This document shows positions 1 through 64,000 of a DNA stretch of 64,000 bases, one piece after another. A program made the translations under genes and the position numbers. Within the stretch, counting starts at the first letter, position 1; each line of letters begins with the position of its first letter. Source of the DNA: Mesorhizobium shangrilense (GTDB taxonomy: Bacteria; Pseudomonadota; Alphaproteobacteria; Rhizobiales; Rhizobiaceae); the NCBI RefSeq assembly GCF_040537815.1, contig NZ_JBEWSZ010000009.1:1-64000 (forward strand), written 5' to 3'. The notes below the pieces were generated by a model, which was not told where the DNA came from, searched no databases, and saw nothing but the letters and a program-made list of their open reading frames with translations.

Positions 1-36
1 CGTTTAGCGGGGCGAGGAACCTAAGCTTGCAAGGCC

Positions 37-3000
37 TCACATCCCCGTCAGATCGCTCATCAGCCCGGACGCCACCGATAGCCGTGACACGGTGATATCG
101 CCGCCCTCGGTCAGCGCCTGCAGCCGCTCGCGGATGCGCGCCACGCGCTCGCCGCCTGCTTCCAGCCACGCCGCCACCGGGTCCGCTGCACTGGCGTGAC
201 CGGTCAGCGCGGCCACGGCAATGCCGCGCCGGGCAGCGCCGATCGTGTCGGTGGCGCGGGACAGCGCGAGCTGGTCGTAGTAATCCGACGGCGTGATCGA
301 GCGCGCCGCGTCCTCGACGCGAGGGATGCGGAAGGCGTCACTGACGGCGAAGAACGCCTTGGCCGCCGCGACGATGTCGGCGCCTGCCGCGCGTGCCGTC
401 AGTGCGATGTCGGGAATAAGTTCCGCCACCTCGCTCAGTGCCAGTTGCTCGGCCAGTTTTTCCGGCGCGCCGGCCTTGAACAGCCCGTGCCGCTTCTCCT
501 CGATCCGCTCGCGCGAGAAGGCCGGCAGCAATGAGACGAGCTTGGGCTCCAGCGCCTTGCGCGCGTCCTGCAACTCGGCGATGCGCTGGGCCAATGGCAC
601 CGTGCCCGCATCGTTCTTCAGGTACCAGCCGCTGGTCACATAGATCAGCCGGCTGACCGCCTGGTAGAGGTCGAGCTGCACCTGCCCGTCGATCTGGTTG
701 TCGAGCCCGTCGATCTCGCGATAGAGCGCCGGCAAGGCAAAACCGTCACGCACCACGGCGAAGGTGCTGACCACGTCGGCGGCGGTGCGGCCGGTCGCTT
801 CCTGCAACCGGTTGACGAAGGATGGACCGCCGCGATTGACCAGATCGTTGGCGACGACGCGGGCGATGATCTCGCGGCGCAGCCGGTGGCCACGGATTTC
901 GGCGGCGTATTTCTTCGCCATGCGGTCGGGAAAATAGCCCATCAAGTCGCGGTCGAAATGCGGCTCGTCCGGCACGTCGCTGGCAACGATGTCGGAAAAC
1001 AGCACGATCTTGGCATAGGCGAGCAGCACGCCGAGCTCGGCCCGGGTCAGCGGCTCGCCGCGCGCTTCGCGCTCGGCAAGGGCTGCCGGCGACGGCAGCG
1101 TTTCCACGGCACGGTCGAGCAGGCCGCGCGCCTCCAGCGCCGTCATGAACCGGCTCTGGTGCGCGATGTCGGCAAGCCCGCGCTTGCGGGCGATGGAGAG
1201 CGCCAGCGTCTGCTCGTAATTGTTGGACAGCACCAGGGCGCCGACCTCCCCGGTCATTTCGGCCAGCAGCTTGTTGCGCGCCGGCCGTGTCAGCGATCCA
1301 TTGCGCATGGCGGACGCCAGCGCGATCTTGATGTTGACCTCGACGTCGGAGCAATTGACGCCGCCCGAATTGTCGATGGCGTCGGAATTGCAGCGCCCGC
1401 CATTCATGCCGAACTCGATGCGCGCCCGCTGGGTGACGCCGAGATTGGCGCCCTCCCCGATCACCTTGGCGCGCACGTCGAGCGCCGTGATGCGGATGGC
1501 GTCGTTGGCGCGGTCGCCGACCTCGGCGTTGGTTTCGGTCGATGCCCTGAGGTACGTGCCGATGCCGCCGAACCACAGAAGGTCGACCGGTGCCTTGAGG
1601 ATGGCGGTCATGATCTCGACCGGCGTGGCGGTCGTCTTGCTGAGCCCGATCGCCGCCGCCGCTGCCGCCGGCAAGGTGATCGACTTCTGGTTGCGCGAGA
1701 CGATGATGCCGCCTTCCGACAGTTTGGTCTTGTCGTAGTCCTGCCAGCTCGAACGCGGCAGGGCGAACATGCGCTCGCGTTCGGCCATCGACGCCGCCAT
1801 GTCCGGATCGGGATCGATGAAGATGTCGCGATGATCGAAGGCGGCGATCAGCCGGGTCTTCGGCGACAGAAGCATGCCGTTGCCGAACACGTCGCCCGAC
1901 ATGTCACCCACCCCGACCACGGTGAAGGGCGAAGTCTGGATGTCCCGGTTCATCTCGCGAAAATGCCGCTTGACCGCTTCCCAGGCACCCTTGGCGGTGA
2001 TGCCCATCTTCTTGTGGTCATAGCCGGCCGAGCCGCCGCTGGCGAAGGCATCGTCGAGCCAGAAGCCATGCTGCTCGGAAATGGCGTTGGCGGTATCAGA
2101 GAAGGTCGCCGTGCCCTTGTCGGCGGCGACGACGAAATAGGGATCGTCAGGGTCGCGCCTGATGACGCCGGCAGGCGGGATGACACCGTCGAGACCGATA
2201 TTGTCGGTGATCGACAAAAGGCTGGAGACAAAGTTCTTGTAGGCCGATGTGCCGGCCTCGAAGATCGCGTCGCGACTGCCGCCCGCCGGCAGGCGCTTGG
2301 GGAAGAAACCGCCCTTGGCGCCGACCGGTACGATGACGGCGTTCTTGACCTGTTGCGCCTTGACCAGGCCCAGCACCTCGGTGCGGTAGTCCTGTGCGCG
2401 ATCCGACCAGCGCAGGCCGCCACGCGCCACCGGGCCGAAGCGCAGATGCAGGCCCTCGACCTCGGAACCATAGACGAAGATCTCGCGCCACGGCCGCGGC
2501 GCTGGCAATCCCTCGACCGCATGCGAATCGAGCTTGATCGCCAGCGACTGGCCTTTCTCTTTCGTATCGGCAACGAAATGATTGGTGCGCAGCGAGGCTT
2601 CGATCAGGTTGAGGTAACGGCGGATGATGGTGTCGTCATCGATGTTCGGCACCTCCTCCAGCGCGTCCTTGATCTTGGCCTTGAGATGCTTTGCCGCGAC
2701 CACGCCTTCGCCCTCCGCTGTCGGGCCGAGCCGGGCGATGAACAGCGCATGCAGACCGCGCGCGATGTCGGGGTAGCGGTTGAGTGCGGCGGCGATAAAA
2801 TCCTGGCTTTGCGGGATGCCGACCTGCTGCAGATAGCGGCCATAGGCGCGCAGGACGGTGATCTCGCTCGACCACAGGCCGGCGGTCTGGGCAAGGCCGC
2901 TATAGCCGTCATTGTCGACGTCGCCGCGCCACACCGACAGGAAAGCATCCTCGAACAGCGCGCCGCCATCGGCAAGGTCGATCGGCTTGCCGTAGCGGTT

Positions 3001-4851
3001 CTCCAGCTCCATGTCGTGGATGAAGACCATGCCGGACTGGTCGTCGCCGATCTCGAAAGTGCGCTCGCTGATGACCCGGAAGCCGATGTTTTCCAGCACC
3101 GGGACGCGCCGCGACAACGCCACCGGTGCGCCATGATGATAGATTTTCAGCGCCGCCTGCTGCGGCTTCTGGTGGGCATGGCGATAATAGTCGATGGCGA
3201 TCGGATTGGCCGCGCTGATCCTGGCGATGCGCCCGGCATCGACCAGCGCCACGGTCGGCGAGAAACTGTCGCGATAGCTCTCCGAAAAGCGTGAGGCGAT
3301 GGCGGTAAGCGCGGCATCGGCGCCGGTTTCGGCCGCGGTTTCGCGCAGCGCATCGTCCCAGGTCCGCACGATGTCGCGGATCGCCGCCTCGATCGCCGCT
3401 TGCTCGACCTTGGGCGTCTTGCCGCCGGAGCGGCCGATGATGAAATGGACGCGCGCCAGCCCGCCTTCCGGGAAAGCCGGATAGTAGGCCGACAGCCGGC
3501 CTTCGAATACGGTCTTGAGGTACGTGCCTACCTTCTCGCGCACGACGCTGTCGTAGCGGTCGCGCGGCACGAAGACGAGGATCGAGACGAAGCGATCGAA
3601 CTGGTCGGCACGCACCAGCGCGCGCACACGCGGCCGTTCGATCAGTCCCAGAATGGCTTCGGCGTGTTTCCGCAGGATCGGCACCGGTACCTGGAACAGC
3701 TCGTCACGCGGATAGCTTTCCAGCACGTTGATCAGTGCCTTGCCGGAATGGTCGCCGGGATTGAAGCCGGATTTGGCGATGATGGTCTCGGCCTTCGAGC
3801 GCAGATAGGGGATCTTCATCACCGAGCGCGTGTAGGCGGTCGAGGTGAACAGGCCGACGATGCGCAGCTCGCCCGAAAGCGCGCCCTTGGCGGTGTAGGT
3901 CTTGACGCCGATATAGTCGAGATAGATGCGGCGATGCACCGCCGACTTGGCATTGGCCTTGGTGACGATCAGCGGTTCCGGCCCGTGCAGGAAGGCGCGG
4001 ATTTCCGGCGTCGTCGTCACCGCTTCGGTGCCACGCCTCAGCACCAGCACATCGGGATCGGTCAGGATGCCGAGGCCGGCCTTGTCGGCGCGTTCCAGCG
4101 TGCCGCTCTTCTCGCCGCCGGTGTACTTGAACTCGCGCATGCCGAGGAAGGTGAAATTGTCATCGCGCAGCCATTCGAGGAAGGCGATCGCCTCGGTGAC
4201 ATGGGCCTTGTCGAGCGGCACCGGCGCATAGCGGAATTCCGAGATCGCCTGGTCGAGACGGGCCAGCATCGGTTTCCAGTCGGTGACGGCGGCGCGCACC
4301 TGCGACAGGATCTTCTTCAGCCGCGCGGCCAGCGCCTCCGCCTGCTCGGCGGAGAGACGGCCGATATGGACGTGGACGACGCTCAGCCGGTCATGGTTGT
4401 GATCGCCCTTGGCGAAGCCGCCATCGCCGAGAATTTCGTCGACGCCGGCCTTGCCGTGCTTCACGACGATGACCGGATGGGTGACCAGCAGCGGCTCACC
4501 GGCGCTCTCGGTGATTTCGCCGAGGATGGAATCGAACAGGAACGGCATGTTGTCGTTGACGACGGTGATGATGGTCATCGGCCGGCCCTGCCGGACGACA
4601 CCCGAATCAACATCTATGGCGACGACGCAATCACCCTTCTTGTGCCGGGCGACGGCGCGGCCGGCGAGGTCGGCGGCGCGCTCGAGATCGGCGACATCAT
4701 AGGCGGCGACATCTTCCGCCGGGGCTCGGGCAAGCAGGTAATCCGCCAGCCTGCCGGGCTTTTCGCTCGCCTTCGCAGCAGCCCCGCTTGTCCCGCTTCC
4801 CTTGGTCCCGCTCGTCTTTTTTGGACCACCAGCGGTTTTCAGGCTTGCCAT
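37..4851 (-). CDS. gdhB: NAD-specific glutamate dehydrogenase, large 180-kDa class
   Basis: This 1604-residue cytosolic enzyme oxidatively deaminates glutamate to 2-oxoglutarate with NAD+, feeding amino-acid carbon into the TCA cycle. Length matches the large bacterial NAD-GDH class, which has an N-terminal regulatory region with ACT-like modules, a central Rossmann-type catalytic core and a helical C-terminal region. Visible core motifs are VGAKGGFFPKRLP near residue 840 (substrate lysines), GDMSGDVFGNGML near 985, and GEGANLGVTQRARIE with NGGRCNSDAIDNSGGVNCSD near 1130-1170. The first 35 residues are Ala/Gly/Lys/Ser-rich and probably disordered. It is a single gene, divergent from the AhpD-like gene across a 138-bp gap. 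The symbol follows Pseudomonas; alphaproteobacteria also use gdhZ. Confidence 0.95.
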   Translation of the reverse strand: MASLKTAGGPKKTSGTKGSGTSGAAAKASEKPGRLADYLLARAPAEDVAAYDVADLERAADLAGRAVARHKKGDCVVAIDVDSGVVRQGRPMTIITVVNDNMPFLFDSILGEITESAGEPLLVTHPVIVVKHGKAGVDEILGDGGFAKGDHNHDRLSVVHVHIGRLSAEQAEALAARLKKILSQVRAAVTDWKPMLARLDQAISEFRYAPVPLDKAHVTEAIAFLEWLRDDNFTFLGMREFKYTGGEKSGTLERADKAGLGILTDPDVLVLRRGTEAVTTTPEIRAFLHGPEPLIVTKANAKSAVHRRIYLDYIGVKTYTAKGALSGELRIVGLFTSTAYTRSVMKIPYLRSKAETIIAKSGFNPGDHSGKALINVLESYPRDELFQVPVPILRKHAEAILGLIERPRVRALVRADQFDRFVSILVFVPRDRYDSVVREKVGTYLKTVFEGRLSAYYPAFPEGGLARVHFIIGRSGGKTPKVEQAAIEAAIRDIVRTWDDALRETAAETGADAALTAIASRFSESYRDSFSPTVALVDAGRIARISAANPIAIDYYRHAHQKPQQAALKIYHHGAPVALSRRVPVLENIGFRVISERTFEIGDDQSGMVFIHDMELENRYGKPIDLADGGALFEDAFLSVWRGDVDNDGYSGLAQTAGLWSSEITVLRAYGRYLQQVGIPQSQDFIAAALNRYPDIARGLHALFIARLGPTAEGEGVVAAKHLKAKIKDALEEVPNIDDDTIIRRYLNLIEASLRTNHFVADTKEKGQSLAIKLDSHAVEGLPAPRPWREIFVYGSEVEGLHLRFGPVARGGLRWSDRAQDYRTEVLGLVKAQQVKNAVIVPVGAKGGFFPKRLPAGGSRDAIFEAGTSAYKNFVSSLLSITDNIGLDGVIPPAGVIRRDPDDPYFVVAADKGTATFSDTANAISEQHGFWLDDAFASGGSAGYDHKKMGITAKGAWEAVKRHFREMNRDIQTSPFTVVGVGDMSGDVFGNGMLLSPKTRLIAAFDHRDIFIDPDPDMAASMAERERMFALPRSSWQDYDKTKLSEGGIIVSRNQKSITLPAAAAAAIGLSKTTATPVEIMTAILKAPVDLLWFGGIGTYLRASTETNAEVGDRANDAIRITALDVRAKVIGEGANLGVTQRARIEFGMNGGRCNSDAIDNSGGVNCSDVEVNIKIALASAMRNGSLTRPARNKLLAEMTGEVGALVLSNNYEQTLALSIARKRGLADIAHQSRFMTALEARGLLDRAVETLPSPAALAEREARGEPLTRAELGVLLAYAKIVLFSDIVASDVPDEPHFDRDLMGYFPDRMAKKYAAEIRGHRLRREIIARVVANDLVNRGGPSFVNRLQEATGRTAADVVSTFAVVRDGFALPALYREIDGLDNQIDGQVQLDLYQAVSRLIYVTSGWYLKNDAGTVPLAQRIAELQDARKALEPKLVSLLPAFSRERIEEKRHGLFKAGAPEKLAEQLALSEVAELIPDIALTARAAGADIVAAAKAFFAVSDAFRIPRVEDAARSITPSDYYDQLALSRATDTIGAARRGIAVAALTGHASAADPVAAWLEAGGERVARIRERLQALTEGGDITVSRLSVASGLMSDLTGM

Positions 4852-4989
4852 GATGCCAATTTCCTCCCGTCACATGCTTTTACGACTATCGTAGCAGATG
4901 ACCCGTATTTGGCGACAAAGGTTTGACGGCTTGCGAACAAATATCGGAATTCATCGGAAAATCGCCCAGAGAATGAGGAGAAACGCTCC

Positions 4990-5553
4990 ATGACCGGCAG
5001 AATCACCGCGCTTGACCTCGGCACCGTCGAGCTCAGCGAAGCCACAAAAGCCTATTTCGCCAAATGCGAGGAGAAGCTCGGCCTCGTTCCAAATGTGCTG
5101 CGCGCCTATGCCTTCGACGAGAAGAAACTGCGCGCCTTCACCGACATGTACAACGACCTGATGCTGGGCGAATCCGGCCTGTCCAAACTGGAGCGCGAAA
5201 TGATCGCGGTCGCCGTCTCCTCGATCAACCACTGTTACTATTGCCTAACCGCGCATGGCGCGGCGGTGCGTCAGCTGTCCGGGGCCCCGGCGCTCGGCGA
5301 GATGATGGTGATGAATTTCCGCGCCGCCGACCTTTCGCCCAGGCAGACCGCAATGCTCGAATTCGCCGTCAAGCTGACCGAAGAGCCGGCAAAGATCGTC
5401 GAGGCTGACCGGGCCGCGCTTCGCGAAGCCGGCTTCACCGATCGCGATATCTGGGACATCGCGTCGACCGCCGCCTTCTTCAACATGTCGAACCGGGTGG
5501 CAGCCGCCATAGATATGCGGCCGAACGACGAATACCACGCCATGGCGCGGTGA
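4990..5553 (+). CDS. AhpD-like / carboxymuconolactone decarboxylase family protein
   Basis: A 187-residue all-helical protein of the peroxidase-related branch of the AhpD/CMD superfamily. It carries the redox motif CYYCLTAH (Cys-x-x-Cys plus His about residues 82-89) preceded by the conserved E(R)EMIAVAVSSIN segment. Family members use the Cys pair and His as a peroxidase or proton-relay centre; the substrate here cannot be told from sequence. A purine-rich ribosome site (GAATGAGGAG) ends a few bases before the ATG. Its nearest downstream partner, the YCII-domain gene 135 bp away, also looks like a small-molecule enzyme, but nothing links the two functionally. Confidence 0.85.
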   Translation: MTGRITALDLGTVELSEATKAYFAKCEEKLGLVPNVLRAYAFDEKKLRAFTDMYNDLMLGESGLSKLEREMIAVAVSSINHCYYCLTAHGAAVRQLSGAPALGEMMVMNFRAADLSPRQTAMLEFAVKLTEEPAKIVEADRAALREAGFTDRDIWDIASTAAFFNMSNRVAAAIDMRPNDEYHAMAR

Positions 5554-5688
5554 CGGGTCCCGGTTGCCGCAATCCCATGGAATATTAGGCGATTCGCATA
5601 TTTATTGCTTGTTTGCCGGTTTGGTCCGATGATCACAGCGCGGCGTGACCGCATGCCCGGTTCGACGCCGCTGATCAAGGAGGAGAAC

Positions 5689-6015
5689 ATGGCGAAGTTT
5701 CTCTACGTGTATCATGGCTCCGGCAAGATGCCCGCGACCGAAGCTGAGCGAAAAGCGGCAACAGATGCCTGGACAGGCTGGTTTGGAAAGCTTGGCGCGG
5801 CCGTGGTCGACGGCGGCAATCCGGTCGGCATGTCGAAGACCGTGCTTCCCGGCGGCAAGGTCGAGAACAATGGCGGCAGCAACCCGACTGGCGGCTATTC
5901 GATCATCGAGGCGAAGGACATCGATGATGCCGCCAGAAAGGCAAAGGATTGCCCGATGCTGGCCATGCCCAACTGCAGCGTCGAGATTGCGCCCATCATC
6001 AATATGATGGGCTGA
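5689..6015 (+). CDS. YCII-domain protein
   Basis: A 108-residue protein of the YCII / DGPF fold (dimeric alpha-beta barrel). The frame is open further upstream, but the start is set at the ATG preceded by AAGGAGGAGAAC, an excellent ribosome site, giving MAKFLYVYHG, the usual first beta strand of the family. Other family hallmarks are W-T-G-W-F-G-K-L-G-A-A-V-V-D-G-G-N-P in the first half, GGYSIIEAKDIDDAARKAKD in the second, and the closing strand with ...VEIAPI. Function in this family is poorly defined; some members are small-molecule dehalogenase- or isomerase-like. Confidence 0.85.
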   Translation: MAKFLYVYHGSGKMPATEAERKAATDAWTGWFGKLGAAVVDGGNPVGMSKTVLPGGKVENNGGSNPTGGYSIIEAKDIDDAARKAKDCPMLAMPNCSVEIAPIINMMG

Positions 6016-6024
6016 GGCGCCAGG

Positions 6025-6639
6025 TCAGGACCGTGCCGCGATCGCCGCCGCGGCACCGGCCATCGTGGTGGCACTGACGCGGTTGGCGATCTTCATCGCC
6101 CGCTTGCTCTTCAGCAGTCTTCGCGCCTGGGATGCGGCAAGCACCCAGGCGAGATCGATGGCGATGAGGACCACGGCCATTGTCAGCGTCAGCTCGACCC
6201 AGCCGACCACCGTCACCGAGGCGAGGTCGATGATGGTCGGAAGCAGCGCCAGGTAGAACATCATGATCTTGGGATTGCCGAGCGTCACCGCCATGCCGGC
6301 GAAGAACAGTTTAGCCGGCGAATCTTCACGCGGCATCTCGCCTTCCCCGGCTTCAACAGGCGCCGTCCACATCTTCCAGGCCAGATAGGCGAGATAGGCG
6401 ACGCCAACCCATTTCACGACGACGAAGGCGAAATGGAAGGTCTGCGCCACGACAGCCAGCCCGAACACCGCCAGCGACAGCCAGATACCCTCGCCGATCC
6501 ACATGGCGAGCAGGAACGGGAACACGTCGCGAAACCCCTTGGAGATGACGCGTGCCACGAGCGCCGCGATCGACGGGCCGGGCGAGCCGGCCGCGACGAA
6601 CAGCGCGGCGGCGAAGATCAAGAGCGAGGTGAGATGCAT
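6025..6639 (-). CDS. LysE/RhtB family amino-acid exporter
   Basis: An integral membrane protein of about 204 residues with six hydrophobic segments. It opens with MHLTSLLIFAAALFVAAGSPGPS; the SPGP turn after the first helix is the LysE/RhtB signature. A second marker is the LGNPKIMMFYLALLP motif before the fourth helix. Family members export lysine, threonine, homoserine lactone or similar metabolites by proton antiport; the substrate here is unknown. The frame continues 23 codons upstream to another ATG at 6708, but that extension would place extra hydrophobic residues before the canonical first helix, so the internal ATG is preferred. It converges on the YCII gene with a 9-bp gap. Confidence 0.85.
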   Translation of the reverse strand: MHLTSLLIFAAALFVAAGSPGPSIAALVARVISKGFRDVFPFLLAMWIGEGIWLSLAVFGLAVVAQTFHFAFVVVKWVGVAYLAYLAWKMWTAPVEAGEGEMPREDSPAKLFFAGMAVTLGNPKIMMFYLALLPTIIDLASVTVVGWVELTLTMAVVLIAIDLAWVLAASQARRLLKSKRAMKIANRVSATTMAGAAAAIAARS

Positions 6640-6727
6640 GGCGAGGATCCCGACTTTGGGGTTGACGGCCATACTAAGCAGCAGCAGCGACATTGGCAAA
6701 GACAGCACAATCGCGTTGGTTAGCGCT

Positions 6728-6900
6728 GCCCCTCATTGCCCTGCCGGGCATTTCTCCCCGTATAGTGACGGGGAGAAAAAGCGCCGTCGCGAATGATTTG
6801 GCCAAATTATCGACGTTGCTGAATAAGCGACGAGGCCGCGGCCAGCCCTCTTCTCCCCGTCACTATACGGGGAGAAGGTGCCGGCAGGCGGATGAGGGGC
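6728..6900. repeat. Intergenic palindromic element, family A (full copy)
   Basis: Two roughly 49-bp ends are inverted copies of each other (6728-6776 and 6851-6900). Each end contains its own 10-bp perfect hairpin (TTCTCCCCGT with ACGGGGAGAA). Related copies lie at 12989-13056 (compact) and 52510-52681. The organisation resembles rhizobial intergenic mosaic or MITE-like elements; no coding capacity is seen. Confidence 0.8.
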
Positions 6901-7264
6901 GGCGCCGACGTCCGAAAAATCGAGCCCATATGCCGTCGTGTCGGTCGAACAGGCTCTTGCCCGTCTGCCACCTCGCCGCTAGAGAAGCCGCCCCGACATC
7001 CATTTCGAGCTTCACTTTGCCTCAGTAACCGCCGGTCTCGTCAACTCCCCTGGTACACCGCAAGGCGTCGAATTGGCGGCGTCTGCTTTATTTCATGTGT
7101 TCCTCAGGCGGCGGTTCGAGACCGGTTTGGCACTGCTGAACCGCTGTCGCGCGCATTGCGACGCCTGACTTTCCATTGCCGCAGCCTCTTCGCCACGCCG
7201 TGCCCGCATGGGCATCTCGACATCGCCGGCCTGAAGAACTTCCCAACGGGAAGGACTTTTCGGC
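6901..7264. other. Intergenic stretch without a recognised gene
   Basis: This interval lies between the family A repeat and the DUF1062 gene. Open frames cross it on both strands, but none has a recognisable protein family, a ribosome site or consistent codon bias. I see no RNA gene or strong hairpin. It presumably carries the promoter of the DUF1062 gene. Confidence 0.5.
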
Positions 7265-7891
7265 ATGTCTGGACACCTGCGTATCCGCTGGACGATCGTC
7301 CCCAGCACCGCGCCTCAACCTCTCATCAACTGCAATCGTTGCGGCGGCCTGAAGCCCTATCGCTGCAGCGGCAGATTCCGCGTCAATGCCAACGGCAAGC
7401 GCATCGACGCGTGGCTGATCTATCGCTGCGTCGACTGCGACAATTCCTGGAATTTTGGCATCCTCGAACGCTGCAGCCGCCGCGACATCGAGCCAGCGCG
7501 GCTGGCGGCGCTCGAAAGCAACGATCCAGTCCTGGCGTATCGTCACGCCTTCGATGTGATAGCGCTGCGACGCCAGGTCGGGCGCGTCGAGGAATTTCCG
7601 GATGTCGCCGTGCGCAAGGAAGTGCTCGAAGGCACCCGGGAAAGCGCGGCGGTTCTGGAACTCCGGCTTGGGCTGGAAATGTCGACGTCACTCCGACTCG
7701 ACCGCCTGCTTTCCGGCGAACTCTCCATATCGCGCTCGCGACTTCAGGCGCTGGAGGAGAAGCGGTTGTTGAGCGTCGACCCGGAGGGGGCCAAAGCCTT
7801 GCGCAAGCCGGCCCGTCAGGGAACCACCGTCCGCATTGATCTCGTTGGCGAAGACGATCGGCAAGCCATCATCTCGGCGGCCGGTGGCTGA
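7265..7891 (+). CDS. DUF1062 family protein
   Basis: A 208-residue soluble protein. The N-terminal third carries two Cys pairs, CNRCGG (about residues 23-26) and CVDCDN (about 56-59), which probably bind one zinc ion as a small zinc ribbon. The rest is charged and helical, with a HTH-like or S4-like segment (LRLDRLLSGELSISRSRLQALEEKRLLSV, positions about 140-168) that resembles an RNA-binding S4 module. This arrangement is that of DUF1062, for which no function is established. A GGGAAGG ribosome site precedes the ATG. It ends against a strong terminator shared with the convergent typA gene. Confidence 0.8.
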   Translation: MSGHLRIRWTIVPSTAPQPLINCNRCGGLKPYRCSGRFRVNANGKRIDAWLIYRCVDCDNSWNFGILERCSRRDIEPARLAALESNDPVLAYRHAFDVIALRRQVGRVEEFPDVAVRKEVLEGTRESAAVLELRLGLEMSTSLRLDRLLSGELSISRSRLQALEEKRLLSVDPEGAKALRKPARQGTTVRIDLVGEDDRQAIISAAGG

Positions 7892-7900
7892 ATGAAAGAA

Positions 7901-7927
7901 GGGGTGGAGCACCAGGTGCTCCACCCC
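7901..7927. terminator. Bidirectional rho-independent-type terminator
   Basis: A perfect 12-bp inverted repeat (GGGGTGGAGCAC, loop CAG, GTGCTCCACCCC) sits between the convergent DUF1062 and typA genes. On the minus strand it is followed by TTCTTTC, on the plus strand by TCTC. The position and strength support termination of both genes, better for typA. Confidence 0.8.
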
Positions 7928-7953
7928 TCTCAAACCTATCGAAAGCTGAAGGA

Positions 7954-9783
7954 TTACGCCGCGCCGACCACCTTCGACGACTTCTCGAAGCGCTTGCGCT
8001 CATTGGGGTCGAGATAGAGTTTGCGCAGGCGAATGGTCTTCGGCGTCACCTCGACCAGCTCGTCATCCTGGATCCAGGCCAAAGCGCGTTCCAGCGTCAT
8101 GCGGATCGGCGGCGTCAGCTTCACCGCTTCATCCTTGCCGGCGGCGCGGATGTTGGTCAGCTTCTTGCCCTTCAGCACGTTCACTTCGAGATCGTTGTCC
8201 CTGGAGTGGATGCCGATGATCATGCCCTGATAGACCTTGACGCCGGGGTCGATGACCATCGGGCCACGATCTTCCAGGTTCCACATTGCATAGGCGACAG
8301 ATTCGCCCTGCTCGTTGGAGATCAGCACGCCGTTGGTGCGGCCCGGCAATTCGCCCTTGTAGGGCTCATAGGCATGGAAGAGCCGGTTCATCACGGCGGT
8401 GCCGCGCGTGTCGGTCAGCAGTTCCGACTGGTAGCCGATCAGGCCACGCGTCGGCGCGTGGAAGACGATGCGCTGGCGGTTGCCGCCGGAGGGGCGCAGC
8501 TCGACCATCTCGGCCTTGCGCTCCGACATCTTCTGCACGACGACGCCGGCATGCTCCTCGTCGACGTCGATGACGACTTCCTCGACCGGCTCCAGCAATT
8601 CGCCGTTCTCGCCCTTCTGCATGACGACGCGCGGCCGCGACACGGCGATTTCAAAGCCTTCGCGGCGCATCGTCTCGATCAGCACGGCCAGCTGCAATTC
8701 GCCGCGGCCGGAGACGAAGAACGAATCCTTGTCCGGCGATTCCTCGATCTTCAGCGCGACATTGCCTTCGGCCTCGCGCAGCAGGCGGTCGCGGATGACG
8801 CGGCTGGTCACCTTGTCGCCCTCGGTGCCGGCGAGCGGCGAATCGTTGACGAGGAAGGACATGGTCACGGTCGGCGGGTCGATCGGCTGCGCATGCAGCG
8901 CCTCGGTCACCGCCAGGTCGCAGAACGTGTCGGCAACGGTGCCCTTGGACAGGCCGGCAATGGCGACGATGTCGCCCGCCTGCGCTTCTTCGATCGGCTG
9001 GCGCTCGAGGCCACGGAAAGCGAGGATCTTCGAGATGCGGCCGGTTTCGATCTGCGTGCCGTCATGGTGCAGAACCTTGACCGCCTGGTTGGCCTTCAGT
9101 GTGCCGGATTCGATACGGCCGGTGATGATGCGGCCGAGGAAGGGGTTGGCTTCCAGGATGGTGCCGATCATGCGGAACGGGCCGGGATGAACGGTCGGCT
9201 CCGGCACATGCTTGATGACGAGATCGAACAGCGGCGCAAGCTGCTGGTCCTTGGGGCCTTCCGGATTTTCCGAAACCCAGCCGTCGCGGCCCGAACCGTA
9301 GAGGATCGGGAAGTCGAGCTGGTCGTCGGTGGCGTCGAGCGCCGCGAACAGGTCGAACACCTCGTTGACCACTTCGACATGGCGGGCGTCCGGGCGGTCG
9401 ATCTTGTTGATGACGACGATCGGCTTCAGGCCAACCTTCAGCGCCTTGCCGACGACGAACTTGGTCTGCGGCATCGGCCCTTCAGCGGCATCGACCAGCA
9501 CGATGGCCGAATCCACCATCGAAAGGATGCGCTCCACCTCACCGCCGAAATCGGCGTGGCCGGGCGTGTCGACGATGTTGATGCGGGTGTCCTTCCAGTC
9601 GACCGAGGTCGCCTTGGCCAGGATGGTGATGCCGCGTTCTTTTTCGAGATCGTTGGAATCCATGGCGCGTTCGGCGACGCGTTGGTTGTCGCGGAAGGAG
9701 CCGGATTGCCGGAGCAACTGGTCGACCAGGGTTGTTTTTCCATGGTCGACGTGCGCGATGATCGCGATATTACGGATTTTCAT
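7954..9783 (-). CDS. typA: Ribosome-associated translational GTPase TypA/BipA
   Basis: A 609-residue translational GTPase that binds the ribosome and supports 50S assembly and stress adaptation. The start is set at [18 protein letters not shown], placing the G1 loop AHVDHGKTT at residues 10-18 as in the family; the frame extends 28 codons upstream without any family resemblance. G2 (RGITI), G3 ([11 protein letters not shown]) and G4 (NKIDRPDAR) follow, then domain II, the EF-G-like domains III and V, and the TypA C-terminal domain ([15 protein letters not shown] ... [26 protein letters not shown]). The length is normal. It is monocistronic and ends at the strong terminator shared with the DUF1062 gene. 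Confidence 0.97.
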
Positions 9784-9980
9784 GTTCTGGTCTCGGGAGC
9801 GTTGCAGGCAGCAGGCCAAAGGCGCTGCCTTCTTTCGGTTGCGCGGCTCATACAGGGTTTTTCGCATTTGCGAAAGAGGAAGCGAGACACCAAATACTCA
9901 TCAAATCTTAAGCATCATCGTGTGAGATGATTTTGTTAACCAAGGCGGGAACCTTCGGGAGCCCGGACAGTTCGAACATC

Positions 9981-10262
9981 ATGACCGACAAACTCACCCG
10001 TTTCTGGCCACTCATAGCGTCCGCTGCATTTGCCGTCCTGCTGGCGGTCAACGCCGCGCAGTCCGCCGCAACGCGTAATGACGCGCGCACGGTTCTGCCG
10101 CCAGACACGATTTCCGCGCAACAGGTCTATGCCAATGCGCCAGACGGCGTCGATCCGATCGTGACCGGCCCCGTCAGCACCGCCTTCAAGCAAAGGCAGG
10201 ATGCCGCCAACTGCGAAACCGCTGTATGGCCGAACATTCCGATGGTTTGCTACCCGAACTGA
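9981..10262 (+). CDS. Small exported protein of unknown function
   Basis: A 93-residue protein starting MTDKLTRFWPLIASAAFAVLLAVNAAQSA, a signal peptide or single membrane anchor. The mature part is short and ends CETAVWPNIPMVCYPN, with two Cys residues that could form a disulfide bond. The frame is open 18 codons further upstream, but the chosen ATG directly precedes the charged N-region of the signal sequence. I do not recognise the family. It is divergent from typA. Confidence 0.6.
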   Translation: MTDKLTRFWPLIASAAFAVLLAVNAAQSAATRNDARTVLPPDTISAQQVYANAPDGVDPIVTGPVSTAFKQRQDAANCETAVWPNIPMVCYPN

Positions 10263-10317
10263 TTTTTGATCCCTATCGCTGCAACGCCTCGAGGCCGGCA
10301 GAACGCCGACCTTCCCG

Positions 10318-11601
10318 TCAAGCCGCCTGCGGTTCAGGATCGAAGGCCGGGCGGCTGGTGTTGATCAGCAGCGAAATGCAGGCGGCGGCTATTGCCGTCA
10401 TGCCGGCGATGAGGAAGGCAAGCTGGTAATTGCCCTGCAGTTCGCGCATCGTGCCGCCAAAGGCTGCCGCGGACGCCGCACCGATCTGATGGCCGGCCAC
10501 GATCCAGCCGAAGACGATGGGACCGCTGCGGTCGCCGAATGCCTCGTTGGCCAGCCTGAGCGTCGGCGGCACGGTGGCGATCCAGTCAAGCCCATAGAGC
10601 ACGGCGAAGATGATCAGGCTGACCGCCGAGAAACCGGAATAGGGCAGGTAGATCAGCGACAGGCCACGCACCGCATAGTAGAAGCCGAGCAGCTTGCGCG
10701 GGTCGAACCGATCGGTGAGCCAGCCCGACAGCGTGGTGCCGATCAGGTCGAAAATGCCCATCATCGACAGCAGGCCGGCGGCTTGCACCTCGCCAATGCC
10801 CATGTCGCCGCAAAAGGCGATCAGATGCGTGCCGACCAGCCCGTTGGTGGTGAAGCCGCAGACGAAGAAGGTGGCGAACAGGTACCAGAACACCCGAGTG
10901 CCGGCGGCGCGACGCAGCGTGTTTAACGTGTGCGCGAGGAAATTGCCTTGCGAGGCCGGCGGCGTCGGCGGCACGTCGTCGAGCTCCGCGCCATAGCGCA
11001 CCATGCCGATGGACGCCGGCCGTTCCGGCACCAGCAACCAGACCAAAGGGATAAGACAGGCGGTGGCGACAGCCACGGCGACGGCAACCGGCTTCCAGCC
11101 GCCCGACTGCGCCAATGCCGCGAGCAAAGGCAGGAACACCAGCAGGCCGGTGGCGCTGGAGGCCGACATCAGCCCCATGACCAGGCCGCGATTGGTCTTG
11201 AACCAGCGATTGACGATCGTGGCGCCGAGCACGCTGGCGACCGCGCCCGAGCCTATGCCCGAAAACACGCCCCAGGTGATGAACAGATGCCATGGCTTGG
11301 TCATCAGCAGGCTGAGCGCTGTCGAGGCCGACATCACAACCAGCGAAGCAAGCAATGTGCGGCGCAGCCCGATACGTTCCATGAGGGCTGCGGCGAATGG
11401 TCCCGTCAGGCCATAGAGCAGGATGCCGACGCCGGCGGCAAGGGAGACGACATCACGCCGCCAGCCAAAACTGTCCTCCAACGGCAGCATCATGACAGCA
11501 GGCGCGGACCGGAGCCCGGCCGCGATGAGCAGGCAAAGGAAGATGACAGCGACCACAACGAAGGCGTAGCGCTGGCCAAAGGGACGGGACTGAGCTATCA
11601 T
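10318..11601 (-). CDS. MFS transporter
   Basis: A 427-residue transporter with about twelve hydrophobic segments in two halves. The loop after the second helix has the MFS-type GPFAAALMERIGLRR pattern (variant of GxLaDrxGrr), and the second half has SGWLTDRFDPRKLL in the equivalent place. A hydrophilic linker (residues about 200-225, ELDDVPPTPPASQGN) joins the halves. It is divergently transcribed from a TetR regulator, and paired dyads lie at its start codon, so it is probably the repressed target. The cargo is unknown; monocarboxylate-like and drug-efflux roles both fit. Confidence 0.85.
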   Translation of the reverse strand: MIAQSRPFGQRYAFVVVAVIFLCLLIAAGLRSAPAVMMLPLEDSFGWRRDVVSLAAGVGILLYGLTGPFAAALMERIGLRRTLLASLVVMSASTALSLLMTKPWHLFITWGVFSGIGSGAVASVLGATIVNRWFKTNRGLVMGLMSASSATGLLVFLPLLAALAQSGGWKPVAVAVAVATACLIPLVWLLVPERPASIGMVRYGAELDDVPPTPPASQGNFLAHTLNTLRRAAGTRVFWYLFATFFVCGFTTNGLVGTHLIAFCGDMGIGEVQAAGLLSMMGIFDLIGTTLSGWLTDRFDPRKLLGFYYAVRGLSLIYLPYSGFSAVSLIIFAVLYGLDWIATVPPTLRLANEAFGDRSGPIVFGWIVAGHQIGAASAAAFGGTMRELQGNYQLAFLIAGMTAIAAACISLLINTSRPAFDPEPQAA

Positions 11602-11654
11602 GTTACTGACCGGTACGTTGCAGTTGGCTTCACGTATACGTACCGATCGGTAAC
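11602..11654. promoter_or_regulatory. Probable TetR operator dyads between MFS gene and regulator
   Basis: Two 17-bp blocks face each other (11602-11618 and 11638-11654) and match as reverse complements at 15 of 17 positions (GTTACtGAcCGGTACGT against GTTACcGAtCGGTACGT). The second block contains the perfect 12-bp palindrome TACCGATCGGTA (11641-11652). The location, abutting the MFS start codon and 20 bp before the TetR gene, suits autorepression and repression of the transporter. Confidence 0.7.
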
Positions 11655-11674
11655 ACTGTCAAGCGAGTCCCCGA

Positions 11675-12292
11675 ATGCCATCGGACAAAAATATTGAACC
11701 ATCCATCAAGGATGATCACGGATCTGCCCCGCTGAAGGCCGGCGAAAAGATCCTCGACGTGGCGCGTGACCTGTTCTACCGGGAGGGCATCCGAGCGATC
11801 GGCGTCGATGAGATCGTCAAGCGCGCCGGCGTCACCAAGCCCAGCCTCTATCGCAGTTTCCCGTCGAAGGACGAACTCGCCGCCTCCTATCTCAGGCAGT
11901 ACGATCTCGAATTCTGGGCCCGTTTCGATGAGGCGGTGGACGCCCATCCGGGGAATCCTCGTGCCCAGATCATCGCTTTCCTGACCCGTGTCGGCAAGCG
12001 TACGCAGATGCCGCAATATCGCGGCTGCGGCATGACCAACGCGGCCGTCGAATATCCAGAACACGGCCATCCGGCCCGCGTGGTCAGCGAGGCCAACAAG
12101 CAGGAATTGCGCCGGCGCCTGCGCGCCATGGCCACGGCGATGGGTGCTGGCGATGCCGAGACGCTCGGCGACGGTCTGCTGCTGTTGATCGAGGGCGCCT
12201 ATATCAGCGGCCAGTTGTTTGGCCTCGGCGGCCCCGCGCAGTCGGTCGCCCGCAACGCCGACCTGCTGATCGAAGCGAGCTTGAAGAAATAG
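11675..12292 (+). CDS. TetR/AcrR family transcriptional regulator
   Basis: A 205-residue repressor. The N-terminal TetR DNA-binding domain is clear: KILDVARDLFYREGIRAIGVDEIVKRAGVTKPSLYRSFPSKDEL, residues about 25-70, with the helix-turn-helix ending SLYRSFPSK. The C-terminal ligand-binding part has a CGMTNAAVEYPEHGHPA segment seen in regulators of this subgroup. It is divergent from the MFS exporter gene with paired dyads in between, so it most likely represses that gene and itself until an effector binds. The effector is unknown. Confidence 0.9.
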   Translation: MPSDKNIEPSIKDDHGSAPLKAGEKILDVARDLFYREGIRAIGVDEIVKRAGVTKPSLYRSFPSKDELAASYLRQYDLEFWARFDEAVDAHPGNPRAQIIAFLTRVGKRTQMPQYRGCGMTNAAVEYPEHGHPARVVSEANKQELRRRLRAMATAMGAGDAETLGDGLLLLIEGAYISGQLFGLGGPAQSVARNADLLIEASLKK

Positions 12293-12336
12293 CGTTTGGC
12301 GGTACGCTGCGGCGGCTCGAAACGGAGTTGTCCGCC

Positions 12337-12927
12337 ATGCGCGCGCTGCTGATCCCGCTTGTCCTCGCTGGCTTATGCCAAGCGGCCCGCGCGGGCGACA
12401 TTTCCAGCGCCTACACCGATCTCGACTGGAAGAAGGACTGCGTGACTTATGCGCAGTCCGGACAGGGCGACGGCGACTGGGCCGACCTCGCCTGCTCCGG
12501 CTATCGCGGCTATCCCGTGCTCATCGCCTATGACGACAGCAGGGAATCGCTGTTCTACGGCTTTTCGCCCAGTGATATGACCTCGGTCTGGGAGAGCTTT
12601 TCCAGTTTCAATTCGGCTGGGCCGAAGGTCGAATGGCGTATCGAGACCAATGGCGACGCCGCGGTGCCCTTCGCGGCAATTCATCGCCGCTCGGTCAACG
12701 ACCCGGAAAATGCCGACAAGAAAACCGAAGTCCTGATCGTCGCCAAGGTCGGCCAGATCGAGGCCCGCGACGGCTGCACGGTCGGGCTCGTATTGGCCAC
12801 AGGCAATCCCGACGCCAACGACCAGGCGCGCAAGCTTGCCGACGAGAAGGCGCGGACATTCGCCTGCGGCAAGGACCGCCACACCGTCATCGGCAACGTG
12901 CCGGCTTTCGGTCGGGTGGATAACTGA
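12337..12927 (+). CDS. Exported protein of unknown function
   Basis: A 196-residue protein with a clear signal peptide (MRALLIPLVLAGLCQAARA, cleavage before GD). The ATG is chosen because GGAG lies nine bases upstream; a TTG three codons earlier would be too close to that site. The mature protein has four Cys residues (in DCVTY, ACSGY, GCTVG and ACGKD) that may form two disulfides, and a compact mixed alpha-beta appearance. The family is not one I recognise by name. It follows the TetR gene by 44 bp but no functional link is evident. Confidence 0.7.
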   Translation: MRALLIPLVLAGLCQAARAGDISSAYTDLDWKKDCVTYAQSGQGDGDWADLACSGYRGYPVLIAYDDSRESLFYGFSPSDMTSVWESFSSFNSAGPKVEWRIETNGDAAVPFAAIHRRSVNDPENADKKTEVLIVAKVGQIEARDGCTVGLVLATGNPDANDQARKLADEKARTFACGKDRHTVIGNVPAFGRVDN

Positions 12928-12988
12928 GGGCGCATCGCGTTGAACCGACCGCATGCAACGCATTGACTAAGGATCGTCGGTCCGCGCC

Positions 12989-13056
12989 GCCCCTCATTGC
13001 CCTGCCGGGCATTTCTCCCCGTATAGGGACGGGGAGAAGGTGCCGGCAGGCGGGGC
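12989..13056. repeat. Intergenic palindromic element, family A (compact copy)
   Basis: A single 68-bp inverted repeat: the outer arms GCCCC and GGGGC flank CTGCCGGgCA and TGCCGGCAG, and the centre is CTCCCCGT...ACGGGGAG. It is the same sequence family as 6728-6900 but with the two arms joined directly, so it forms one long hairpin. It lies between convergent genes and could also act as a terminator. Confidence 0.75.
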
Positions 13057-13097
13057 AGCGCTACGTTCGGAACTGTTCGCAGCTCCGGGGCGTCGGC

Positions 13098-13631
13098 CTA
13101 CTTGTTCTTCTTCGCCCGCTCGATCGCCTCGACGATCATCTTCTTGGCATAGGCGGAATCGTGCCAGCCTTCGATCTTGACCCATTTGCCGGGTTCGAGG
13201 TCCTTGTAGTGCTGGAAGAAGTGCTGCACCTGGTCGCGCGTGATCTCAGGCAGATGCGTGTACTCGGTGACGTTCTCGTAGCGCAGCGTCAGCTTTGGCG
13301 AAGGCACCGCGATGACTTTCTCGTCCTGGCCGGCATTGTCTTCCATCACCAGAACGCCGATCGGCCGGACATTGATGACGCAGCCCGGCACCAGCGCGCG
13401 CGTGTTGCAGACCAGCACGTCGATCGGGTCGCCGTCGCCCGACAGCGTATGCGGCACGAAGCCGTAATTGCCGGGATACCGCATGGATGTGTGCAGGAAG
13501 CGGTCGACGAACAGCGTGCCGGCTTCCTTGTCCATCTCGTACTTGATCGGCTCGCCGCCGATCGGCACCTCGATGATGACGTTGACGTCCTCGGGTGGAT
13601 TCTTTCCAGTGGCTATGGCTTCGATGCGCAT
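13098..13631 (-). CDS. ppa: Inorganic pyrophosphatase (family I)
   Basis: A 177-residue soluble Mg-dependent enzyme hydrolysing pyrophosphate to two phosphates, pulling biosynthetic reactions forward. The start is the ATG giving [23 protein letters not shown], preceded by GAGAGGGA; the frame is open 38 codons upstream but that part has no similarity to the family. Active-site motifs are [13 protein letters not shown] (about residues 30-42), YPGNYGFVP (about 51-59) and the metal-binding DGDPIDVLV (about 65-73), then [22 protein letters not shown]. The length is typical of bacterial hexameric PPases. Confidence 0.96.
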
Positions 13632-13833
13632 GGCATTAGTCCCTCTCTCGATGGGAGACCGATAGCGGGCGGCGCGGAATGGCGCAATGCGGCGAATGGT
13701 GTTCGCCGGCGTCAGGCGAGACACGATGTCGCCCGGCGTGTTCAATCATCAGTACAAGATGTTTCAGCGTCGTGATTTCGTGTTGGATTCGTCCCGCGAA
13801 CCGGCTTCGCCTTCCGCGATCATCCGCTGGCGG

Positions 13834-14340
13834 TCACTCCCAGACGAAGGCGACTTTCTTCAGCGCTTTCTGTTCGAAGACCTCGACGCCCTCGGCGACA
13901 TCGCGGCCACCGGCGCCGGCATAGAAGGCAAGTGCGTTCTGGTTGTCTTCCAGCGCCCACACCACCATGCCCTTGAGCCCGTGGTCGGCAAGCCGTGCCC
14001 GGGCCGCGGCGAACAGCCGGCTGCCGAGCCCGATGCCCTGATATTCGGGGCGCATGTAAAGTTCGTAGATCTCGCCCTGCTGCCTGAGCTCCCTGGCGCG
14101 GTTCTTGCCGATCGTAGCGTAGCCGGCAATCTTGCCGCCGATTTCGACGACCAGCACGGTGGCGGCCCGGCGAATCGCGTTCGCCCACCAATCGGCGCCG
14201 CGGCGGTTGATCATCGAGGTCAGCGTCTTGTAAGGGATGATGCCGGAATAGGCGCCTTGCCAGGCCTGCTGGTGCACGTCGGCGATGTCTTGTGCATCGC
14301 GCGGCTCGGCTTTCCGGATGTCGATCGTCAACGTGTTCAT
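13834..14340 (-). CDS. GNAT family N-acetyltransferase
   Basis: A 168-residue acyltransferase. It begins MNTLTIDIRKAEPRDAQDIADVHQQAW, the usual first strand and helix of the GNAT fold, and has the acetyl-CoA pyrophosphate loop (motif A, Q/RxxGxG/A) as RPEYQGIGLGSRLFAAARARLAD around residues 97-120. The segment VVWALEDNQNALAFYAGAGG is motif B. The acceptor substrate cannot be inferred. The gene stands alone between ppa and the TPM genes. An in-frame overlap with a longer alternative frame exists but lacks GNAT features. Confidence 0.85.
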   Translation of the reverse strand: MNTLTIDIRKAEPRDAQDIADVHQQAWQGAYSGIIPYKTLTSMINRRGADWWANAIRRAATVLVVEIGGKIAGYATIGKNRARELRQQGEIYELYMRPEYQGIGLGSRLFAAARARLADHGLKGMVVWALEDNQNALAFYAGAGGRDVAEGVEVFEQKALKKVAFVWE

Positions 14341-14459
14341 GATTGGTTAACCATAAACCCGCATCGCCCGATTGCAAGAGTCCGCGTCGGCCGTGGCCAC
14401 GCTTTCGCACAAGCGATCTTTCACACCTGCCGGACCGCGTCTTGGCTTGTTGGAGTGAC

Positions 14460-15098
14460 CTAGATTTCGACCAGATGGTCGTCGAGCTCGTTGATATCGC
14501 CGGGGGTAACCGGAAAATGCTCGGCCAGCACGGCGCCCACGGATTCGATGGTCTTGATAAAGCCGTCGGCGAGACGGTCGTCGCCGGCATGCGCGGTCAG
14601 GTCGCGCACGGCGCCGTCCCAGACATGCTGGCCAACACGGCCATCGATGCCGCTGTCGGCGACCACTTCGGCATAGCGTTCGGCGATAGAGACGAACACC
14701 AGAACACCGGTGCGCGCGGCGGTACGGTGGACGTTGCGGGCCAGGAACTGTTTGAGCGCATTGGCGTGCGCCGCCTTGTAGCGCAGCCGCCTCGGCACGA
14801 GATGAATGCGCAATCCCGGCGCCACCCACAAAAGCAACACCACGCAGGCCAGCGCCAGAAGCTGGACGATGACAAAATGCGGCAGGCGCAGCGACAGCCA
14901 CCACGCCTCCAGCCCATAGGCAACGGCGAGGCTGACGATGAGCATGCCGAGCGTCGCCATGAAGGCTGCCGGATAGAAATAGTCGTCGCTGGCATGCGCC
15001 ACGACGCAATAGATCTCGCCGTCGGTCCGGGCCTCCGCGGCACGGATCGCGGCGGCGATGCGGTCATGATCCTGCGGGCTGATCGGTCGTGTCGCCAT
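14460..15098 (-). CDS. TPM-domain membrane protein, second copy
   Basis: A 212-residue membrane protein with a TPM-type domain spread around two transmembrane segments. The N-terminal part has ISPQDHDRIAAAIRAAEARTDGEIYCVVA, then two hydrophobic helices (about residues 45-68 and 76-95), then a cytosolic TPM-like part with RTGVLVFVSIAERYAEVVADSGID. The start is the ATG four bases after the stop of the preceding TPM gene, so the two are translationally coupled. TPM domains are named for plant photosystem-II maintenance proteins and some have phosphatase activity. With lemA and the first TPM gene it forms a three-gene operon, probably for envelope maintenance. Confidence 0.85.
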   Translation of the reverse strand: MATRPISPQDHDRIAAAIRAAEARTDGEIYCVVAHASDDYFYPAAFMATLGMLIVSLAVAYGLEAWWLSLRLPHFVIVQLLALACVVLLLWVAPGLRIHLVPRRLRYKAAHANALKQFLARNVHRTAARTGVLVFVSIAERYAEVVADSGIDGRVGQHVWDGAVRDLTAHAGDDRLADGFIKTIESVGAVLAEHFPVTPGDINELDDHLVEI

Positions 15099-15102
15099 GA
15101 TC

Positions 15103-15930
15103 TCACCAGCTTCCCGAGGAGCCGCCGCCGCCGGACGAACCGCCGCCGCCGGAAAAACCACCGCCCCCGCCGCCGGACGACCAGCCGCCACCGGAACTTC
15201 CCGACGACCAGCCGCCGGACGAACGGTGCCCGGGTTCGAACGTCATGCCGAGCCAGCGATAGCGGCCCGGCCCGAGTTTTTGGCCGAAGATCGGCGGCAG
15301 CACGGAGGCCGCGAGGCCGCCGAAGAAGATCAGCGCCCAGATACCGATGAAGACGGCGAAGAAGAGATTATCCGTGTTGAGCGGAGCGTGTTCGTTGCGC
15401 TTGCCGCGCGCCTCGAGCTCTTCGGGATTGCCGTTCAGCACCATGACCATGTCGTCGACGGCCTTGCTGATGCCGCCGGAGAAATCGCCGGCACGGAAGG
15501 CCGGCACCATGTCGTTCTCGATGATCAGCTTGGTGTGCAGGTCGGTCAGCGTGCCTTCGAGGCCATAGCCGACCTCGATGCGCATCTTGTGGTCGCTCGG
15601 CGCGACCAGAAGCAGGACGCCGTTGTTTTCCTTGGCCTGGCCGAGCTTCCAGAAGCGGAACAGACGGTTGGCGTAGGGTTCGATCTCCTCGCCGTCGAGG
15701 CTGGGAATCGTGGCGACGACGATCTGGTCGGACCCCTTGGTCTCGAAATCCGCGAGCTTCTGCGTCAACGCCGCCTTGGTCCCGGCATCGATGATGCCGG
15801 CATTGTCGACCACCCGCCCGGTCAGCGCCGGCAGCTCGGCGGCGAAGAGCCTGAGCGGAAGCAGAGCGACGAGAAGCGCTGCCGCAAGAATGCAAACGCG
15901 GTGCCAGCTCTTGTCAGCCTGGGAGATCAC
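15103..15930 (-). CDS. TPM-domain protein with Gly/Ser-rich tail
   Basis: A 275-residue envelope protein. It has an N-terminal signal or anchor (WHRVCILAAALLVALLPLRLFAAE), a periplasmic TPM domain (LTGRVVDNAGIID to about residue 150, with GVLLLVAPSDHKMRIEVGYGLEGTLTD), one transmembrane helix near residues 195-215 (LFFAVFIGIWALIFFGGLAA), and an extremely Gly/Ser/Trp-rich C-terminus with runs such as SSGGGWSSGGGGGG. The tail is a hallmark of the YgcG-like branch of the family. It lies 18 bp after lemA and 4 bp before the second TPM gene, an arrangement common in proteobacteria and suggesting joint action in the membrane. Confidence 0.9.
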   Translation of the reverse strand: MISQADKSWHRVCILAAALLVALLPLRLFAAELPALTGRVVDNAGIIDAGTKAALTQKLADFETKGSDQIVVATIPSLDGEEIEPYANRLFRFWKLGQAKENNGVLLLVAPSDHKMRIEVGYGLEGTLTDLHTKLIIENDMVPAFRAGDFSGGISKAVDDMVMVLNGNPEELEARGKRNEHAPLNTDNLFFAVFIGIWALIFFGGLAASVLPPIFGQKLGPGRYRWLGMTFEPGHRSSGGWSSGSSGGGWSSGGGGGGFSGGGGSSGGGGSSGSW

Positions 15931-15948
15931 GGCAATCGGCCCTGGATA

Positions 15949-16593
15949 TCAGCCGCCCTGCTTCGTTGTCGTTCCGAAGTCGACCTTCGGCACCTGCAGC
16001 TTGTCTTCGTCGATGGTGAAGTTCGCGAAGGGCTGGTTGCTGCGGAACCACAAGCTTGCCCATATCACCGAGGGGAAGGTCCTCAGCGTCAGATTGTAAT
16101 CCTTCACCGCCTGGATGTAATCGCGGCGGGCGACCGCGATACGGTTCTCGGTGCCTTCGAGCTGCGCCTGCAGCGCCAGGAAGTTCTGGTTGGCCTTGAG
16201 ATCCGGATAGGCCTCCGACACCGCGATCAGCCGCGACAACGCGCTCGTCAGCCCCGCCTGGGCATCCTGGAACTTCTTGAGAGCTTCCGGATCCTTCAGC
16301 GTTTCCGGCGTCACCGTTATCTGCGTCGCCTTGGCGCGGGCTTCGACCACGGCATCCAGCGTGTCCTTCTCGTGCGTGGCGTAGCCCTTGACCGTCTCGA
16401 CCAGGTTGGGGATCAGGTCGGCGCGGCGCTGATACTGGTTCAGCACCTCGCTCCACGCTGCCTTGGCATTTTCCTCGGCGGTCGGGATGGTGTTGAAGCC
16501 GCAACCGGCCAGCAACGGCAGCACGATGGCCATCATCACGAAGGCGGGCAAGGCGCGGAGCCTGGACGGTGAGGAAAGGCGCTGGGCAAACAT
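15949..16593 (-). CDS. lemA: LemA family lipoprotein
   Basis: A 214-residue protein with a helical LemA fold. The start is the ATG preceded by GAGGGA, giving a signal peptide that ends in the lipobox LLAGC, so the mature protein is likely lipid-anchored. The characteristic LemA core follows: NAKAAWSEVLNQYQRRADLIPNLVETVKGYATHEK, then ARAKATQI, and the terminal motif with YNLTLRTFPSVIWAS. The frame is open 45 codons upstream, through a short tandem repeat, but this part is not LemA-like. It is the first gene of the lemA-TPM-TPM operon. The molecular role of LemA proteins is not established. Confidence 0.92.
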   Translation of the reverse strand: MFAQRLSSPSRLRALPAFVMMAIVLPLLAGCGFNTIPTAEENAKAAWSEVLNQYQRRADLIPNLVETVKGYATHEKDTLDAVVEARAKATQITVTPETLKDPEALKKFQDAQAGLTSALSRLIAVSEAYPDLKANQNFLALQAQLEGTENRIAVARRDYIQAVKDYNLTLRTFPSVIWASLWFRSNQPFANFTIDEDKLQVPKVDFGTTTKQGG

Positions 16594-16656
16594 GATCGGA
16601 TCCCTCGGCAGAAGTTGCAGGCAAAGCATTACCACAATCCGCGCGCAAGAAAATGA

Positions 16657-16726
16657 CCCTGCCGGAAAGCATTTCCTGGCCCTGCCGGAAAGCATTTCCT
16701 GGCTTGAAGGGCGAGCATTTCCTGGC
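16657..16726. repeat. Short tandem repeat upstream of lemA
   Basis: Two perfect 23-bp units (16657-16679 and 16680-16702, beginning CCCTGCCGGAAAGC and ending ATTTCCTGG) are followed by a partial third copy (GAGCATTTCCTGGC, 16713-16726). It sits in the gap between divergent lemA and the small membrane-protein gene. Confidence 0.85.
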
Positions 16727-16801
16727 ACGGCGCCATCCGGCGCACAGCCCCTGTGATTGGCAGGGCGAACACGCTAGGATCATCGCGAACGGGACATCAC
16801 C

Positions 16802-17053
16802 ATGGCGGGACGCCAGGACAACGACGACGAATCGCGCCGGATCCTCGAGCGCATTGCGCGCGAGACCGATCCGTCCGGTACGTCGTTCATGGCGCGGGCC
16901 GTGAAGGGCGCGCACGATCACGTCACCGCCACGGATGCCGACCGCTCGGATCCGATCGAATATTGGGGGACCCGCGTTGGCCGGGCACTCGGCCTTCTTC
17001 TGGCCATTGGCCTGATGATCTGGCTCGTGCTTTTCATCATCCGGGGCAATTAG
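16802..17053 (+). CDS. Small single-pass membrane protein
   Basis: An 83-residue protein with a charged N-terminal half (QDNDDESRRILERIARETD) and one strong C-terminal membrane helix (ALGLLLAIGLMIWLVLFIIR, residues about 62-81), so a tail-anchored topology with a cytosolic head is likely. It starts at an ATG shortly before pdxY, 15 bp separating the two genes, which suggests co-transcription. I do not know its function. Confidence 0.75.
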   Translation: MAGRQDNDDESRRILERIARETDPSGTSFMARAVKGAHDHVTATDADRSDPIEYWGTRVGRALGLLLAIGLMIWLVLFIIRGN

Positions 17054-17068
17054 CAGACAAGGAACATA

Positions 17069-17953
17069 ATGAGCGCCGAACACACCGACGCGCCGCGCGC
17101 GGTCATCGTCATCTCCAGCCATGTCGTGCGTGGTTCGGTCGGCAATCGTGCCGCCGTCTTTGCGCTGGAAATGCTGGGCTTCCCGGTTTGGGCGGTGCCG
17201 ACGGTCATCCTGCCCTGGCATCCGGGCCACGGCCGGGCAACGCGCATCGTGCCGCCGCTCGACCAGTTCAAGGCGATGATGGCCGATCTCGAGCGCGCGC
17301 CGTGGCTGGGGGAGGTCGGCGCCGTGCTGTCGGGCTATCTCGGCGAAGCAGGCCAGGCCGAGGCGGTCGCCTCGCTGGTTTCAGCGATCAAGGCCAGGAC
17401 GCCGGACGCCATCTACATCTGCGACCCGGTGATGGGCGACAAGGGCGGTCTCTACGTGCCGGAACCGACAGCCGCCGCCATGCGCGACCGGCTGATGCCG
17501 ATCGCCGATATCGCCACGCCCAACCGCTATGAGCTGGAATGGATGGCCGGCGCACCGCTGCCCGACCTGAAGTCGACCATTGCGGCCGCGCTCCACGCCG
17601 GACCGTCGACCATGCTGGTCACCTCGGCGCCGTCGATGATGACGGGCGGCACCGGCAATCTGCTGCTCAACGGCAGCCAGGCGCTGCTGGCCGAGCACCG
17701 CCTGATCGACAAGCCGCCGAATGGACTGGGCGACCTGACGGCGGCGGTCTACCTGGCGCGTACCCTGTCCGGTCAGCCGGCGGTCAAGGCGCTGCAGTCG
17801 ACCACGGCCGCGGTCTACGAGATCCTGGCGCGCACGGCCAAGCGCGGCGGTGACGAATTGCAGCTTGAAACCGACGCGCAGAGCCTGTCGCATCCGATGG
17901 CCATGGTGCAGCTTCGCCACCTCACGCATCCAGGGCGGGACCGCCGGGCGTGA
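17069..17953 (+). CDS. pdxY: Pyridoxal kinase (PdxY-like)
   Basis: A 294-residue ribokinase-family enzyme that phosphorylates pyridoxal with ATP in the vitamin B6 salvage pathway. It opens with AVIVISSHVVRGSVGNRAAVFALEMLG, the pyridoxal-binding start of PdxY/PdxK, and has ICDPVMGDKGGLYVPE around residues 113-128 and TPNRYELEWMAG at 150-161. The usual anion-hole motif GTGDLF appears as GLGDLTAAV near 224-232, keeping the catalytic Asp but replacing the Thr by Leu. Its stop codon overlaps the GTG start of the DUF429 gene, so the two are coupled. Confidence 0.9.
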   Translation: MSAEHTDAPRAVIVISSHVVRGSVGNRAAVFALEMLGFPVWAVPTVILPWHPGHGRATRIVPPLDQFKAMMADLERAPWLGEVGAVLSGYLGEAGQAEAVASLVSAIKARTPDAIYICDPVMGDKGGLYVPEPTAAAMRDRLMPIADIATPNRYELEWMAGAPLPDLKSTIAAALHAGPSTMLVTSAPSMMTGGTGNLLLNGSQALLAEHRLIDKPPNGLGDLTAAVYLARTLSGQPAVKALQSTTAAVYEILARTAKRGGDELQLETDAQSLSHPMAMVQLRHLTHPGRDRRA

Positions 17954-18720
17954 TCGTCCAAAACCGCGTGCTTGTCGGCGTCGACGGCTGCAAGGCCGGC
18001 TGGATCGCCGTCATCGGCAATCCGGATGCCGCGCCCGTGGCGAAAGTCGTTGCATCCTTCGCCGTACTGCTTGCGGCACTTCCCGCCGATGCGGTCGTCG
18101 CCGTCGACATGCCGATCGGCCTGCCGGAGTTTTCGCAAAGAGGCGGGCGCGGACCGGAGGCGCTGGTGCGGCCGCTGCTTGGGCAGCGCCAGTCCAGTGT
18201 CTTCTCCATCCCCTCACGCGCCGCCGTCTATGCCGACACGGACGAGTTCACCACGATCGAAGCCTGGTATTCAGCCCACCGCAGGGCAAGCGACGTAGCC
18301 AAGACCACATCCGATCCGCCACGCGGCGTTTCGATCCAGGCGTTCGGCATCTTCTCCAAGATCCGCGAGATCGATGCATTGCTGATCGCGCGGCCGGAGT
18401 TGCGCGGCAGCGTCTTCGAATCCCATCCGGAGGTCGCCTTCTGCCGGCTGAATGGCGACCGGGCCATGCAACTGCCCAAGAAGATCAAGGGCGCCATCAA
18501 TCCGGCCGGCATGGAAGAGCGCAAGGCGCTGCTCTGCCGGCACGGCTATGGCCGTGCCTTTCTCGATCAGGCACCGCCGCGCGGCGCGGCCGCCGACGAT
18601 TTTCTCGATGCGGCGGCAATGATGCTGATCGCCGGCCGCATCGCCAGCGGCAAGGCCACGCCATTTCCCAACCCGCCGCTCACCGACCGTTTTGGCATAC
18701 CGATCGCCATCTGGGCGTGA
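17950..18720 (+). CDS. DUF429 family protein (RNase H-fold nuclease-like)
   Basis: A 256-residue soluble protein starting with GTG, whose bases overlap the pdxY stop codon. The N-terminus has VGVDGCKAGWIAVIGN (residues about 7-22) and the next strand VVAVDMPIGLPE (about 50-61), a pair of acidic-strand motifs typical of DUF429 and of the RNase H fold. ESHPEVAFCRLNG around residue 157-169 and DDFLDAAAMMLIAGRIASG near 216-234 complete the family pattern. No activity has been established; catalytic Asp residues are present, so a nuclease role is possible. Confidence 0.85.
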   Translation: MIVQNRVLVGVDGCKAGWIAVIGNPDAAPVAKVVASFAVLLAALPADAVVAVDMPIGLPEFSQRGGRGPEALVRPLLGQRQSSVFSIPSRAAVYADTDEFTTIEAWYSAHRRASDVAKTTSDPPRGVSIQAFGIFSKIREIDALLIARPELRGSVFESHPEVAFCRLNGDRAMQLPKKIKGAINPAGMEERKALLCRHGYGRAFLDQAPPRGAAADDFLDAAAMMLIAGRIASGKATPFPNPPLTDRFGIPIAIWA

Positions 18721-18867
18721 CAGCGTCGGCGCCCGTCATGCTTTGGCGCATGGCATTTATGGCCAGCCCCCGCAATTCTGCATTGCTCGTGACAGGCTTT
18801 TACCGTTAGAGCCTTTTTCGACCGCAACGAGCTGCCGCCTCCAACCCCGGAAAGGCCTTAGCCGCCC

Positions 18868-19512
18868 ATGCCCCATCTTCCCGACCATCTCATCGCCGGC
18901 TACCGCAATTTCATGAACGGCCGCTATCTCACCGAGAGCGGGCGCTATCGCGAGCTCGCCCGCGAGGGGCAGTCGCCGGAGACGATGATCGTCGCCTGCT
19001 GCGACTCGCGCGCGGCCCCCGAGGCGATCTTCGACGCAGGGCCGGGTGAGCTCTTCGTGCTGCGCAATGTCGGCAACCTCGTGCCGCCCTACGCGCCGGA
19101 CGGCGAGTTCCATTCGACATCGGCGGCGCTGGAATTCGCCGTGCAGAGCCTCAAGGTCAAGAACATCGTCGTCATGGGCCACGGCCGCTGCGGCGGCATC
19201 CGCGCCGCGCTCGACACCACCTCCGCCCCCTTGTCGCCCGGCGACTTCATCGGCAAATGGATGAGCCTGATCGCGCCGGCCGCCGAAACGGTCTCGTCCA
19301 GCACCTTCATGACGGCAACGGAGCGTCAGACTGCGCTGGAGCGCATCTCGATCCGTTATTCGATCGCCAATCTCAGGACCTTTCCCTGCGTCTCGATCCT
19401 CGAAGGCAAGGGGCGGCTGTCGCTGCATGGAGCATGGTTCGACATCTCGACCGGCGAACTTTGGGTGATGAACAAGGACACCGGCGATTTCGAGCGGCCG
19501 GAGATGGCATAG
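18868..19512 (+). CDS. Beta-class carbonic anhydrase
   Basis: A 214-residue zinc enzyme interconverting CO2 and bicarbonate. The zinc and catalytic residues are all present: CCDSRAAPE (Cys 44 or 45, then the Asp-Arg dyad), and the His-x-x-Cys pair in VVMGHGRCGGIRA (residues about 99-111). LRNVGNLVPPYAP is the conserved active-site loop. The length is typical of bacterial beta-CAs. The gene has no close partners; the upstream 147 bp hold no recognisable feature. Confidence 0.93.
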   Translation: MPHLPDHLIAGYRNFMNGRYLTESGRYRELAREGQSPETMIVACCDSRAAPEAIFDAGPGELFVLRNVGNLVPPYAPDGEFHSTSAALEFAVQSLKVKNIVVMGHGRCGGIRAALDTTSAPLSPGDFIGKWMSLIAPAAETVSSSTFMTATERQTALERISIRYSIANLRTFPCVSILEGKGRLSLHGAWFDISTGELWVMNKDTGDFERPEMA

Positions 19513-19637
19513 AACGGTTTCTGAACTGGAGTTTGGCGCCCAAGAAAGCGGGAAGCGATTTAGTCTCGATCATGATAAGATGCGAGATGGAGCTCATCTC
19601 GGCTCCATCGGTGCAGGACAAGCTCCAGGGGGTGAGC

Positions 19638-20054
19638 ATGGTGCGAAATTGGCGTCCGTTCGCATTGTCCATGGCAGCGCTTGCGTTTTTGCTGACATCG
19701 GCCCTTGCCGACGACAGCGCGCTGATCAGCCGCTGGTACGCGGCCTTGCTGGTTGCCGACCGTACCGAAATCTCGGATCTGCTTTCGGACGACGTGCGCA
19801 TAAAACTCGATGATCTCGGCATCGTGCAAAGCAAGCAGGAGTTCATCGCCTCGATGGACGACTGGCAAGGCGCCGTCGCGGGCGCCGCGATCCGGCACCG
19901 GATCGCCAAGAGCGAGGGTGGCGTCACCACGGTCATTGCCTGCTACGATTTCCCCAGCAATGATATGCTGATGCAGGAGACCTTCGCTGTGACCGACAAC
20001 CGCATCACCGCCAGTTCGCAGGCGGCGATCTCCGAGACCTGCGACGGCTACTGA
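19638..20054 (+). CDS. Exported NTF2-like (SnoaL-type) protein
   Basis: A 138-residue protein. The ATG is chosen for its ribosome site AGGGGGTGA and the signal peptide it yields (MVRNWRPFALSMAALAFLLTSALA). The mature part, SALISRWYAALLVADRTEISDLLSDDVRIKLDDLG..., has the helix-helix-strand opening of the NTF2-like fold, then alternating strands to the end. Members of this fold bind small molecules or act as isomerases, but no catalytic residue can be assigned here. The frame is open far upstream through the carbonic anhydrase gene, and that part is not coding. Confidence 0.7.
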   Translation: MVRNWRPFALSMAALAFLLTSALADDSALISRWYAALLVADRTEISDLLSDDVRIKLDDLGIVQSKQEFIASMDDWQGAVAGAAIRHRIAKSEGGVTTVIACYDFPSNDMLMQETFAVTDNRITASSQAAISETCDGY

Positions 20055-20153
20055 CGAAGTCCTGATCGGTTGCGATGTTGCGCGCCGCAAGCCCGCGCCC
20101 TACATCCGTGACGACACAACCTCCCCTCGCCGCCAATAAGCGAAAGTCTGTCC

Positions 20154-22208
20154 ATGCCCTCCACGAAGACGCTCGACCTTGCCGCCCATCCGTTGACCGC
20201 GTGGCAGGGACCGCTTGGCCTGCCCGATTTCGCCAGCATTGGCGACGGTGATTTCTCCGATGTCTTCGACGCGGCGCTCAAGGCGCATGACGCCGAGATA
20301 GAGGCGATCGCCGGCAATGCCGAGGCGCCGACCATCGAGAACACGCTTGCCGCGCTGGAACTTGGCGGCGAAGCGCTCGACCATGTCTCGTCGATCTTCT
20401 GGTGCCGCGCCGGCGCCCACACCAACGAGGCGATCCAGGCGCTGGAGCGCGACATCTCGCCGAGGATGTCCAGGCATTTCTCGGCGATCTCGATGAACGA
20501 GAGGCTGTTTGCCCGCATCGACGATCTCTACCAGCGCCGCGAGACACTGGAGCTCGACGCCGAGACGCTGCGCGTGCTGGAAAAGACCTGGAAAGGCTTT
20601 GTCCGCTCCGGCGCCAAGCTCGACGCCGACGGCAAGAAGCGGCTGGCGAAGATCAGTGAGGAGTTGTCATCGCTCGGCACGAATTTCGGCCAGAACGTGC
20701 TTGCCGACGAGCGCGACTGGGCGCTGTTCCTCGACGAGGCCGACCTTGCCGGCCTGCCCGATTTCCTGAAAGGCTCGATGGCGGAGGCCGCCGAGATGCG
20801 CGGCCAGAAGGGCCGCTACGCCGTCACCCTGTCGCGTTCGATCTACGAGCCGTTCTCGACCTTCTCCGAACGCCGCGACCTGCGCGAGATCGCCTTCCGC
20901 GCCTTCACCATGCGCGGCCAGAACGGTGGCGCCACCGACAACATCGCCGTTGTCAGCGATATGCTGCGCCTGCGCGCCGAGAAGGCGAAGCTGCTGGGCT
21001 ACGCCTCCTACGCCGCGCTGAAGCTCGACGACACCATGGCCAAGACGCCAAAGGCGGTGCATGCGCTGCTCGATCCCGTATGGGAAAAGGCGTTGGAAAA
21101 GGCAGCCGCCGACCAGGTTGAGCTGGAGCGGCTCGCAACGGAAGCCGGCAGCAACGAAAAATTCGCCGCTTGGGACTGGCGCTTCTACCAGGAGAAGCTG
21201 CGCGCCGAGAAATTCGCCTTCGATGAGGCGGAGCTGAAACCCTACCTGCAGCTCGACCGTGTCATCGATGCCTGCTTCGACGTGGCGACAAAACTGTTCG
21301 GCATCACCTTCGAGGAGAAGAAGGGCATTGCCGCCTGGCATCCCGACGCGCGCGTGTTCGTCGTGAAGAATGCTGACGGCAGCGAGCGCGGCCTGTTCCT
21401 GGCCGACTATTTCGCACGGCCGTCAAAGCGCTCCGGCGCCTGGATGAGCGCGCTGAAGTCCGGCTACAAGCTGGGTCGCGGCTCGAAGCCGGTGATCTAC
21501 AACATCATGAACTTCGCCAAGCCGCCGGTCGGCGAGCCGGCCTTGCTGTCGGTCGATGAAGCAAAGACGCTGTTCCACGAATTCGGCCACGCGCTGCACG
21601 GCATGCTGACTGACGTCACCTGGCCTTCGGTTGCCGGCACCTCGGTCAGCCGCGATTTCGTAGAGCTGCCCTCGCAGCTCTACGAGCACTGGCTGACGGT
21701 GCCGGCCGTGCTGGAAAAGCACGCGCTGCATGTGAAGACCGGCAAGCCGATGCCGAAGGCTCTGCTCGACAAGATGCTGGCGACACGCACTTTCGGTGCC
21801 GGCTTCGCCACCGTCGAATTCACCGCCTCGGCGCTGGTCGACATGGCCTATCACGCGCGGCCAAATGGTCCGGAAGAGCCGCTTCGTTTCGAAGCCGAAA
21901 CGCTCGAGACGTTGCATATGCCGGACACCATCGCGATGCGTCACCGCACCCCGCATTTCGGCCATGTCTTTGCCGGCGACGGCTATTCGGCCGGCTACTA
22001 TTCCTACATGTGGTCGGAAGTGCTCGACGCCGACGCCTTCGCCGCATTCGAGGAAACCGGCGACCCCTTCAACCCGGCGCTGGCCGAGCGGCTGCGCAAG
22101 AACATCTATGCTGCAGGAGGTTCGAAGGACCCTGAAGAGCTCTACACCGCGTTTCGCGGCAAGATGCCGTCGCCGGACGCGATGATGGCCAAGCGGGGAT
22201 TGGTTTGA
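20154..22208 (+). CDS. M3 family oligopeptidase (peptidyl-dipeptidase / oligopeptidase A type)
   Basis: A 684-residue cytosolic zinc metallopeptidase that degrades short peptides. The active-site HEFGH is at residues 475-479 within AKTLFHEFGHALHGML, and the distal zinc-ligand Glu lies about 25 residues on, in SRDFVELPSQLYEHW. The N-terminal half is the helical cap typical of thimet-like enzymes. The length fits Dcp and OpdA (about 680 residues); which one cannot be decided by eye. The gene stands alone, followed by a palindromic element. Confidence 0.93.
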   Translation: MPSTKTLDLAAHPLTAWQGPLGLPDFASIGDGDFSDVFDAALKAHDAEIEAIAGNAEAPTIENTLAALELGGEALDHVSSIFWCRAGAHTNEAIQALERDISPRMSRHFSAISMNERLFARIDDLYQRRETLELDAETLRVLEKTWKGFVRSGAKLDADGKKRLAKISEELSSLGTNFGQNVLADERDWALFLDEADLAGLPDFLKGSMAEAAEMRGQKGRYAVTLSRSIYEPFSTFSERRDLREIAFRAFTMRGQNGGATDNIAVVSDMLRLRAEKAKLLGYASYAALKLDDTMAKTPKAVHALLDPVWEKALEKAAADQVELERLATEAGSNEKFAAWDWRFYQEKLRAEKFAFDEAELKPYLQLDRVIDACFDVATKLFGITFEEKKGIAAWHPDARVFVVKNADGSERGLFLADYFARPSKRSGAWMSALKSGYKLGRGSKPVIYNIMNFAKPPVGEPALLSVDEAKTLFHEFGHALHGMLTDVTWPSVAGTSVSRDFVELPSQLYEHWLTVPAVLEKHALHVKTGKPMPKALLDKMLATRTFGAGFATVEFTASALVDMAYHARPNGPEEPLRFEAETLETLHMPDTIAMRHRTPHFGHVFAGDGYSAGYYSYMWSEVLDADAFAAFEETGDPFNPALAERLRKNIYAAGGSKDPEELYTAFRGKMPSPDAMMAKRGLV

Positions 22209-22213
22209 TTGGC

Positions 22214-22365
22214 TAATCTCCCCCCTCGAGGGGGAGATGGCCGGCAGGCCAGAGGGGGTCGGTTCGACCGGGCGCGACTCCCTGCGGCAGATGGAGGTTG
22301 CGCTTCACGCGCGGCGACCCCCTCTGTCGCCTTTGGCGACATCTCCCCCTCAAGGGGGGAGATTA
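22214..22365. repeat. Intergenic palindromic element, family B
   Basis: Inverted ends (AATCTCCCCCCTCGAGG... against ...CCCTCAAGGGGGGAGATTA) flank a middle with arms GAGGGGGTCG and CGACCCCCTC. It fills the gap between the convergent oligopeptidase and MlrC genes and may also terminate them. Confidence 0.75.
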
Positions 22366-22371
22366 CCGGCG

Positions 22372-23847
22372 TCATACCTTCCAAGGATCAGCCACCCGAG
22401 GCCAGATCGGCCGCGTCAGCTTGGTGTAATTCGTCACCGCTGGCTCGCTCGGATACGAACTCGGCGCCGCGACATAGATGATCTCGGCGGCGATCGGTTC
22501 GAAGCCTGCATAAAAATGGTTGGTCGACTTGATCAGCAAGATATCCTTGCTCATCGGATCGACGCCGATATTGGAAAAGATATCCGGCTCGAATGTCTGG
22601 GTGCGATTGGTGTTGAGGATGATGTCGACCTCGGTGCCCTCGATGCGGACCAACGCGGTCGGCCCGAGCGTCACGCGGCTCGGTCCGAAACTCTGCCATC
22701 CCTCGGGAACCGCCTTCAGCACGCGCACGCGCGCGTCGATCGGCTCGCCAGCCTGCGGCCCGGCCTTGCCGCCGAAGCGCAGGTCGATGATGGCGCCCTC
22801 GCCCGCGGCCTGGCAGAAGGTCACCGCGATCGGATCCCAGATCGTCGCCACGCCGACCTTGTTCAACCCACGCGCCAGCATCTGCCGCAGCACGACGGTG
22901 CCGTCGCCGGGAACGCCACCGCCGGGATTGTCCCAGATGTCGGCGATGACCACCGGCTTGCCCGGCTTTAGCGCGCACACGGCCACCGCCCGGTCGATGC
23001 CGGCGGCGGCGCTCAGCATCGTCATCGCCGTCTTCTCGCGAAGCTCGTAGAGTTCCCGCCCCAGCCGCTCCGCCAGCGCATCGCCCTTGGCCTTGTCATT
23101 GTCGGTGACGACCAGGATGCGCGTACCCATTTCGGCCACGTCGGCCGCCATGAAACCATGAATGACGGAGACAGACAGCACGCCGTCCTTGCCGTGCAGC
23201 GCCTTGATGCGGTCGACAAAGGAGCGCATCGGCTCGCGGCTGGTTGGCAGCACCTGGATCATGCGGCAGTCGAAGGTCGAGATGACCGGCTTGATCTCGC
23301 CACGCGCCGCGGCAAGGCCAAGCTCCACCACATGCTCGCCGCGCTCGTAGAAATCAGTGTGCGGAAATTCGAGGAAGAAGGCGAGGATGTTGGAGGCGGC
23401 TACCCGCTTCGGCGTCAGATGGCTGTGCGGATCGAGCTCCACCGCGATCACCACATCCGGCCCGACCATCGTGCGGACGCGCTCGAGCAGGTCGCCTTCG
23501 CAATCGTCATAGCCCTGCGCCACCATGGCGCCATGCAGGCCGAGGATCACCGCATCGACGGGGAGCGCGACCTGCAACTGGCCGAGGATCTCGTCGCGCA
23601 GCGCCTCATAGGTCTGACGCTGCACGAGGCCACCCGGCTCGGCCCAGGTGGCGGTGCCCTCGATGACGGTGAGGCCCTCGGCGGCCGCGCGTCGTCGCAA
23701 GGCGACGATCGGCGAGGAGCACAACGTCGGCGTTTCCGGATGCTTGCCGGGACCTGCATAGAAGGCCATATCGAATGAAGCCCGGTCGGTCGGCACCGGC
23801 GAGAAGGTGTTGGTTTCCGTCGCCAGCGAGGCGGTGAAGATGCGCAT
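22372..23847 (-). CDS. M81 family metallopeptidase (MlrC-like)
   Basis: A 491-residue protein of the MlrC family, named for a Sphingomonas enzyme of microcystin breakdown but widespread next to transporters. The N-terminal domain opens RIFTASLATETNTFSPVPT and has the metal-site regions ILGLHGAM and ELDPHSHLT (residues about 99-106 and 136-144). The C-terminal domain has DIWDNPGGGVPGDGT near 304-318 and the segment with TFEPDIFSNIGVDP. It lies downstream of, and codirectional with, the sugar-type ABC importer genes, so it probably acts on the imported compound or a derivative. Microcystin itself is not implied. Confidence 0.88.
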   Translation of the reverse strand: MRIFTASLATETNTFSPVPTDRASFDMAFYAGPGKHPETPTLCSSPIVALRRRAAAEGLTVIEGTATWAEPGGLVQRQTYEALRDEILGQLQVALPVDAVILGLHGAMVAQGYDDCEGDLLERVRTMVGPDVVIAVELDPHSHLTPKRVAASNILAFFLEFPHTDFYERGEHVVELGLAAARGEIKPVISTFDCRMIQVLPTSREPMRSFVDRIKALHGKDGVLSVSVIHGFMAADVAEMGTRILVVTDNDKAKGDALAERLGRELYELREKTAMTMLSAAAGIDRAVAVCALKPGKPVVIADIWDNPGGGVPGDGTVVLRQMLARGLNKVGVATIWDPIAVTFCQAAGEGAIIDLRFGGKAGPQAGEPIDARVRVLKAVPEGWQSFGPSRVTLGPTALVRIEGTEVDIILNTNRTQTFEPDIFSNIGVDPMSKDILLIKSTNHFYAGFEPIAAEIIYVAAPSSYPSEPAVTNYTKLTRPIWPRVADPWKV

Positions 23848-23986
23848 GTTTGGAATTCCGCTTCGCTTCTCAGTTCGGGTTCGTTGCGGCTGGGCATGTA
23901 GACGAGATCATCGGCTGTGGCGACAGCGATGCATGCGACGACCCGGACACATGTTTGTGTGACATCCAAAATTCCATTCGGCGCGG

Positions 23987-24811
23987 CTACTTGACCGCCC
24001 CGAGCGCCAGGCCCCGGACCAGATAGCGCTGCAGCCAGATGAACAGGATCGCCACCGGCAAGGTCGCGAGCAGCGTCGCGGCCATCACATGGTGCCATTC
24101 GATCGTGTAGCGGCCGGCGACCAGCGAAAACACCTGGATCGGCAAGGTGTAGCTCTCCTGGCTGCGCAGCATGGTGAGCGCCACGACGAATTCGTTCCAG
24201 GCATTGATGAAGGTGAAGATGGCGGTCACCGCGATCGCCGGCAGGCATAGCGGCAGGAACACTTTGCGCAAGGTCAGCCAGCGGCCGGCGCCTTCCATCC
24301 AGGCGGCTTCCTCGAGATCGCGCGGAATGGTGTCGAAGTAGCTTTGCAGCATCCATACGGTGAAAGCGACGTTGAACGCCATGTAGATGACGCCGAGCGC
24401 AGTCGTGCTTTCGATCAGGCCCCAGGCGGCCATCAGGCGGAACAGGCCGAGCACCAGCACGATCGGCGAGATCATCTGCGAGATCAGCAGGAACTGGCGG
24501 AAGGCACCGTAGCCGGCGAAGCGAAATCGCGACATGGAGTAGGCGGCGGGAACGGAGATGATGATGGCGCCGACCGTGGCGATGATCGACACGTAGAGCG
24601 AGTTGGCGAGCGCCTGGCCAAAGCCGGTCGCCACCCACATGTCGGAAAAGTTCGACCAGCGGAACTCGCTCGGCCACCAGGTCGGCGACAGCACTTCCTG
24701 CCTTGGCTTGACCGCGGTGAGGAACATCACGGCGAAGGGAAAGATCGTCACCACGATCAGCGGCGCCAGCAGCAGCCAGGCGATGACGGTACGCTTCAGC
24801 TTGCTGTTCAT
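23987..24811 (-). CDS. ABC sugar-type importer permease, MalG-like
   Basis: A 274-residue inner-membrane permease with six hydrophobic segments. The EAA loop contacting the ATPase is [28 protein letters not shown] near residues 169-196. Family CUT1 (MalG) is indicated by its size and the N-terminal signal-like first helix. Its start overlaps the stop of the upstream permease by four bases. Together with that permease, the solute-binding protein and the ATPase on the other strand it makes a complete importer. Confidence 0.92.
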
Positions 24812-25677
24812 GCGCGTTGCTCCCGCATCGCCAGCCGCACATAGATCATGGTGAAGACCAGCAATATGGCCAGCATCACCAGCGACACGGCCGACGCTTC
24901 CCCCAGCTTGCCGATGCGGAAGGCCAGCTTGTAGAGATGGGTGACCAGGATGTCGGTCGAGTTGGCCGGCCCGCCCTGCGTCATCACCCAGATGATCGGG
25001 AAGGAATTGAAGACATAGATCGTGTTGAGCACGATGGCGATGTTGATGAACGGCTTCAGCAGCGGGAAGGTAATCTCCCGGAATTGCTGCACGGGCGTCG
25101 CGCCCTCAAGTGCCGCCGCCTCGTAGAGGTCCTCGGGGATCGATGACAGGCCGCCGAGGAAGATGGTCGTCGTGAACGGCACCGTCACCAGGATGCCGAT
25201 CAGCACCTGCATCGGGAACGCCGTCTCGGCCCGCGCCAGCCACTGGATGTTCTCATGGATCAGGCCGAGCCCCATCAGCGCGGAATTCAGCATGCCGCTT
25301 TCGCCGTTCAGCGCCCAGCGCCAGACCACCGCCGTCATGGTGAGCGAGACCGCCCAGGGCAGCATGATGATGACGCGGGCGAGGCCGCGGCCATAGAAGT
25401 CGGTGTTGAGGATCATCGCCACGGGCACCGATACCAGCAGCGCGCCGCCAACCACCAGGACGGTCCACAAGCCGGTGCGCAGCAGCGCCGAGAGGAAGTC
25501 GGGATCGGCGAGGAAGGCCTGGTAGTTGCCGAAATCGTTGAGCTCGCGCAGCTGGCCAAAACGGTTCACATCGTGGAGCGAAATCTGGATCAGGTCCCAG
25601 ACCGGCCAGAAGATGACCACCGCCGCCAGGAACAGGCTGGGCAGGGTCAGGAGATAGGGCAGGAAACGATTCTGCAT
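24808..25677 (-). CDS. ABC sugar-type importer permease, MalF-like
   Basis: A 289-residue inner-membrane permease with six hydrophobic segments and the EAA loop [28 protein letters not shown] near residues 182-209. It belongs with the MalF partner class of CUT1 importers. It is 147 bp downstream of the solute-binding gene, a gap containing a strong hairpin, and overlaps the next permease gene by four bases. Confidence 0.92.
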
Positions 25678-25776
25678 CGGCTGGCCAGGACCCTGATGTG
25701 GTGGATGTGAAGCCGAAATCGTGCCGCTCGTCCAACGAACTTCGGATGGAAACAGGACAGCGTGTTCGGAAGAGGT

Positions 25777-25802
25777 GGCGCGCCCGATGATCGGGGCGCG
25801 CC
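25777..25802 (-). other. Hairpin between solute-binding protein gene and permease genes
   Basis: GGCGCGCCC (25777-25785) pairs with GGGCGCGCC (25794-25802) with eight bases between. It lies 22 bp after the solute-binding protein stop and 100 bp before the permease start. A stem-loop at this place commonly stabilises the upstream mRNA so that binding protein exceeds permease; that role is inferred here. Confidence 0.6.
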
Positions 25803-25824
25803 ACGGGGCGCAGGGAGTACGCCC

Positions 25825-27057
25825 TTATTTCTTGAGCACCGCGTTGGCCTTCGCCGCTGCATCCTTCAAGCCTGCCTCGGGGTCGCCGCCGAGGTAGATC
25901 TTCTGCATGGCATCTGACGTGATCTGCGCGACCTCTTCCCAGCCCGGAATGACCGGCGCGAAGCGGGCATCCGGCAGCAGCGCGGTGAACGCCGCCAGAT
26001 CGGCATTGTTCACATAGTAGTCCATTTTCGCCTCTTCCTTGTTCACCGGCAGGAAGCCTTCGCCTTGCGTGAACTTGGCGCGCTGTTCCTTGGTGAACAG
26101 GAAGTCGAGCAGCTTCCAGGCCTCATCCTTGTTCTTGGAGTTCTTGAACATGATAATGGAATCCGTCACGCCATAGGTGCCGCGCGCGCCGGTCGGTCCA
26201 GCCGGGATAGCCGCCACGCCATATTTCAGTTTCGGCGCCTCGTCCTTGATCTGGTTGGACAGGAAGGGTGCGGTAATCATCATGCCGACCTTGCCCTGCT
26301 TGAACAGGTTCTGCACGTCCTCGCGGTTGTTGGAGGTGACGCCCGGCTCGGTCAGCCCTTCGTCGATCATCGACTTGTAGAGCTTGGCGGCTTCGAGAGC
26401 GCCAGGCGTGCCCAGCCCCGACGTGCCGTCCTTGTTGAGGATCTCGGTGCCCTGGGACCACATTACGTAGTAGTAATAGACGTCGGTCTCGATCTCCTTG
26501 CCCTGCAGGCCGAAACCGAAGGTGCCGGAGCCCAGCGCCTTGATCTTGCGGGCGTCTTCCTGCAACTCGGTCCAGGTTGCCGGCGGCTTGGCGATGCCGG
26601 CCTTCTCGAAGAGTTCCTTGTTGTAGTACATGGCGCGCGCCGAAGCCGCGATCGGCAGGCCGTAGGTCTTGCCCTCCATGATCGACGGCGACATGAAGGT
26701 GTCGATGAAGCGGCCCTTGAAATCAGGTGTGATGTAGCTGTCCAGTGGCTCGGCGACGCCCTGCTGGACGAAATCGATCAGCCAGCGCGTGCCGATGATC
26801 GACAGGTCGGCATTGGTGCCGGCGGTGATGTCGGTGGTCAGCTTCTGGAGGAGAACATCCCACGGCACCACCTCGAACTTGACGGTGATGCCGGGGTTCG
26901 CCGCCTCGAATTCCTTTTTGACGCCCTCGAAATAGGGACCGGTCTTGGCGCTGTATTCGGCGACGGTGACCCGCACCTCGCCGGCATCCGCCTGCGCCGC
27001 GAGCGCCATCAAGCTCATTCCGGCCATCAGGCCGACAGTCCATTTTGCAAGGTTCAT
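25825..27057 (-). CDS. ABC importer extracellular solute-binding protein (family 1)
   Basis: A 410-residue periplasmic binding protein that captures the substrate for the adjoining MalF/MalG-like permeases. The start is the ATG giving MNLAKWTVGLMAGMSLMALAAQADAGEVRV, a clear signal peptide; an extension of more than 200 codons upstream is antisense to the divergent SDR gene and is rejected. The mature part has the two-lobed family pattern, with KEFEAANPGITVKFEVVPWDVLLQKL and IMEGKTYGLPIAASARAMYYNKELFEKAGI. Family 1 proteins bind oligosaccharides, glycerol-phosphate or polyols; the substrate here is unknown. Confidence 0.92.
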   Translation of the reverse strand: MNLAKWTVGLMAGMSLMALAAQADAGEVRVTVAEYSAKTGPYFEGVKKEFEAANPGITVKFEVVPWDVLLQKLTTDITAGTNADLSIIGTRWLIDFVQQGVAEPLDSYITPDFKGRFIDTFMSPSIMEGKTYGLPIAASARAMYYNKELFEKAGIAKPPATWTELQEDARKIKALGSGTFGFGLQGKEIETDVYYYYVMWSQGTEILNKDGTSGLGTPGALEAAKLYKSMIDEGLTEPGVTSNNREDVQNLFKQGKVGMMITAPFLSNQIKDEAPKLKYGVAAIPAGPTGARGTYGVTDSIIMFKNSKNKDEAWKLLDFLFTKEQRAKFTQGEGFLPVNKEEAKMDYYVNNADLAAFTALLPDARFAPVIPGWEEVAQITSDAMQKIYLGGDPEAGLKDAAAKANAVLKK

Positions 27058-27238
27058 TCGATGTCTCCCATTTGATTTGCGCTTCTGCGCCCTCCCGCCA
27101 TTGGACGACGAAAGATTGTGTGACTTTCCTACATTATCGATCATTTGGTGGCTTGCAAGAAGATTATTCTGTTGCTTAATTACATTCTCTGCACTAGCTC
27201 TGACGGCAATTGTCAGGGATCCCAAGGGGTGTCGCACG

Positions 27239-28009
27239 GTGGGTTCGAAAGCCGAGTTCGAAGGCAAGACTGTCGTGGTGACCGGCGCCGGCGGCGGCCT
27301 CGGCTCGGCGATCGTGGCGCTGATGGCGCAGAGGGGCGCACGGGTCATCGGCTGCGACCAGTCGAGCGAGGCGTTGACGAGCCCGCACCTTGCCTCCCGC
27401 CATGTCTTCAACCTTCTCGAGCGGGCTTCGATCGAGGGGGCGATCAGCGCGGTCCTCGACAAGGATGGCGTGCCGGATATCCTCATCAACAATGCCGGCT
27501 GGACGCGCGCCGAGACATTGTCCGCCCTGACGCCGGACAAGATCGAACAGGAACTCGACCTCAACCTGACCGGCGTGATGCATTTCGCCGATCCGCTGGT
27601 CAAGGCGATGGCTGGCCGAGGCTCCGGCAGCGTCGTCTTCATCTCCTCGGTCAATGCCATCGCGCACTTCGGCAACCCCGCCTATGCGGCGGCCAAGGCC
27701 GGCATCAACGCCTATGCAAAAGCGATTGCCGTCGAACTCGGCCGCAGCGGCCTGCGCGCCAATGTGGTCTGCCCGGGCTCGATCCGCACCGCCGCCTGGG
27801 ACCATCGCCTTGCCAAGGACCCCGAAATCCTCGGCAAGCTGCAGCGGCTCTACCCGCTTGGCCGCATCGTCAATGCTTCGGAAGTGGCCGAGGCCGTGGC
27901 TTTCCTTGCATCCGAGCGCGCATCGGGCATAACCGGCGTGGTGATGCCGGTGGATGCCGGGCTGACGGCTGGCTGCCTGCCCTTCATCGACGACATATTG
28001 GGAGCGTGA
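27239..28009 (+). CDS. Short-chain dehydrogenase/reductase
   Basis: A 256-residue NAD(P)-dependent oxidoreductase. The start is a GTG preceded by AAGGGG; it gives VGSKAEFEGKTVVVTGAGGGLGSA with the TGxxxGxG cofactor motif near residues 16-23. NNAGW lies near 80-84, and the catalytic Ser-Tyr-Lys are in SSVNAIAHFGNPAYAAAKAG (Tyr about 152, Lys about 156). PGSIRTAAWD follows. It is divergent from the binding-protein gene and two bases before the ABC ATPase gene, so it probably oxidises the imported sugar or polyol. Confidence 0.9.
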   Translation: MGSKAEFEGKTVVVTGAGGGLGSAIVALMAQRGARVIGCDQSSEALTSPHLASRHVFNLLERASIEGAISAVLDKDGVPDILINNAGWTRAETLSALTPDKIEQELDLNLTGVMHFADPLVKAMAGRGSGSVVFISSVNAIAHFGNPAYAAAKAGINAYAKAIAVELGRSGLRANVVCPGSIRTAAWDHRLAKDPEILGKLQRLYPLGRIVNASEVAEAVAFLASERASGITGVVMPVDAGLTAGCLPFIDDILGA

Positions 28010-28011
28010 CC

Positions 28012-29079
28012 ATGACCGACGTCGAGTTTCGCGACCTGTCGAAATCGTTCGGGCAGCACAAGATCCTCGAAAACATCAGCCTCGACATCAAGAGCGGCGA
28101 GTTCGTCGTGCTGGTCGGGCCATCGGGCTGCGGCAAGTCGACCTTGCTGCGCATGCTGGCCGGGTTGGAGACGATCAGCTCAGGCGACCTGCTGATCGGC
28201 GGCGTGCGCGCCAACGAACTGCCGCCGCAGAAACGCAACATCGCCATGGTCTTCCAGTCCTATGCGCTGTTTCCGCACCTGAAGGCATCGGACAATATCG
28301 GCTTTGGCCCCAAGATCCGCGGCGAAACCCGGACTGCCATCGACGACAAGGTCAAGAAGGCGTCGGGCGTGCTGAACCTCTTCTCCTATCTCGACCGCTA
28401 TCCCCGGCAATTGTCGGGCGGCCAGCGCCAGCGCGTCGCCATGGGCCGCGCCATCGTGCGGGAGCCGTCGGTCTTCCTGTTCGACGAGCCGCTGTCCAAC
28501 CTTGATGCGCAATTGCGCGTCCAGATGCGCACCGAGATCAAGGCGCTGCACCAGCGACTGAAGTCGACCATCGTCTATGTCACCCATGACCAGATCGAGG
28601 CCATGACCATGGCCGACCGCATCGTGGTGATGGACCGCGGCAAGATCCAGCAGGTCGGGCCGCCGCTGGAGCTCTACGACAGGCCGGCCAACAAATTCGT
28701 CGCCAGCTTCCTCGGCTCCCCGTCGATGAGTTTTGTTTCCGGAACGCTCAAAGCAGCGCCTGAGAAAAGCTGGTTCGAGTCGGCCGGTGGCGGGCGGCTA
28801 GTGCTTGCCGGCAAGGCCGCGCCGGCGGCCGGCGTGGTGGAAGCCGGCATCCGGCCCGAGCACTTCGTCATCGGCGAGGCCGAGGACGCGATGGCGATCA
28901 AGGTCGACGTGGTCGAGCCGACCGGCTCCGAGACCCATATCTACGGCACCATTGGCGCCGACACAGTGCGCGCCGTGTTCCGCGACAGGGTTCATGCGCG
29001 CCCCGGCGACCTGCTGCCGGTGACCGTCGACCCCGGCAACGTACATTTGTTCGACAAGGCGTCAGGCCTGCCGCTGTGA
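28012..29079 (+). CDS. ABC importer ATP-binding protein, CUT1 (MalK/UgpC-like)
   Basis: A 355-residue ATPase energising the sugar-type importer. Walker A is GPSGCGKST (residues about 36-44), the Q-loop FQSYALFP, the signature LSGGQRQR near 134-141, Walker B VFLFDEP and the switch His in VTHDQ. A C-terminal regulatory OB-type domain (from about residue 240, GIRPEHFVIGE) identifies the MalK class rather than other ABC ATPases. The start is two bases after the SDR stop. The permeases and binding protein are on the other strand, divergently placed. Confidence 0.94.
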   Translation: MTDVEFRDLSKSFGQHKILENISLDIKSGEFVVLVGPSGCGKSTLLRMLAGLETISSGDLLIGGVRANELPPQKRNIAMVFQSYALFPHLKASDNIGFGPKIRGETRTAIDDKVKKASGVLNLFSYLDRYPRQLSGGQRQRVAMGRAIVREPSVFLFDEPLSNLDAQLRVQMRTEIKALHQRLKSTIVYVTHDQIEAMTMADRIVVMDRGKIQQVGPPLELYDRPANKFVASFLGSPSMSFVSGTLKAAPEKSWFESAGGGRLVLAGKAAPAAGVVEAGIRPEHFVIGEAEDAMAIKVDVVEPTGSETHIYGTIGADTVRAVFRDRVHARPGDLLPVTVDPGNVHLFDKASGLPL

Positions 29080-29089
29080 AAACACAAGC

Positions 29090-29971
29090 ATGAAAACGCC
29101 GGCCGACATCATCACGCGCCTGCAGCTGATGTCGCAGGACGGCACCAAGTCGGATCGCCGGCTGGCGAACCTCGTGCTGTCCGATCTCGACTTCGCATCC
29201 AAGGCGGCGATCTCGGAGATTGCCGCGCGCGTCGGCGTCAGCGAGCCGACGGTGACCCGCTTCTGCCGCAATCTCGGCTGCGAGGGCCTGCGCGATTTCA
29301 AGTTCTATCTGGCGCAGGCCATCGCCATCGGCGGCCAGTACCTGTCGCCCGAACCGCTGAGCCGCGATGCCCGCGAGCAGCGCATCGCCTCCGCCATCAC
29401 CGAAGCCGCGATCGCATCCATCCAGCGTACCAGCGAGAACCTCGACATGACGACGCTGGTCGACGTCGCCGCGCGCATCGCGACCTCCGGCAATGTGCTG
29501 TGCATCGGCTCCGGCGGCATTTCATCGATGATGGCTACCGAGATGCAGAACCGGCTGTTCAGGCTGGGCGTGTCGGTGCTGGCGCAGATCGATGGTCAGT
29601 TGCAGCGCATGTACGCCGCCGTTGCCACGCCGGACACAACCGTGGTCGCCTTTTCGGTTTCCGGCTATGCGCGATCCGTCATCGAGGCGGTGCAGGTCGC
29701 CCAGCAATATGGCGCCACCACGGTCGCCATCACGGCGCCGGACTCAGCGCTTGCCAAAACCGCCGACACGGTCATCCAGTGGCAACCGCTCGAGGATGGC
29801 AACATCTACAAGCCGACCTCGTCGCGCTACGCGCTGCTGGCGATCGTCGACATGATCGTCACGTCGGTCGCGGAGACACGCGGCCCGAAGGTGCTGGAGA
29901 ACCTGCGCCGCATCAAGCAGAGCGTGAACACGCTGAAGGTAGACGATCCCCGCCTGCCGCTGGGGGATTGA
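29090..29971 (+). CDS. MurR/RpiR family transcriptional regulator
   Basis: A 293-residue regulator. The N-terminal HTH is RpiR-type (LSDLDFASKAAISEIAARVGVSEPTVTRFCRNLGCEGLRDFKFYLAQ, residues about 24-72), and the rest is a SIS sugar-phosphate-binding domain (GNVLCIGSGGISSMMATEMQNRLFRLG, and later DTTVVAFSVSGYARSVIEAVQVA). It is 10 bp after the ABC ATPase gene, so it is co-transcribed and probably regulates the importer in response to a phosphorylated sugar. No operator can be assigned with confidence. Confidence 0.92.
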   Translation: MKTPADIITRLQLMSQDGTKSDRRLANLVLSDLDFASKAAISEIAARVGVSEPTVTRFCRNLGCEGLRDFKFYLAQAIAIGGQYLSPEPLSRDAREQRIASAITEAAIASIQRTSENLDMTTLVDVAARIATSGNVLCIGSGGISSMMATEMQNRLFRLGVSVLAQIDGQLQRMYAAVATPDTTVVAFSVSGYARSVIEAVQVAQQYGATTVAITAPDSALAKTADTVIQWQPLEDGNIYKPTSSRYALLAIVDMIVTSVAETRGPKVLENLRRIKQSVNTLKVDDPRLPLGD

Positions 29972-30012
29972 GCTTCTGGGGCCAGAAGGGTTGCATTGCG
30001 GTGCAAATAGCC

Positions 30013-30157
30013 CCCTCACCCGATCGCCAATCGAATTGCGAAGAGCAATTCGGGGCAATCCGGCCTCTCCCCAAGGGGAGAGGAGTACGCTGCGCCCACG
30101 CCTTCCTCTCCTCCCCAGCGGGGAGAAGGTGGCCGCGAAGCGGTCGGGTGAGGGGCA
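30013..30157. repeat. Intergenic palindromic element, family C
   Basis: Ends CCCCTCACCCGATCGCC and ...GGTCGGGTGAGGGGC are near inverted copies. The left arm contains CGAATTGCgaagaGCAATTCG, a perfect 8-bp hairpin. A sister copy is at 59433-59577. It lies between convergent genes. Confidence 0.8.
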
Positions 30158-30177
30158 CTGCCTGGCAGAACAGAGCT

Positions 30178-30489
30178 TTATGCGCTGAGCGCCTCAACGC
30201 TCCTTGCCAACGTCGCCGGCTCGCCGACAACGCGCAGCGTCTTCAACCTGGCGGTGCCGCCGGCGACGACCGAGACAGCCGATGCCGGTACGCCAAGCGT
30301 CTTGCCGACCAGTCTTTCCAGCGCCGTGTTGGCGGCGCCGTTTTCCGGCACGGCGCGAACCCGCGCCTTCAAATGGCTTCGCCCATCCGCCGATGTCTCG
30401 ATGCCTTCAAGCCGGTCCATGGAAGACTTCGGTGTCAGCCGGACGAACAGCTCGATGCCGTTCTCGCGGGTGCGGAACGGCGCGCTCAT
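30178..30489 (-). CDS. DUF167 (YggU-like) protein
   Basis: A 103-residue small alpha-beta protein of the UPF0235/DUF167 family. It contains GIELFVRLTPKSSMDRLEG and LKARVRAVPENGAANTALERLVGKTLGVPASAVSVVAGGTARLKTLRVVG, the usual family pattern. No biochemical function is established. It directly follows yggT, which is the common genome arrangement. Confidence 0.9.
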   Translation of the reverse strand: MSAPFRTRENGIELFVRLTPKSSMDRLEGIETSADGRSHLKARVRAVPENGAANTALERLVGKTLGVPASAVSVVAGGTARLKTLRVVGEPATLARSVEALSA

Positions 30490-30502
30490 GCAATCGCCGG
30501 GC

Positions 30503-30793
30503 TCACAGGACCAGCGGCGCTACCGTGGTGAGAATGAACTGCCTGACGAAGAAGAGGAGCAGTAGCAGGATGATCGGCGAGATGTCGATGCCGCCCAGAT
30601 CCGGCATGAAGCGGCGGATCGGCCGCAAGGCAGGCTCGGTCAGCCGGTAGAGCATGTTGCCGATGCTGCCGACGAACTGGTTTTTCGAATTGACCACGTT
30701 GAAGGCGTAGAGCCAGGAAAAGATCGCCGAGGCGATGATGATCCACCAGTAGAGGTCAAGCGCCATGACGATTGTTTGAATAAGGGCGAGCAT
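30503..30793 (-). CDS. YggT family membrane protein
   Basis: A 96-residue integral membrane protein with two long hydrophobic segments (about residues 8-30 and 72-92) around the conserved loop [29 protein letters not shown], characteristic of YggT (CcmB-like small membrane proteins). The ATG with GGAGA upstream is used; the frame is open 47 codons upstream, but that part is Arg-rich and not YggT-like. It is 13 bp before the DUF167 gene and both form an operon. YggT has been linked to cell division and osmotic tolerance; the molecular role is not known. Confidence 0.9.
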
Positions 30794-30954
30794 GCCGGTC
30801 TCCGATTGTTGCCGACATGTAGCCACTGCTGGCCAAACCGGCAAGGGCCGCCTTCCGCCGCATGTCCGGCCCGCGGTTGGCAAGGGGGAAATTTCGGCAA
30901 GGCGCCGCCTTGACAGGAAACCGCGCCGCCCCATAAATGCGCCATCCGCTGGAC

Positions 30955-31030
<76 letters not shown>

Positions 31031-31305
31031 GCGGATTTTTCAACCTGCATTTGCCCGATTCAGCTGAGTTGTCGGCGTCACATGTTCGAGTGGCTGACGT
31101 CCCATCAGATCGGAGTAACTGAAGGGACGCCAGCCGGCGGATCGACAGGTCCGCCGCAAGACAGATATGGCCGAGTCGCCGGGGTGCGGACATGGCGTGA
31201 TCGCGGAAGGCGACACGCTAGCCGAGGCGAAACTGACCCGCCCGGGAACGTTATTGCCCACGGCTACGTTCATTGACCGAAGGAACAGACTTTTGGAGGC
31301 TGGAC

Positions 31306-31542
31306 ATGCGCGGCTTCGAAATGATTGACTTGCTTTGCGTGGTTGACGCTTGCAAGCACGACCAGGCGGTTGGACATTTCGTGTCGACGGCCAAGGCCGT
31401 GGAAGAGTTGCGTATCCTGACTGGCGATTTCGAGACCCCGGACGACGTGATGGCGAACGCCCTCTCGAGCGTAGCGCTCAAGCGCGGCTATTCAGTTTTG
31501 TTCGACGAACAGGCGGGCGCTGAGATCCTCCTGGCACCGTAG
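31306..31542 (+). CDS. Small hypothetical protein
   Basis: A 78-residue protein starting MRGFEMIDLLCVVDACKHDQAVGHF. The ATG is chosen because a near-perfect GGAGG lies seven bases upstream; an upstream TTG at 31273 in the same frame has no such site. It is mostly helical with no recognisable domain. The family is unknown. Confidence 0.6.
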   Translation: MRGFEMIDLLCVVDACKHDQAVGHFVSTAKAVEELRILTGDFETPDDVMANALSSVALKRGYSVLFDEQAGAEILLAP

Positions 31543-31811
31543 CCTGCCCTGTCGAACGAGTGGCCGGAACTCCGTCGCGCGGGGCCGGCTGCCGACGACG
31601 CGACGCTGCCAGCCGGCTTCGGCGCCTTGGCTTCATCCCTGACCATCGCGTCCGGCATCTGGCCACCTGGTTGTCAATTGGACTTATGGCGGTGGTCGCC
31701 ATCGGGGTCCTGCTATTTGTTTTGACAGCCACCCGGTTATTGTCGGCCGATTGTATCAGTTTTTTCTGTGCGTTGCGTCACGGCGTTCGGTGGGGCGGCC
31801 GAAAACGCTAT

Positions 31812-32606
31812 ATGGGTTTCCAGCAAAATTATGACTCCGCCTGCGGAAGCAATGAAGTGCCCATTCGCGAGAATATCGCTGCGAACCTTAGACGGCTGTG
31901 TAAGGACCATGCCTCGGTAAGCGCGGTATGCCGGGAACTGCGCATCAACCGCACGCAGTTCGAGCGCTACCTGCAAGGCCAGACTGTTCCAAACAAGGCC
32001 ACGGCCAAGCTCATATGCGACTACTTCCATATCGACGAGGCCGAACTGTACCAGGACCACGGCGGTTCGGCAGCGGGGGTTCCGGGCTTGCCTGCCGTTT
32101 CCGAAAGCCTGTTCAAGCAGTTGATACGCCCGCCGAGCCCATCGATAGCGGGGGGAACCTATTTCACCTACTTCTCCATCCCGGGTCGCGCCGACCTGTT
32201 GGTGCGGTCGGTGACCTTTGTCCGGCGCGACGCGGAGCTGGTCACATTCAGGAGAGTGACTGGATGGTCCGAACGCCGCGGATCGACATGGGCCCGTGCA
32301 CGCGGCAATCACTACGGGGTGGCGATCGCACGCCTGAATTGGATCTATTTCAGCGGGGTCAATCGCCGGCAGACCGGCGAGCCGTCGCTCATCTCGGTCC
32401 AGTGGGCACCCATCTCGGAACCGGTCCTGACGGGAAAGGCGATGCTGTTGACCGAGTCCGGACCGGCATTTGTCTCTGTTATCATGCGCCAAGAAGTTTC
32501 CAACATTAGTCCCAGACATGCGATCCGGATGGCTCACGTCATCAGCCTTGATGACCCCGATGTCGATCAACTCGTGGTCAGCCTTACCAGGGATGGCGTC
32601 AGATAA
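31812..32606 (+). CDS. XRE-type helix-turn-helix regulator of the peptide locus (putative)
   Basis: A 264-residue protein. Residues about 18-75 (ENIAANLRRLCKDHASVSAVCRELRINRTQFERYLQG...) form an XRE-like helix-turn-helix. The long C-terminal part is not a family I recognise; it is rich in beta strands (GGTYFTYFSIPGRADLLVRSV, SVQWAPISEPVLTGKAMLL, VSNISPRHAIRMAHVISL). An ATG within an open frame is used; the frame reaches back to 31560 but that part is not HTH-like. It is transcribed toward the peptide/dehydrogenase genes, separated by a 235-bp AT-rich gap, so regulation of that locus is inferred. Confidence 0.6.
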   Translation: MGFQQNYDSACGSNEVPIRENIAANLRRLCKDHASVSAVCRELRINRTQFERYLQGQTVPNKATAKLICDYFHIDEAELYQDHGGSAAGVPGLPAVSESLFKQLIRPPSPSIAGGTYFTYFSIPGRADLLVRSVTFVRRDAELVTFRRVTGWSERRGSTWARARGNHYGVAIARLNWIYFSGVNRRQTGEPSLISVQWAPISEPVLTGKAMLLTESGPAFVSVIMRQEVSNISPRHAIRMAHVISLDDPDVDQLVVSLTRDGVR

Positions 32607-32841
32607 CCGACCTCAACCGCAGCTTGTTATGCTAAATGAGGATAAGATATCCGAAAAGAGCATATACTTGAGGCATCCTACTCCAGGTCGGAGTAAAATA
32701 AGTTTATGAAGTTTGTACAAAAGCAACAAAAGTTCAGATTGAACCCTTCATCTGATACTCTACTGTAATTTTAATAAACCATTAACTTCTTCAACACTAC
32801 GTTTCCTTTCGTAGATCCCATTTGGGGGGTCAGGGAAAGGG

Positions 32842-32943
32842 ATGAAAATGGCGAAGAAAGTGAACACCGCTCCGAAGTTGACGATTGCCGCTGGCACGCA
32901 GACCGTCTTCTTCTCCCAGGGCATGCACTACAACAAGCGCTGA
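32842..32943 (+). CDS. Short peptide, probable RiPP precursor
   Basis: A 33-codon gene, MKMAKKVNTA ... SQGMHYNKR, preceded by a ribosome site (AGGGAAAGGG just before the ATG). It is too short for standard gene finding. It lies 62 bp before a SagB-type dehydrogenase gene on the same strand, separated from it by a strong hairpin. The C-terminal half holds Thr, Ser, Phe, Tyr and His side chains (TQTVFFSQGMHY); SagB-type enzymes act on azoline rings made from Ser/Thr/Cys, so these are possible modified positions. The peptide has no Cys, and no leader-peptide family is recognised by eye. An alternative is a small toxin or regulatory peptide. Confidence 0.6.
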   Translation: MKMAKKVNTAPKLTIAAGTQTVFFSQGMHYNKR

Positions 32944-32949
32944 AATCAT

Positions 32950-32983
32950 GGGGCGTCGACAAGCCATGGCTCGTCGACGCCCC
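32950..32983 (+). other. Intercistronic hairpin between peptide and dehydrogenase genes
   Basis: GGGGCGTCGAC (32950-32960) pairs perfectly with GTCGACGCCCC (32973-32983) over 11 bp; the 12-base loop contains the self-complementary AGCCATGGCT. No T-run follows, so it is unlikely to be a complete terminator; partial termination, mRNA processing or translational control would all lower enzyme relative to peptide. Confidence 0.75.
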
Positions 32984-33005
32984 GCTCTGGCAATGGCGTC
33001 GACCA

Positions 33006-34070
33006 ATGAAAATGCGCTCCTCAAAAACGCTGGTTTTCTACCCCGGGCAAGACAAGGTCACGGCTTGCAACTTTCTCACCAAGAGCGTGTTCGAATGCAG
33101 TTCCGAGGTTATCGGCCTTCTCGCCTCATGGGACGAATGGGCGTCTCCGGCTGATATCGCCCGCGCCAAGGGCTGGTCACGCTCCGAGTTGAAGGCTGTA
33201 GTTCCCCAATTGGTCGACTTTTCCGCCCTGGTCACAGCCGGCTCGCAGCTCGCCGAGCAGGAGGCGCAGTTTTCGGGGCAATGGGGCTGGGGCCTGCCGA
33301 CCGCATTGATGCACTTCTGCGTCCAGGACAGTGAATTCATCACCATCGAGCAATCGGAAGAACGGCAGGTCAAGCGCGCCGGTCATATTCCGCAGCCCGA
33401 GCTCATGCTCAGGAATTCGCCCGGCGCCATTCGATTGCCGAACGCGCTGGACGACAATGATCTTCTCGCGCTTATGGCCCAGCGCCGCACCAACCGCACT
33501 GCGGGAGCGCCCACCATCACGGCCAGACAGCTCTCGGACTGCCTGTTCGCCGGCATGGGCATCACCGGCGAGACGACCAACTGCGTAGGGTCCCTGCCGC
33601 TCGGCATGACCCCTTCGGGCGGCGCCAGGAATCCCTACGAAGCCTATGTCGTCGCGCTGGCGGTGGAGGGCCTGGACCCCGGCGTCTACCACTATTCCGC
33701 CGCCGACCACGACCTTGGCCGGATCTCGGCAAACCATGTGCCGAAAATCTCCGAATTGATCGGCGGGCAGGAATGGGGAGACGCAATGCCCTGCCTGATC
33801 CTGCTCTGCGCAAAACTTGATCGCACGATGTGGAAATACGAGGACGCCAATGCCTACCGTGTCGTGCTGATCGAAGCCGGCCATATCGGCCAGAACATCA
33901 TGCTGGCAGCGACAAGGCATGGCCTGTCGGCGTGTCCCACGGCAGCGCTGTGCCATTCGTCAATCAAGCGGCTGCTGGGCCTCGATCGCCTCACCGACGC
34001 GCCGATCTACGCCTTGACCATCGCCGCCCCGGCAAAAGATTCGCCCGACGCGGGCCAGTCGATCAACTAG
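33006..34070 (+). CDS. SagB-type flavin-dependent peptide-maturation dehydrogenase
   Basis: A 354-residue protein with a C-terminal nitroreductase-fold SagB-like domain and an N-terminal helical, winged-helix-like region. Recognisable are ALMAQRRTNRTA (near residue 159, FMN contact), TPSGGARNPYEAYVVALAVEGLDPGVYHY (near 203-232, the SagB PSGGA...Y pattern), and VLIEAGHIGQNIMLAATRHGL (near 287-308). SagB enzymes oxidise azolines to azoles in thiazole/oxazole peptides. No YcaO cyclodehydratase is in the window, so the partner is elsewhere or the chemistry differs. The start at 33006 lacks a clear ribosome site. Confidence 0.75.
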   Translation: MKMRSSKTLVFYPGQDKVTACNFLTKSVFECSSEVIGLLASWDEWASPADIARAKGWSRSELKAVVPQLVDFSALVTAGSQLAEQEAQFSGQWGWGLPTALMHFCVQDSEFITIEQSEERQVKRAGHIPQPELMLRNSPGAIRLPNALDDNDLLALMAQRRTNRTAGAPTITARQLSDCLFAGMGITGETTNCVGSLPLGMTPSGGARNPYEAYVVALAVEGLDPGVYHYSAADHDLGRISANHVPKISELIGGQEWGDAMPCLILLCAKLDRTMWKYEDANAYRVVLIEAGHIGQNIMLAATRHGLSACPTAALCHSSIKRLLGLDRLTDAPIYALTIAAPAKDSPDAGQSIN

Positions 34071-34221
34071 AGTATCGGATCAAGGACTTTAGACCTGGCA
34101 GTAGAATAAGGAGGTGGACAAAAGACGCAGTCAAAGCGGGCAATCCGCAACCATTATGCATCAGTACACTTAGTTGCCAGTAAGCGTTCCTAGAGTTTCA
34201 CCCAATTGACAGGAGCCACAC

Positions 34222-34473
34222 GTGGCAAATCAATCGTTACGTCAGTCGGAAATCGACAGCCTCCAATACATTGCTACGATGACCAATGAGCTCGTCCAGA
34301 TGGCGGAAGCGGGCCGTTTCCCAATGATCTCCTATCTGCTGGGCATGGCTTATGCGGAAGCCTTCGACGTTCTTCGCGGCGCACGGCCGGCACGGCACGC
34401 GAGATTTGGCAGCGAGCCGCGGTATCCCAAGGCCCATCCAGGGGACAGTCACGCTCAGCCAAGGAGAGCGTAG
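34222..34473 (+). CDS. Small helical protein in the peptide locus
   Basis: An 83-residue protein beginning with GTG, six bases after AGGAG. It is helical with the motif ATMTNELVQMAEAGRFPMISYLLGMAYAEAFDVL; a pattern with a core like MAEA...YLL.MA..EA is common in small rhizobial proteins of unknown role. It follows the dehydrogenase gene by 151 bp and precedes two further small ORFs. Confidence 0.6.
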   Translation: MANQSLRQSEIDSLQYIATMTNELVQMAEAGRFPMISYLLGMAYAEAFDVLRGARPARHARFGSEPRYPKAHPGDSHAQPRRA

Positions 34474-34478
34474 CAAAA

Positions 34479-34757
34479 ATGCCGATGGCGGTTTCGAACG
34501 CAGAGACAGGCTCTGTGCCTGGAATGAGCCGATGGGAGATACTGTGCGCGCTGCAAAGCCTGCTGCCGTCCCTGAAAACGGCCGCGGCCCGCCTCGATCG
34601 CGTCCAGATGGCCTATTGGCTTGAGCAAGCCGACGCCAAGGTGGCCAACATCATCAGGGGCCGACCAAGCGACGCCACGATAGTTCCGGCATTGATCGCA
34701 TCCTGCCCTGAAGGGCGGACATCGGCCTGCAGCAGCATAGGGGGATACCACGCATGA
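34479..34757 (+). CDS. Small helical protein in the peptide locus
   Basis: A 92-residue protein beginning MPMAVSNAETGSVPGMSRWEILCALQSLLPSLKTAAARLD. The central part, RVQMAYWLEQADAKVANII, resembles in pattern the helix of the preceding protein, so the two may be distant paralogues; the match is weak. Its start follows an AGGAGAG motif by about twelve bases, a longer spacing than usual. Its stop overlaps the start of the next gene by four bases, indicating translational coupling. Confidence 0.6.
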   Translation: MPMAVSNAETGSVPGMSRWEILCALQSLLPSLKTAAARLDRVQMAYWLEQADAKVANIIRGRPSDATIVPALIASCPEGRTSACSSIGGYHA

Positions 34758-35074
34758 ACATGATGGCACCCATCACGGGCATCGATACAGATGATGTATT
34801 TAGCCGACTTAGAGATATGATCGGCAGACGGCCGGACTCACCCGATGACGCCCGCACTGAGGCGCGCCGGCTCGTTTCACGGGCAATTGCCTATACATGC
34901 CATGCCGACAACCTCTGGGGCGCGGTGGATGCATTTCACGCTCATTTCGATTTCTTGATGCGGACAATCGATATCAACGGAGCCGGCGACCCGGGCCTGC
35001 GGAGCCTTCGCATGAAGTGCCGTTTCTACCTGGAACAGGTCGAAGCCCTCTGCCAGTCGCAGGCCTATCGATAG
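34754..35074 (+). CDS. Small helical protein in the peptide locus
   Basis: A 106-residue protein starting MNMMAPITGIDTDDVFSRLRDMIGRRPDSPDDARTEARRLVSRAI, acidic and helical throughout, with a hydrophobic face (YTCHADNLWGAVDAFHAHFDFLMRTI) in the middle. Its ATG overlaps the preceding stop by four bases. No family is recognised. It completes the run of three small genes behind the dehydrogenase. Confidence 0.6.
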   Translation: MNMMAPITGIDTDDVFSRLRDMIGRRPDSPDDARTEARRLVSRAIAYTCHADNLWGAVDAFHAHFDFLMRTIDINGAGDPGLRSLRMKCRFYLEQVEALCQSQAYR

Positions 35075-35132
35075 ACAGGAGCTGATGCGAAGCATATCGC
35101 TTGGTCGTCGAGGCCGGGTCTGCATATCCGCC

Positions 35133-35414
35133 TTATCGTTGCCAGAAGGGCAGCTTGGCGATCTCCTCCTCGACCTGCAGTCTCGTCAGGCCGATATCAT
35201 CGATCAAATGGGGATTGTCCTTCGCCATCCGCTTGAGTTCCCAGCGATAGCGTGTCCGCTCGCGCCAGGTCGCGATCATGCTTCGCAGGGTCGCCAGGCT
35301 GTAGCGACGCCGCGACACGTCCGCCGGCTCCATGGCCGCCGGCTCCACGACCGTTCCCGGCCGTACTGCGCGATGCGGTGCCGATGCAAGAGTATCCTTC
35401 ACAGCAACCTCCAT
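35133..35414 (-). CDS. DUF1127 domain protein
   Basis: A 93-residue small basic protein whose C-terminal 45 residues form the DUF1127 (YjiS-like) domain: WRERTRYRWELKRMAKDNPHLIDDIGLTRLQVEEEIAKLPFW. Family members in rhizobia are small, abundant and stress- or phosphate-responsive, and some are RNA-binding. It is divergent from the winged-helix/TPR regulator gene across a 96-bp gap, so the two may share a control region. Confidence 0.8.
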   Translation of the reverse strand: MEVAVKDTLASAPHRAVRPGTVVEPAAMEPADVSRRRYSLATLRSMIATWRERTRYRWELKRMAKDNPHLIDDIGLTRLQVEEEIAKLPFWQR

Positions 35415-35510
35415 GTGACCGAGCTGAAAGAGGTTGAATTCTGCTGGATACGGTCAGCGCCGTAATTAAGCCCTCCCAAATAGTTCTCAAAACTTCCAAA
35501 CGGGCTATAG

Positions 35511-37028
35511 ATGCGCCCTATGCAGGGATCGCGCTTTGCCTTTGGTCCGTTCGTGCTTGATCCGGATGCGGGAACGCTGCTTCGGAGCGATGTTCCCGTT
35601 GCCGTTGGCTATCGCGGGCTGAAGCTGCTCGCGGCGCTCGTCGGTCGGCCCGGCGAAATCCTGGGCAAGGCCGAATTGATGGACGCGGCCTGGCCGGGCA
35701 CCGCCGTCGAGGAAGGCAACCTCACCGTCCAGATCGCGCAGTTGCGCAAGCTGCTGGGTTCGCCCGCTGTCGGCGGTGAATGGATATCAACGGTTCCGCG
35801 CGTCGGCTACCGCTTCACGGGGGCCATCGAACGGCTCGGTGACGCGAAGCGAAAACCTCTGCCGCTGCCCGACAAACCATCGATAGCCGTGCTGCCCTTC
35901 GTCAATGTCAGCAACGATCCCGAGCAGGAATCCTTCGCCGATGGATTGACCGAAGACCTGATCACCGACCTGTCCAGGAGCGCCGGCCTGTTCGTTATCG
36001 CGCGCAACTCGGTCTTTGCCTACAAGGGAAAGGTCATGGATGTGCGCGAGATCGCAAGGGATCTTGGCGTGCGCTACCTGCTGGAGGGTAGTGCAAGACG
36101 CGCCGCCGGGCGCGTGCGCATCAATGCAAAACTGGTCGACGCGGAAAGCGGCGATCATCTATGGGCCGAACGCTTCGATCGCGGCCTGGAAGATATCTTT
36201 GCTGTTCAGGACGAGGTGACAGCCAAGATCGTGGAGGCTTTGCTCGGCCGGCTGCGCGCAACGTCGCCGCGCAACCGACCCAGGAATCTCGAGGCTTACG
36301 ATCTCTGCGTGCGGGCGCGCAAGCTGATCGACGATTCGCCGCAGATGGCAAGGGAAGCGCATCTGATGCTCACCCGTGCGGTTTCGCTCGATCCGGAATA
36401 CGCTGAGCCCTATCGCTGGCTTGCCATCAACCACTGGATGGGCTGGGTGCATTCCGGCGGGCCAACGGAAGCTGACCGAAACGTTGCTTTGGAGCTGGCG
36501 CGCAGGGCCGTGGCGATCGATCCCAATGATGCTGGCTGCCGCTGGATCCTGGCTTACCTGCTTGCCTATGAGCGCAGCTTCGCCGAGGCGGATGCGGAAT
36601 TCGCCAGGGCAATCGAGCTCGATCCGAACGAGGCCGACACCTGGGCGGCATTGTCCGACATCGCGGTCCTGGCCGGGCGGGTCGAAGAGGGCCTTGAGCA
36701 TATTCGCAAGGCGTTCCGGCTGAATCCTTTCCCGGCAAGCTGGTACTATCTGACGCTCGGGCAGGCGCAATATGCGGCGCGCGAATACGAAGCCGCTATC
36801 GAAACGCTGCGCAGGGACGAGACCTATCGGACAAGCTCACGCCGCTTCCTGGCGGCGAGCTTGGCGCAACTCGGCCGGCTCGACGAGGCGCGCGCCGAGG
36901 TCGAACTGTTCCTCGTCGGCAACCCGCGTTTCACAACCCGCCACTGGGCGACGACCGAGCCATTCCGCGACGCAGCGACGCTTGAGCATTTCGTCGACGG
37001 CTACCACAAGGCCGGTCTGCCGGAGTGA
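35511..37028 (+). CDS. Winged-helix (OmpR-type) regulator with TolB-like and TPR domains
   Basis: A 505-residue regulator of the CadC-like type without a membrane segment. Residues about 8-105 form an OmpR/PhoB-type winged helix (ILGKAELMDAAWPGTAVEEGNLTVQIAQLRKLL ... ISTVPRVGYRFTG). Next comes a TolB-like or adenylate-cyclase-linked domain (PSIAVLPFVNVSNDPEQESFADGLTEDLITDLSR), then tetratricopeptide repeats to the C-terminus. This architecture is frequent in Mesorhizobium and Bradyrhizobium as orphan regulators. The target is unknown; the divergent DUF1127 gene is the nearest candidate. Confidence 0.85.
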   Translation: MRPMQGSRFAFGPFVLDPDAGTLLRSDVPVAVGYRGLKLLAALVGRPGEILGKAELMDAAWPGTAVEEGNLTVQIAQLRKLLGSPAVGGEWISTVPRVGYRFTGAIERLGDAKRKPLPLPDKPSIAVLPFVNVSNDPEQESFADGLTEDLITDLSRSAGLFVIARNSVFAYKGKVMDVREIARDLGVRYLLEGSARRAAGRVRINAKLVDAESGDHLWAERFDRGLEDIFAVQDEVTAKIVEALLGRLRATSPRNRPRNLEAYDLCVRARKLIDDSPQMAREAHLMLTRAVSLDPEYAEPYRWLAINHWMGWVHSGGPTEADRNVALELARRAVAIDPNDAGCRWILAYLLAYERSFAEADAEFARAIELDPNEADTWAALSDIAVLAGRVEEGLEHIRKAFRLNPFPASWYYLTLGQAQYAAREYEAAIETLRRDETYRTSSRRFLAASLAQLGRLDEARAEVELFLVGNPRFTTRHWATTEPFRDAATLEHFVDGYHKAGLPE

Positions 37029-37064
37029 CGCGTCGTTCGATCCGAAAGCTACCGCTCGTGCGAC

Positions 37065-37460
37065 CTATCCCTCGAAGCGATCTGTGTCGTCGTCACGACC
37101 GCGCTCGTATCGCCTCGTGAACGGAAACGGCGGCAACCAGGACTCGCGACGGACGGTCCAGCTTTCGTAGGTCGGCATGAATTGGTCAGGGGCATCCAGC
37201 GATCCCAGGTGCACTTCGATTTCGTCCGCGCTGCGCGCGAAAACGGACGAGCCGCAGCGGGGGCAGAAAAACCGCCCGAGGTAATCACGTGTCTCGCCCT
37301 CGATCATCACCGCATCCTGCGGGAACACAGCGGCAGCGTAGAAAAGCGCCCCGTGATGCTTGCGGCAGTCGAGACAGTGACAAATGCCGACCCGGTATGG
37401 GGCTCCCGACGCCACGATGCGGACGTCGCCGCACTGGCAACCGCCGGTGAATCGGTCCAT
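37065..37460 (-). CDS. GFA family (CENP-V domain) zinc protein
   Basis: A 131-residue zinc protein of the Gfa/CENP-V fold, related to glutathione-dependent formaldehyde-activating enzyme. The first zinc set is in GGCQCGDVR (residues about 7-12) and CHCLDCRK (about 27-34), and the second in FFCPRCGSSVF (about 65-76). It is a short member of the family with unknown substrate. It is convergent with the TPR regulator gene and stands alone. Confidence 0.85.
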   Translation of the reverse strand: MDRFTGGCQCGDVRIVASGAPYRVGICHCLDCRKHHGALFYAAAVFPQDAVMIEGETRDYLGRFFCPRCGSSVFARSADEIEVHLGSLDAPDQFMPTYESWTVRRESWLPPFPFTRRYERGRDDDTDRFEG

Positions 37461-37570
37461 GCTGCGCCTCCTCTGAAATCAAGCTGCCGGAATGGCTACA
37501 ACGAACAGTGCTGTCACCGCAATTGCCGGAGGCAGGGAGCATCGCTTGCCAAATCGACGCGCGGTGCCGA

Positions 37571-39166
37571 TCATCGCCGGGCAATATCCTCGAAGCTGAG
37601 ATCGAACCGCATGAGGTACTTTCGCAAGCGGTCGGCATCATTGCCGCTGGTCTTCTGCAGCCTCGAGACGGCGAACAGTTTTCGCCCGGCCGCGCTGATC
37701 GAATTGCTGTCGCGGCAAACCTCCAGCACGGTCGCCAATTGCGCCCGGTCGAAGATGTCGATCCGGCTTTGCCGCTCAGGTCCGAGAATTTCCGCCAGAA
37801 TGGCGTCGCGGTCACCGGCATCGCCGGCGCGCCACAAGACGCCGAGCCGCTCGGTCTCGTCGCGCACCGTCTCCTCGTTGATGCGGCCGAGCGGCGCCAG
37901 CGTCGCCATGCGGGTGATGGATGCCGAGAGGTCGCGGAAATTCGCCCGCCACATCGCCTCCGGCGCGATGGCGAATTTCAGGTAAAGGTCGCGCGCTTCC
38001 TTGTTGAAGGTGACGTTCTGTCCCTCGCGCTCGCTGAAGCGGCGCAGCTCGAATTCGAGATTGGGCTCGATATCTTCCTTGCGGTCGCGCAGCGCCGGCA
38101 ACTGGAAGGTCCACAGGTTTAGCCGAGCGAACAGGTCCTCGCGGAACCTGCCCTCCTTCACGCCGATCGACAGATCGCGATTGGTGCCGGCCAGAAGCTG
38201 GAAATCCGACGTCACGTCCTGGTCGGCGCCGACCGGCAGGAAGCGCTTTTCCTCGATGGCCCTGAGGCACATGGCCTGCTCGTCGAGGCCGAGTTCGCCG
38301 ATCTCGTCGAGGAACAGCACGCCTTTGTTGGCCGATTTCATCAGCCCGGCGCGCTCGTTCTGGGCGCCGGTGAAGGCGCCCTTGACGTGGCCGAACAGCG
38401 TCGACATCGCCTGGTCGCCGCGCAGCGTCGCACAATTGACCTCGATGAAAGCGCCGGAGACCTGCCGCTGCGCCTTCTTCAACTCATAGATGCGCCTCGC
38501 CAGCTGCGACTTGCCCGCGCCCGTCGGACCGGTGAGCAAGACCGGCGCCCGAGAGCGGATCGTCACCTTCTCTATCTGGTCGATCATCTGGTTGAAGGCG
38601 GGATTGCGTGTGGCGATGCCCGATTTCAGGAACGATGTCGCCTCGTCGCGCTCGGCCGTAAAGCGCGTGGCGATCGCGTCGTAGCGGGACAGGTCGAGGT
38701 CGATGATCGAATGGCTGCCCGATGCGTCGTCACGTCCCTCCTTGCGTGGCGAAAGCTGCAACAACCGCGCAGGAATGAAATGGGCCTCGGTGAGCAGGAA
38801 CCAGCAGATCTGGGCGACATGAGTGCCGGTGGTGATGTTGACGAGGTAATCTTCCTTCTCGGGATCGAATGTATAGGCGCGAGCGAAGTCGCGCAGCGCG
38901 GTATAGACTTCGCTGAAATCCCAATGATCCTTCATGCCGACGATGTGCGGCCTCACCTCGGTCGCCGGGGAAACCTGCTCGATGTCGGCAATGATCTGAC
39001 TGGCCAGCCGCTGCGAGTGAACGTCGTGAATCAATTCCAGCCGATCGATGAAAAGCCCCGGCTGCTGGCACAGCGCTACCGTCGGTCGCCATCTTTTCCA
39101 GCGATCGTCCCGCCCGCTCGCATCAAGCGTCGTACCAAGAATGCCGATCGCAACACGTCTTCTCAT
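37571..39166 (-). CDS. rtcR: RtcR, sigma54-dependent activator of the RNA-repair operon
   Basis: A 531-residue bacterial enhancer-binding protein. The N-terminal sensor domain (residues about 1-180, opening VAIGILGTTLDASG) is CARF-like, as in the RtcR family, which is activated by RNA with damaged ends. The AAA+ core has Walker A GPTGAGKSQLARR near residue 209, the sigma54-contact loop GAFTGAQ near 263 and Walker B GVLFLDEIGEL near 286. The C-terminus contains a HTH-like segment (LATVLEVCRDSNSISAAGRKLFAVSRLQK). It is divergent from rsr, whose upstream region has a sigma54 promoter, so it controls rsr, the RNA array and rtcB. Confidence 0.95.
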   Translation of the reverse strand: MRRRVAIGILGTTLDASGRDDRWKRWRPTVALCQQPGLFIDRLELIHDVHSQRLASQIIADIEQVSPATEVRPHIVGMKDHWDFSEVYTALRDFARAYTFDPEKEDYLVNITTGTHVAQICWFLLTEAHFIPARLLQLSPRKEGRDDASGSHSIIDLDLSRYDAIATRFTAERDEATSFLKSGIATRNPAFNQMIDQIEKVTIRSRAPVLLTGPTGAGKSQLARRIYELKKAQRQVSGAFIEVNCATLRGDQAMSTLFGHVKGAFTGAQNERAGLMKSANKGVLFLDEIGELGLDEQAMCLRAIEEKRFLPVGADQDVTSDFQLLAGTNRDLSIGVKEGRFREDLFARLNLWTFQLPALRDRKEDIEPNLEFELRRFSEREGQNVTFNKEARDLYLKFAIAPEAMWRANFRDLSASITRMATLAPLGRINEETVRDETERLGVLWRAGDAGDRDAILAEILGPERQSRIDIFDRAQLATVLEVCRDSNSISAAGRKLFAVSRLQKTSGNDADRLRKYLMRFDLSFEDIARR

Positions 39167-39325
39167 TTTATCCCATGATATAAAACTGGATATTTTTGGA
39201 TCATTATACAGGCGCTTGCTTAGACAGCACCAGAGGCCTCAGGGTTTGGAGAGAATTTTTATTTCTTAATAAGATCAGCTAGTTACGTGAATTTCGGTGA
39301 ACCGACCCTCGCTCATCCGTCCAAC

Positions 39326-39341
39326 TGGCACGCTGCCTGCA
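39326..39341 (+). promoter_or_regulatory. Sigma54 (-24/-12) promoter of the rsr-rtcB operon
   Basis: TGGCACGCTGCCTGCA matches the consensus TGGCAC-G-R-N3-TTGC at the invariant GG and GC doublets with correct spacing, differing only at the R and the first T of TTGC. It lies 33 bp before the rsr start codon and next to divergent rtcR, as expected for RtcR-dependent transcription. Upstream activator sites should lie between about 39170 and 39320, but I cannot identify them. Confidence 0.85.
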
Positions 39342-39374
39342 ATGATGCTGGTGTGAAAATGAAGGATGAGATCA

Positions 39375-40934
39375 ATGGCGAACAAATCCGTGTTTGCGAC
39401 GATTGCAGGAAAGCTGCTCCCGCCGGCTGACGCTCGGAACCATGAAGGCGCCCAGGCTTATCGCCCGTCGCCTGAGCAGGCTCTGGCGCAGCTGGCGGCG
39501 ACGGGAACGTTCAACGCGACCTTCTATGCCGAGCCGCGCGAGCAGCTGGACGAGATGCTGAAGCTCGCCTGGCAGGTCGAGCCGGGGTTCCTGGCACGCA
39601 CCGCCGTCCACGCCTTCGAGCAGGGTTTTATGAAGGACATGCCGATACTGTTGCTGGCCGTTCTGTCCTGCATGCAGGGCGACGAATTCAACCGTGCGTT
39701 TGGGCGGATCGTGCGGAACGGCAAGATGCTGCGCAACTTCGTGCAGGTGATGCGTTCCGGCGCCACCGGGCGCAAGTCGCTGGGCACCCGGCCGAAGCGT
39801 CTTGTCCAGGCGTGGCTCGAGCACGCGGCCGACTTCGAGATCATGCGGGCTGCGGTCGGCAATGATCCGTCGCTGGCCGATGTCATCAAGATGGTTCACC
39901 CGAAGCCGAAATCAGCATCGCATGAAGCGCTTTATGGCTACCTGATCGGCAAGCCGCATGATGTCGCGGCGCTGCCGGAGGTGGTGAAGAGCTTCGAGGC
40001 ATTCAAACGCGATCCGTCGCTGCCTGTGCCCGCCGTGCCGTTCCAGATGCTGACCTCGATGTCGCTGACGCCAGCGCATTGGGTGCAGGTCGCGCAAACA
40101 GCCGGATGGCAGATGCTGCGGCAGAATCTCAATACTTTTGCCCGCAACGGCGTGTTCAAAGTGGAAGGGTTCGCCGAGAAGCTGGCGGCGCGACTGCGCA
40201 ACCCGGAAGAGATCCGGCGCGCCCGGGTGTTCCCGTATCAGCTCATGGTGGCCTTCACCATGGCCGACGCGGAGGTGCCTGGCGTGGTCAAGGACGCACT
40301 GCAGGATGCGATGGAAATCGCGCTCGGCAACGTTCCGCAGGTCGACGGCAATGTGGTCGTGTGTCCGGACGTCTCGGGCTCGATGAGCTCGCCGGCGACC
40401 GGTTACCGCAAGGACGCCACGTCGGTCGTGCGTTGCATCGATGTGGCTGCCCTGGTGGCCGCCGCGATGCTGCGCCGCAACCCGACGGCCAGGGTGCTGC
40501 CGTTCGAGAACGATGTGGTGGATATCCACCTCAACGCCCGCGACACGGTGATGACCAACGCCGCGAAGCTTGCCGCCATCGGTGGTGGCGGAACCAACTG
40601 TTCGGCGCCGCTGGCACGGCTGGTCCGTGAGAAGGCCAAGGTCGACCTGGTGGTGTTCGTGTCGGACAACCAGTCCTGGGTGGATGCTACGGCGCATGCA
40701 CATCAGGGGACGGCGACGATGCAGGAATGGCGCAAGCTGAAGGCGTTGAACTCGGAAGCCAAGCTGGTCTGCGTCGACATCCAGCCCTCCACGACGACGC
40801 AGGCGAAGCCTCAAGTCGACATCCTGAATGTCGGCGGCTTCTCCGACCGCGTCTTCGACGTGGTCGGCACGATGCTGACCTCGAACGGCGACCCCGACCA
40901 TTGGGTGCGCACGATCGAGGCGGTCGAACTCTAA
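39375..40934 (+). CDS. rsr: Ro60/TROVE-domain RNA-binding protein (Rsr)
   Basis: A 519-residue bacterial Ro60 orthologue. It has a HEAT-repeat TROVE ring in the N-terminal two thirds (SPEQALAQLAATGTFNATFYAEPREQLDEMLKLA; LLLAVLSCMQGDEFNRAFGRIVRNGKMLRNFVQVMRSG) that binds Y RNA and misfolded RNA, and a C-terminal von Willebrand factor A domain with the metal site DVSGSMSS at residues 332-339, a Thr near 406 (GGGGTNCSAP) and VFVSDNQSW. The second of two in-frame ATGs is used (MANKSVFATIAGK). In the same transcript, five Y-like RNAs and rtcB follow, which fits the known Ro60-YRNA-RtcB RNA repair/quality-control operons. Confidence 0.95.
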   Translation: MANKSVFATIAGKLLPPADARNHEGAQAYRPSPEQALAQLAATGTFNATFYAEPREQLDEMLKLAWQVEPGFLARTAVHAFEQGFMKDMPILLLAVLSCMQGDEFNRAFGRIVRNGKMLRNFVQVMRSGATGRKSLGTRPKRLVQAWLEHAADFEIMRAAVGNDPSLADVIKMVHPKPKSASHEALYGYLIGKPHDVAALPEVVKSFEAFKRDPSLPVPAVPFQMLTSMSLTPAHWVQVAQTAGWQMLRQNLNTFARNGVFKVEGFAEKLAARLRNPEEIRRARVFPYQLMVAFTMADAEVPGVVKDALQDAMEIALGNVPQVDGNVVVCPDVSGSMSSPATGYRKDATSVVRCIDVAALVAAAMLRRNPTARVLPFENDVVDIHLNARDTVMTNAAKLAAIGGGGTNCSAPLARLVREKAKVDLVVFVSDNQSWVDATAHAHQGTATMQEWRKLKALNSEAKLVCVDIQPSTTTQAKPQVDILNVGGFSDRVFDVVGTMLTSNGDPDHWVRTIEAVEL

Positions 40935-40939
40935 ACTAC

Positions 40940-40966
40940 GGTCCCGGCGCTACGTTTGCCGGGACC
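40940..40966 (+). other. Hairpin immediately after rsr
   Basis: GGTCCCGGC (40940-40948) pairs perfectly with GCCGGGACC (40958-40966), nine base pairs with a nine-base loop, six bases after the rsr stop codon. No T-run follows. It could be a processing barrier that separates the rsr mRNA from the RNA array, or a partial terminator. Confidence 0.8.
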
Positions 40967-40983
40967 ACCCGAAATTCAGGGCA

Positions 40984-41104
40984 TGACGAATGCCGATGGA
41001 ACTACAGGGCTTCCAGGTCGCGGGTTCGATTCCCGCCGGAGCAACAGCTCCGTAGTTCAGCGGTCAGAACGGGAATATAAGGTTTCACAATAGACTTGTC
41101 GTCA
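40984..41104 (+). ncRNA. Y-RNA-like tRNA mimic, copy 1
   Basis: Closing stem TGACGA (40984-40989) pairs with TCGTCA (41099-41104), next to an unpaired AATG/CTTG zone. A second stem TGGAAC (40997-41002) pairs with GTTTCA (41082-41087) and is followed by TACAGG. Inside lie a T-arm (GCGGG TTCGATT CCCGC, 41020-41036), an acceptor-like hairpin CGGAGC-aaca-GCTCCG (41037-41052) and a D-arm GTTC/GAAC (41055-41070). The order T, acceptor, D is that of a circularly permuted tRNA. Transcribed with rsr and rtcB. Ends are estimates from pairing. Confidence 0.85.
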
Positions 41105-41120
41105 CACCTCGCAAGAAACA

Positions 41121-41248
41121 GCCGCAGCGAATGCCCGATGGAACTACAGCACAAATGGGATGCTCCGTGAGGTTCGACTCCTCACCTTGCAGGCGCTCTC
41201 TGGCACGAGCGGGACTCCCGATGTTTCATCACCCCTTGTCGCCGCGGC
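41121..41248 (+). ncRNA. Y-RNA-like tRNA mimic, copy 2
   Basis: Closing stem GCCGCAGCGA (41121-41130) pairs with TCGCCGCGGC (41239-41248), ten positions with one A-C mismatch, then AATG/CTTG. The second stem GATGGAAC (41137-41144) pairs with GTTTCATC (41223-41230), all eight positions with one G-U. Inside are a T-arm GTGAGG TTCGACT CCTCAC (41167-41185) and a D-arm CGCTC/GAGCG around TCTGGCAC (41194-41211). The acceptor-like hairpin is reduced to CCT/AGG around TGC, so the fold is less tRNA-like here than in copies 1, 3 and 5. Confidence 0.82.
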
Positions 41249-41260
41249 GACGTAATAGAA

Positions 41261-41385
41261 TGGCGAATGCAGGCAGGACTACAGGTAGCGCGCCCGTCGA
41301 AAGGCGGGAGGTCGGGTGTTCAAATCACTCTCTCGCTCTGCGGAGCGAGGTGGCGCAGTCACCGTCTTGCCAACCCTTGTCGCCA
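41261..41385 (+). ncRNA. Y-RNA-like tRNA mimic, copy 3
   Basis: Closing stem TGGCGA (41261-41266) pairs with TCGCCA (41380-41385), then AATG/CTTG. Second stem GGCAGGAC (41272-41279) pairs with GTCTTGCC (41364-41371), eight pairs with one G-U, followed by TACAGG. Inside are an anticodon-arm-like hairpin (CCCG...CGGG), a variable-loop-like AGGTC, a T-arm GGGTG TTCAAAT CACTC (41314-41330), a seven-pair acceptor-like hairpin CTCGCTC-tgcg-GAGCGAG (41332-41349), and a D-arm GTG/CAC around GCGCAGT. This is the best-preserved permuted tRNA. Confidence 0.87.
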
Positions 41386-41397
41386 GCCGATTGAACA

Positions 41398-41491
41398 GGG
41401 CGAATGCCTGCGGGAATACATTGGCATCTGGCGGTTCGAATCCGCCCGTCGGTCGGTTGACCGATCGGTTTCTCGCATCGACTTGTCGCCC
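41398..41491 (+). ncRNA. Y-RNA-like tRNA mimic, copy 4 (short)
   Basis: Closing stem GGGCGA (41398-41403) pairs with TCGCCC (41486-41491), then AATG/CTTG. Second stem TGCGGGAA (41409-41416) pairs with TTCTCGCA (41470-41477), eight pairs with one G-U. Inside, a T-arm GGCGG TTCGAAT CCGCC (41430-41446) and a seven-pair acceptor-like hairpin GTCGGTC-ggtt-GACCGAT (41448-41465). The D-arm is missing. It is the shortest copy. Confidence 0.82.
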
Positions 41492-41512
41492 GCCGGAGAG
41501 AAAGAGAATGAA

Positions 41513-41645
41513 TGGCGAATGCAGGCAGGACTACAGGGATAGAGCGTCCGCAACGAAAGTCGCGGAAGGTCGGATGTTCAAGCCATCCCTTCCATCCGAG
41601 GATGGAAAGTAGCTCAGTAACTGTCTTGCCGATCCCTTGTCGCCA
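41513..41645 (+). ncRNA. Y-RNA-like tRNA mimic, copy 5
   Basis: Closing stem TGGCGA (41513-41518) pairs with TCGCCA (41640-41645), then AATG/CTTG. Second stem GGCAGGAC (41524-41531) pairs with GTCTTGCC (41623-41630), then TACAGG. Inside, an anticodon-arm-like hairpin CCGC/GCGG, AAGGTC, a T-arm GGATG TTCAAGC CATCC (41572-41588), an acceptor-like hairpin TTCCATC-cgag-GATGGAA (41590-41607) and a D-arm AGT/ACT. It shares stems with copy 3 but has a different middle, so it is not a simple recent duplication. Confidence 0.85.
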
Positions 41646-41694
41646 GTCCGCAATACGCAGTACTGCCCAGGGCAGTGTACCGAAAGTGAAAGAC

Positions 41695-43107
41695 ATGACC
41701 GAGATTTTGAGTGGACAGGATTTGATCGACGCCGGCATGGGGCAGGGCAAGTGGTTCGGCAAAGCGCTGGCCGCCGCCAACGCGGTGCTGGAGAGCGGCG
41801 GATCGCAGGGCGATGCGCTGGAGGTCGCGCGTGGCTTCGCGCCGCCGCCGGCCGTGGCTTTGCAGGTGGCCGCCTCCGTGCCGCTGCATCTGAACATCCA
41901 GGCGGATACGCCGGAGGAAACGGCCAACGTCGAAGCGGTCACGCGCACCATGACCGAACTGATGCGCACGCCGGTCGTCCGCGCTGGCGCCATCATGCCG
42001 GATGCCTGCCCGGCTGGTCCGTTGGGCACCATTCCGGTTGGCGGCGTCGCGGTGTCCGAGGCGATCCATCCCGGCATGCATTCGGCTGATATCTGCTGCT
42101 CGATGGCCATCTCGGTATTTCCGGGCGTCGCGCCTGCCGCATTGCTCGATGCCGTTCATGGGGTCACCCATTTCGGGCCGGGCGGGCGTCAGCGCGGCCA
42201 GCAGATCCGACCGGCCAAGGAGGTCTTCGAGCGTTTCGAGGCCAACCCGTTGCTGCGCGACCTGACCAGTGCCGCGATCGAGCATTTCGGCACGCAGGGC
42301 GACGGCAACCATTTCGCCTATGTCGGCACCCTGAAGTCGAGCGGCGAGACGGCGCTGGTCACCCATCACGGCTCGCGCTCGCCGGGCGCGCGGCTCTACA
42401 GCAAGGGCATGAAGATCGCCGAGGGCGTCCGTAGGACGCTGTCGCCGGAAACCTTGCCGCATAACGCCTGGATCCCGGCCGATACGCGGGAAGGCGATGA
42501 GTATTGGGAGGCCCTGCAGACGATCCGCGAATGGACCAAGGGCAACCACATGCTGATCCATGATCTCGCGGCCGAAAAGCTGTCGGCGAAGGTGTCGGAC
42601 CGGTTCTGGAACGAGCACAACTTCGTCTTCCGCCGTTCGGACGGGCTGTTCTACCACGGCAAGGGCGCCACGCCGGCCTTCGACAACTGGGCCGATGACG
42701 CGACCGATCTGACGCTGATCCCGCTCAACATGGCGGAACCGGTGTTGATCGTGCGCGGCAGGAACGCGGCGCACGGACTTGGCTTCTCGCCGCACGGCGC
42801 CGGGCGCAATTTTTCGCGCACCCAGCACCGGCGCATGCAGGCGGGGCGCAGCGACGCCGATATCTTCACTGAGGAGACGAAGGGCATCGATGCCCGCTTC
42901 TTCTCCGGCGTAACGGATATTTCCGAGCTGCCGAGCGCCTACAAGAACGCGGCCTCGATGCGCCGCCAGATCGAACATTTCGGCCTGGCGGAGATCGTCG
43001 ACGAGGTGCTGCCTTATGGCTGCATCATGGCCGGCGACTGGGAAGCCAATGCGCCCTGGCGCAAGAAGAAGGAGCGGCGCTCGCAGGAGGAGCGCCAGCG
43101 GTCGTGA
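41695..43107 (+). CDS. rtcB: RtcB-family RNA ligase
   Basis: A 470-residue member of the RtcB family, which joins 2',3'-cyclic-phosphate and 5'-hydroxyl RNA ends using GTP and manganese. Family features visible: HPGMHSADICCSMAISVFP, GTQGDGNHFAYVGTLKSSGETALVTHHGSRSPGARLYSKG near residues 200-240, HNFVFRRSDGLFYHGKGATPAF, and SPHGAGRNFSRTQHRR, whose His367 sits where the guanylylated His of E. coli RtcB lies. The usual GGGNH and VHSGSR motifs are changed to GDGNH and THHGSR. It is longer than E. coli RtcB (408). No rtcA gene follows. Confidence 0.92.
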   Translation: MTEILSGQDLIDAGMGQGKWFGKALAAANAVLESGGSQGDALEVARGFAPPPAVALQVAASVPLHLNIQADTPEETANVEAVTRTMTELMRTPVVRAGAIMPDACPAGPLGTIPVGGVAVSEAIHPGMHSADICCSMAISVFPGVAPAALLDAVHGVTHFGPGGRQRGQQIRPAKEVFERFEANPLLRDLTSAAIEHFGTQGDGNHFAYVGTLKSSGETALVTHHGSRSPGARLYSKGMKIAEGVRRTLSPETLPHNAWIPADTREGDEYWEALQTIREWTKGNHMLIHDLAAEKLSAKVSDRFWNEHNFVFRRSDGLFYHGKGATPAFDNWADDATDLTLIPLNMAEPVLIVRGRNAAHGLGFSPHGAGRNFSRTQHRRMQAGRSDADIFTEETKGIDARFFSGVTDISELPSAYKNAASMRRQIEHFGLAEIVDEVLPYGCIMAGDWEANAPWRKKKERRSQEERQRS

Positions 43108-43149
43108 AACACCATCGGGGCGGACAGCAATGCCCGCTCCCATTGCCTT

Positions 43150-44103
43150 CTACCTGGGCAGGTTGAACACGAAAGGCGCGAGGATGCTCGTGCCTACCTT
43201 CTCGGGTGGCGGTGCCGGCACCGTGGCGCCCTGAAGGGCCGACAGCGCCGCCCGATCGAGGTCGTCGCTACCAGATGAGCGGGAAAGTCTGGCGGTGAGG
43301 ACCCGGCCGGATGCGTCGACCGTAAAGGTCACATACGGGTTGCCCTCCACGCGCCTCGCGCTCGCCGCTCTCGGATAGCGTGTATGCCGCTTGATCCAGG
43401 CTCCCAGACGAGAACTCCACCTGCTGTCGTCACCGGATCTCGACGCCGCCTCGGCGGACTTCGGCGCGGCCGTCTTGGCCGAGGGCTTCACATCCGCGCT
43501 TGCGGTGACAACGGTCTTGGCTGGCGCCGCCTTTTCCTTCTTCTGCCGGGGCTTGGGCTTGTCGACGGGCTTTTTGGCCTTGGCTTCAACCGGCTTCTTT
43601 TTCTCGACCTGCGTTTCGACCGGTTTCGGCTGCGGCAAGGGAATGACCACGTCAGGGGCGACGGCCTGGACGATGTCCGGAACGACCTCGTCCAGCGGGG
43701 GCTGATCAGTAGGCTCGGTGACGCTCGGTTGGGCTTGCGCTACCGGGTCGGACGGAGCGGCCTCCGCTTCCTCGGTCACCGGCTCCGGCGATGGGTCCGT
43801 GACAGGCTCCGCCGTGGTGATCGTTTCCTGCGTTTCTATAGGCTCCCTCTGGTCGGGCGGGGTCGGATCCAGCATCGCCGCCTGTTCCTCGATGGCTGGC
43901 GCGACCATCATGGGGGCCATGTCGATCACCATCGCTGGCGGCGGACCACCGTCCGACGCGTCGGCGTCACTCCATTCCTGGACCCCATAGGCGATAGCGA
44001 CATGCGCACCGAGAACAAGCGCGGTGGCAGCCGTCCACAAGCCCAGGTCGCGCCAGCCAAAGCGCGACAGCTGAACCGAGGGGGCGGCCGACTGCTGGGT
44101 CAT
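43150..44103 (-). CDS. tonB: Energy transducer TonB
   Basis: A 317-residue protein that couples the inner-membrane proton motive force to outer-membrane receptors. It has an N-terminal transmembrane anchor ([22 protein letters not shown], about residues 20-41), a long Pro/Glu/Lys-rich periplasmic spacer ([31 protein letters not shown]), and the C-terminal TonB domain ([48 protein letters not shown]). Its start overlaps the exbD stop by four bases. No TonB-dependent receptor is in the window. Confidence 0.92.
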
Positions 44104-44567
44104 GGCACTGCCGCTCCGCCCGCGGCCGGCGCCGCGGCATCGGCGGATGGCATTGTCTCCAGGCCGACCAGCGCGATCTTCAGATAGCCGGCGCCGCGCA
44201 ACAGGTTCATCGCCTCCATCAGGTCGCCATAGGCGACCGCCTTGTCGGCGCGCAGGAAGATGCGTGTCTGCTTGTCACCCTTGGTCCTGCCGTCGAGGAC
44301 GGCGGCAAGGCCCGCGCGCGGCACGGTGTCGTTGCCAACAGCCAGGGTGAGATCGTCCTTCAGCGTCAGGAACAGCGGCGTCTCGGGCCGGGGCGCGGGC
44401 GTCGCGGTGGAGCCCGGCAGGTCGACATTGATATCGACCGTCGCCAGGGGGGCCGCGACCATGAAGATGATCAGCAGCACCAGGATGACGTCGATGAAGG
44501 GAGTGACGTTGATCTCGTGGTTTTCCTCGAGATCGCCTTCCGGATTCTCGTGTATTCTACTTGCCAT
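44100..44567 (-). CDS. exbD: ExbD/TolR family proton-channel subunit
   Basis: A 155-residue inner-membrane protein with a single N-terminal helix ([18 protein letters not shown], near residues 24-41), preceded by [11 protein letters not shown], in which the Asp is the family proton-channel residue, followed by the periplasmic ExbD/TolR domain ([39 protein letters not shown]). It is 12 bp after exbB and overlaps tonB by four bases, making exbB-exbD-tonB one unit. Confidence 0.93.
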
Positions 44568-44579
44568 CGCGCCGCTCCG

Positions 44580-45563
44580 TCATTCCGCCGCCACGGCGCT
44601 CAACGGCGGAACCGTACGGAAATCCAGGTCCCGGCTGACCAGCCGTTCGACACCGGCCGACGCATCGGCAAGAATCTGCCGGTAGCCGGCTATGGAGCGC
44701 GCAAAGACGTTGTAGATCACGACCGCCGGGATAGCGGCGACCAGCCCCATGGCGGTGGCGAGCAGTGCCTCGGCAATGCCGGGCGCGACGACGGCGAGGT
44801 TGGTGGTCTGCGCCTGCGATATGCCGATGAAGGCGTTCATGATGCCCCAGACGGTGCCGAACAGGCCGACGAAAGGCGCGGTCGATCCAATCGTCGCCAG
44901 CACGCCGGTGCCGCGCGACATGCGCCGCGACGCCGCCGCCTCGATGCGCGACAGACGCGACGCGACGCGCTCCTTCAGCCCATCTCCGGAGACATGGTCT
45001 AGCGCGCCGGCCGAAAGTGCGGCCTCTTCCTCGGCGGCCCGCACCAGCAAGGCACCGGGTCCGCTGTTGTGGCCAAGCGCACGGCCGGCCTGCGTCAGCG
45101 TCGCGGCGTCGCCGATGGCGCGCGCGGCGCGCCCGGCGCGAAGCTTGCCACCAAGGATTTCCAGCGACTTGGCCACCCATATCGTCCAGGTGACGAGCGA
45201 GGCAAACGCCAGGCCCAGCATCACCCCCTTCACCACGATGTCGGCGGCCATGAACATTCCCCATGGCGACAAATCGTGCGGCAAGGTCAGTGACGGCGCC
45301 GGGCCGCCGACCGTGGGAGTGTCAATGGCAGTGGCATTCGCGGGCACCTGCACCGGCGCGGCCGTGGCTGGCGCTCCATTCGCGGGAGCGACGGAGGCCG
45401 GTGCCGGCGTGGTTGGTGCTGCCGCGGCCGGTGCTGCCTGCGTCTCGACGACAGGAGGACTGCCGGCCGGCTGTTCTTGAGCGCAAACGCCACCGGCCGA
45501 CAGGACGGCGGATGCGACCAGCGCGGCGAACAGACCAATTCTCGACAAGGTTTTCGTCCTCAT
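44580..45563 (-). CDS. exbB: TonB-system energizer ExbB
   Basis: A 327-residue inner-membrane protein. The chosen ATG gives a signal peptide ([23 protein letters not shown]) and then a long Ala/Pro-rich stretch (residues about 30-95) before the first membrane helix, as in the extended ExbB branch. The channel core is [30 protein letters not shown] and, after a cytosolic loop, [71 protein letters not shown]. The frame runs 13 codons further upstream with no sign of coding. Confidence 0.92.
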
Positions 45564-45608
45564 TCTCGCAGCGGTGTGCCGCTCCCTATTTGGCGCAACC
45601 AAATCCAG

Positions 45609-45770
45609 TCACTGCACATAGCCTATCGGCTGGCCGGTGACGGGGTGCGCGAACACGCTCATCTCCACGCCGAAAATGCCCTTGAGCACATCGCCTTGCA
45701 TGATCTGGTCCGGGGTGCCCCGCGTCAGCAGCTTGCCGTCCTTCAGCGTGATGAGTTCGCCGCAATAGGC
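45609..45770 (-). pseudogene. C-terminal remnant of a siderophore-type ABC ATPase
   Basis: The last ~50 codons of this minus-strand frame read YCGELITLKDGKLLTRGTPDQIMQGDVLKGIFGVEMSVFAHPVTGQPIGYVQ, which matches the ending of FecE/FhuC-type iron-siderophore ATPases (the ...LKDGxIVxxGTPxEV...FGVxxxVxxHPVTGxP pattern). Walker A, signature and Walker B are absent; the sequence upstream in this frame is unrelated. It is a decayed gene next to exbB, so a siderophore uptake cassette once stood here. The left boundary of similarity is approximate. Confidence 0.75.
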
Positions 45771-46132
45771 AGGGCAGCGTTCGCTCGCCGGCGGCGAAAT
45801 GCACCGCTTCGATGTGGAAGGCTGTCTCAGCATGAATTCCAGCCACGGTCCTGGCCTCTCTCCTGCGCGGCTCCCTGTTCCAGCAATCTGGCTTTTGGCG
45901 GCCGATGCCGGTTGACTATGAAACATGACCTTATTAGTCAACATTTAGATGAGTTTTTGAGTCAACAAAATTTTGGCACAGCCGGCTGCACGTCGAATTC
46001 CGGAAGCCGTGGGATGTACCGAAATGGCCCTGGCATATTGCCGCAAGGGATTCCGCGCCGATAAGCAGTGTCACCGACGGCGCACCGCCCGTGTGCGCGC
46101 CGCATACAGATGAAAGTCTCCGGTTCACCTCG
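45771..46132. other. Gap between the ATPase remnant and the ABC exporter gene
   Basis: About 360 bp without a supported gene. It holds an 8-bp inverted repeat GTTGACTA/TAGTCAAC (45911-45918 and 45935-45942), with a third TCAAC nearby at about 45961-45965. The middle is AT-rich (TTATTAGTCAACATTTAGAT). This could carry an iron-responsive or other operator for divergent exbB and the exporter gene, but the match to known RirA or Irr boxes is poor. Confidence 0.4.
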
Positions 46133-47857
46133 ATGATCAGACGCTTCCTTTCCTACTACGCCCCCTGGAAAGGGCTGTTCGCACTCGACTTTTCCTGCGC
46201 CGTGCTGGCCGGCCTGCTCGAGCTTGGCTTTCCGATGGCGGTGCGTTCCTTCGTCGACCAGCTTCTGCCGCGGCAGGAATGGGCGCTGATCATCGCGGCG
46301 GCGGTAGGCCTGCTGGTGATCTATCTGCTCAACACGGTGCTGATGGCGGTGGTCACCTATTGGGGCCATATGCTCGGCATCAACATCGAGACCGAGATGC
46401 GTCGGAAAAGCTTCGACCATTTGCAGAAACTGTCCTTCCGCTTCTACGACAACCACAAGACCGGCCACCTCGTCGGCCGCGTGACCAAGGATCTCGAGGA
46501 GATCGGCGAGATCGCGCATCACGGCCCCGAGGACCTGTTCATCGCCATCATGACCTTCATCGGCGCGTTCGCGCTGATGTTCGTGGTCAACATCCCATTG
46601 GCGCTGGTCACGGTGGTGATCGTGCCTGTCATCGCCTGGGTGACGATCCGCTATGGCGAGCGCATGGAGCGCAACTGGCAGGCGCTCTATGGCCGCGTCG
46701 GCGACTTCAACGTCCGCATCGAGGAGAATGTCGGCGGCATGCGCGTGGTGCAGGCCTTCGCCAATGAAGAGCATGAGCGCACGCTGTTCGCACGCGACAA
46801 CCAGAACTATCGCCAGACCAAGCTCGATGCCTACCGGATCATGGCCGCCAGCAATTCACTGAACTACATGGGCATCAGGCTGATCCAGCTCGTGGTCATG
46901 ATCGTCGGCAGCTACCTCGTCATCACCGGAAACCTCAGCAATGGCGGCTTCGTCGGCTTCCTGCTTCTGGTCGGCGTCTTCGTGCGTCCAATCGAGAAGA
47001 TCAATTCGGTGATCGAAACCTATCCCAAGGGCATTGCCGGCTTCCGGCGCTATACGGAGCTTCTGGACACCGAACCCGACATTGCCGACCGTCCCGGCGC
47101 CAAGGTTGTCGGCAGCCTCAAGGGCGACATCGAGTATCGCGATGTCGGCTTCGGCTATGGCGACGGCAAGCCGGTCCTGAAGGGGATAGACCTGACCATC
47201 CATGCGGGTGAGACCATCGCCTTCGTCGGTCCGTCCGGCGCCGGCAAGACCACGATCTGCTCGCTGCTGCCGCGCTTCTATGAGGTGGACACCGGTCAGA
47301 TCAGCATCGACGGCATCGACATCCGCGACATGACGCTGGCCTCGCTGCGCGGCCAGATCGGCATCGTCCAGCAGGATGTGTTCCTGTTTGGCGGTTCGGT
47401 TCGTGAAAACATCGCCTATGGCCGTCTCGGCGCCTCCGACGAGGCCATCGCCGACGCCGCGCGGCGGGCCCAGCTCGACGGCATGATCGCCGGCCTGCCG
47501 GCCGGCTACGACACCATCATCGGCGAACGCGGCGTCAAGCTTTCAGGCGGCCAGAAGCAGCGGCTGGCGATCGCGCGCATGTTCCTGAAGAACCCGCCGA
47601 TCCTGATCCTCGACGAGGCGACATCGGCGCTCGACACCCAGACGGAGCGGGAAATCCAGAAGGCGCTGGCAGCACTCGCCAAAGGTCGCACCACGCTGGT
47701 CATCGCCCATCGCCTGGCGACGATCCGTGGCGCCGACCGCATCGTCGTCGTCTCCGATTCCGGCATTGTCGAGCAGGGGTCGCACAGCGAACTGATCCGC
47801 GCCGACGGCATCTATCGTCGCCTGCACGACGCCCAGCATCTTGCGCCGTCGCATTGA
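46133..47857 (+). CDS. ABC exporter, fused membrane and ATPase domains
   Basis: A 574-residue half-transporter with an N-terminal type-1 export membrane domain (six helices, about residues 10-300) and a C-terminal ATPase: Walker A GPSGAGKTT near 362-370, Q-loop QQDVFLFGG, signature LSGGQKQR near 462-469, Walker B ILILDEATSALD, switch AHRLAT. The start is the ATG giving MIRRFLSYYAPWKGLFALDF; upstream codons are not part of the helical domain. MsbA-like proteins of this layout export lipid or drugs. Its neighbours do not indicate the cargo. Confidence 0.92.
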   Translation: MIRRFLSYYAPWKGLFALDFSCAVLAGLLELGFPMAVRSFVDQLLPRQEWALIIAAAVGLLVIYLLNTVLMAVVTYWGHMLGINIETEMRRKSFDHLQKLSFRFYDNHKTGHLVGRVTKDLEEIGEIAHHGPEDLFIAIMTFIGAFALMFVVNIPLALVTVVIVPVIAWVTIRYGERMERNWQALYGRVGDFNVRIEENVGGMRVVQAFANEEHERTLFARDNQNYRQTKLDAYRIMAASNSLNYMGIRLIQLVVMIVGSYLVITGNLSNGGFVGFLLLVGVFVRPIEKINSVIETYPKGIAGFRRYTELLDTEPDIADRPGAKVVGSLKGDIEYRDVGFGYGDGKPVLKGIDLTIHAGETIAFVGPSGAGKTTICSLLPRFYEVDTGQISIDGIDIRDMTLASLRGQIGIVQQDVFLFGGSVRENIAYGRLGASDEAIADAARRAQLDGMIAGLPAGYDTIIGERGVKLSGGQKQRLAIARMFLKNPPILILDEATSALDTQTEREIQKALAALAKGRTTLVIAHRLATIRGADRIVVVSDSGIVEQGSHSELIRADGIYRRLHDAQHLAPSH

Positions 47858-47917
47858 TGCCACGGCACGGATGCAATGCTGGTCTGCATCATCCTCGGCC
47901 CTGAAAAGCCAATGATC

Positions 47918-48874
47918 TCAGATTGCTGAATGCGTCCCTTGCGCGTGGCGAGACGCATACGCCCCGGGCTGGAAAGCATCGGCTTCACCACGACGGACCA
48001 GCGAGTTGCGCAGCAAGGCGAGCGTTTCCCGGCCAACCGTGGCGATCTCGCGCGGCGTATCGACACCGACGATCATGAATTCGTCGATGCCAAGCCCGGC
48101 ATAGGCCAGCAGCGACAGTGCGGCCTGCGCCGGTGGCCCTGAAACATCGACGGCTCTGTGGCCGGAGGCGCGAAGGCCATGGTGAATCCCGACCGGAAGC
48201 GCAAAGCGCAGCTTGCCCGCCCGACCGTGTTCGGCGGCGGCGCCGCGCGCCCGTTCCATAAGCTGCCGGACCTCGTCGATCGAGCCTGGCGCCAGCTCGA
48301 AGACGTCGGCATGCCTGCCGGCCACCTTCAGCGCTGTTCCGGACTGTCCGCCCATGCGAATGGTCAAGCTGGCGCCGTCTGGCCCCTTGCGCGGCACATA
48401 ACCGCCCTTGATGCTGTAAAAGGTGCCCTCATGGTCGAAGGGCCGGTCGTTCGACCACAGCCGCTTCAGCAGAACCAGATATTCGTCGATGCGTTGCCAG
48501 ACAACGGCATGACCGACGGGCCGCGTCTCCGCATCGTCGTCGTTGAGCGGCTCACTCAGCATCCTGAGCGACAGGCGCCCGCCGCTTTTCGCGCCTATCG
48601 ACGCCAGCTGCCGCGCCGCCACCGTCGGCTCGATCACGCCCGCCCAATGCGCAAGGATGACCTCCAGCGAAGAGGTGCGATCCAGCACCTGGGCGGCGAG
48701 ATCCATATTGGTCAGGAGCCCGGCCTGGTCGTCGACGACGATCTTTCGGAAACCGACATCCTCGATCAGCGACAGCTTCGTCGCGGTCTCGGCAAAATCA
48801 TAGAAGAAGGGCACCGTGGAAATGGCGCCGGCAGGATGAACTTTTCCGGGAACATGCGTGAACTCGATCGGCAT
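47918..48874 (-). CDS. LLM-class flavin-dependent oxidoreductase (luciferase-like)
   Basis: A 318-residue bacterial luciferase-like monooxygenase using FMNH2. The start is the third of three nearby ATGs, because GGAG lies six bases before it. The TIM-barrel pattern includes DFAETATKLSLIEDVGFRKIVVDDQAGLLTNMDLAAQVLDRTSSLEVILAH, RQLASIGAKSGGRLSLRMLSEPL, DEYLVLLKRLWSNDRPFDHEGTFYSIKGGYVPRKG, and IRMGGQSGTALKVAGRHADVFEL, as in alkanesulfonate monooxygenase-like enzymes. The substrate is not known. Confidence 0.88.
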   Translation of the reverse strand: MPIEFTHVPGKVHPAGAISTVPFFYDFAETATKLSLIEDVGFRKIVVDDQAGLLTNMDLAAQVLDRTSSLEVILAHWAGVIEPTVAARQLASIGAKSGGRLSLRMLSEPLNDDDAETRPVGHAVVWQRIDEYLVLLKRLWSNDRPFDHEGTFYSIKGGYVPRKGPDGASLTIRMGGQSGTALKVAGRHADVFELAPGSIDEVRQLMERARGAAAEHGRAGKLRFALPVGIHHGLRASGHRAVDVSGPPAQAALSLLAYAGLGIDEFMIVGVDTPREIATVGRETLALLRNSLVRRGEADAFQPGAYASRHAQGTHSAI

Positions 48875-49021
48875 TGCCATCTCCATCACGTTGGAATCAC
48901 GAGTGCGGCAAATTTTGCATCGCACCACACCGGGCGCGCGAACGCGCACCAGGATTCGGTTCATTCAACTCCAATTACGCAGAAGCGGTAGGACGCTACC
49001 CTTGGCCCTGAATCCTGCGGC

Positions 49022-49177
49022 TCAGGGAATGATGCCCAGGACAACAGCCCCGGTGAACACGAACGCAAGGGCAAAGACGACATAGGCGAAGGCGCCTGCA
49101 TAGGCCGGGCGAAAGGTCTGGGCACTGGCCAGCCTCTGGGCGCTGCGATCAGTCTGAGCGTTCTGGGTATAGGACAT
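49022..49177 (-). CDS. 51-residue single-pass membrane protein
   Basis: A gene too short for usual ORF cut-offs. It reads MSYTQNAQTDRSAQRLAS, then FRPAYAGAFAYVVFALAF and a hydrophobic end VFTGAVVLGIIP. The ribosome site GGAGG is five to six bases before the ATG, which is unusually good. A single hydrophobic stretch (residues about 27-50) predicts one transmembrane helix. No family is known to me. It lies 147 bp upstream of the LLM gene start on the same strand. Confidence 0.7.
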   Translation of the reverse strand: MSYTQNAQTDRSAQRLASAQTFRPAYAGAFAYVVFALAFVFTGAVVLGIIP

Positions 49178-49318
49178 AACGACCTCCGTCTCGGCCGTTA
49201 ATCTATAAAACTTGTAGACTTTGTCGATTGCTATTTTTGGGCCACATGCAGAACTATTTTCTCATGGGTGACCGAATAATGGCAACAGATTGCTGAAATG
49301 GCATATCCGGATGCCCAT

Positions 49319-49431
49319 GGACATGACATGTCCGTTTCACTTGGACGTCCGAATGGACCTATGCCCCGTTCTCGCCTCCCACTTCGGGCATTGGCCGTCG
49401 GCTGGGCACGCGATAGCATCGCCCAGCCGAC
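49319..49431 (+). promoter_or_regulatory. Palindromes in the leader of an SDR gene
   Basis: GGACATG-A-CATGTCC (49319-49333) is a 7-bp palindrome with further GGAC/GTCC motifs just downstream (49343-49358). A second, longer inverted repeat GTCGGCTGGGC / GCCCAGCCGAC (49397-49407 and 49421-49431), 11 bp perfect, ends 33 bp before the SDR start codon. The first may be a regulator binding site and the second an RNA leader hairpin; neither is proved. Confidence 0.55.
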
Positions 49432-49464
49432 AAACGCGGAATCATCGAACAGGGGAGCATAAAA

Positions 49465-50232
49465 ATGGGCACAAGACTGGCCGGCAAGGTTGCCATCATC
49501 TCGGGCGGCGCGACGGGAATGGGCGGGGCGGCGTCGGAGCTGTTCGCCGCCGAGGGCGCCAAGGTGGCGATCATCGACCGCAACGGCGATGCGGCCGCAG
49601 CCACGGCAGCGACGATCCGGGCGCGCGGCCATGTCGCCGAGCATTTTGTCGCCGACGTGTCCGACGAGGCGCAGGTCGAGGCGGCGGTGAAAGGGGCGAC
49701 CGAAAAGCTCGGCCCGGTCACCGTGCTGTTCAATCATGCCGGCACCATCGTGATAAAACCCTTCCTGGAGACGACGGTCCAGGAATGGGACTGGCTGCAT
49801 GCCGTCAATGTGCGTTCGATGTTCCTGATGACGCGCGCCGTGCTGCCCGGCATGATATCAGCCGGCGGCGGCTCGATCGTCTGCACCTCGTCGATCTCGG
49901 CGGTGGCGGCGACGCCCATGGAGGTGCTCTACGACACCACCAAGGGCGCCTGCCACATGTTCGCCCGCGCCATCGCCGTCGAGTTCCGCGACCGCAACAT
50001 TCGCTGCAACGCCGTCTGCCCCGGCTTCATCCGCACGCCACACGGACTGCGCGAGGTCGCCGACCTCGGCAGGCTCGGCGTCGATGTTTCCGACGCCGCA
50101 TTGGCGGCGCAGCAGGGCCGTATCGGCGAACCGGAAGAGGTGGCGAAGGCAGCGCTTTACCTGGCCAGCGACGAGGCAAGCTTCGTCAACGGCGCGCATC
50201 TGTTCGTGGATAATGGCTTTACGGCGATGTGA
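49465..50232 (+). CDS. Short-chain dehydrogenase/reductase
   Basis: A 255-residue NAD(P)-dependent oxidoreductase of the classical SDR type. TGxxxGxG appears as SGGATGMGGAASELFA near residues 12-27; DRNGDAAAA follows. The NNAG motif is FNHAGT near 89-94, a His variant of Asn-Asn. The catalytic Ser is in CTSSISAV and the Tyr-x-x-x-Lys is YDTTKGACH (Tyr about 155). PGFIRTPHG follows. The substrate is unknown; a hairpin-rich leader precedes the gene. Confidence 0.88.
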   Translation: MGTRLAGKVAIISGGATGMGGAASELFAAEGAKVAIIDRNGDAAAATAATIRARGHVAEHFVADVSDEAQVEAAVKGATEKLGPVTVLFNHAGTIVIKPFLETTVQEWDWLHAVNVRSMFLMTRAVLPGMISAGGGSIVCTSSISAVAATPMEVLYDTTKGACHMFARAIAVEFRDRNIRCNAVCPGFIRTPHGLREVADLGRLGVDVSDAALAAQQGRIGEPEEVAKAALYLASDEASFVNGAHLFVDNGFTAM

Positions 50233-50269
50233 GGCCTCCCAGAACCCAGGTACTCGCCCCAGGAACAGC

Positions 50270-50450
50270 TTGGCGCCCTTCCTCTACCCCGTCGATCGAG
50301 GGAGAGGTGTCGAGCGCAACTCGACGGAGTGGGGGTCGACCACGCGGTGCAGGAAGATTCTTGCGCCTTGGTCCCTTTCAATGTCCGTTGGCGACGGTTG
50401 CAAGGTGGTTCCCCCACTCCGGAGGGAGAGGAAAGGACACCAAGTCCTAT
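50270..50450. repeat. Intergenic palindromic element, family B (degenerate)
   Basis: Related halves such as CCCCGTCGATCGAGGGAGAGG and the GGGGGTCGACC / GGTTCCCCCACTCC arms flank a middle. The match to the 22214-22365 element is partial, so it is a decayed or distinct member. It fills the gap between the SDR gene and the ABC permease gene. Confidence 0.5.
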
Positions 50451-50454
50451 TCGT

Positions 50455-51399
50455 CTAACGCTCTTCCCGTCGAAACGGCTTCAGCAGCGCCGATGGCGCC
50501 ACCGCGTTGCGCGACATGACAGCCATGGCAATGATGGTGAAGATGAACGGCAGCATGAGGAACGCTTCGTAGGGGATGTGCCCGAGCCCGCTCGCCTGCA
50601 TGCGCAGTTGCAAGGCATCGACGAAGGCGAACAAAAGGGCCGCACCCGCCGAACGCCACGGATCCCAGCGGCCGAAGACGACCAGCGCGATCGCCACCCA
50701 GCCGCGCCCGGACACCACGCCGAAGGTGAAGGCGTTGAACTGCGCCATCGACAGGAAGGCGCCGGCCAGGCCCATCAGCGCACCACCGAGAATGACTGCC
50801 TGGAAGCGCGTGGCAATGACGCTGACACCGGCGGAATCGGCGGCGCGCGGGTTTTCGCCAACCATGCGCACCGACAGGCCCCATGGCGTGCGGTAGAGTA
50901 CGAATGCGGCGAGCGGAATGGCAACGATCGCCATGTAGACCAGCGCAAACTGGTTGAACACCGCCGGCCCGAGCACCGGAATGTCGGAAAGCCCGGGTAT
51001 CGGCAATGTTTCGAAACCCTTGATGCTCGGCGGCACCGATTGCTGGCCGAAGATCAGCCGGTAGAGGAAATAGGCGAGGCCCGACGAGAACAGCGTGACA
51101 CCGATGCCGCAGACATGCTGGCTGAGGCCGAGCACGACTGTGAACAGCGCATGCAGCGCGCCCATCAGCATGCCTGTCAGCACGGCGACGAGCACACCGA
51201 GCCACAGGCTGCCGCTGATGCTGGTGGCGGTGAAGCCGGTCATCGCCGACAGCAGCATGATGCCTTCGATGCCGAGATTGAGCACGCCGGCCCGTTCGGA
51301 GAACATCTCGCCAAGCGTGGCGAACGCCAAAGGCGTGGCGATGCGGATGATGGCGGCCAGGAAGCCGACCTGGAAGATCTGTTCGAACACCGCGCTCAT
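50455..51399 (-). CDS. ABC nucleoside-type importer permease (second subunit)
   Basis: A 314-residue inner-membrane permease with about eight hydrophobic segments, of the BPD-transp-2 class (RbsC/YufQ-like). It includes GEMFSERAGVLNLGIEGIMLLSAMTGFTATSISGSLWLGVLVAVLTG and GLAGAFLSMAQFNAFTFGVVSGRGWVAIALVVFGRWDP, both characteristic of nucleoside/basic-membrane-protein importers. It overlaps the upstream permease gene by four bases and is followed by a palindromic repeat. Confidence 0.9.
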   Translation of the reverse strand: MSAVFEQIFQVGFLAAIIRIATPLAFATLGEMFSERAGVLNLGIEGIMLLSAMTGFTATSISGSLWLGVLVAVLTGMLMGALHALFTVVLGLSQHVCGIGVTLFSSGLAYFLYRLIFGQQSVPPSIKGFETLPIPGLSDIPVLGPAVFNQFALVYMAIVAIPLAAFVLYRTPWGLSVRMVGENPRAADSAGVSVIATRFQAVILGGALMGLAGAFLSMAQFNAFTFGVVSGRGWVAIALVVFGRWDPWRSAGAALLFAFVDALQLRMQASGLGHIPYEAFLMLPFIFTIIAMAVMSRNAVAPSALLKPFRREER

Positions 51400-52451
51400 C
51401 GGGCAGTCCCCACGCGGCGGATGCGATAGGCGGTGAACAGCAACGCCACCAGCATGGCGAGCAATGCGGTGCCCTGGATGACATCGCTGAGGAAGGCTGG
51501 CACGCCTGTGGCCCGCGACATCGCCTCGGCCCCGGTCATGACAGCGGCAAGGAAGATCGCCGCCGGCACCACGCCAAGCGGGTTGAGCCGCGCCAGCATG
51601 GCAACGACGATGCCGGAATAGCCATAGCCCGGCGAGATATCGCTCATCACCTGGAAATGCACGCCGCCGACTTCGCCGACACCGGCGAGCCCGGCCAGCG
51701 CGCCGGACAGCAGCGCGGTTGAGATCAGCACGCGCTCAACATTGATGCCGGCATAGCGTGCGGCTTCGGGATTCTCGCCGGTGACCCTGATCCTGAACCC
51801 GAGCGTCGTGCGCACGATCAGGAACCAGATCAGTGGCGCGGCGATCAGCGCCACGATGACGCCCAGATGCAGCCGCGTGCCTTCGATCAGCACCGGGAAA
51901 TTGGCCGAATCCTCGATCGGCGGCGAGATCGGATAGCCGCTGAAGGAGTCCTTCCACGGCCCTTCGATCAGCGCCATCAGCGCGTAGTAGATGACGGAGT
52001 TGAGGAGCAGCGAGCTGACGACATCGTCGACTTTGAATTTTACGCGCAGCGTCGCAGGGATGAGTGCGACCGCCGCGCCTGCCGCGGCGCCGGCCACCGC
52101 CATCAACAGTATCGCAAGCGGCCCCGGCATCGGGATCGTGCCGACAAAGCAACTGGCCACCGCGCCGGCAAGCAATTGCCCTTCGGCGCCAATGTTCCAG
52201 AATTTCGCCCGGAAGGCGACGGCCACCGCCAGCCCGGTGAAGATCATGGGCGCTGCCCGCACCATCGTTTCGGTGATGGCGTAGCTGTCGCCAAGCGAGG
52301 CCGTGAACATCACGCCATAGGCATCGAGCACGCCGGCGCCGGCCAGCGCGATGAGGCCGCTGCACAGGACAAGCGTGACGCCGATCGCCAGTAGCGGCAG
52401 AGCGAGATTGAACCAGGCGGGCGTTGACGTCCGGACTTCCAGGCGAAACAT
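51396..52451 (-). CDS. ABC nucleoside-type importer permease (first subunit)
   Basis: A 351-residue inner-membrane permease of the same class (YufP-like). The start is MFRLEVRTSTPAWFNLALPLLAIG; twelve codons upstream are not like the family. The motif WNIGAEGQLLAGAVASCFVG (residues about 85-105) is diagnostic of nucleoside-type permeases. It lies downstream of the ATPase gene, separated from it by a 309-bp gap that contains a palindromic element. Confidence 0.9.
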   Translation of the reverse strand: MFRLEVRTSTPAWFNLALPLLAIGVTLVLCSGLIALAGAGVLDAYGVMFTASLGDSYAITETMVRAAPMIFTGLAVAVAFRAKFWNIGAEGQLLAGAVASCFVGTIPMPGPLAILLMAVAGAAAGAAVALIPATLRVKFKVDDVVSSLLLNSVIYYALMALIEGPWKDSFSGYPISPPIEDSANFPVLIEGTRLHLGVIVALIAAPLIWFLIVRTTLGFRIRVTGENPEAARYAGINVERVLISTALLSGALAGLAGVGEVGGVHFQVMSDISPGYGYSGIVVAMLARLNPLGVVPAAIFLAAVMTGAEAMSRATGVPAFLSDVIQGTALLAMLVALLFTAYRIRRVGTAR

Positions 52452-52509
52452 CAGCTGTGGCCCTCCGCCCTCGGCACAGTGGTCCAACCGATGCTTCCGG
52501 CGCTGGCGC

Positions 52510-52681
52510 TGCCCCTCATCCGCCTGCCGGCACCTTCTCCCCGTATAGGGACGGGGAGAAGGGCGCTGCCCGCGACCTCAGCGCTTTTCCTGGAACGTCG
52601 GTGGTTGGCGAAGGCAGCGATGAGAGCGCCCCTCTCCCCGTCTCTATACGGGGAGAGGATGCCGGCAGGCAGGTGAGGGGC
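52510..52681. repeat. Intergenic palindromic element, family A (second full copy)
   Basis: Ends GCCCCTCATCCGCCTGCCGGC... and ...GCCGGCAGGCAGGTGAGGGGC are inverted; inner hairpins TTCTCCCCGT/ACGGGGAGAA and CTCTCCCCGT/ACGGGGAGAG are present as in the 6728-6900 copy. It sits inside the transporter operon, between the ATPase and the permeases; such an insertion could modulate expression. Confidence 0.8.
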
Positions 52682-52760
52682 GGCACCGACGCCTAAGGTT
52701 AGCCAAAAGCGGGCGAGATCATTTGTGGCCTTTGCGAAGAACTGAGGGTAAAAATCCATG

Positions 52761-54272
52761 CTAAGCCCTCCCCTCCGCCCCGGTCATCATCAAGCCGAGC
52801 CGCGCGATCGTCGCATCGGCGCTGTCGAGCGTGCCTACGATGCGGCCCTCATACATCACTGCGATCCGATCGCAGAGCACCAGCAGTTCCTCGAGATCCT
52901 CGCCGATGACAATGATGCCGCAGCCCTTGGCGCGCATATCCAGGAACTTTTCGTGGATGAAGCGGGCGGCGCCGATGTCGAGGCCGCGCGTCGGCTGAGA
53001 CACGATCAGCACCTTTGGATCAAAGGCAAGCTCGCGCGCCAAAAGCGCCTTCTGCAGATTGCCACCGGACAGCGCCCCAGCGCGCACCATTGGCCCGGGG
53101 CAGCGAATGTCATAGGCCTCGATCTGCGCCTCGGCGAAGGCGCGGATTGCATCCGGCTTGAGCAGACCCCTGCTGCTGAACGCAGCGGTGCCGATGCGCG
53201 GCAGCACCATCGAATCGGCGAGCGGCAGGTTGGTGACCAGGCCGGTTGTCATGCGGTCTTCCGGGATGCGACCAAGACCAAGCGCCAGAACCTCGCGCGG
53301 CGAGAACCGCGTGACCTTGCTGCCGGCGATCGTCATCTGGCCGGCGTCGGGCGCACGCACGCCGGAAATCACCTCCGCCAGCGCCCGCTGGCCATTGCCC
53401 GACACGCCGGCAATGCCGAGTATCTCTCCAGCCCGGACGGCAAGCGATACATCGCGCAGCGCCGTGCCCGAATGCTTTGAGGTGGAAATGCCGTCGAGCG
53501 TCAGCACAGCAGCACCGGGCGTCGATGGCCCCCTTGCCGGCGGCACGATCTCGTGGCCGCACATCAATTCTGCCATTGCGGCCGATGTCGTGTTGGCGGG
53601 ATCGTCGACGCGGCCGGCGACACGGCCATGCCGCAGCACCGTGCAGCGATGGGTGAGCGCCCGCACCTCATTGAGCTTGTGCGAGATGAAGATGATGCCG
53701 AGGCCCTGCGCCGCCATCGAGCGCAACGCCGAAAACAGCCCGTCGACCTCGCTCGGCGCCAGCACCGCCGTCGGCTCGTCGAGGATCAAAAGCTTGGCGC
53801 CGCGAAACAGCGCCTTGACGATTTCGAGCCGCTGCTGTTCGCCGACCGACAGGGCTGACACGGGCAGGTCGGGATCGAGCGCCAGCCCATGCTGCCGTCC
53901 GATTTCGGCCAGCCGCACCAGCCCGCCAGCGCGGTCGATACTTCCCGATTTGCCGGGGATGCCGATAAGCAGGTTTTCCAGCACCGTCAGCCGGGGCGCC
54001 AGATGAAAATGCTGGTGCACCATGCCGATGCCGGCGGCCAGCGCATCGGCCGAACTGGTGATCCGCACCTTCTGACCCTGGATGAGAATCTCGCCGGCAT
54101 CCGGCGCATAGGCGCCGAACAGCACATTCATCAGCGTCGTCTTGCCGGCGCCGTTCTCGCCCAGCAGGCCGAGGATTTCGCCCGGCGCAACGCTGAGGTC
54201 GACGGCTTCGTTCGCCTTGACGGCGCCGAAGCTCTTGGTGATGCCGCGCATTTCGATGAGTGGGGCGGGCAA
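52761..54272 (-). CDS. ABC nucleoside-type importer ATP-binding protein (tandem domains)
   Basis: A 503-residue protein with two ATPase domains, the layout of sugar and nucleoside importers (RbsA/YufO). The first domain has Walker A LLGENGAGKTTL, signature LSVGEQQR, Walker B LLILDEP; the second has the typical degenerate Walker A GVSGNGQRAL and signature LSGGNLQK. The start is proposed at a TTG (54272) preceded by AGGAG at five bases, giving MPAPLIEMRGITKSFG. An ATG at 54299 lies within a palindromic element and is less likely. It belongs with the BMP-type binding protein and the two permeases. Confidence 0.9.
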   Translation of the reverse strand: MPAPLIEMRGITKSFGAVKANEAVDLSVAPGEILGLLGENGAGKTTLMNVLFGAYAPDAGEILIQGQKVRITSSADALAAGIGMVHQHFHLAPRLTVLENLLIGIPGKSGSIDRAGGLVRLAEIGRQHGLALDPDLPVSALSVGEQQRLEIVKALFRGAKLLILDEPTAVLAPSEVDGLFSALRSMAAQGLGIIFISHKLNEVRALTHRCTVLRHGRVAGRVDDPANTTSAAMAELMCGHEIVPPARGPSTPGAAVLTLDGISTSKHSGTALRDVSLAVRAGEILGIAGVSGNGQRALAEVISGVRAPDAGQMTIAGSKVTRFSPREVLALGLGRIPEDRMTTGLVTNLPLADSMVLPRIGTAAFSSRGLLKPDAIRAFAEAQIEAYDIRCPGPMVRAGALSGGNLQKALLARELAFDPKVLIVSQPTRGLDIGAARFIHEKFLDMRAKGCGIIVIGEDLEELLVLCDRIAVMYEGRIVGTLDSADATIARLGLMMTGAEGRA

Positions 54273-54289
54273 GGGTGCTCCTGCGGAGA

Positions 54290-54440
54290 TACCCCTCACC
54301 CTTGAGGGGAGGGTGCCGAGCGAAGCGAGGCGGGTGGGGTCACCTTAACCGCCTCAACGTTGATACTGAAGGATGGAGCGCGTCGCGGAGGACCCCACCC
54401 GACCCTGCGGGCCACCCTCCCCTCAAGGGGGAGGGGTACG
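54290..54440. repeat. Intergenic palindromic element, family D (related to B)
   Basis: Inverted ends TACCCCTCACCCTTGAGGGG... and ...CCCTCAAGGGGGAGGGGTA, with inner arms GGGTGGGGTC and GACCCCACCC. It sits between the binding-protein gene and the ATPase gene of the same operon, and its end overlaps a potential upstream ATG for the ATPase gene. Confidence 0.7.
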
Positions 54441-54446
54441 CCTCAC

Positions 54447-55472
54447 TCAATCCGAGACCGGCGTGTTCTCGTCGACATCCACCCGGAAATTGCCTTCCAG
54501 GATCTCGGCCTTCTTCTTCTCGACCAGATCCTTGACGTCGGCAGGCAGCGTCTTGTCGAACTTGTGGTAGGGCGCGAGGAACGAACCGCCCTTGGCCATG
54601 CGCGAGAAATCGCCATAGTCCTGCGCGGTGAAGACGCCGGCCTTGACCAGCTTGATCGCCTGCTCGACCGTCGGATACATGTCCCAGACCGGGCCGGTGA
54701 TGACCGTATCGGGGCCGAGGCTCGACTGGTCGGACATGTTGGAGATGGCGAGGATCTTCTTGTCCACCGCCGCTTCGATGACACCGAAGCGCTCGGCATA
54801 GATCACATCGACACCGGCGTCGATCTGGGCGACCGCGGCCTCCTTGGCTTTTGGCGGATCGAAGAAGGAGCCGATGAACGAGACCTTCTTCTTGATGTTC
54901 GGATTGATCTCCTTGGCACCGGCAAAGAAGGCGTTGACCAGCCGGTTCACTTCCGGGATACCCATCGCCGCGACCGCGCCGACGGTGCCGCTCTTCGACA
55001 TTTTGCCGGCGATCATGCCGGAGAGATAGGCCGGCTCGTGGATCCAGTTGTCGAAGACACCGAAATTGGGTTCCGCAGGCCCGGCGCCCGAACCGAACAG
55101 GAAGGCGGTCTTCGGAAACTGCTTGGCCGTGCGGCGGGATTCCCGTTCCGCCGCGAAGGCGTCGCCCAGCACCAGCTCATAGCCGCCTTGCGCGTATTCG
55201 CGCATGACGCGGCTGAAATCGGCGGTCTGCACCTTCTCCGACCATTTGTATTCGATGCCGAGTTCCTTCTGCGCCTTCAGCAGCGCGACATGGACCTGGT
55301 TGTCCCACGGCTCTTCGATCGGCGTGGCGAAGATCGCCGCCACCTTCAGCTTCTTGCCCGCCGCGAAGGCCGCGCCCGGCAGCATCGCGGCCGCCACGCC
55401 AAGTGCGCCGAGTTCCAGCACATTGCGCCGCGAAAGCCCCTTCGATTGGATTGGATTCTTCCGGTCTTCCAT
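54447..55472 (-). CDS. BMP family ABC importer binding protein
   Basis: A 341-residue periplasmic lipoprotein-like binding protein of the basic membrane protein (BmpA/PnrA) family, which binds nucleosides. The ATG is preceded by AGAGGGG. It begins with a Tat-like signal peptide (SRRNVLELGALGVAAAMLPGAAFA). The mature part has the ATPIEEPWDNQVHVALLKAQKELGIEYKWSEKV opening and later DKKILAISNMSDQSSLGPDTVITGPVWDMYPT. It heads the binding protein, ATPase, permease, permease operon. The true ligand may be a purine nucleoside or related compound. Confidence 0.9.
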   Translation of the reverse strand: MEDRKNPIQSKGLSRRNVLELGALGVAAAMLPGAAFAAGKKLKVAAIFATPIEEPWDNQVHVALLKAQKELGIEYKWSEKVQTADFSRVMREYAQGGYELVLGDAFAAERESRRTAKQFPKTAFLFGSGAGPAEPNFGVFDNWIHEPAYLSGMIAGKMSKSGTVGAVAAMGIPEVNRLVNAFFAGAKEINPNIKKKVSFIGSFFDPPKAKEAAVAQIDAGVDVIYAERFGVIEAAVDKKILAISNMSDQSSLGPDTVITGPVWDMYPTVEQAIKLVKAGVFTAQDYGDFSRMAKGGSFLAPYHKFDKTLPADVKDLVEKKKAEILEGNFRVDVDENTPVSD

Positions 55473-55652
55473 TGATTGCCCCTCTGTTTGACTGCCGTGT
55501 CGAGCCGGCTGTTCTCTATCAGACAAGGAACTATGGAACGGGTCTGGACTTTTGTCCACATGGTCAAATTTGAGAGTAGACAGAAAGCAGCCACTCCTTT
55601 GACGGTATGGCCGCCCTCTCATCTTGTTAACCGGCTAATAATTGGCTGTTGC

Positions 55653-56857
<1,205 letters not shown>

Positions 56858-56858
<1 letters not shown>

Positions 56859-57664
56859 TAGGCAGCTTTCTCTTTTCCGGTCCCCTCATGCGCCGCCTTG
56901 GTGCGGGCCTGCAGGTCGCGCAATGTCTTGAGTTCGAGTTCGCTTGGCGCCGGTGTTTCGTCAAGCGCCTCCGCGAACTTTACCACCCAGCCACAGGTCT
57001 CCTGCACCTGTTGCCGCGAGACGCCCGGATGCAACGACACGACGGTGAACTCCTTGGTCACAGGATCCGGCTTCCAGATGGCGAGATCGGTGATCAGCAA
57101 GGTCGGGCCAGCGGTGTCGATGCCCAGACGCTTGCGATGATCGCCACCGTTGCCATGACCGAAGGAGGTGAAGAAGTCGATCTTCTCGACCATGCCGCGC
57201 CTGGTCTGCGCCATGGTGATGTAGACCTCCTTCGACGATGTCGCGATCTCCGGCGCGCCGCCGCCGCCGGGCAGCCTGGTCTTGGGATGGAAATAGTCGC
57301 CAATGACCGTGGTGTTGATGTTGCCGAACTTGTCGAGTTGGGCCGCACCCAGGAAGCCGATCGAGATGCGGCCGCCCTGCAGCCAGTAGCGGAACATTTC
57401 CGGCACCGCGACTGTGGTGACGGCGGTCTCGCACAATTCGCCATCGCCGATCGACAGTGGCAGCACGTCGGGCGCGGTGCCGATCGTGCCGCTTTCATAG
57501 ATCAAGGTGATATCCGGCGCGTGCGTCAGCCGCGCCACATTGCAGGCTGCGGACGGCGCGCCGATGCCGACGAAGCAGACATCGTCATTTCTAAGCGCGC
57601 GGCTGGCGGCGATCGTCATCATCTCGTTGGGTGTGAAGCCCAAGGGGCTCTGGTTATCGCTCAT
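56858..57664 (-). CDS. pcaJ: 3-oxoadipate CoA-transferase, subunit B
   Basis: A 268-residue beta-type subunit of a CoA-transferase that activates 3-oxoadipate with CoA from succinyl-CoA. It has the ENDMMTIAASRALRNDDVCFVGIG-like start (FTPNEMMTIAASRALRNDDVCFVGIGAPS) and the middle IYESGTIGTAPDVLPLSIGDGELCETA, where the Glu is the usual catalytic residue site. The GGxG-type segment is PGGGGAPEIATSSKEVYITMAQ. It is longer than Pseudomonas PcaJ, so a related acyl-CoA transferase is possible. It overlaps subunit A by four bases. Confidence 0.8.
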
Positions 57665-58518
57665 GCCGCTTTCCTCAGATGCTCGACTCTATCAGCGAAA
57701 TCGTCGGCGCTCTTTTCGATGACGTTGGCCTGCATCCACGCCTGGAATTTTTCACGGTCGGCGGCGATCTCGTCCCATTCCAGATAGGCGGCATTGTCGC
57801 GCGCATAATAGCCATGTGCGTAGGACGGATGCGATCCGCCGGGCACGACGGAGATCGCTGCTATCGTCCAGCGCGGCAGCACGGTCAGGTTGGGGTGGAG
57901 ATCGTCGAAATTGTCGACCACTTCCTCCACCGTCACCACGGCGCGCTTGGCTGCCAGCACCGCTTCCTTCTGGATGCCGATGATGCCTTCGACCAGCACA
58001 TTGCCTTTTCTGTCGGCTTTCTGCGCATGGATGAAGGTGACATCCGGCCGGATCGCGGGAACGGCGGCCAGCACCTCACCGGTGAACGGGCAGGTGATCG
58101 ATTTGATGTTGGGATTGACCGCCGCGAGCCCCGCGCCGCGATAGCCGCGGAACACCGCGCATGGCAGGCCGGCAGCGCCCGCCTCATAGGCATTGGCCAT
58201 GCCGGCATGGCTGTGTTCCTCGACCTCGATCGGCCGCGGAAAGCCGTTCTCGATGGCGTCGCGGGCGCGCCGCAACAGGCCGACGCCGGGATTGCCGACA
58301 TAGGAGAAGACGATCTTCTTCGCCATGCCCATGCCGATCATCTGGTCGTAGATCAGGTCCGGCGTCATGCGGATCAGGGTCAGGTCGCGAAATCCCTGGC
58401 GGATCGCCTCATGCGCCGCTGCAGTCGGGATCAGATGGGTGAAGCCCTCGAAGGCAACCGTGTCGCCGTCCTTGAGATTCTCGGCGACGGCCTCTTTGAG
58501 CGGCAGGAACTTGACCAT
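57661..58518 (-). CDS. pcaI: 3-oxoadipate CoA-transferase, subunit A
   Basis: A 285-residue alpha-type CoA-transferase subunit. It starts at the ATG giving MVKFLPLKEAVAENLKDGDTVAFEGF; more than 90 upstream codons are antisense to the IclR gene and are not included. The CoA-transferase pattern is GDTVAFEGFTHLIPTAAAHEAIRQG and IFSYVGNPGVGLLRRARDAIENG-like (here IVFSYVGNPGVGLLRR), then ITCPFTGEVLAAVPAIRPDVTFIHAQKADRKGNVLVEG. The two subunit genes overlap by four bases. It is 122 bp from the divergent IclR gene with a palindromic operator in between. Confidence 0.82.
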   Translation of the reverse strand: MVKFLPLKEAVAENLKDGDTVAFEGFTHLIPTAAAHEAIRQGFRDLTLIRMTPDLIYDQMIGMGMAKKIVFSYVGNPGVGLLRRARDAIENGFPRPIEVEEHSHAGMANAYEAGAAGLPCAVFRGYRGAGLAAVNPNIKSITCPFTGEVLAAVPAIRPDVTFIHAQKADRKGNVLVEGIIGIQKEAVLAAKRAVVTVEEVVDNFDDLHPNLTVLPRWTIAAISVVPGGSHPSYAHGYYARDNAAYLEWDEIAADREKFQAWMQANVIEKSADDFADRVEHLRKAA

Positions 58519-58540
58519 CCAACATGCTCCGGGATTCAAA

Positions 58541-58559
58541 ATGTTCGTATTGCGAACAT
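58541..58559. promoter_or_regulatory. Palindromic operator between pcaIJF and the IclR gene
   Basis: ATGTTCG-tattg-CGAACAT is a perfect 7-bp inverted repeat, 22 bp upstream of the pcaI start and 80 bp upstream of the regulator start. The core sequence and size suit an IclR/PcaR-family site for divergent control. Confidence 0.75.
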
Positions 58560-58639
58560 ATGTTTTATATGCGATACTTTCTACATCGAATGAAAGTGCG
58601 GAGTCAATCCTGGCGACGATGCCGCTCCGAGGAGGTGAG

Positions 58640-59410
58640 ATGGACGAAGAAGCCGCTTCCCGTGACCATGTCGGCTCGCTTGAGCGCGGTCTTGCCGTCA
58701 TGGAGATTCTGGCCCGCCATCCCGCGGGCATGACGCTGACCGAAATGGCTGACGAAGCCGGCCTGACCCGCGCCGGCGCCCGCCGCTTCCTGTTGACGCT
58801 CGTCGCCACCGGCTACGCGACTCAAGCCGGCCGCGTATTCTCCCTGTCACCACGCCTGCTGACCGTTGCCCGCACCTGGCTCGGCGGCGGCTCGCTGTGG
58901 AGCTTCGCCGCGCCCATCATGCGCACGGTTGCCGCGCAGTTGAACGAGGCCTGCTCGGCGGCCATTCTTTCAGGTCAGGATGTCGTCTATGTCGCCCGCA
59001 TTCCCGGCCGCCGCATCCTCAGCGTCTCGCTGGATATCGGCACCAGGCTGCCGGCCTATTGCACCTCTATGGGACGCATCCTGCTTGCCGGGCTGACGCC
59101 GGGGGAACTCGACGCATTCCTCGACCAGGCGACGATCGAGAGGCGAACGCCGAAGACGATCACCGACATCAGGCTGCTGGCCGATGCCATCGGCAGGGCG
59201 AAGGCTGACGGTTTCGCCATCGTCGACGAGGAACTGGAGCTCGGCCTGCGCTCGATCGCCGTGCCGATCCGCGACCGGGCGGAACGCACGGTCGCGGCCA
59301 TCAACGTCTCGACGCAGTCGGCGCGGTTTTCGGTTGCGGAGATGGAGCGGGAAATCCTGCCGGCGCTGCTTGAGGCCAGGCAGCGCATAGAGGATTTCTT
59401 TGTCGTCTAG
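58640..59410 (+). CDS. IclR family regulator (PcaR/PcaU/PobR type)
   Basis: A 256-residue regulator. An ideal GGAGG lies five bases before the ATG. The N-terminal winged helix is VGSLERGLAVMEILARHPAGMTLTEMADEAGLTRAGARRFLLTLVATGYA (residues about 11-61). The C-terminal effector domain has RTVAAQLNEACSAAILSGQDVVYVAR, LPAYCTSMGRILLAGL and IVDEELELGLRSIAVPI. Divergence from pcaIJF, and the operator between them, suggest it controls these genes, probably in response to 3-oxoadipate or protocatechuate. Confidence 0.9.
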   Translation: MDEEAASRDHVGSLERGLAVMEILARHPAGMTLTEMADEAGLTRAGARRFLLTLVATGYATQAGRVFSLSPRLLTVARTWLGGGSLWSFAAPIMRTVAAQLNEACSAAILSGQDVVYVARIPGRRILSVSLDIGTRLPAYCTSMGRILLAGLTPGELDAFLDQATIERRTPKTITDIRLLADAIGRAKADGFAIVDEELELGLRSIAVPIRDRAERTVAAINVSTQSARFSVAEMEREILPALLEARQRIEDFFVV

Positions 59411-59432
59411 CAATCGCACATGAGCAAGTGTC

Positions 59433-59577
59433 CCCTCACCCGGATTGCCAACCGAATTGCAAAGGGCAATTCGGGACAATCCGACCTCTCCCCTCGGGAG
59501 AGGAGATCGCCAGCGTTGATGACAGCCTCTTCTCCCTTCGGGGGAGAAGGTGGACGCGAAGCGGCCGGATGAGGGGG
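59433..59577. repeat. Intergenic palindromic element, family C (second copy)
   Basis: It has the same structure as 30013-30157: arms CCCCTCACCCGGATTGCC and GCGGCCGGATGAGGGGG, with the internal hairpin CCGAATTGCaaaggGCAATTCGG. It fills the gap between the IclR gene and the convergent PuuB-like gene. Confidence 0.8.
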
Positions 59578-59614
59578 CCTCTCATACGCGATAGCCCAGC
59601 TGACGAATGCTCCT

Positions 59615-60916
59615 CTAATGCTTGATGCGGTCCCGCATCGCGTACCACAACATCCCCAGCACATAGAGCGGACCGCGCAACGCGGTACCACCGGGGAACG
59701 GCATCGGGGTCAGCGTCGAGAACAGGTCGAGCCTTGAGGCATCTCCCGTGATCGCTTCGGCCAGCAGCTTGCCCGACAGCGTCGACAGGATGACGCCCTT
59801 GCCGGAATAGCCATGCGCGAAATAGACCTCGCCATAGTGCCCGACATGCGGCAGCCGCGATGTCGTCACCGACACCAGCCCGCCCCAGGCATGGTCGATG
59901 CGGCAGCCCTTGAGTTGCGGAAAGGTGGCTTCCATGTGCGGCCGCACGAAGCCGGCGATGTCGACCGGTGGCGATGGCGTGTAGCGCTCGCCACCGCCGA
60001 ACAGCAGGCGGCCATCCGCCGACATGCGGTAGTAGTTGACGACGAAGCGCGTGTCGGACACGGCGACATTGGCCGGGATGACATTGCGCTTGCCTTCCAG
60101 CGGCTCGGTGGCGACGATGTAGTTGCCAACGGGCATGATGCGGCTGTTGACGCGCGGCTCCAGCCCATTGAGCAGCGCATCGCCCGCCAGCACGACATGC
60201 TCGGCCCGCACCGACCCCTTGGCCGTCGAGACCCGGATGGAAGGCTCGCGCTCCAGCCGCGTGGCAACCGAATTCTCGTAAATGGTAACGCCGGCGGCGA
60301 CCGCAGCGCGGGCAAGGCCCAGCGTGTAGTTGAGCGGATGCATGTGGCCGCCAAGTGGCTCATACATCGCGCCGTGATAGGGCGTGTCGACCTTGGCTCG
60401 CGCGTCTCCCGCCGACAGGATCTCGACGTCCCGAAATTTCATCACGCTTTCCAGGCACCTGGCCTCGTCTTCCAGATCCTTGAGATCGGAGCCGTTGACC
60501 GCGCCGACCAGATGGCCGGTCTGCCGGAGATCGCAATCGATGGCATGGCGCTCGATGATATCGAGCACCAGCCCGCGCGCCTCGAAGGCAAGATCGAACA
60601 GCGCCTTCGCCCGTTCGGGTCCGTAGAGCTTGACCAGCCCCTGGGCGCCCTTGCGCAGGCCGGGGATCATCTGGCCGCCATTGCGGCCTGATGCGCCCCA
60701 GCCGATCTTGCCGCCTTCGAGCAGCACCACCTTCAGGCCGCGCTCGGCGGCGTGGAGGGCGGCGGACAGGCCGGTACAGCCGCCGCCGACCACCACCAGG
60801 TCGGCGTCGACATCGCCCTGCAAGGCGGGATGGTCCGGCGCCGGATTGGCGGTGGCGACATAGTAGGATTTGCCGATATTGAGGCCCGAATTGAAACCCG
60901 TTGAACTGGAAGCCAT
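59615..60916 (-). CDS. puuB: FAD-dependent oxidoreductase, gamma-glutamylputrescine oxidase-like (PuuB)
   Basis: A 433-residue FAD-containing amine oxidase of the DAO family. The ADP-binding fold is DADLVVVGGGCTGLSAALHAAERGLKVVLLEGGKIGWGASGRNGGQMIPGLRKG (residues about 38-91), with the RNGGQ motif typical of PuuB and similar oxidases. Later markers are HMHPLNYTLGLARAAVAAGVTIYEN and HAWGGLVSVTTSRLPHVGHYGEVYFAHGYSGKGVILSTL. The start is the ATG two bases after the glutamine-synthetase-like gene. Oxidation of gamma-glutamyl-putrescine is inferred from the pairing with a PuuA-like ligase. Confidence 0.85.
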   Translation of the reverse strand: MASSSTGFNSGLNIGKSYYVATANPAPDHPALQGDVDADLVVVGGGCTGLSAALHAAERGLKVVLLEGGKIGWGASGRNGGQMIPGLRKGAQGLVKLYGPERAKALFDLAFEARGLVLDIIERHAIDCDLRQTGHLVGAVNGSDLKDLEDEARCLESVMKFRDVEILSAGDARAKVDTPYHGAMYEPLGGHMHPLNYTLGLARAAVAAGVTIYENSVATRLEREPSIRVSTAKGSVRAEHVVLAGDALLNGLEPRVNSRIMPVGNYIVATEPLEGKRNVIPANVAVSDTRFVVNYYRMSADGRLLFGGGERYTPSPPVDIAGFVRPHMEATFPQLKGCRIDHAWGGLVSVTTSRLPHVGHYGEVYFAHGYSGKGVILSTLSGKLLAEAITGDASRLDLFSTLTPMPFPGGTALRGPLYVLGMLWYAMRDRIKH

Positions 60917-60918
60917 GA

Positions 60919-62304
60919 TCACACCTTCAGCAGCAGGTGGTCGCGTTCCCAGCTCGTCACCACGCCCTGGAACAGGTCGAGTTCGACGCTCTTGACGCGC
61001 AGATAGGTCTGGAAGAAGTCCTCGCCGAGCAGTTTTCGCACCGGGTCGCAAGCCTCGAAACGATCGAGCGCCTCTTCCATGGTCTTCGGCAGCGTGCTCT
61101 TGATCTTGTAGGCATTGCCCGACGCCTCGGCCGACCTCGCCAGCTTCTGTTCGACGCCGAGATAGCCGGCGAGCAGCGAGCCGGCGATCGCCAGATAGGG
61201 GTTGGAATCGGCACCCGGCAAACGGTTCTCCACCCGCCGCGCCGCACGACCGCCGGCCGGCACGCGCAGGCCGCAGGAGCGGTTGTCATGCGACCATTCG
61301 ATGTTGGCCGGCGCGCTGTGGTTCGGCCGGATGCGGCGGTACGAATTCACGTTGGGCGCGAACAGCGGCATGATTTCCGGCACATATTTCTGCAGGCCGC
61401 CGATGAAATGGCCGAACATCTCGGTGTCGGCATCGTCAGCGCCGGCAAACAGCGTGTTGCCGGCATCGTCGATGACCGACATATGCAGGTGCATCGAGCT
61501 GCCGGCCTGTGCGGCGATCGGCTTGGCCATGAAGGTGGCGTGCATGCCGCATTGCTGCGCGGCCTGGCGCGTAAATCGCTTGAACAGCAGCACCTGGTCG
61601 GCAAGCGGCAGCGCATCGCCGTGCAGCAGATTGATCTCAAGCTGTGCCGTGCCCGACTCATGGATCAGCGTGTCGAGCGGCAGGCCGGCCGCAGCGGCAT
61701 AGTCGTAGATACGCCGGATCACCGGCTCGAACTCCTCGAGCGCGGCCATGTCGTAGGGATGCTGCACCCCCTCGGCGCGACCATTGGCGCCGATCGGAGC
61801 CGTCAGCGGCTGGTCCGGATCGGGATTGGGCGCGGTGAGATAGAATTCGAGCTCAGGCGCCACCACCGCGCGCCAGCCACGCTGACGGTAGAGATCGAGC
61901 ACGGCGCGCAGCACATGGCGCGGCGAGGCCATCCACGGCCGGTCGTCCATATGGAGCGCATCGGCGAAGACATAGGCCTTGCCCACAGCGGCGGGCGCCA
62001 GACAGAGTGTCGAGACATCAGGCACCATGCGCATGTCCGGGTCCGAATAAGCGAAACCCTCGTCGATCGAGCCGGAATAGCGGCCGTCGATGCTGACCAG
62101 GAAGGCGCTGCTCGGCAGATAGAGCGCGCGGTCTTCCAGCGCTTTGAGGAATTTTGCCGTCGGCAAGGCCTTGCCACGCAGCACGCCGTTCATGTCCGGC
62201 ACCAGGCACTCGACCTCGTTGATGCCGTGCTGGGCCAGCCAGGCCTTGGGGTCGGTGCCGTTGAAGAGAGACGTATTTATGTGCTTATCGAGCATTTCGT
62301 TCAT
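60919..62304 (-). CDS. puuA: Glutamine synthetase family protein, gamma-glutamylpolyamine ligase-like (PuuA)
   Basis: A 461-residue glutamine-synthetase-like ligase that would attach glutamate to an amine such as putrescine using ATP. The GS fold shows WLAQHGINEVECLVPDMNGVLRGKALP at the start, VAPELEFYLTAPNPDP (metal ligands), SGTAQLEINLLHGDALPLADQVLLFKRF, HATFMAKPIAAQAGSSMHLHMSVID, RRIRPNHSAPANIEWSHDNRSCGLRVPAG and ENRLPGADSNPYLAIAGSLLAGYLG. The start at 62304 overlaps the preceding gene by four bases. Within the GS family the PuuA branch is supported by the neighbouring oxidase. Confidence 0.87.
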   Translation of the reverse strand: MNEMLDKHINTSLFNGTDPKAWLAQHGINEVECLVPDMNGVLRGKALPTAKFLKALEDRALYLPSSAFLVSIDGRYSGSIDEGFAYSDPDMRMVPDVSTLCLAPAAVGKAYVFADALHMDDRPWMASPRHVLRAVLDLYRQRGWRAVVAPELEFYLTAPNPDPDQPLTAPIGANGRAEGVQHPYDMAALEEFEPVIRRIYDYAAAAGLPLDTLIHESGTAQLEINLLHGDALPLADQVLLFKRFTRQAAQQCGMHATFMAKPIAAQAGSSMHLHMSVIDDAGNTLFAGADDADTEMFGHFIGGLQKYVPEIMPLFAPNVNSYRRIRPNHSAPANIEWSHDNRSCGLRVPAGGRAARRVENRLPGADSNPYLAIAGSLLAGYLGVEQKLARSAEASGNAYKIKSTLPKTMEEALDRFEACDPVRKLLGEDFFQTYLRVKSVELDLFQGVVTSWERDHLLLKV

Positions 62305-63584
62305 GTCCGTATCAAAGAGAGTATGGCCTGCGCGGCCACATCCGTTCCGGGTTTCAGCGCCATCTGGGCTGCATTGTCCCTGAGGCGGGCGCGCATGGCA
62401 TCGTCGGCCAGCAGGCCGAGAATGGCTCTCTCCAATACTCCTTCGGTCCAGGCGTCCCGGCCGATATGGTCGCCGACGCCGGTTTCTCCAGCACGTTGCG
62501 CGTTGTCGTGCCCGTCCCAGCAATAGGGCATGATCAGCGACGGCACGCCGAAGCGCAGCGCTTCGCAAAAACTGTTGTTGCCGCCGTGATGGATGAACAG
62601 GTCGGATTTCGCCACCACCGACGGCTGCGGAAACCAGGCGTCGAGATAGACATTGTCGGGCACCGCGCGATAGGCGTCGCGCAGGCCGCCGGCATTGACG
62701 ATGAAGCGAGCCGGAAGCCTGTCGAAGACCGCAAGCATGCGCTTGATCAGCCCGACATCCATGGCGCCGAGGCTGCCGAAGCTCATATAGACCAGCGGCC
62801 CCTTGTTGCGCGGAAACACCGGCACTTCGAACGGCCCTTCCGAGCGCACGCAGCCTTCGAGATAGACGAAGCGATCCGGGTCGAGCGGCGCGGCGCGCTC
62901 GCGGCGCACGATCGACGGCGTCAGCAGCAGATTGAGGTCGGGCGATGTTTCGAGGAACAGGCCCTTCGGCAACGTCGCCAGGCCGGCATCCGTCCGAAAA
63001 CGGTTGAAGCGGTCATGCGCCGGCGCCGACGCCGCCAGATAGCGGGCCTCGAACGTCGCGCGTTGCGGATCATCAGCGCCAAGCCCCGACAGATAGGGCG
63101 GCACTTGCATGTCCGGCAGTTCCGTTTCGGCGCAGGAGACGACGCGCACCCATGGGCAGCTTGCGGCGGCGATCGCCGGGAACATGATGACATTGTCCAA
63201 CACCACCGCGTCCGGCTTCAGCCGCGCCAGCAATTGGCGCAGCGGCGCCTCGGCATTGATGGCGGTGTCGACGATCGCTTGCCAGGTCGGCGCGACATAG
63301 GTTTCCAGCTGGTCGATCGGGCTAAGCCTGAAATGCGGCAGGTGCCGGCGCACGAAGGCCTGCCAGTAGCTCTGGCGCTCGCTGTCGCTCAGCGGCTCGT
63401 CGGTCGGCAGCTGGTATTCCTGGAAACCATAGTCGGCAAAGACGCCGGAAAAACCGGCATGGCAGATGAAGACGGGCCGGGCGCCCTGGGTGCGCAACGC
63501 CTGCGCGATACCGACGCAATTCAACGCCGCGCCGAAGCTTGCTTCGGGAAACAGCGCGATGGTCGGGCTGGCTTTACGCGTCAA
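62301..63584 (-). CDS. UGT-like glycosyltransferase
   Basis: A 427-residue protein of the GT-B, UDP-glycosyltransferase/MGT class. The N-terminal acceptor domain opens TIALFPEASFGAALNCVGIAQALRTQGARPVFICHAGFSG. The donor-binding C-terminal signature is IHHGGNNSFCEALRFGVPSLIMPYCWDGHDNAQRAGETGVGD (residues about 335-378), the PSPG-like box. Its last codons overlap the PuuA-like gene, so it is co-translated with it. Glycosyltransferases are not normally part of polyamine pathways, so the product could be a glycosylated amine or an unrelated passenger. Confidence 0.85.
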   Translation of the reverse strand: MTRKASPTIALFPEASFGAALNCVGIAQALRTQGARPVFICHAGFSGVFADYGFQEYQLPTDEPLSDSERQSYWQAFVRRHLPHFRLSPIDQLETYVAPTWQAIVDTAINAEAPLRQLLARLKPDAVVLDNVIMFPAIAAASCPWVRVVSCAETELPDMQVPPYLSGLGADDPQRATFEARYLAASAPAHDRFNRFRTDAGLATLPKGLFLETSPDLNLLLTPSIVRRERAAPLDPDRFVYLEGCVRSEGPFEVPVFPRNKGPLVYMSFGSLGAMDVGLIKRMLAVFDRLPARFIVNAGGLRDAYRAVPDNVYLDAWFPQPSVVAKSDLFIHHGGNNSFCEALRFGVPSLIMPYCWDGHDNAQRAGETGVGDHIGRDAWTEGVLERAILGLLADDAMRARLRDNAAQMALKPGTDVAAQAILSLIRT

Positions 63585-63595
63585 TTATTTCCTCT

Positions 63596-64000
63596 TCAAT
63601 CGGGCCGGCTGATCATGCCGAACAGTGCGGGGGCGCCGCGGCTGGCCGCTTGCGGTCGCTGGCTGCGGGACAGCCGCAGGTGGATACGAAGCAGATCGGC
63701 AGCCACCTCATACTGCCGGTTTTCGAGATGGTCGAGTATGTTCAGGTGTTCGCGCAAAGATTGCTTCAGGCGGAACACATTGACCCCGGCATAGATGCCC
63801 GGCAGCCGGCGCAACCTTAGATGATCCGACAGCGCGTCGGTGAGGAAACGATTGGCACAGCCGTCGGCGATCATGCCGTGAAAATCGATGTCCAACCGCT
63901 GGAACTCGCGCGTGTCGAACGCGGCGTCCGGCAGCGCCGCCAGCGCCTCCATGCCCTGGCGCAACGCCACTGCCCGCGCGCCGTCCAGCCGGAAGCCGGG
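63596..64000 (-). CDS. GntR family regulator, C-terminal FCD domain (cut by window end)
   Basis: The C-terminal part, at least 135 residues, of a GntR-family regulator with a FCD ligand-binding domain: FRLDGARAVALRQGMEALAALP, then FQRLDIDFHGMIADGCANRFL (metal-site region), LPGIYAGVNVFRLKQSLREHLNILDHLENRQYEVAADLLRIHLRLS. The N-terminal DNA-binding domain lies beyond base 64000. It ends 11 bp before the glycosyltransferase gene, so it is probably the upstream regulator of that operon. Confidence 0.8.
   Translation of the reverse strand, partial: PGFRLDGARAVALRQGMEALAALPDAAFDTREFQRLDIDFHGMIADGCANRFLTDALSDHLRLRRLPGIYAGVNVFRLKQSLREHLNILDHLENRQYEVAADLLRIHLRLSRSQRPQAASRGAPALFGMISRPD

Follow-up and report, generated by a model that had tools for sequence, protein, structure and literature searches.

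The gap between rsr and rtcB in Mesorhizobium shangrilense carries an array of Y RNAs in which two of the five units, u3 and u5, are predicted to hold a tRNA body opened inside the D-loop, between tRNA positions 15 and 18, rather than at the anticodon. The array lies in a stretch of 64,000 nucleotides, referred to here as the window (contig NZ_JBEWSZ010000009.1, positions 1 to 64,000, forward strand). The five units, u1 to u5, are confirmed, their assignment as bacterial Y RNAs of the YrlA group located beside a Ro60/Rsr gene is supported, and comparison of their sequences and predicted folds establishes that they are not five versions of one design. The D-loop permutation of u3 and u5 is the most unusual part of the array and is absent from the initial annotation.

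A Pfam scan of the window identified rtcR upstream of rsr and divergent from it (37571..39166, minus strand), with RtcR and sigma54-activator domains (PF06956, E 2e-80; PF00158, E 9e-50). The Ro60-like protein is encoded by rsr (39375..40934, plus strand; the ORF is also open from 39366), and its product matched the Pfam vWA_Ro60 domain (E 1e-19) and the Deinococcus Rsr structure 2nvo (E 3e-21), with a TROVE match (E 0.0002) just under the TROVE cut-off. The RNA ligase gene rtcB follows at 41695..43107 on the plus strand (PF01139, E 7e-32), and the next gene scanned is a TonB-family gene on the opposite strand. These Pfam and PDB matches for Rsr, RtcB, and RtcR bear out the operon position given in the initial annotation, and the layout, with rtcR divergent and the order rsr - Y RNA - rtcB, is that of an RtcR-controlled RNA repair operon. 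A sigma54 (-24/-12)-like site, TGGCACGCTGCCTGC, is found in the rtcR-rsr gap (39326..39340, plus strand). This putative promoter was assigned by pattern only, and its position is the main argument for it since the window contains two such matches, with 0.73 expected by chance. The array is most likely transcribed with rsr and rtcB from the sigma54 promoter under RtcR. The rtcB frame is also open upstream into u5 (41512-41694, plus strand, with an ATG at 41512), so gene callers may place the rtcB start inside the RNA; the start is likely at 41695. By eye, the TonB-family gene just downstream of rtcB is followed by two ExbD-/ExbB-like ORFs (43150-45602, minus strand). No Rsr relatives were found in viral contigs with the query used.

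Read directly, the gap from the end of rsr (40934) to the start of rtcB (41695) holds five head-to-tail units on the plus strand, spanning about 40983-41649, and all five that had been annotated are present. They share a handle formed by a closing stem with NCGAATGC / CTTGTCGN, followed by a second stem with a fixed G-U pair. The closing stems are TGACGA/TCGTCA in u1, TGGCGA/TCGCCA in u3 and u5, and GGGCGA/TCGCCC in u4, with a longer stem containing one mismatch in u2, and the second stem of each unit has G-U at the identical place; both series of stems read as the initial annotation had given them. In relatives, this wobble is the commonest pair at its place (20 of 24 D-type, 10 of 15 u4-type, and 13 of 15 u2-type sequences). 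The closing-stem motif of the CGAA...G / CTTG-CG type, which we take to be the Ro60 site, occurs in 5/5 window units. The handle motif also varies in a paired way, with CAAATG accompanying TTG and TGAATG accompanying TCA (L016:6889, L017:7296, and L012:7073), which indicates that CGA is not absolutely fixed.

The proposed Y RNA identity is supported by the location beside rsr and by matches of the Rfam YrlA model RF02553 to u1 through u5, with scores of 63.7, 14.6, 31.4, 46.4, and 28.1 bits, respectively (E 4e-14 to 6.9). All of these scores are below the gathering score of 69 bits, so annotation at the cut-off misses the units, and a gathering-level Rfam scan of the window reported no YrlA unit. 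Two covariance models were built, R1 from 24 units of the D type, to which u3 and u5 belong, and R2 from 23 canonical units. The u2 unit, insignificant with Rfam (E 6.9), is clear with R2 (44.2 bits, E 3e-10), and u4 scores 49.7 bits; neither is in the R2 training set. Single-sequence fold energies are weak (z of -2.2, -0.9, -2.3, -0.4, and -3.0 for u1 to u5) and decide little. None of the units was detected as a linear tRNA cloverleaf by ARAGORN or RF00005 across the window, in which the only tRNA is a tRNA-Ala at 30955. Aligned with MAFFT by themselves (A1), the five window units came out with their different designs misaligned, and this alignment was not used.

A tRNA-like head is present in u1, u3, and u5. 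The u1 unit (class A, about 40983-41108) has the canonical YrlA layout, with a T-arm, an acceptor hairpin, and a D-arm within the second stem; it matches RF02553 over the whole model and scores 103.8 bits with R2, of whose training set it is a member. By its arm order and at the level of predicted fold, it is a circular permutation of a tRNA body with the opening at the anticodon, like known YrlA. The RF02553 arm order is not found in u3 and u5, which are opened in the D-loop, or in u4 (class E, about 41396-41495), which contains a T-arm and one further hairpin but no D-arm. The u2 unit (class C, about 41121-41249) is a divergent unit and tRNA-like only in part, carrying the handle, a T-arm, and a conserved GCGCTC-TCTGGCAC-GAGCG hairpin, with the acceptor stem almost absent. 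In a 15-sequence alignment and fold of the u2 type, the T-loop and this hairpin are nearly invariant, and 6/29 pairs have double changes. The consensus fold of 15 u4-type sequences has double changes in 12/24 predicted pairs, and its second hairpin is less well kept, with each pair broken in 2-4/15 sequences. Overall tRNA likeness was not detected in u2 and u4 by tandem-tRNA scoring (38 and 35, not above the shuffled maxima of 46 and 43).

The u3 (class D1, about 41259-41389) and u5 (class D2, about 41511-41649) units keep the D-stem, the anticodon stem, the T-arm, and a joined acceptor stem. Their heads run from the second half of the D-loop and D-stem through an anticodon-type hairpin, AGGTC, the T-arm, and the acceptor hairpin to position 8, the first half of the D-stem, and A14 G15. 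A short loop connects the acceptor ends, and another takes the place of the anticodon loop, in D-type units often as a GNRA loop. With the opening between positions 15 and 18, the handle would leave through the D-loop. On the plus strand in u3, the second half of the D-loop and D-stem, GGTA-GCGC, is at 41284..41291 (tRNA positions 18, 19, 21, and 22-25; alignment A2 columns 26-34), followed by the anticodon-arm equivalent CCCGTC-GAAA-GGCGGG (41293..41308), in which a GNRA tetraloop replaces the anticodon loop, and by the T-arm GGGTG-TTCAAAT-CACTC (41314..41330). The acceptor-stem hairpin TCTCGCTC-TGCG-GAGCGAGG (41331..41350) joins the two tRNA ends by a 4-nt loop, as supported by fold and consensus, and is followed by position 8 (T), position 9, the first half of the D-stem (GCGC), and A14 G15 (41351..41358). 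The corresponding parts of u5, also on the plus strand, are a predicted D-stem pairing 41542-41545 with 41612-41615 (GAGC/GCTC), an anticodon stem capped by GAAA (41547-41566), and a T-arm (41572-41588).

The D-type fold was examined in an alignment (A2) of 24 of the 34 D-type units with R1 scores of at least 75 bits from the window and 35 further rsr loci (L001-L035); the fold was recognized and tested in this one alignment, in which many rows come from closely related Mesorhizobium. Given A2 alone, RNAalifold returned a permuted cloverleaf in which 16/34 pairs have a double-sided change in at least one sequence. The D-type fold described above, with the acceptor not included, paired 96.8% of 696 cells, and slid versions of it reached 36-61%. 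Double changes occur in 12/29 of its pairs, and 0/500 shuffles were as high. The covariation proposed in the initial annotation, the lack of which had been named as grounds for refutation, is upheld. The outermost closing pair fails in 19/24 sequences. One D-stem pair is A-U in 13/24 and C-G in 11/24. Two of the other three are invariant and the third has one wobble, which leaves one covarying pair as the main support for the stem.

The tRNA bases U8, A14, G15, G18, G19, A21, G45, G46, T47, C48, T54, T55, and C56 are found in the permuted order in 24/24 sequences of A2, as is a purine at position 26; A44 and A58 are found in 23/24. For a check outside A2, 46 distinct D-type units (51 listed) were realigned, 22 of which are not in A2. 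These include all ten D-type units that A2 had left out, namely, nine passed over by the initial pattern scan and L011:7192, which that scan had caught; a shortened D2 without the anticodon hairpin, L004:7351 (63.4 bits), stands outside both sets. All ten core positions checked are kept in 14/22 of these units, and the other 8 miss one or two, namely, T54 in four units, C56 in three, U8 in one, and G18 in one. Over the 46 units, A14, G19, A21, G46, C48, and T55 are universal, U8, G15, and G18 are present in 45, C56 is present in 43, and T54 is present in 42. R1 scores for units outside its training set reach 132 bits (L002:7334) and, in genomes of the order sample described below, 121 (G294) and 105 bits (G283). 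In tandem-tRNA scoring, u3 (61, with a shuffled maximum of 54) and u5 (50, with 48) are only modestly above shuffled sequences, so for these two the argument comes from structure and core bases. A candidate origin of u3 as a copy of tRNA-Pro was not upheld, the best matches being Thr (61), Gly (55), and Pro (53).

It is hardly credible that u3 and u5 represent no new permutation but the usual anticodon-opened YrlA type carrying one more hairpin, i.e., a long variable arm. Rfam does fit both units to its canonical model, with forced matches of 31 and 28 bits. However, D-type units outside the R1 training set score far higher with R1 than with R2 (132 versus 31 bits for L002:7334 and 113 versus 41 bits for L008:7086). 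The scores of u3 (140.9 bits) and u5 (129.2 bits) with R1 are high by construction, as for all training members of R1 and R2. In addition, the extra hairpin is preceded by GGTA-GNGC-R and followed by AGGTC (positions 44-48), the order of a D-loop and then an anticodon arm, and a true long variable arm occurs additionally, in the F units of relatives. The assignment of the hairpin as a class II variable arm, once a candidate, was dropped after the D-type units were aligned.

The F units, found in relatives and not in the window, are a predicted D-loop-opened version of tRNA-Leu with a long variable arm. Against a tandem of the tRNA-Leu(UAG) of the window genome, the unit L002:7479 reaches 90, with 38 for the next tRNA family and at most 47 for its shuffles (n=30). 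The lowest-energy folds of L012:7073 and L033:6223 contain the D-stem, anticodon arm, variable arm, T-arm, and acceptor hairpin; the tRNA score of L033 is not Leu-specific. Alignment A5 held 11 of the 14 F units, those of L001 and of L005 and L029 (long insertions) having been left out after A3. In these 11 units, 95.4% of 412 cells are paired and 16/38 pairs have double changes (0/500 shuffles as high), and the D-stem never varies. Covariation supports both predicted D-loop-opened versions, the D type and the F type. A 7-nt anticodon loop with T at the U33 place was found in 0/57 parsed D and F units (60 listed; 55 distinct parsed). A GNRA loop was found in 20/45 parsed D rows (two of them duplicates), with loop classes being approximate because some parses are off (L010, L011:7192, L024, and L029 [TTCG run past by the script], and the F unit of L001). 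By eye, a planctomycete unit (L028:6689-6828) has an apparent tRNA-Leu-like D-arm and a variable-arm hairpin, which suggests that Leu mimicry may occur in both permutations.

The 35 loci, retrieved by an Rsr search of genome contigs, range from Mesorhizobium to Acidobacteria, Planctomycetes, Nitrosospira, and Pseudomonas. A motif-plus-stem scan gave 134 units in these loci and the window. At E 0.01 or better, R1 and R2 had 163 and 184 matches, respectively, over the 36 sources. Merged matches starting with CGAA numbered 151, with at least one in each source, and further matches with changed motifs, such as CAAATG and TGAATG, fall outside the 151. Judged by motif and eye, nonunit matches were few, including the tRNA-Ala of the window (18.3 bits, R1) and some partial matches in L025 and L030. 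Homologous units adjoining rsr, whose absence from related loci had been named as grounds for refutation, were present in 36/36 loci examined. An Acidobacteriota D-type unit (L030:3371) scores 75.5 bits with R1, and its lowest-energy fold is without the D-stem. Another order of the same class also has a D-loop-opened unit (G425, 89.7 bits), with rsr on the same stretch. Units with a Y RNA handle and a head without a recognizable tRNA arm were observed at L010:7358-7455 and L017:7599-7707.

In the 8.35-Mb genome to which the window belongs, R1 ranked u3 (141 bits) and u5 (129 bits) first, then u4 (39.1 bits), and the one place found elsewhere (25.8 bits, on another contig) overlaps a tRNA-Thr. 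In a sample of 397 genomes of the order, which partly overlaps the 35-locus set (five identical D units), Rsr was detected at E 1e-20 in 29. R1 scored at least 49 bits in 21 genomes, all among the 29, and 69 bits or more in 15; the top R1 score among the listed genomes without Rsr was 45.4 (G097). At E 0.001, R1 matched 261/397 genomes, mostly weakly. The fetched stretches of the matches of at least 49 bits carry rsr in 21/21 cases, and the eight fetched matches without rsr on the stretch all overlap a tRNA gene. Counting as a unit any merged match of at least 20 bits to R1 or R2, with the two loci of G212 taken as one, all 29 Rsr-positive genomes have Y RNA units, in total 124, with 1 to 8 per genome and a median of 4; 28 genomes have two or more and 12 have five or more, and these counts are lower bounds since the flanks were 1.5 kb. 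In 16 order loci (L113-L128), Rfam at its cut-off found 9 units versus 72 found by R1 and R2, which means that cut-off annotation undercounts Y RNAs. Y RNA units are also present where the rsr match has an internal stop (L140, G033) or is in two pieces (L139/L141, G212).

The types appear to be maintained separately. Across seven genomes, D1 is 91% and D2 is 87% identical, and D1 and D2 of one genome are 67% identical; orthologs are closer than paralogs, which indicates that the types are kept apart. The type order agrees among L001-L007 where types are kept. It is very improbable that a single Y RNA was duplicated in tandem and that the extra copies drift without separate function. The copy number does vary from 1 to 8 per locus, and the window is without two types present in L001 and L002, as drift would allow, but the ortholog identities far above those of paralogs, the agreement in type order, and the compensatory changes that keep pairing all argue against it.

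Several features of the array are shared with known systems. Bacterial Y RNAs whose head is a permuted tRNA are already known as a kind (PMC11472068), with a structure of YrlA available (6CU1; PMC8394870, PMC11472068), and YrlA is a substrate of tRNA-modifying enzymes (PMC8394870). The array resembles Salmonella YrlA (RF02553) in operon setting, handle motifs, tRNA-like head, and circular permutation, and u1 has the arm order of the Rfam model. It differs in that the opening of u3, u5, and the relatives' F units lies in the D-loop and their anticodon arm is retained with a different loop, and in that operons hold up to eight divergent units, those of the window being below the Rfam cut-off. 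In Salmonella, RtcR switches on the rsr-yrlBA-rtcBA operon when broken tRNAs accumulate, and an operon with multiple Y RNAs is already known from there (PMC7790460, PMC9879122); the initial annotation presented five divergent copies as new, of which the array itself is real and the presence of several Y RNAs per operon is not new in itself. Within the part of the key Y RNA literature covered, no published D-loop-opened head or array of five to eight units was found. Short units consisting of the handle only, about 60-80 nt, occur in the arrays of relatives (e.g., L019:6572, L021:6689, and L029:6851) and resemble YrlB, the short handle-only kind of Y RNA, whereas none of the five window units is of this kind.

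It is probable that the conserved Y RNA panel tethers Rsr to tRNA-binding factors during tRNA-damage stress. The array transcript would be cut into separate RNAs, the handle of each most likely binding Rsr and each unit carrying a different effector head. With a common handle and differing heads, the simplest reading is one Rsr with several adaptors, and we infer several RNA adaptors for one protein. Each RNA could tether Rsr to tRNA-recognizing proteins, such as PNPase, tRNA-modifying or tRNA-cutting enzymes, and possibly RtcB, and with the two openings the tRNA body may face Rsr in either of two orientations. Since u1, u3, and u5 are without an anticodon loop, they could bind anticodon nucleases uncut. 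The panel would come into play once RtcR has been activated by broken tRNAs. Many tRNA enzymes require a free acceptor end, which the joined heads lack, and this counts against the tethering reading. In Deinococcus radiodurans, Rsr is tethered by a Y RNA to PNPase in the RYPER complex (PMC7790460, PMC8058203, PMC8394870). The present system is similar in the Rsr homolog and the proposed tether role and differs in having several Y RNAs per array, an operon with rtcB and rtcR, and a link to PNPase that is putative. The roles of bacterial Ro60 and Y RNA beside the RNA-repair ligase are outside the scope of the studies in PMC7790460.

The units might be chiefly competitive inhibitors of tRNA-cleaving nucleases, binding the nuclease through the tRNA body while offering no anticodon loop, with Rsr only stabilizing them. 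Such a role would agree with the lack of a 7-nt loop with U33 in all parsed D and F units and with a Salmonella study in which no YrlA fragments were detected when tRNAs were cut and competitive inhibition was named as a possibility (PMC7790460). We regard it as rather unlikely, as u2 and u4 keep little of a tRNA and a decoy would not need the conserved Rsr handle found in every unit. Distinctly unlikely is a role of the array as broken-tRNA mimics, with which Rsr would keep either the enzymes of repair and decay (RtcB, PNPase) or the cutting enzymes at places having the shape of a nicked tRNA. Each full head would represent a tRNA body interrupted at the anticodon loop or the D-loop, with the broken ends on the Rsr handle, the natural ends sealed, and one adaptor for each kind of break. 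Both interruption places are cutting sites of the tRNA-cleaving toxin MazF-mt9, whose targets are the D-loop in one tRNA and the anticodon stem-loop in another (PMC5086665). Distinct tRNA mimics conserved as a set within a single operon suggest more than one Rsr partner, and each RNA of the array offers itself for separate deletion or tagging. As a natural RNA design, a tRNA body that is built anew around an opening in the D-loop and lacks the anticodon loop is likewise of interest.

The origin of the D-type heads is a matter of conjecture. Reading two tandem tRNA genes from the D-loop of the first, over their junction, to the D-loop of the second gives the layout of a D-type head. R1 matches across tandem tRNA-Thr junctions (G353 and G328; 111 nt) run from base 17 of one gene to base 20 of the next. 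Such matches make a tandem-tRNA origin an attractive guess, and the D-type heads may have arisen in this way. The R1 matches in L109 and L110 (1501-1611), which span a tandem tRNA-Thr junction, offer a possible picture of this origin. N-CCA often opens the acceptor hairpin loop of class A units in relatives (L001:6619-6746, L006:6615-6762, and others), though not that of u1 in the window, an arrangement resembling a tRNA 3' end joined to a following 5' end.
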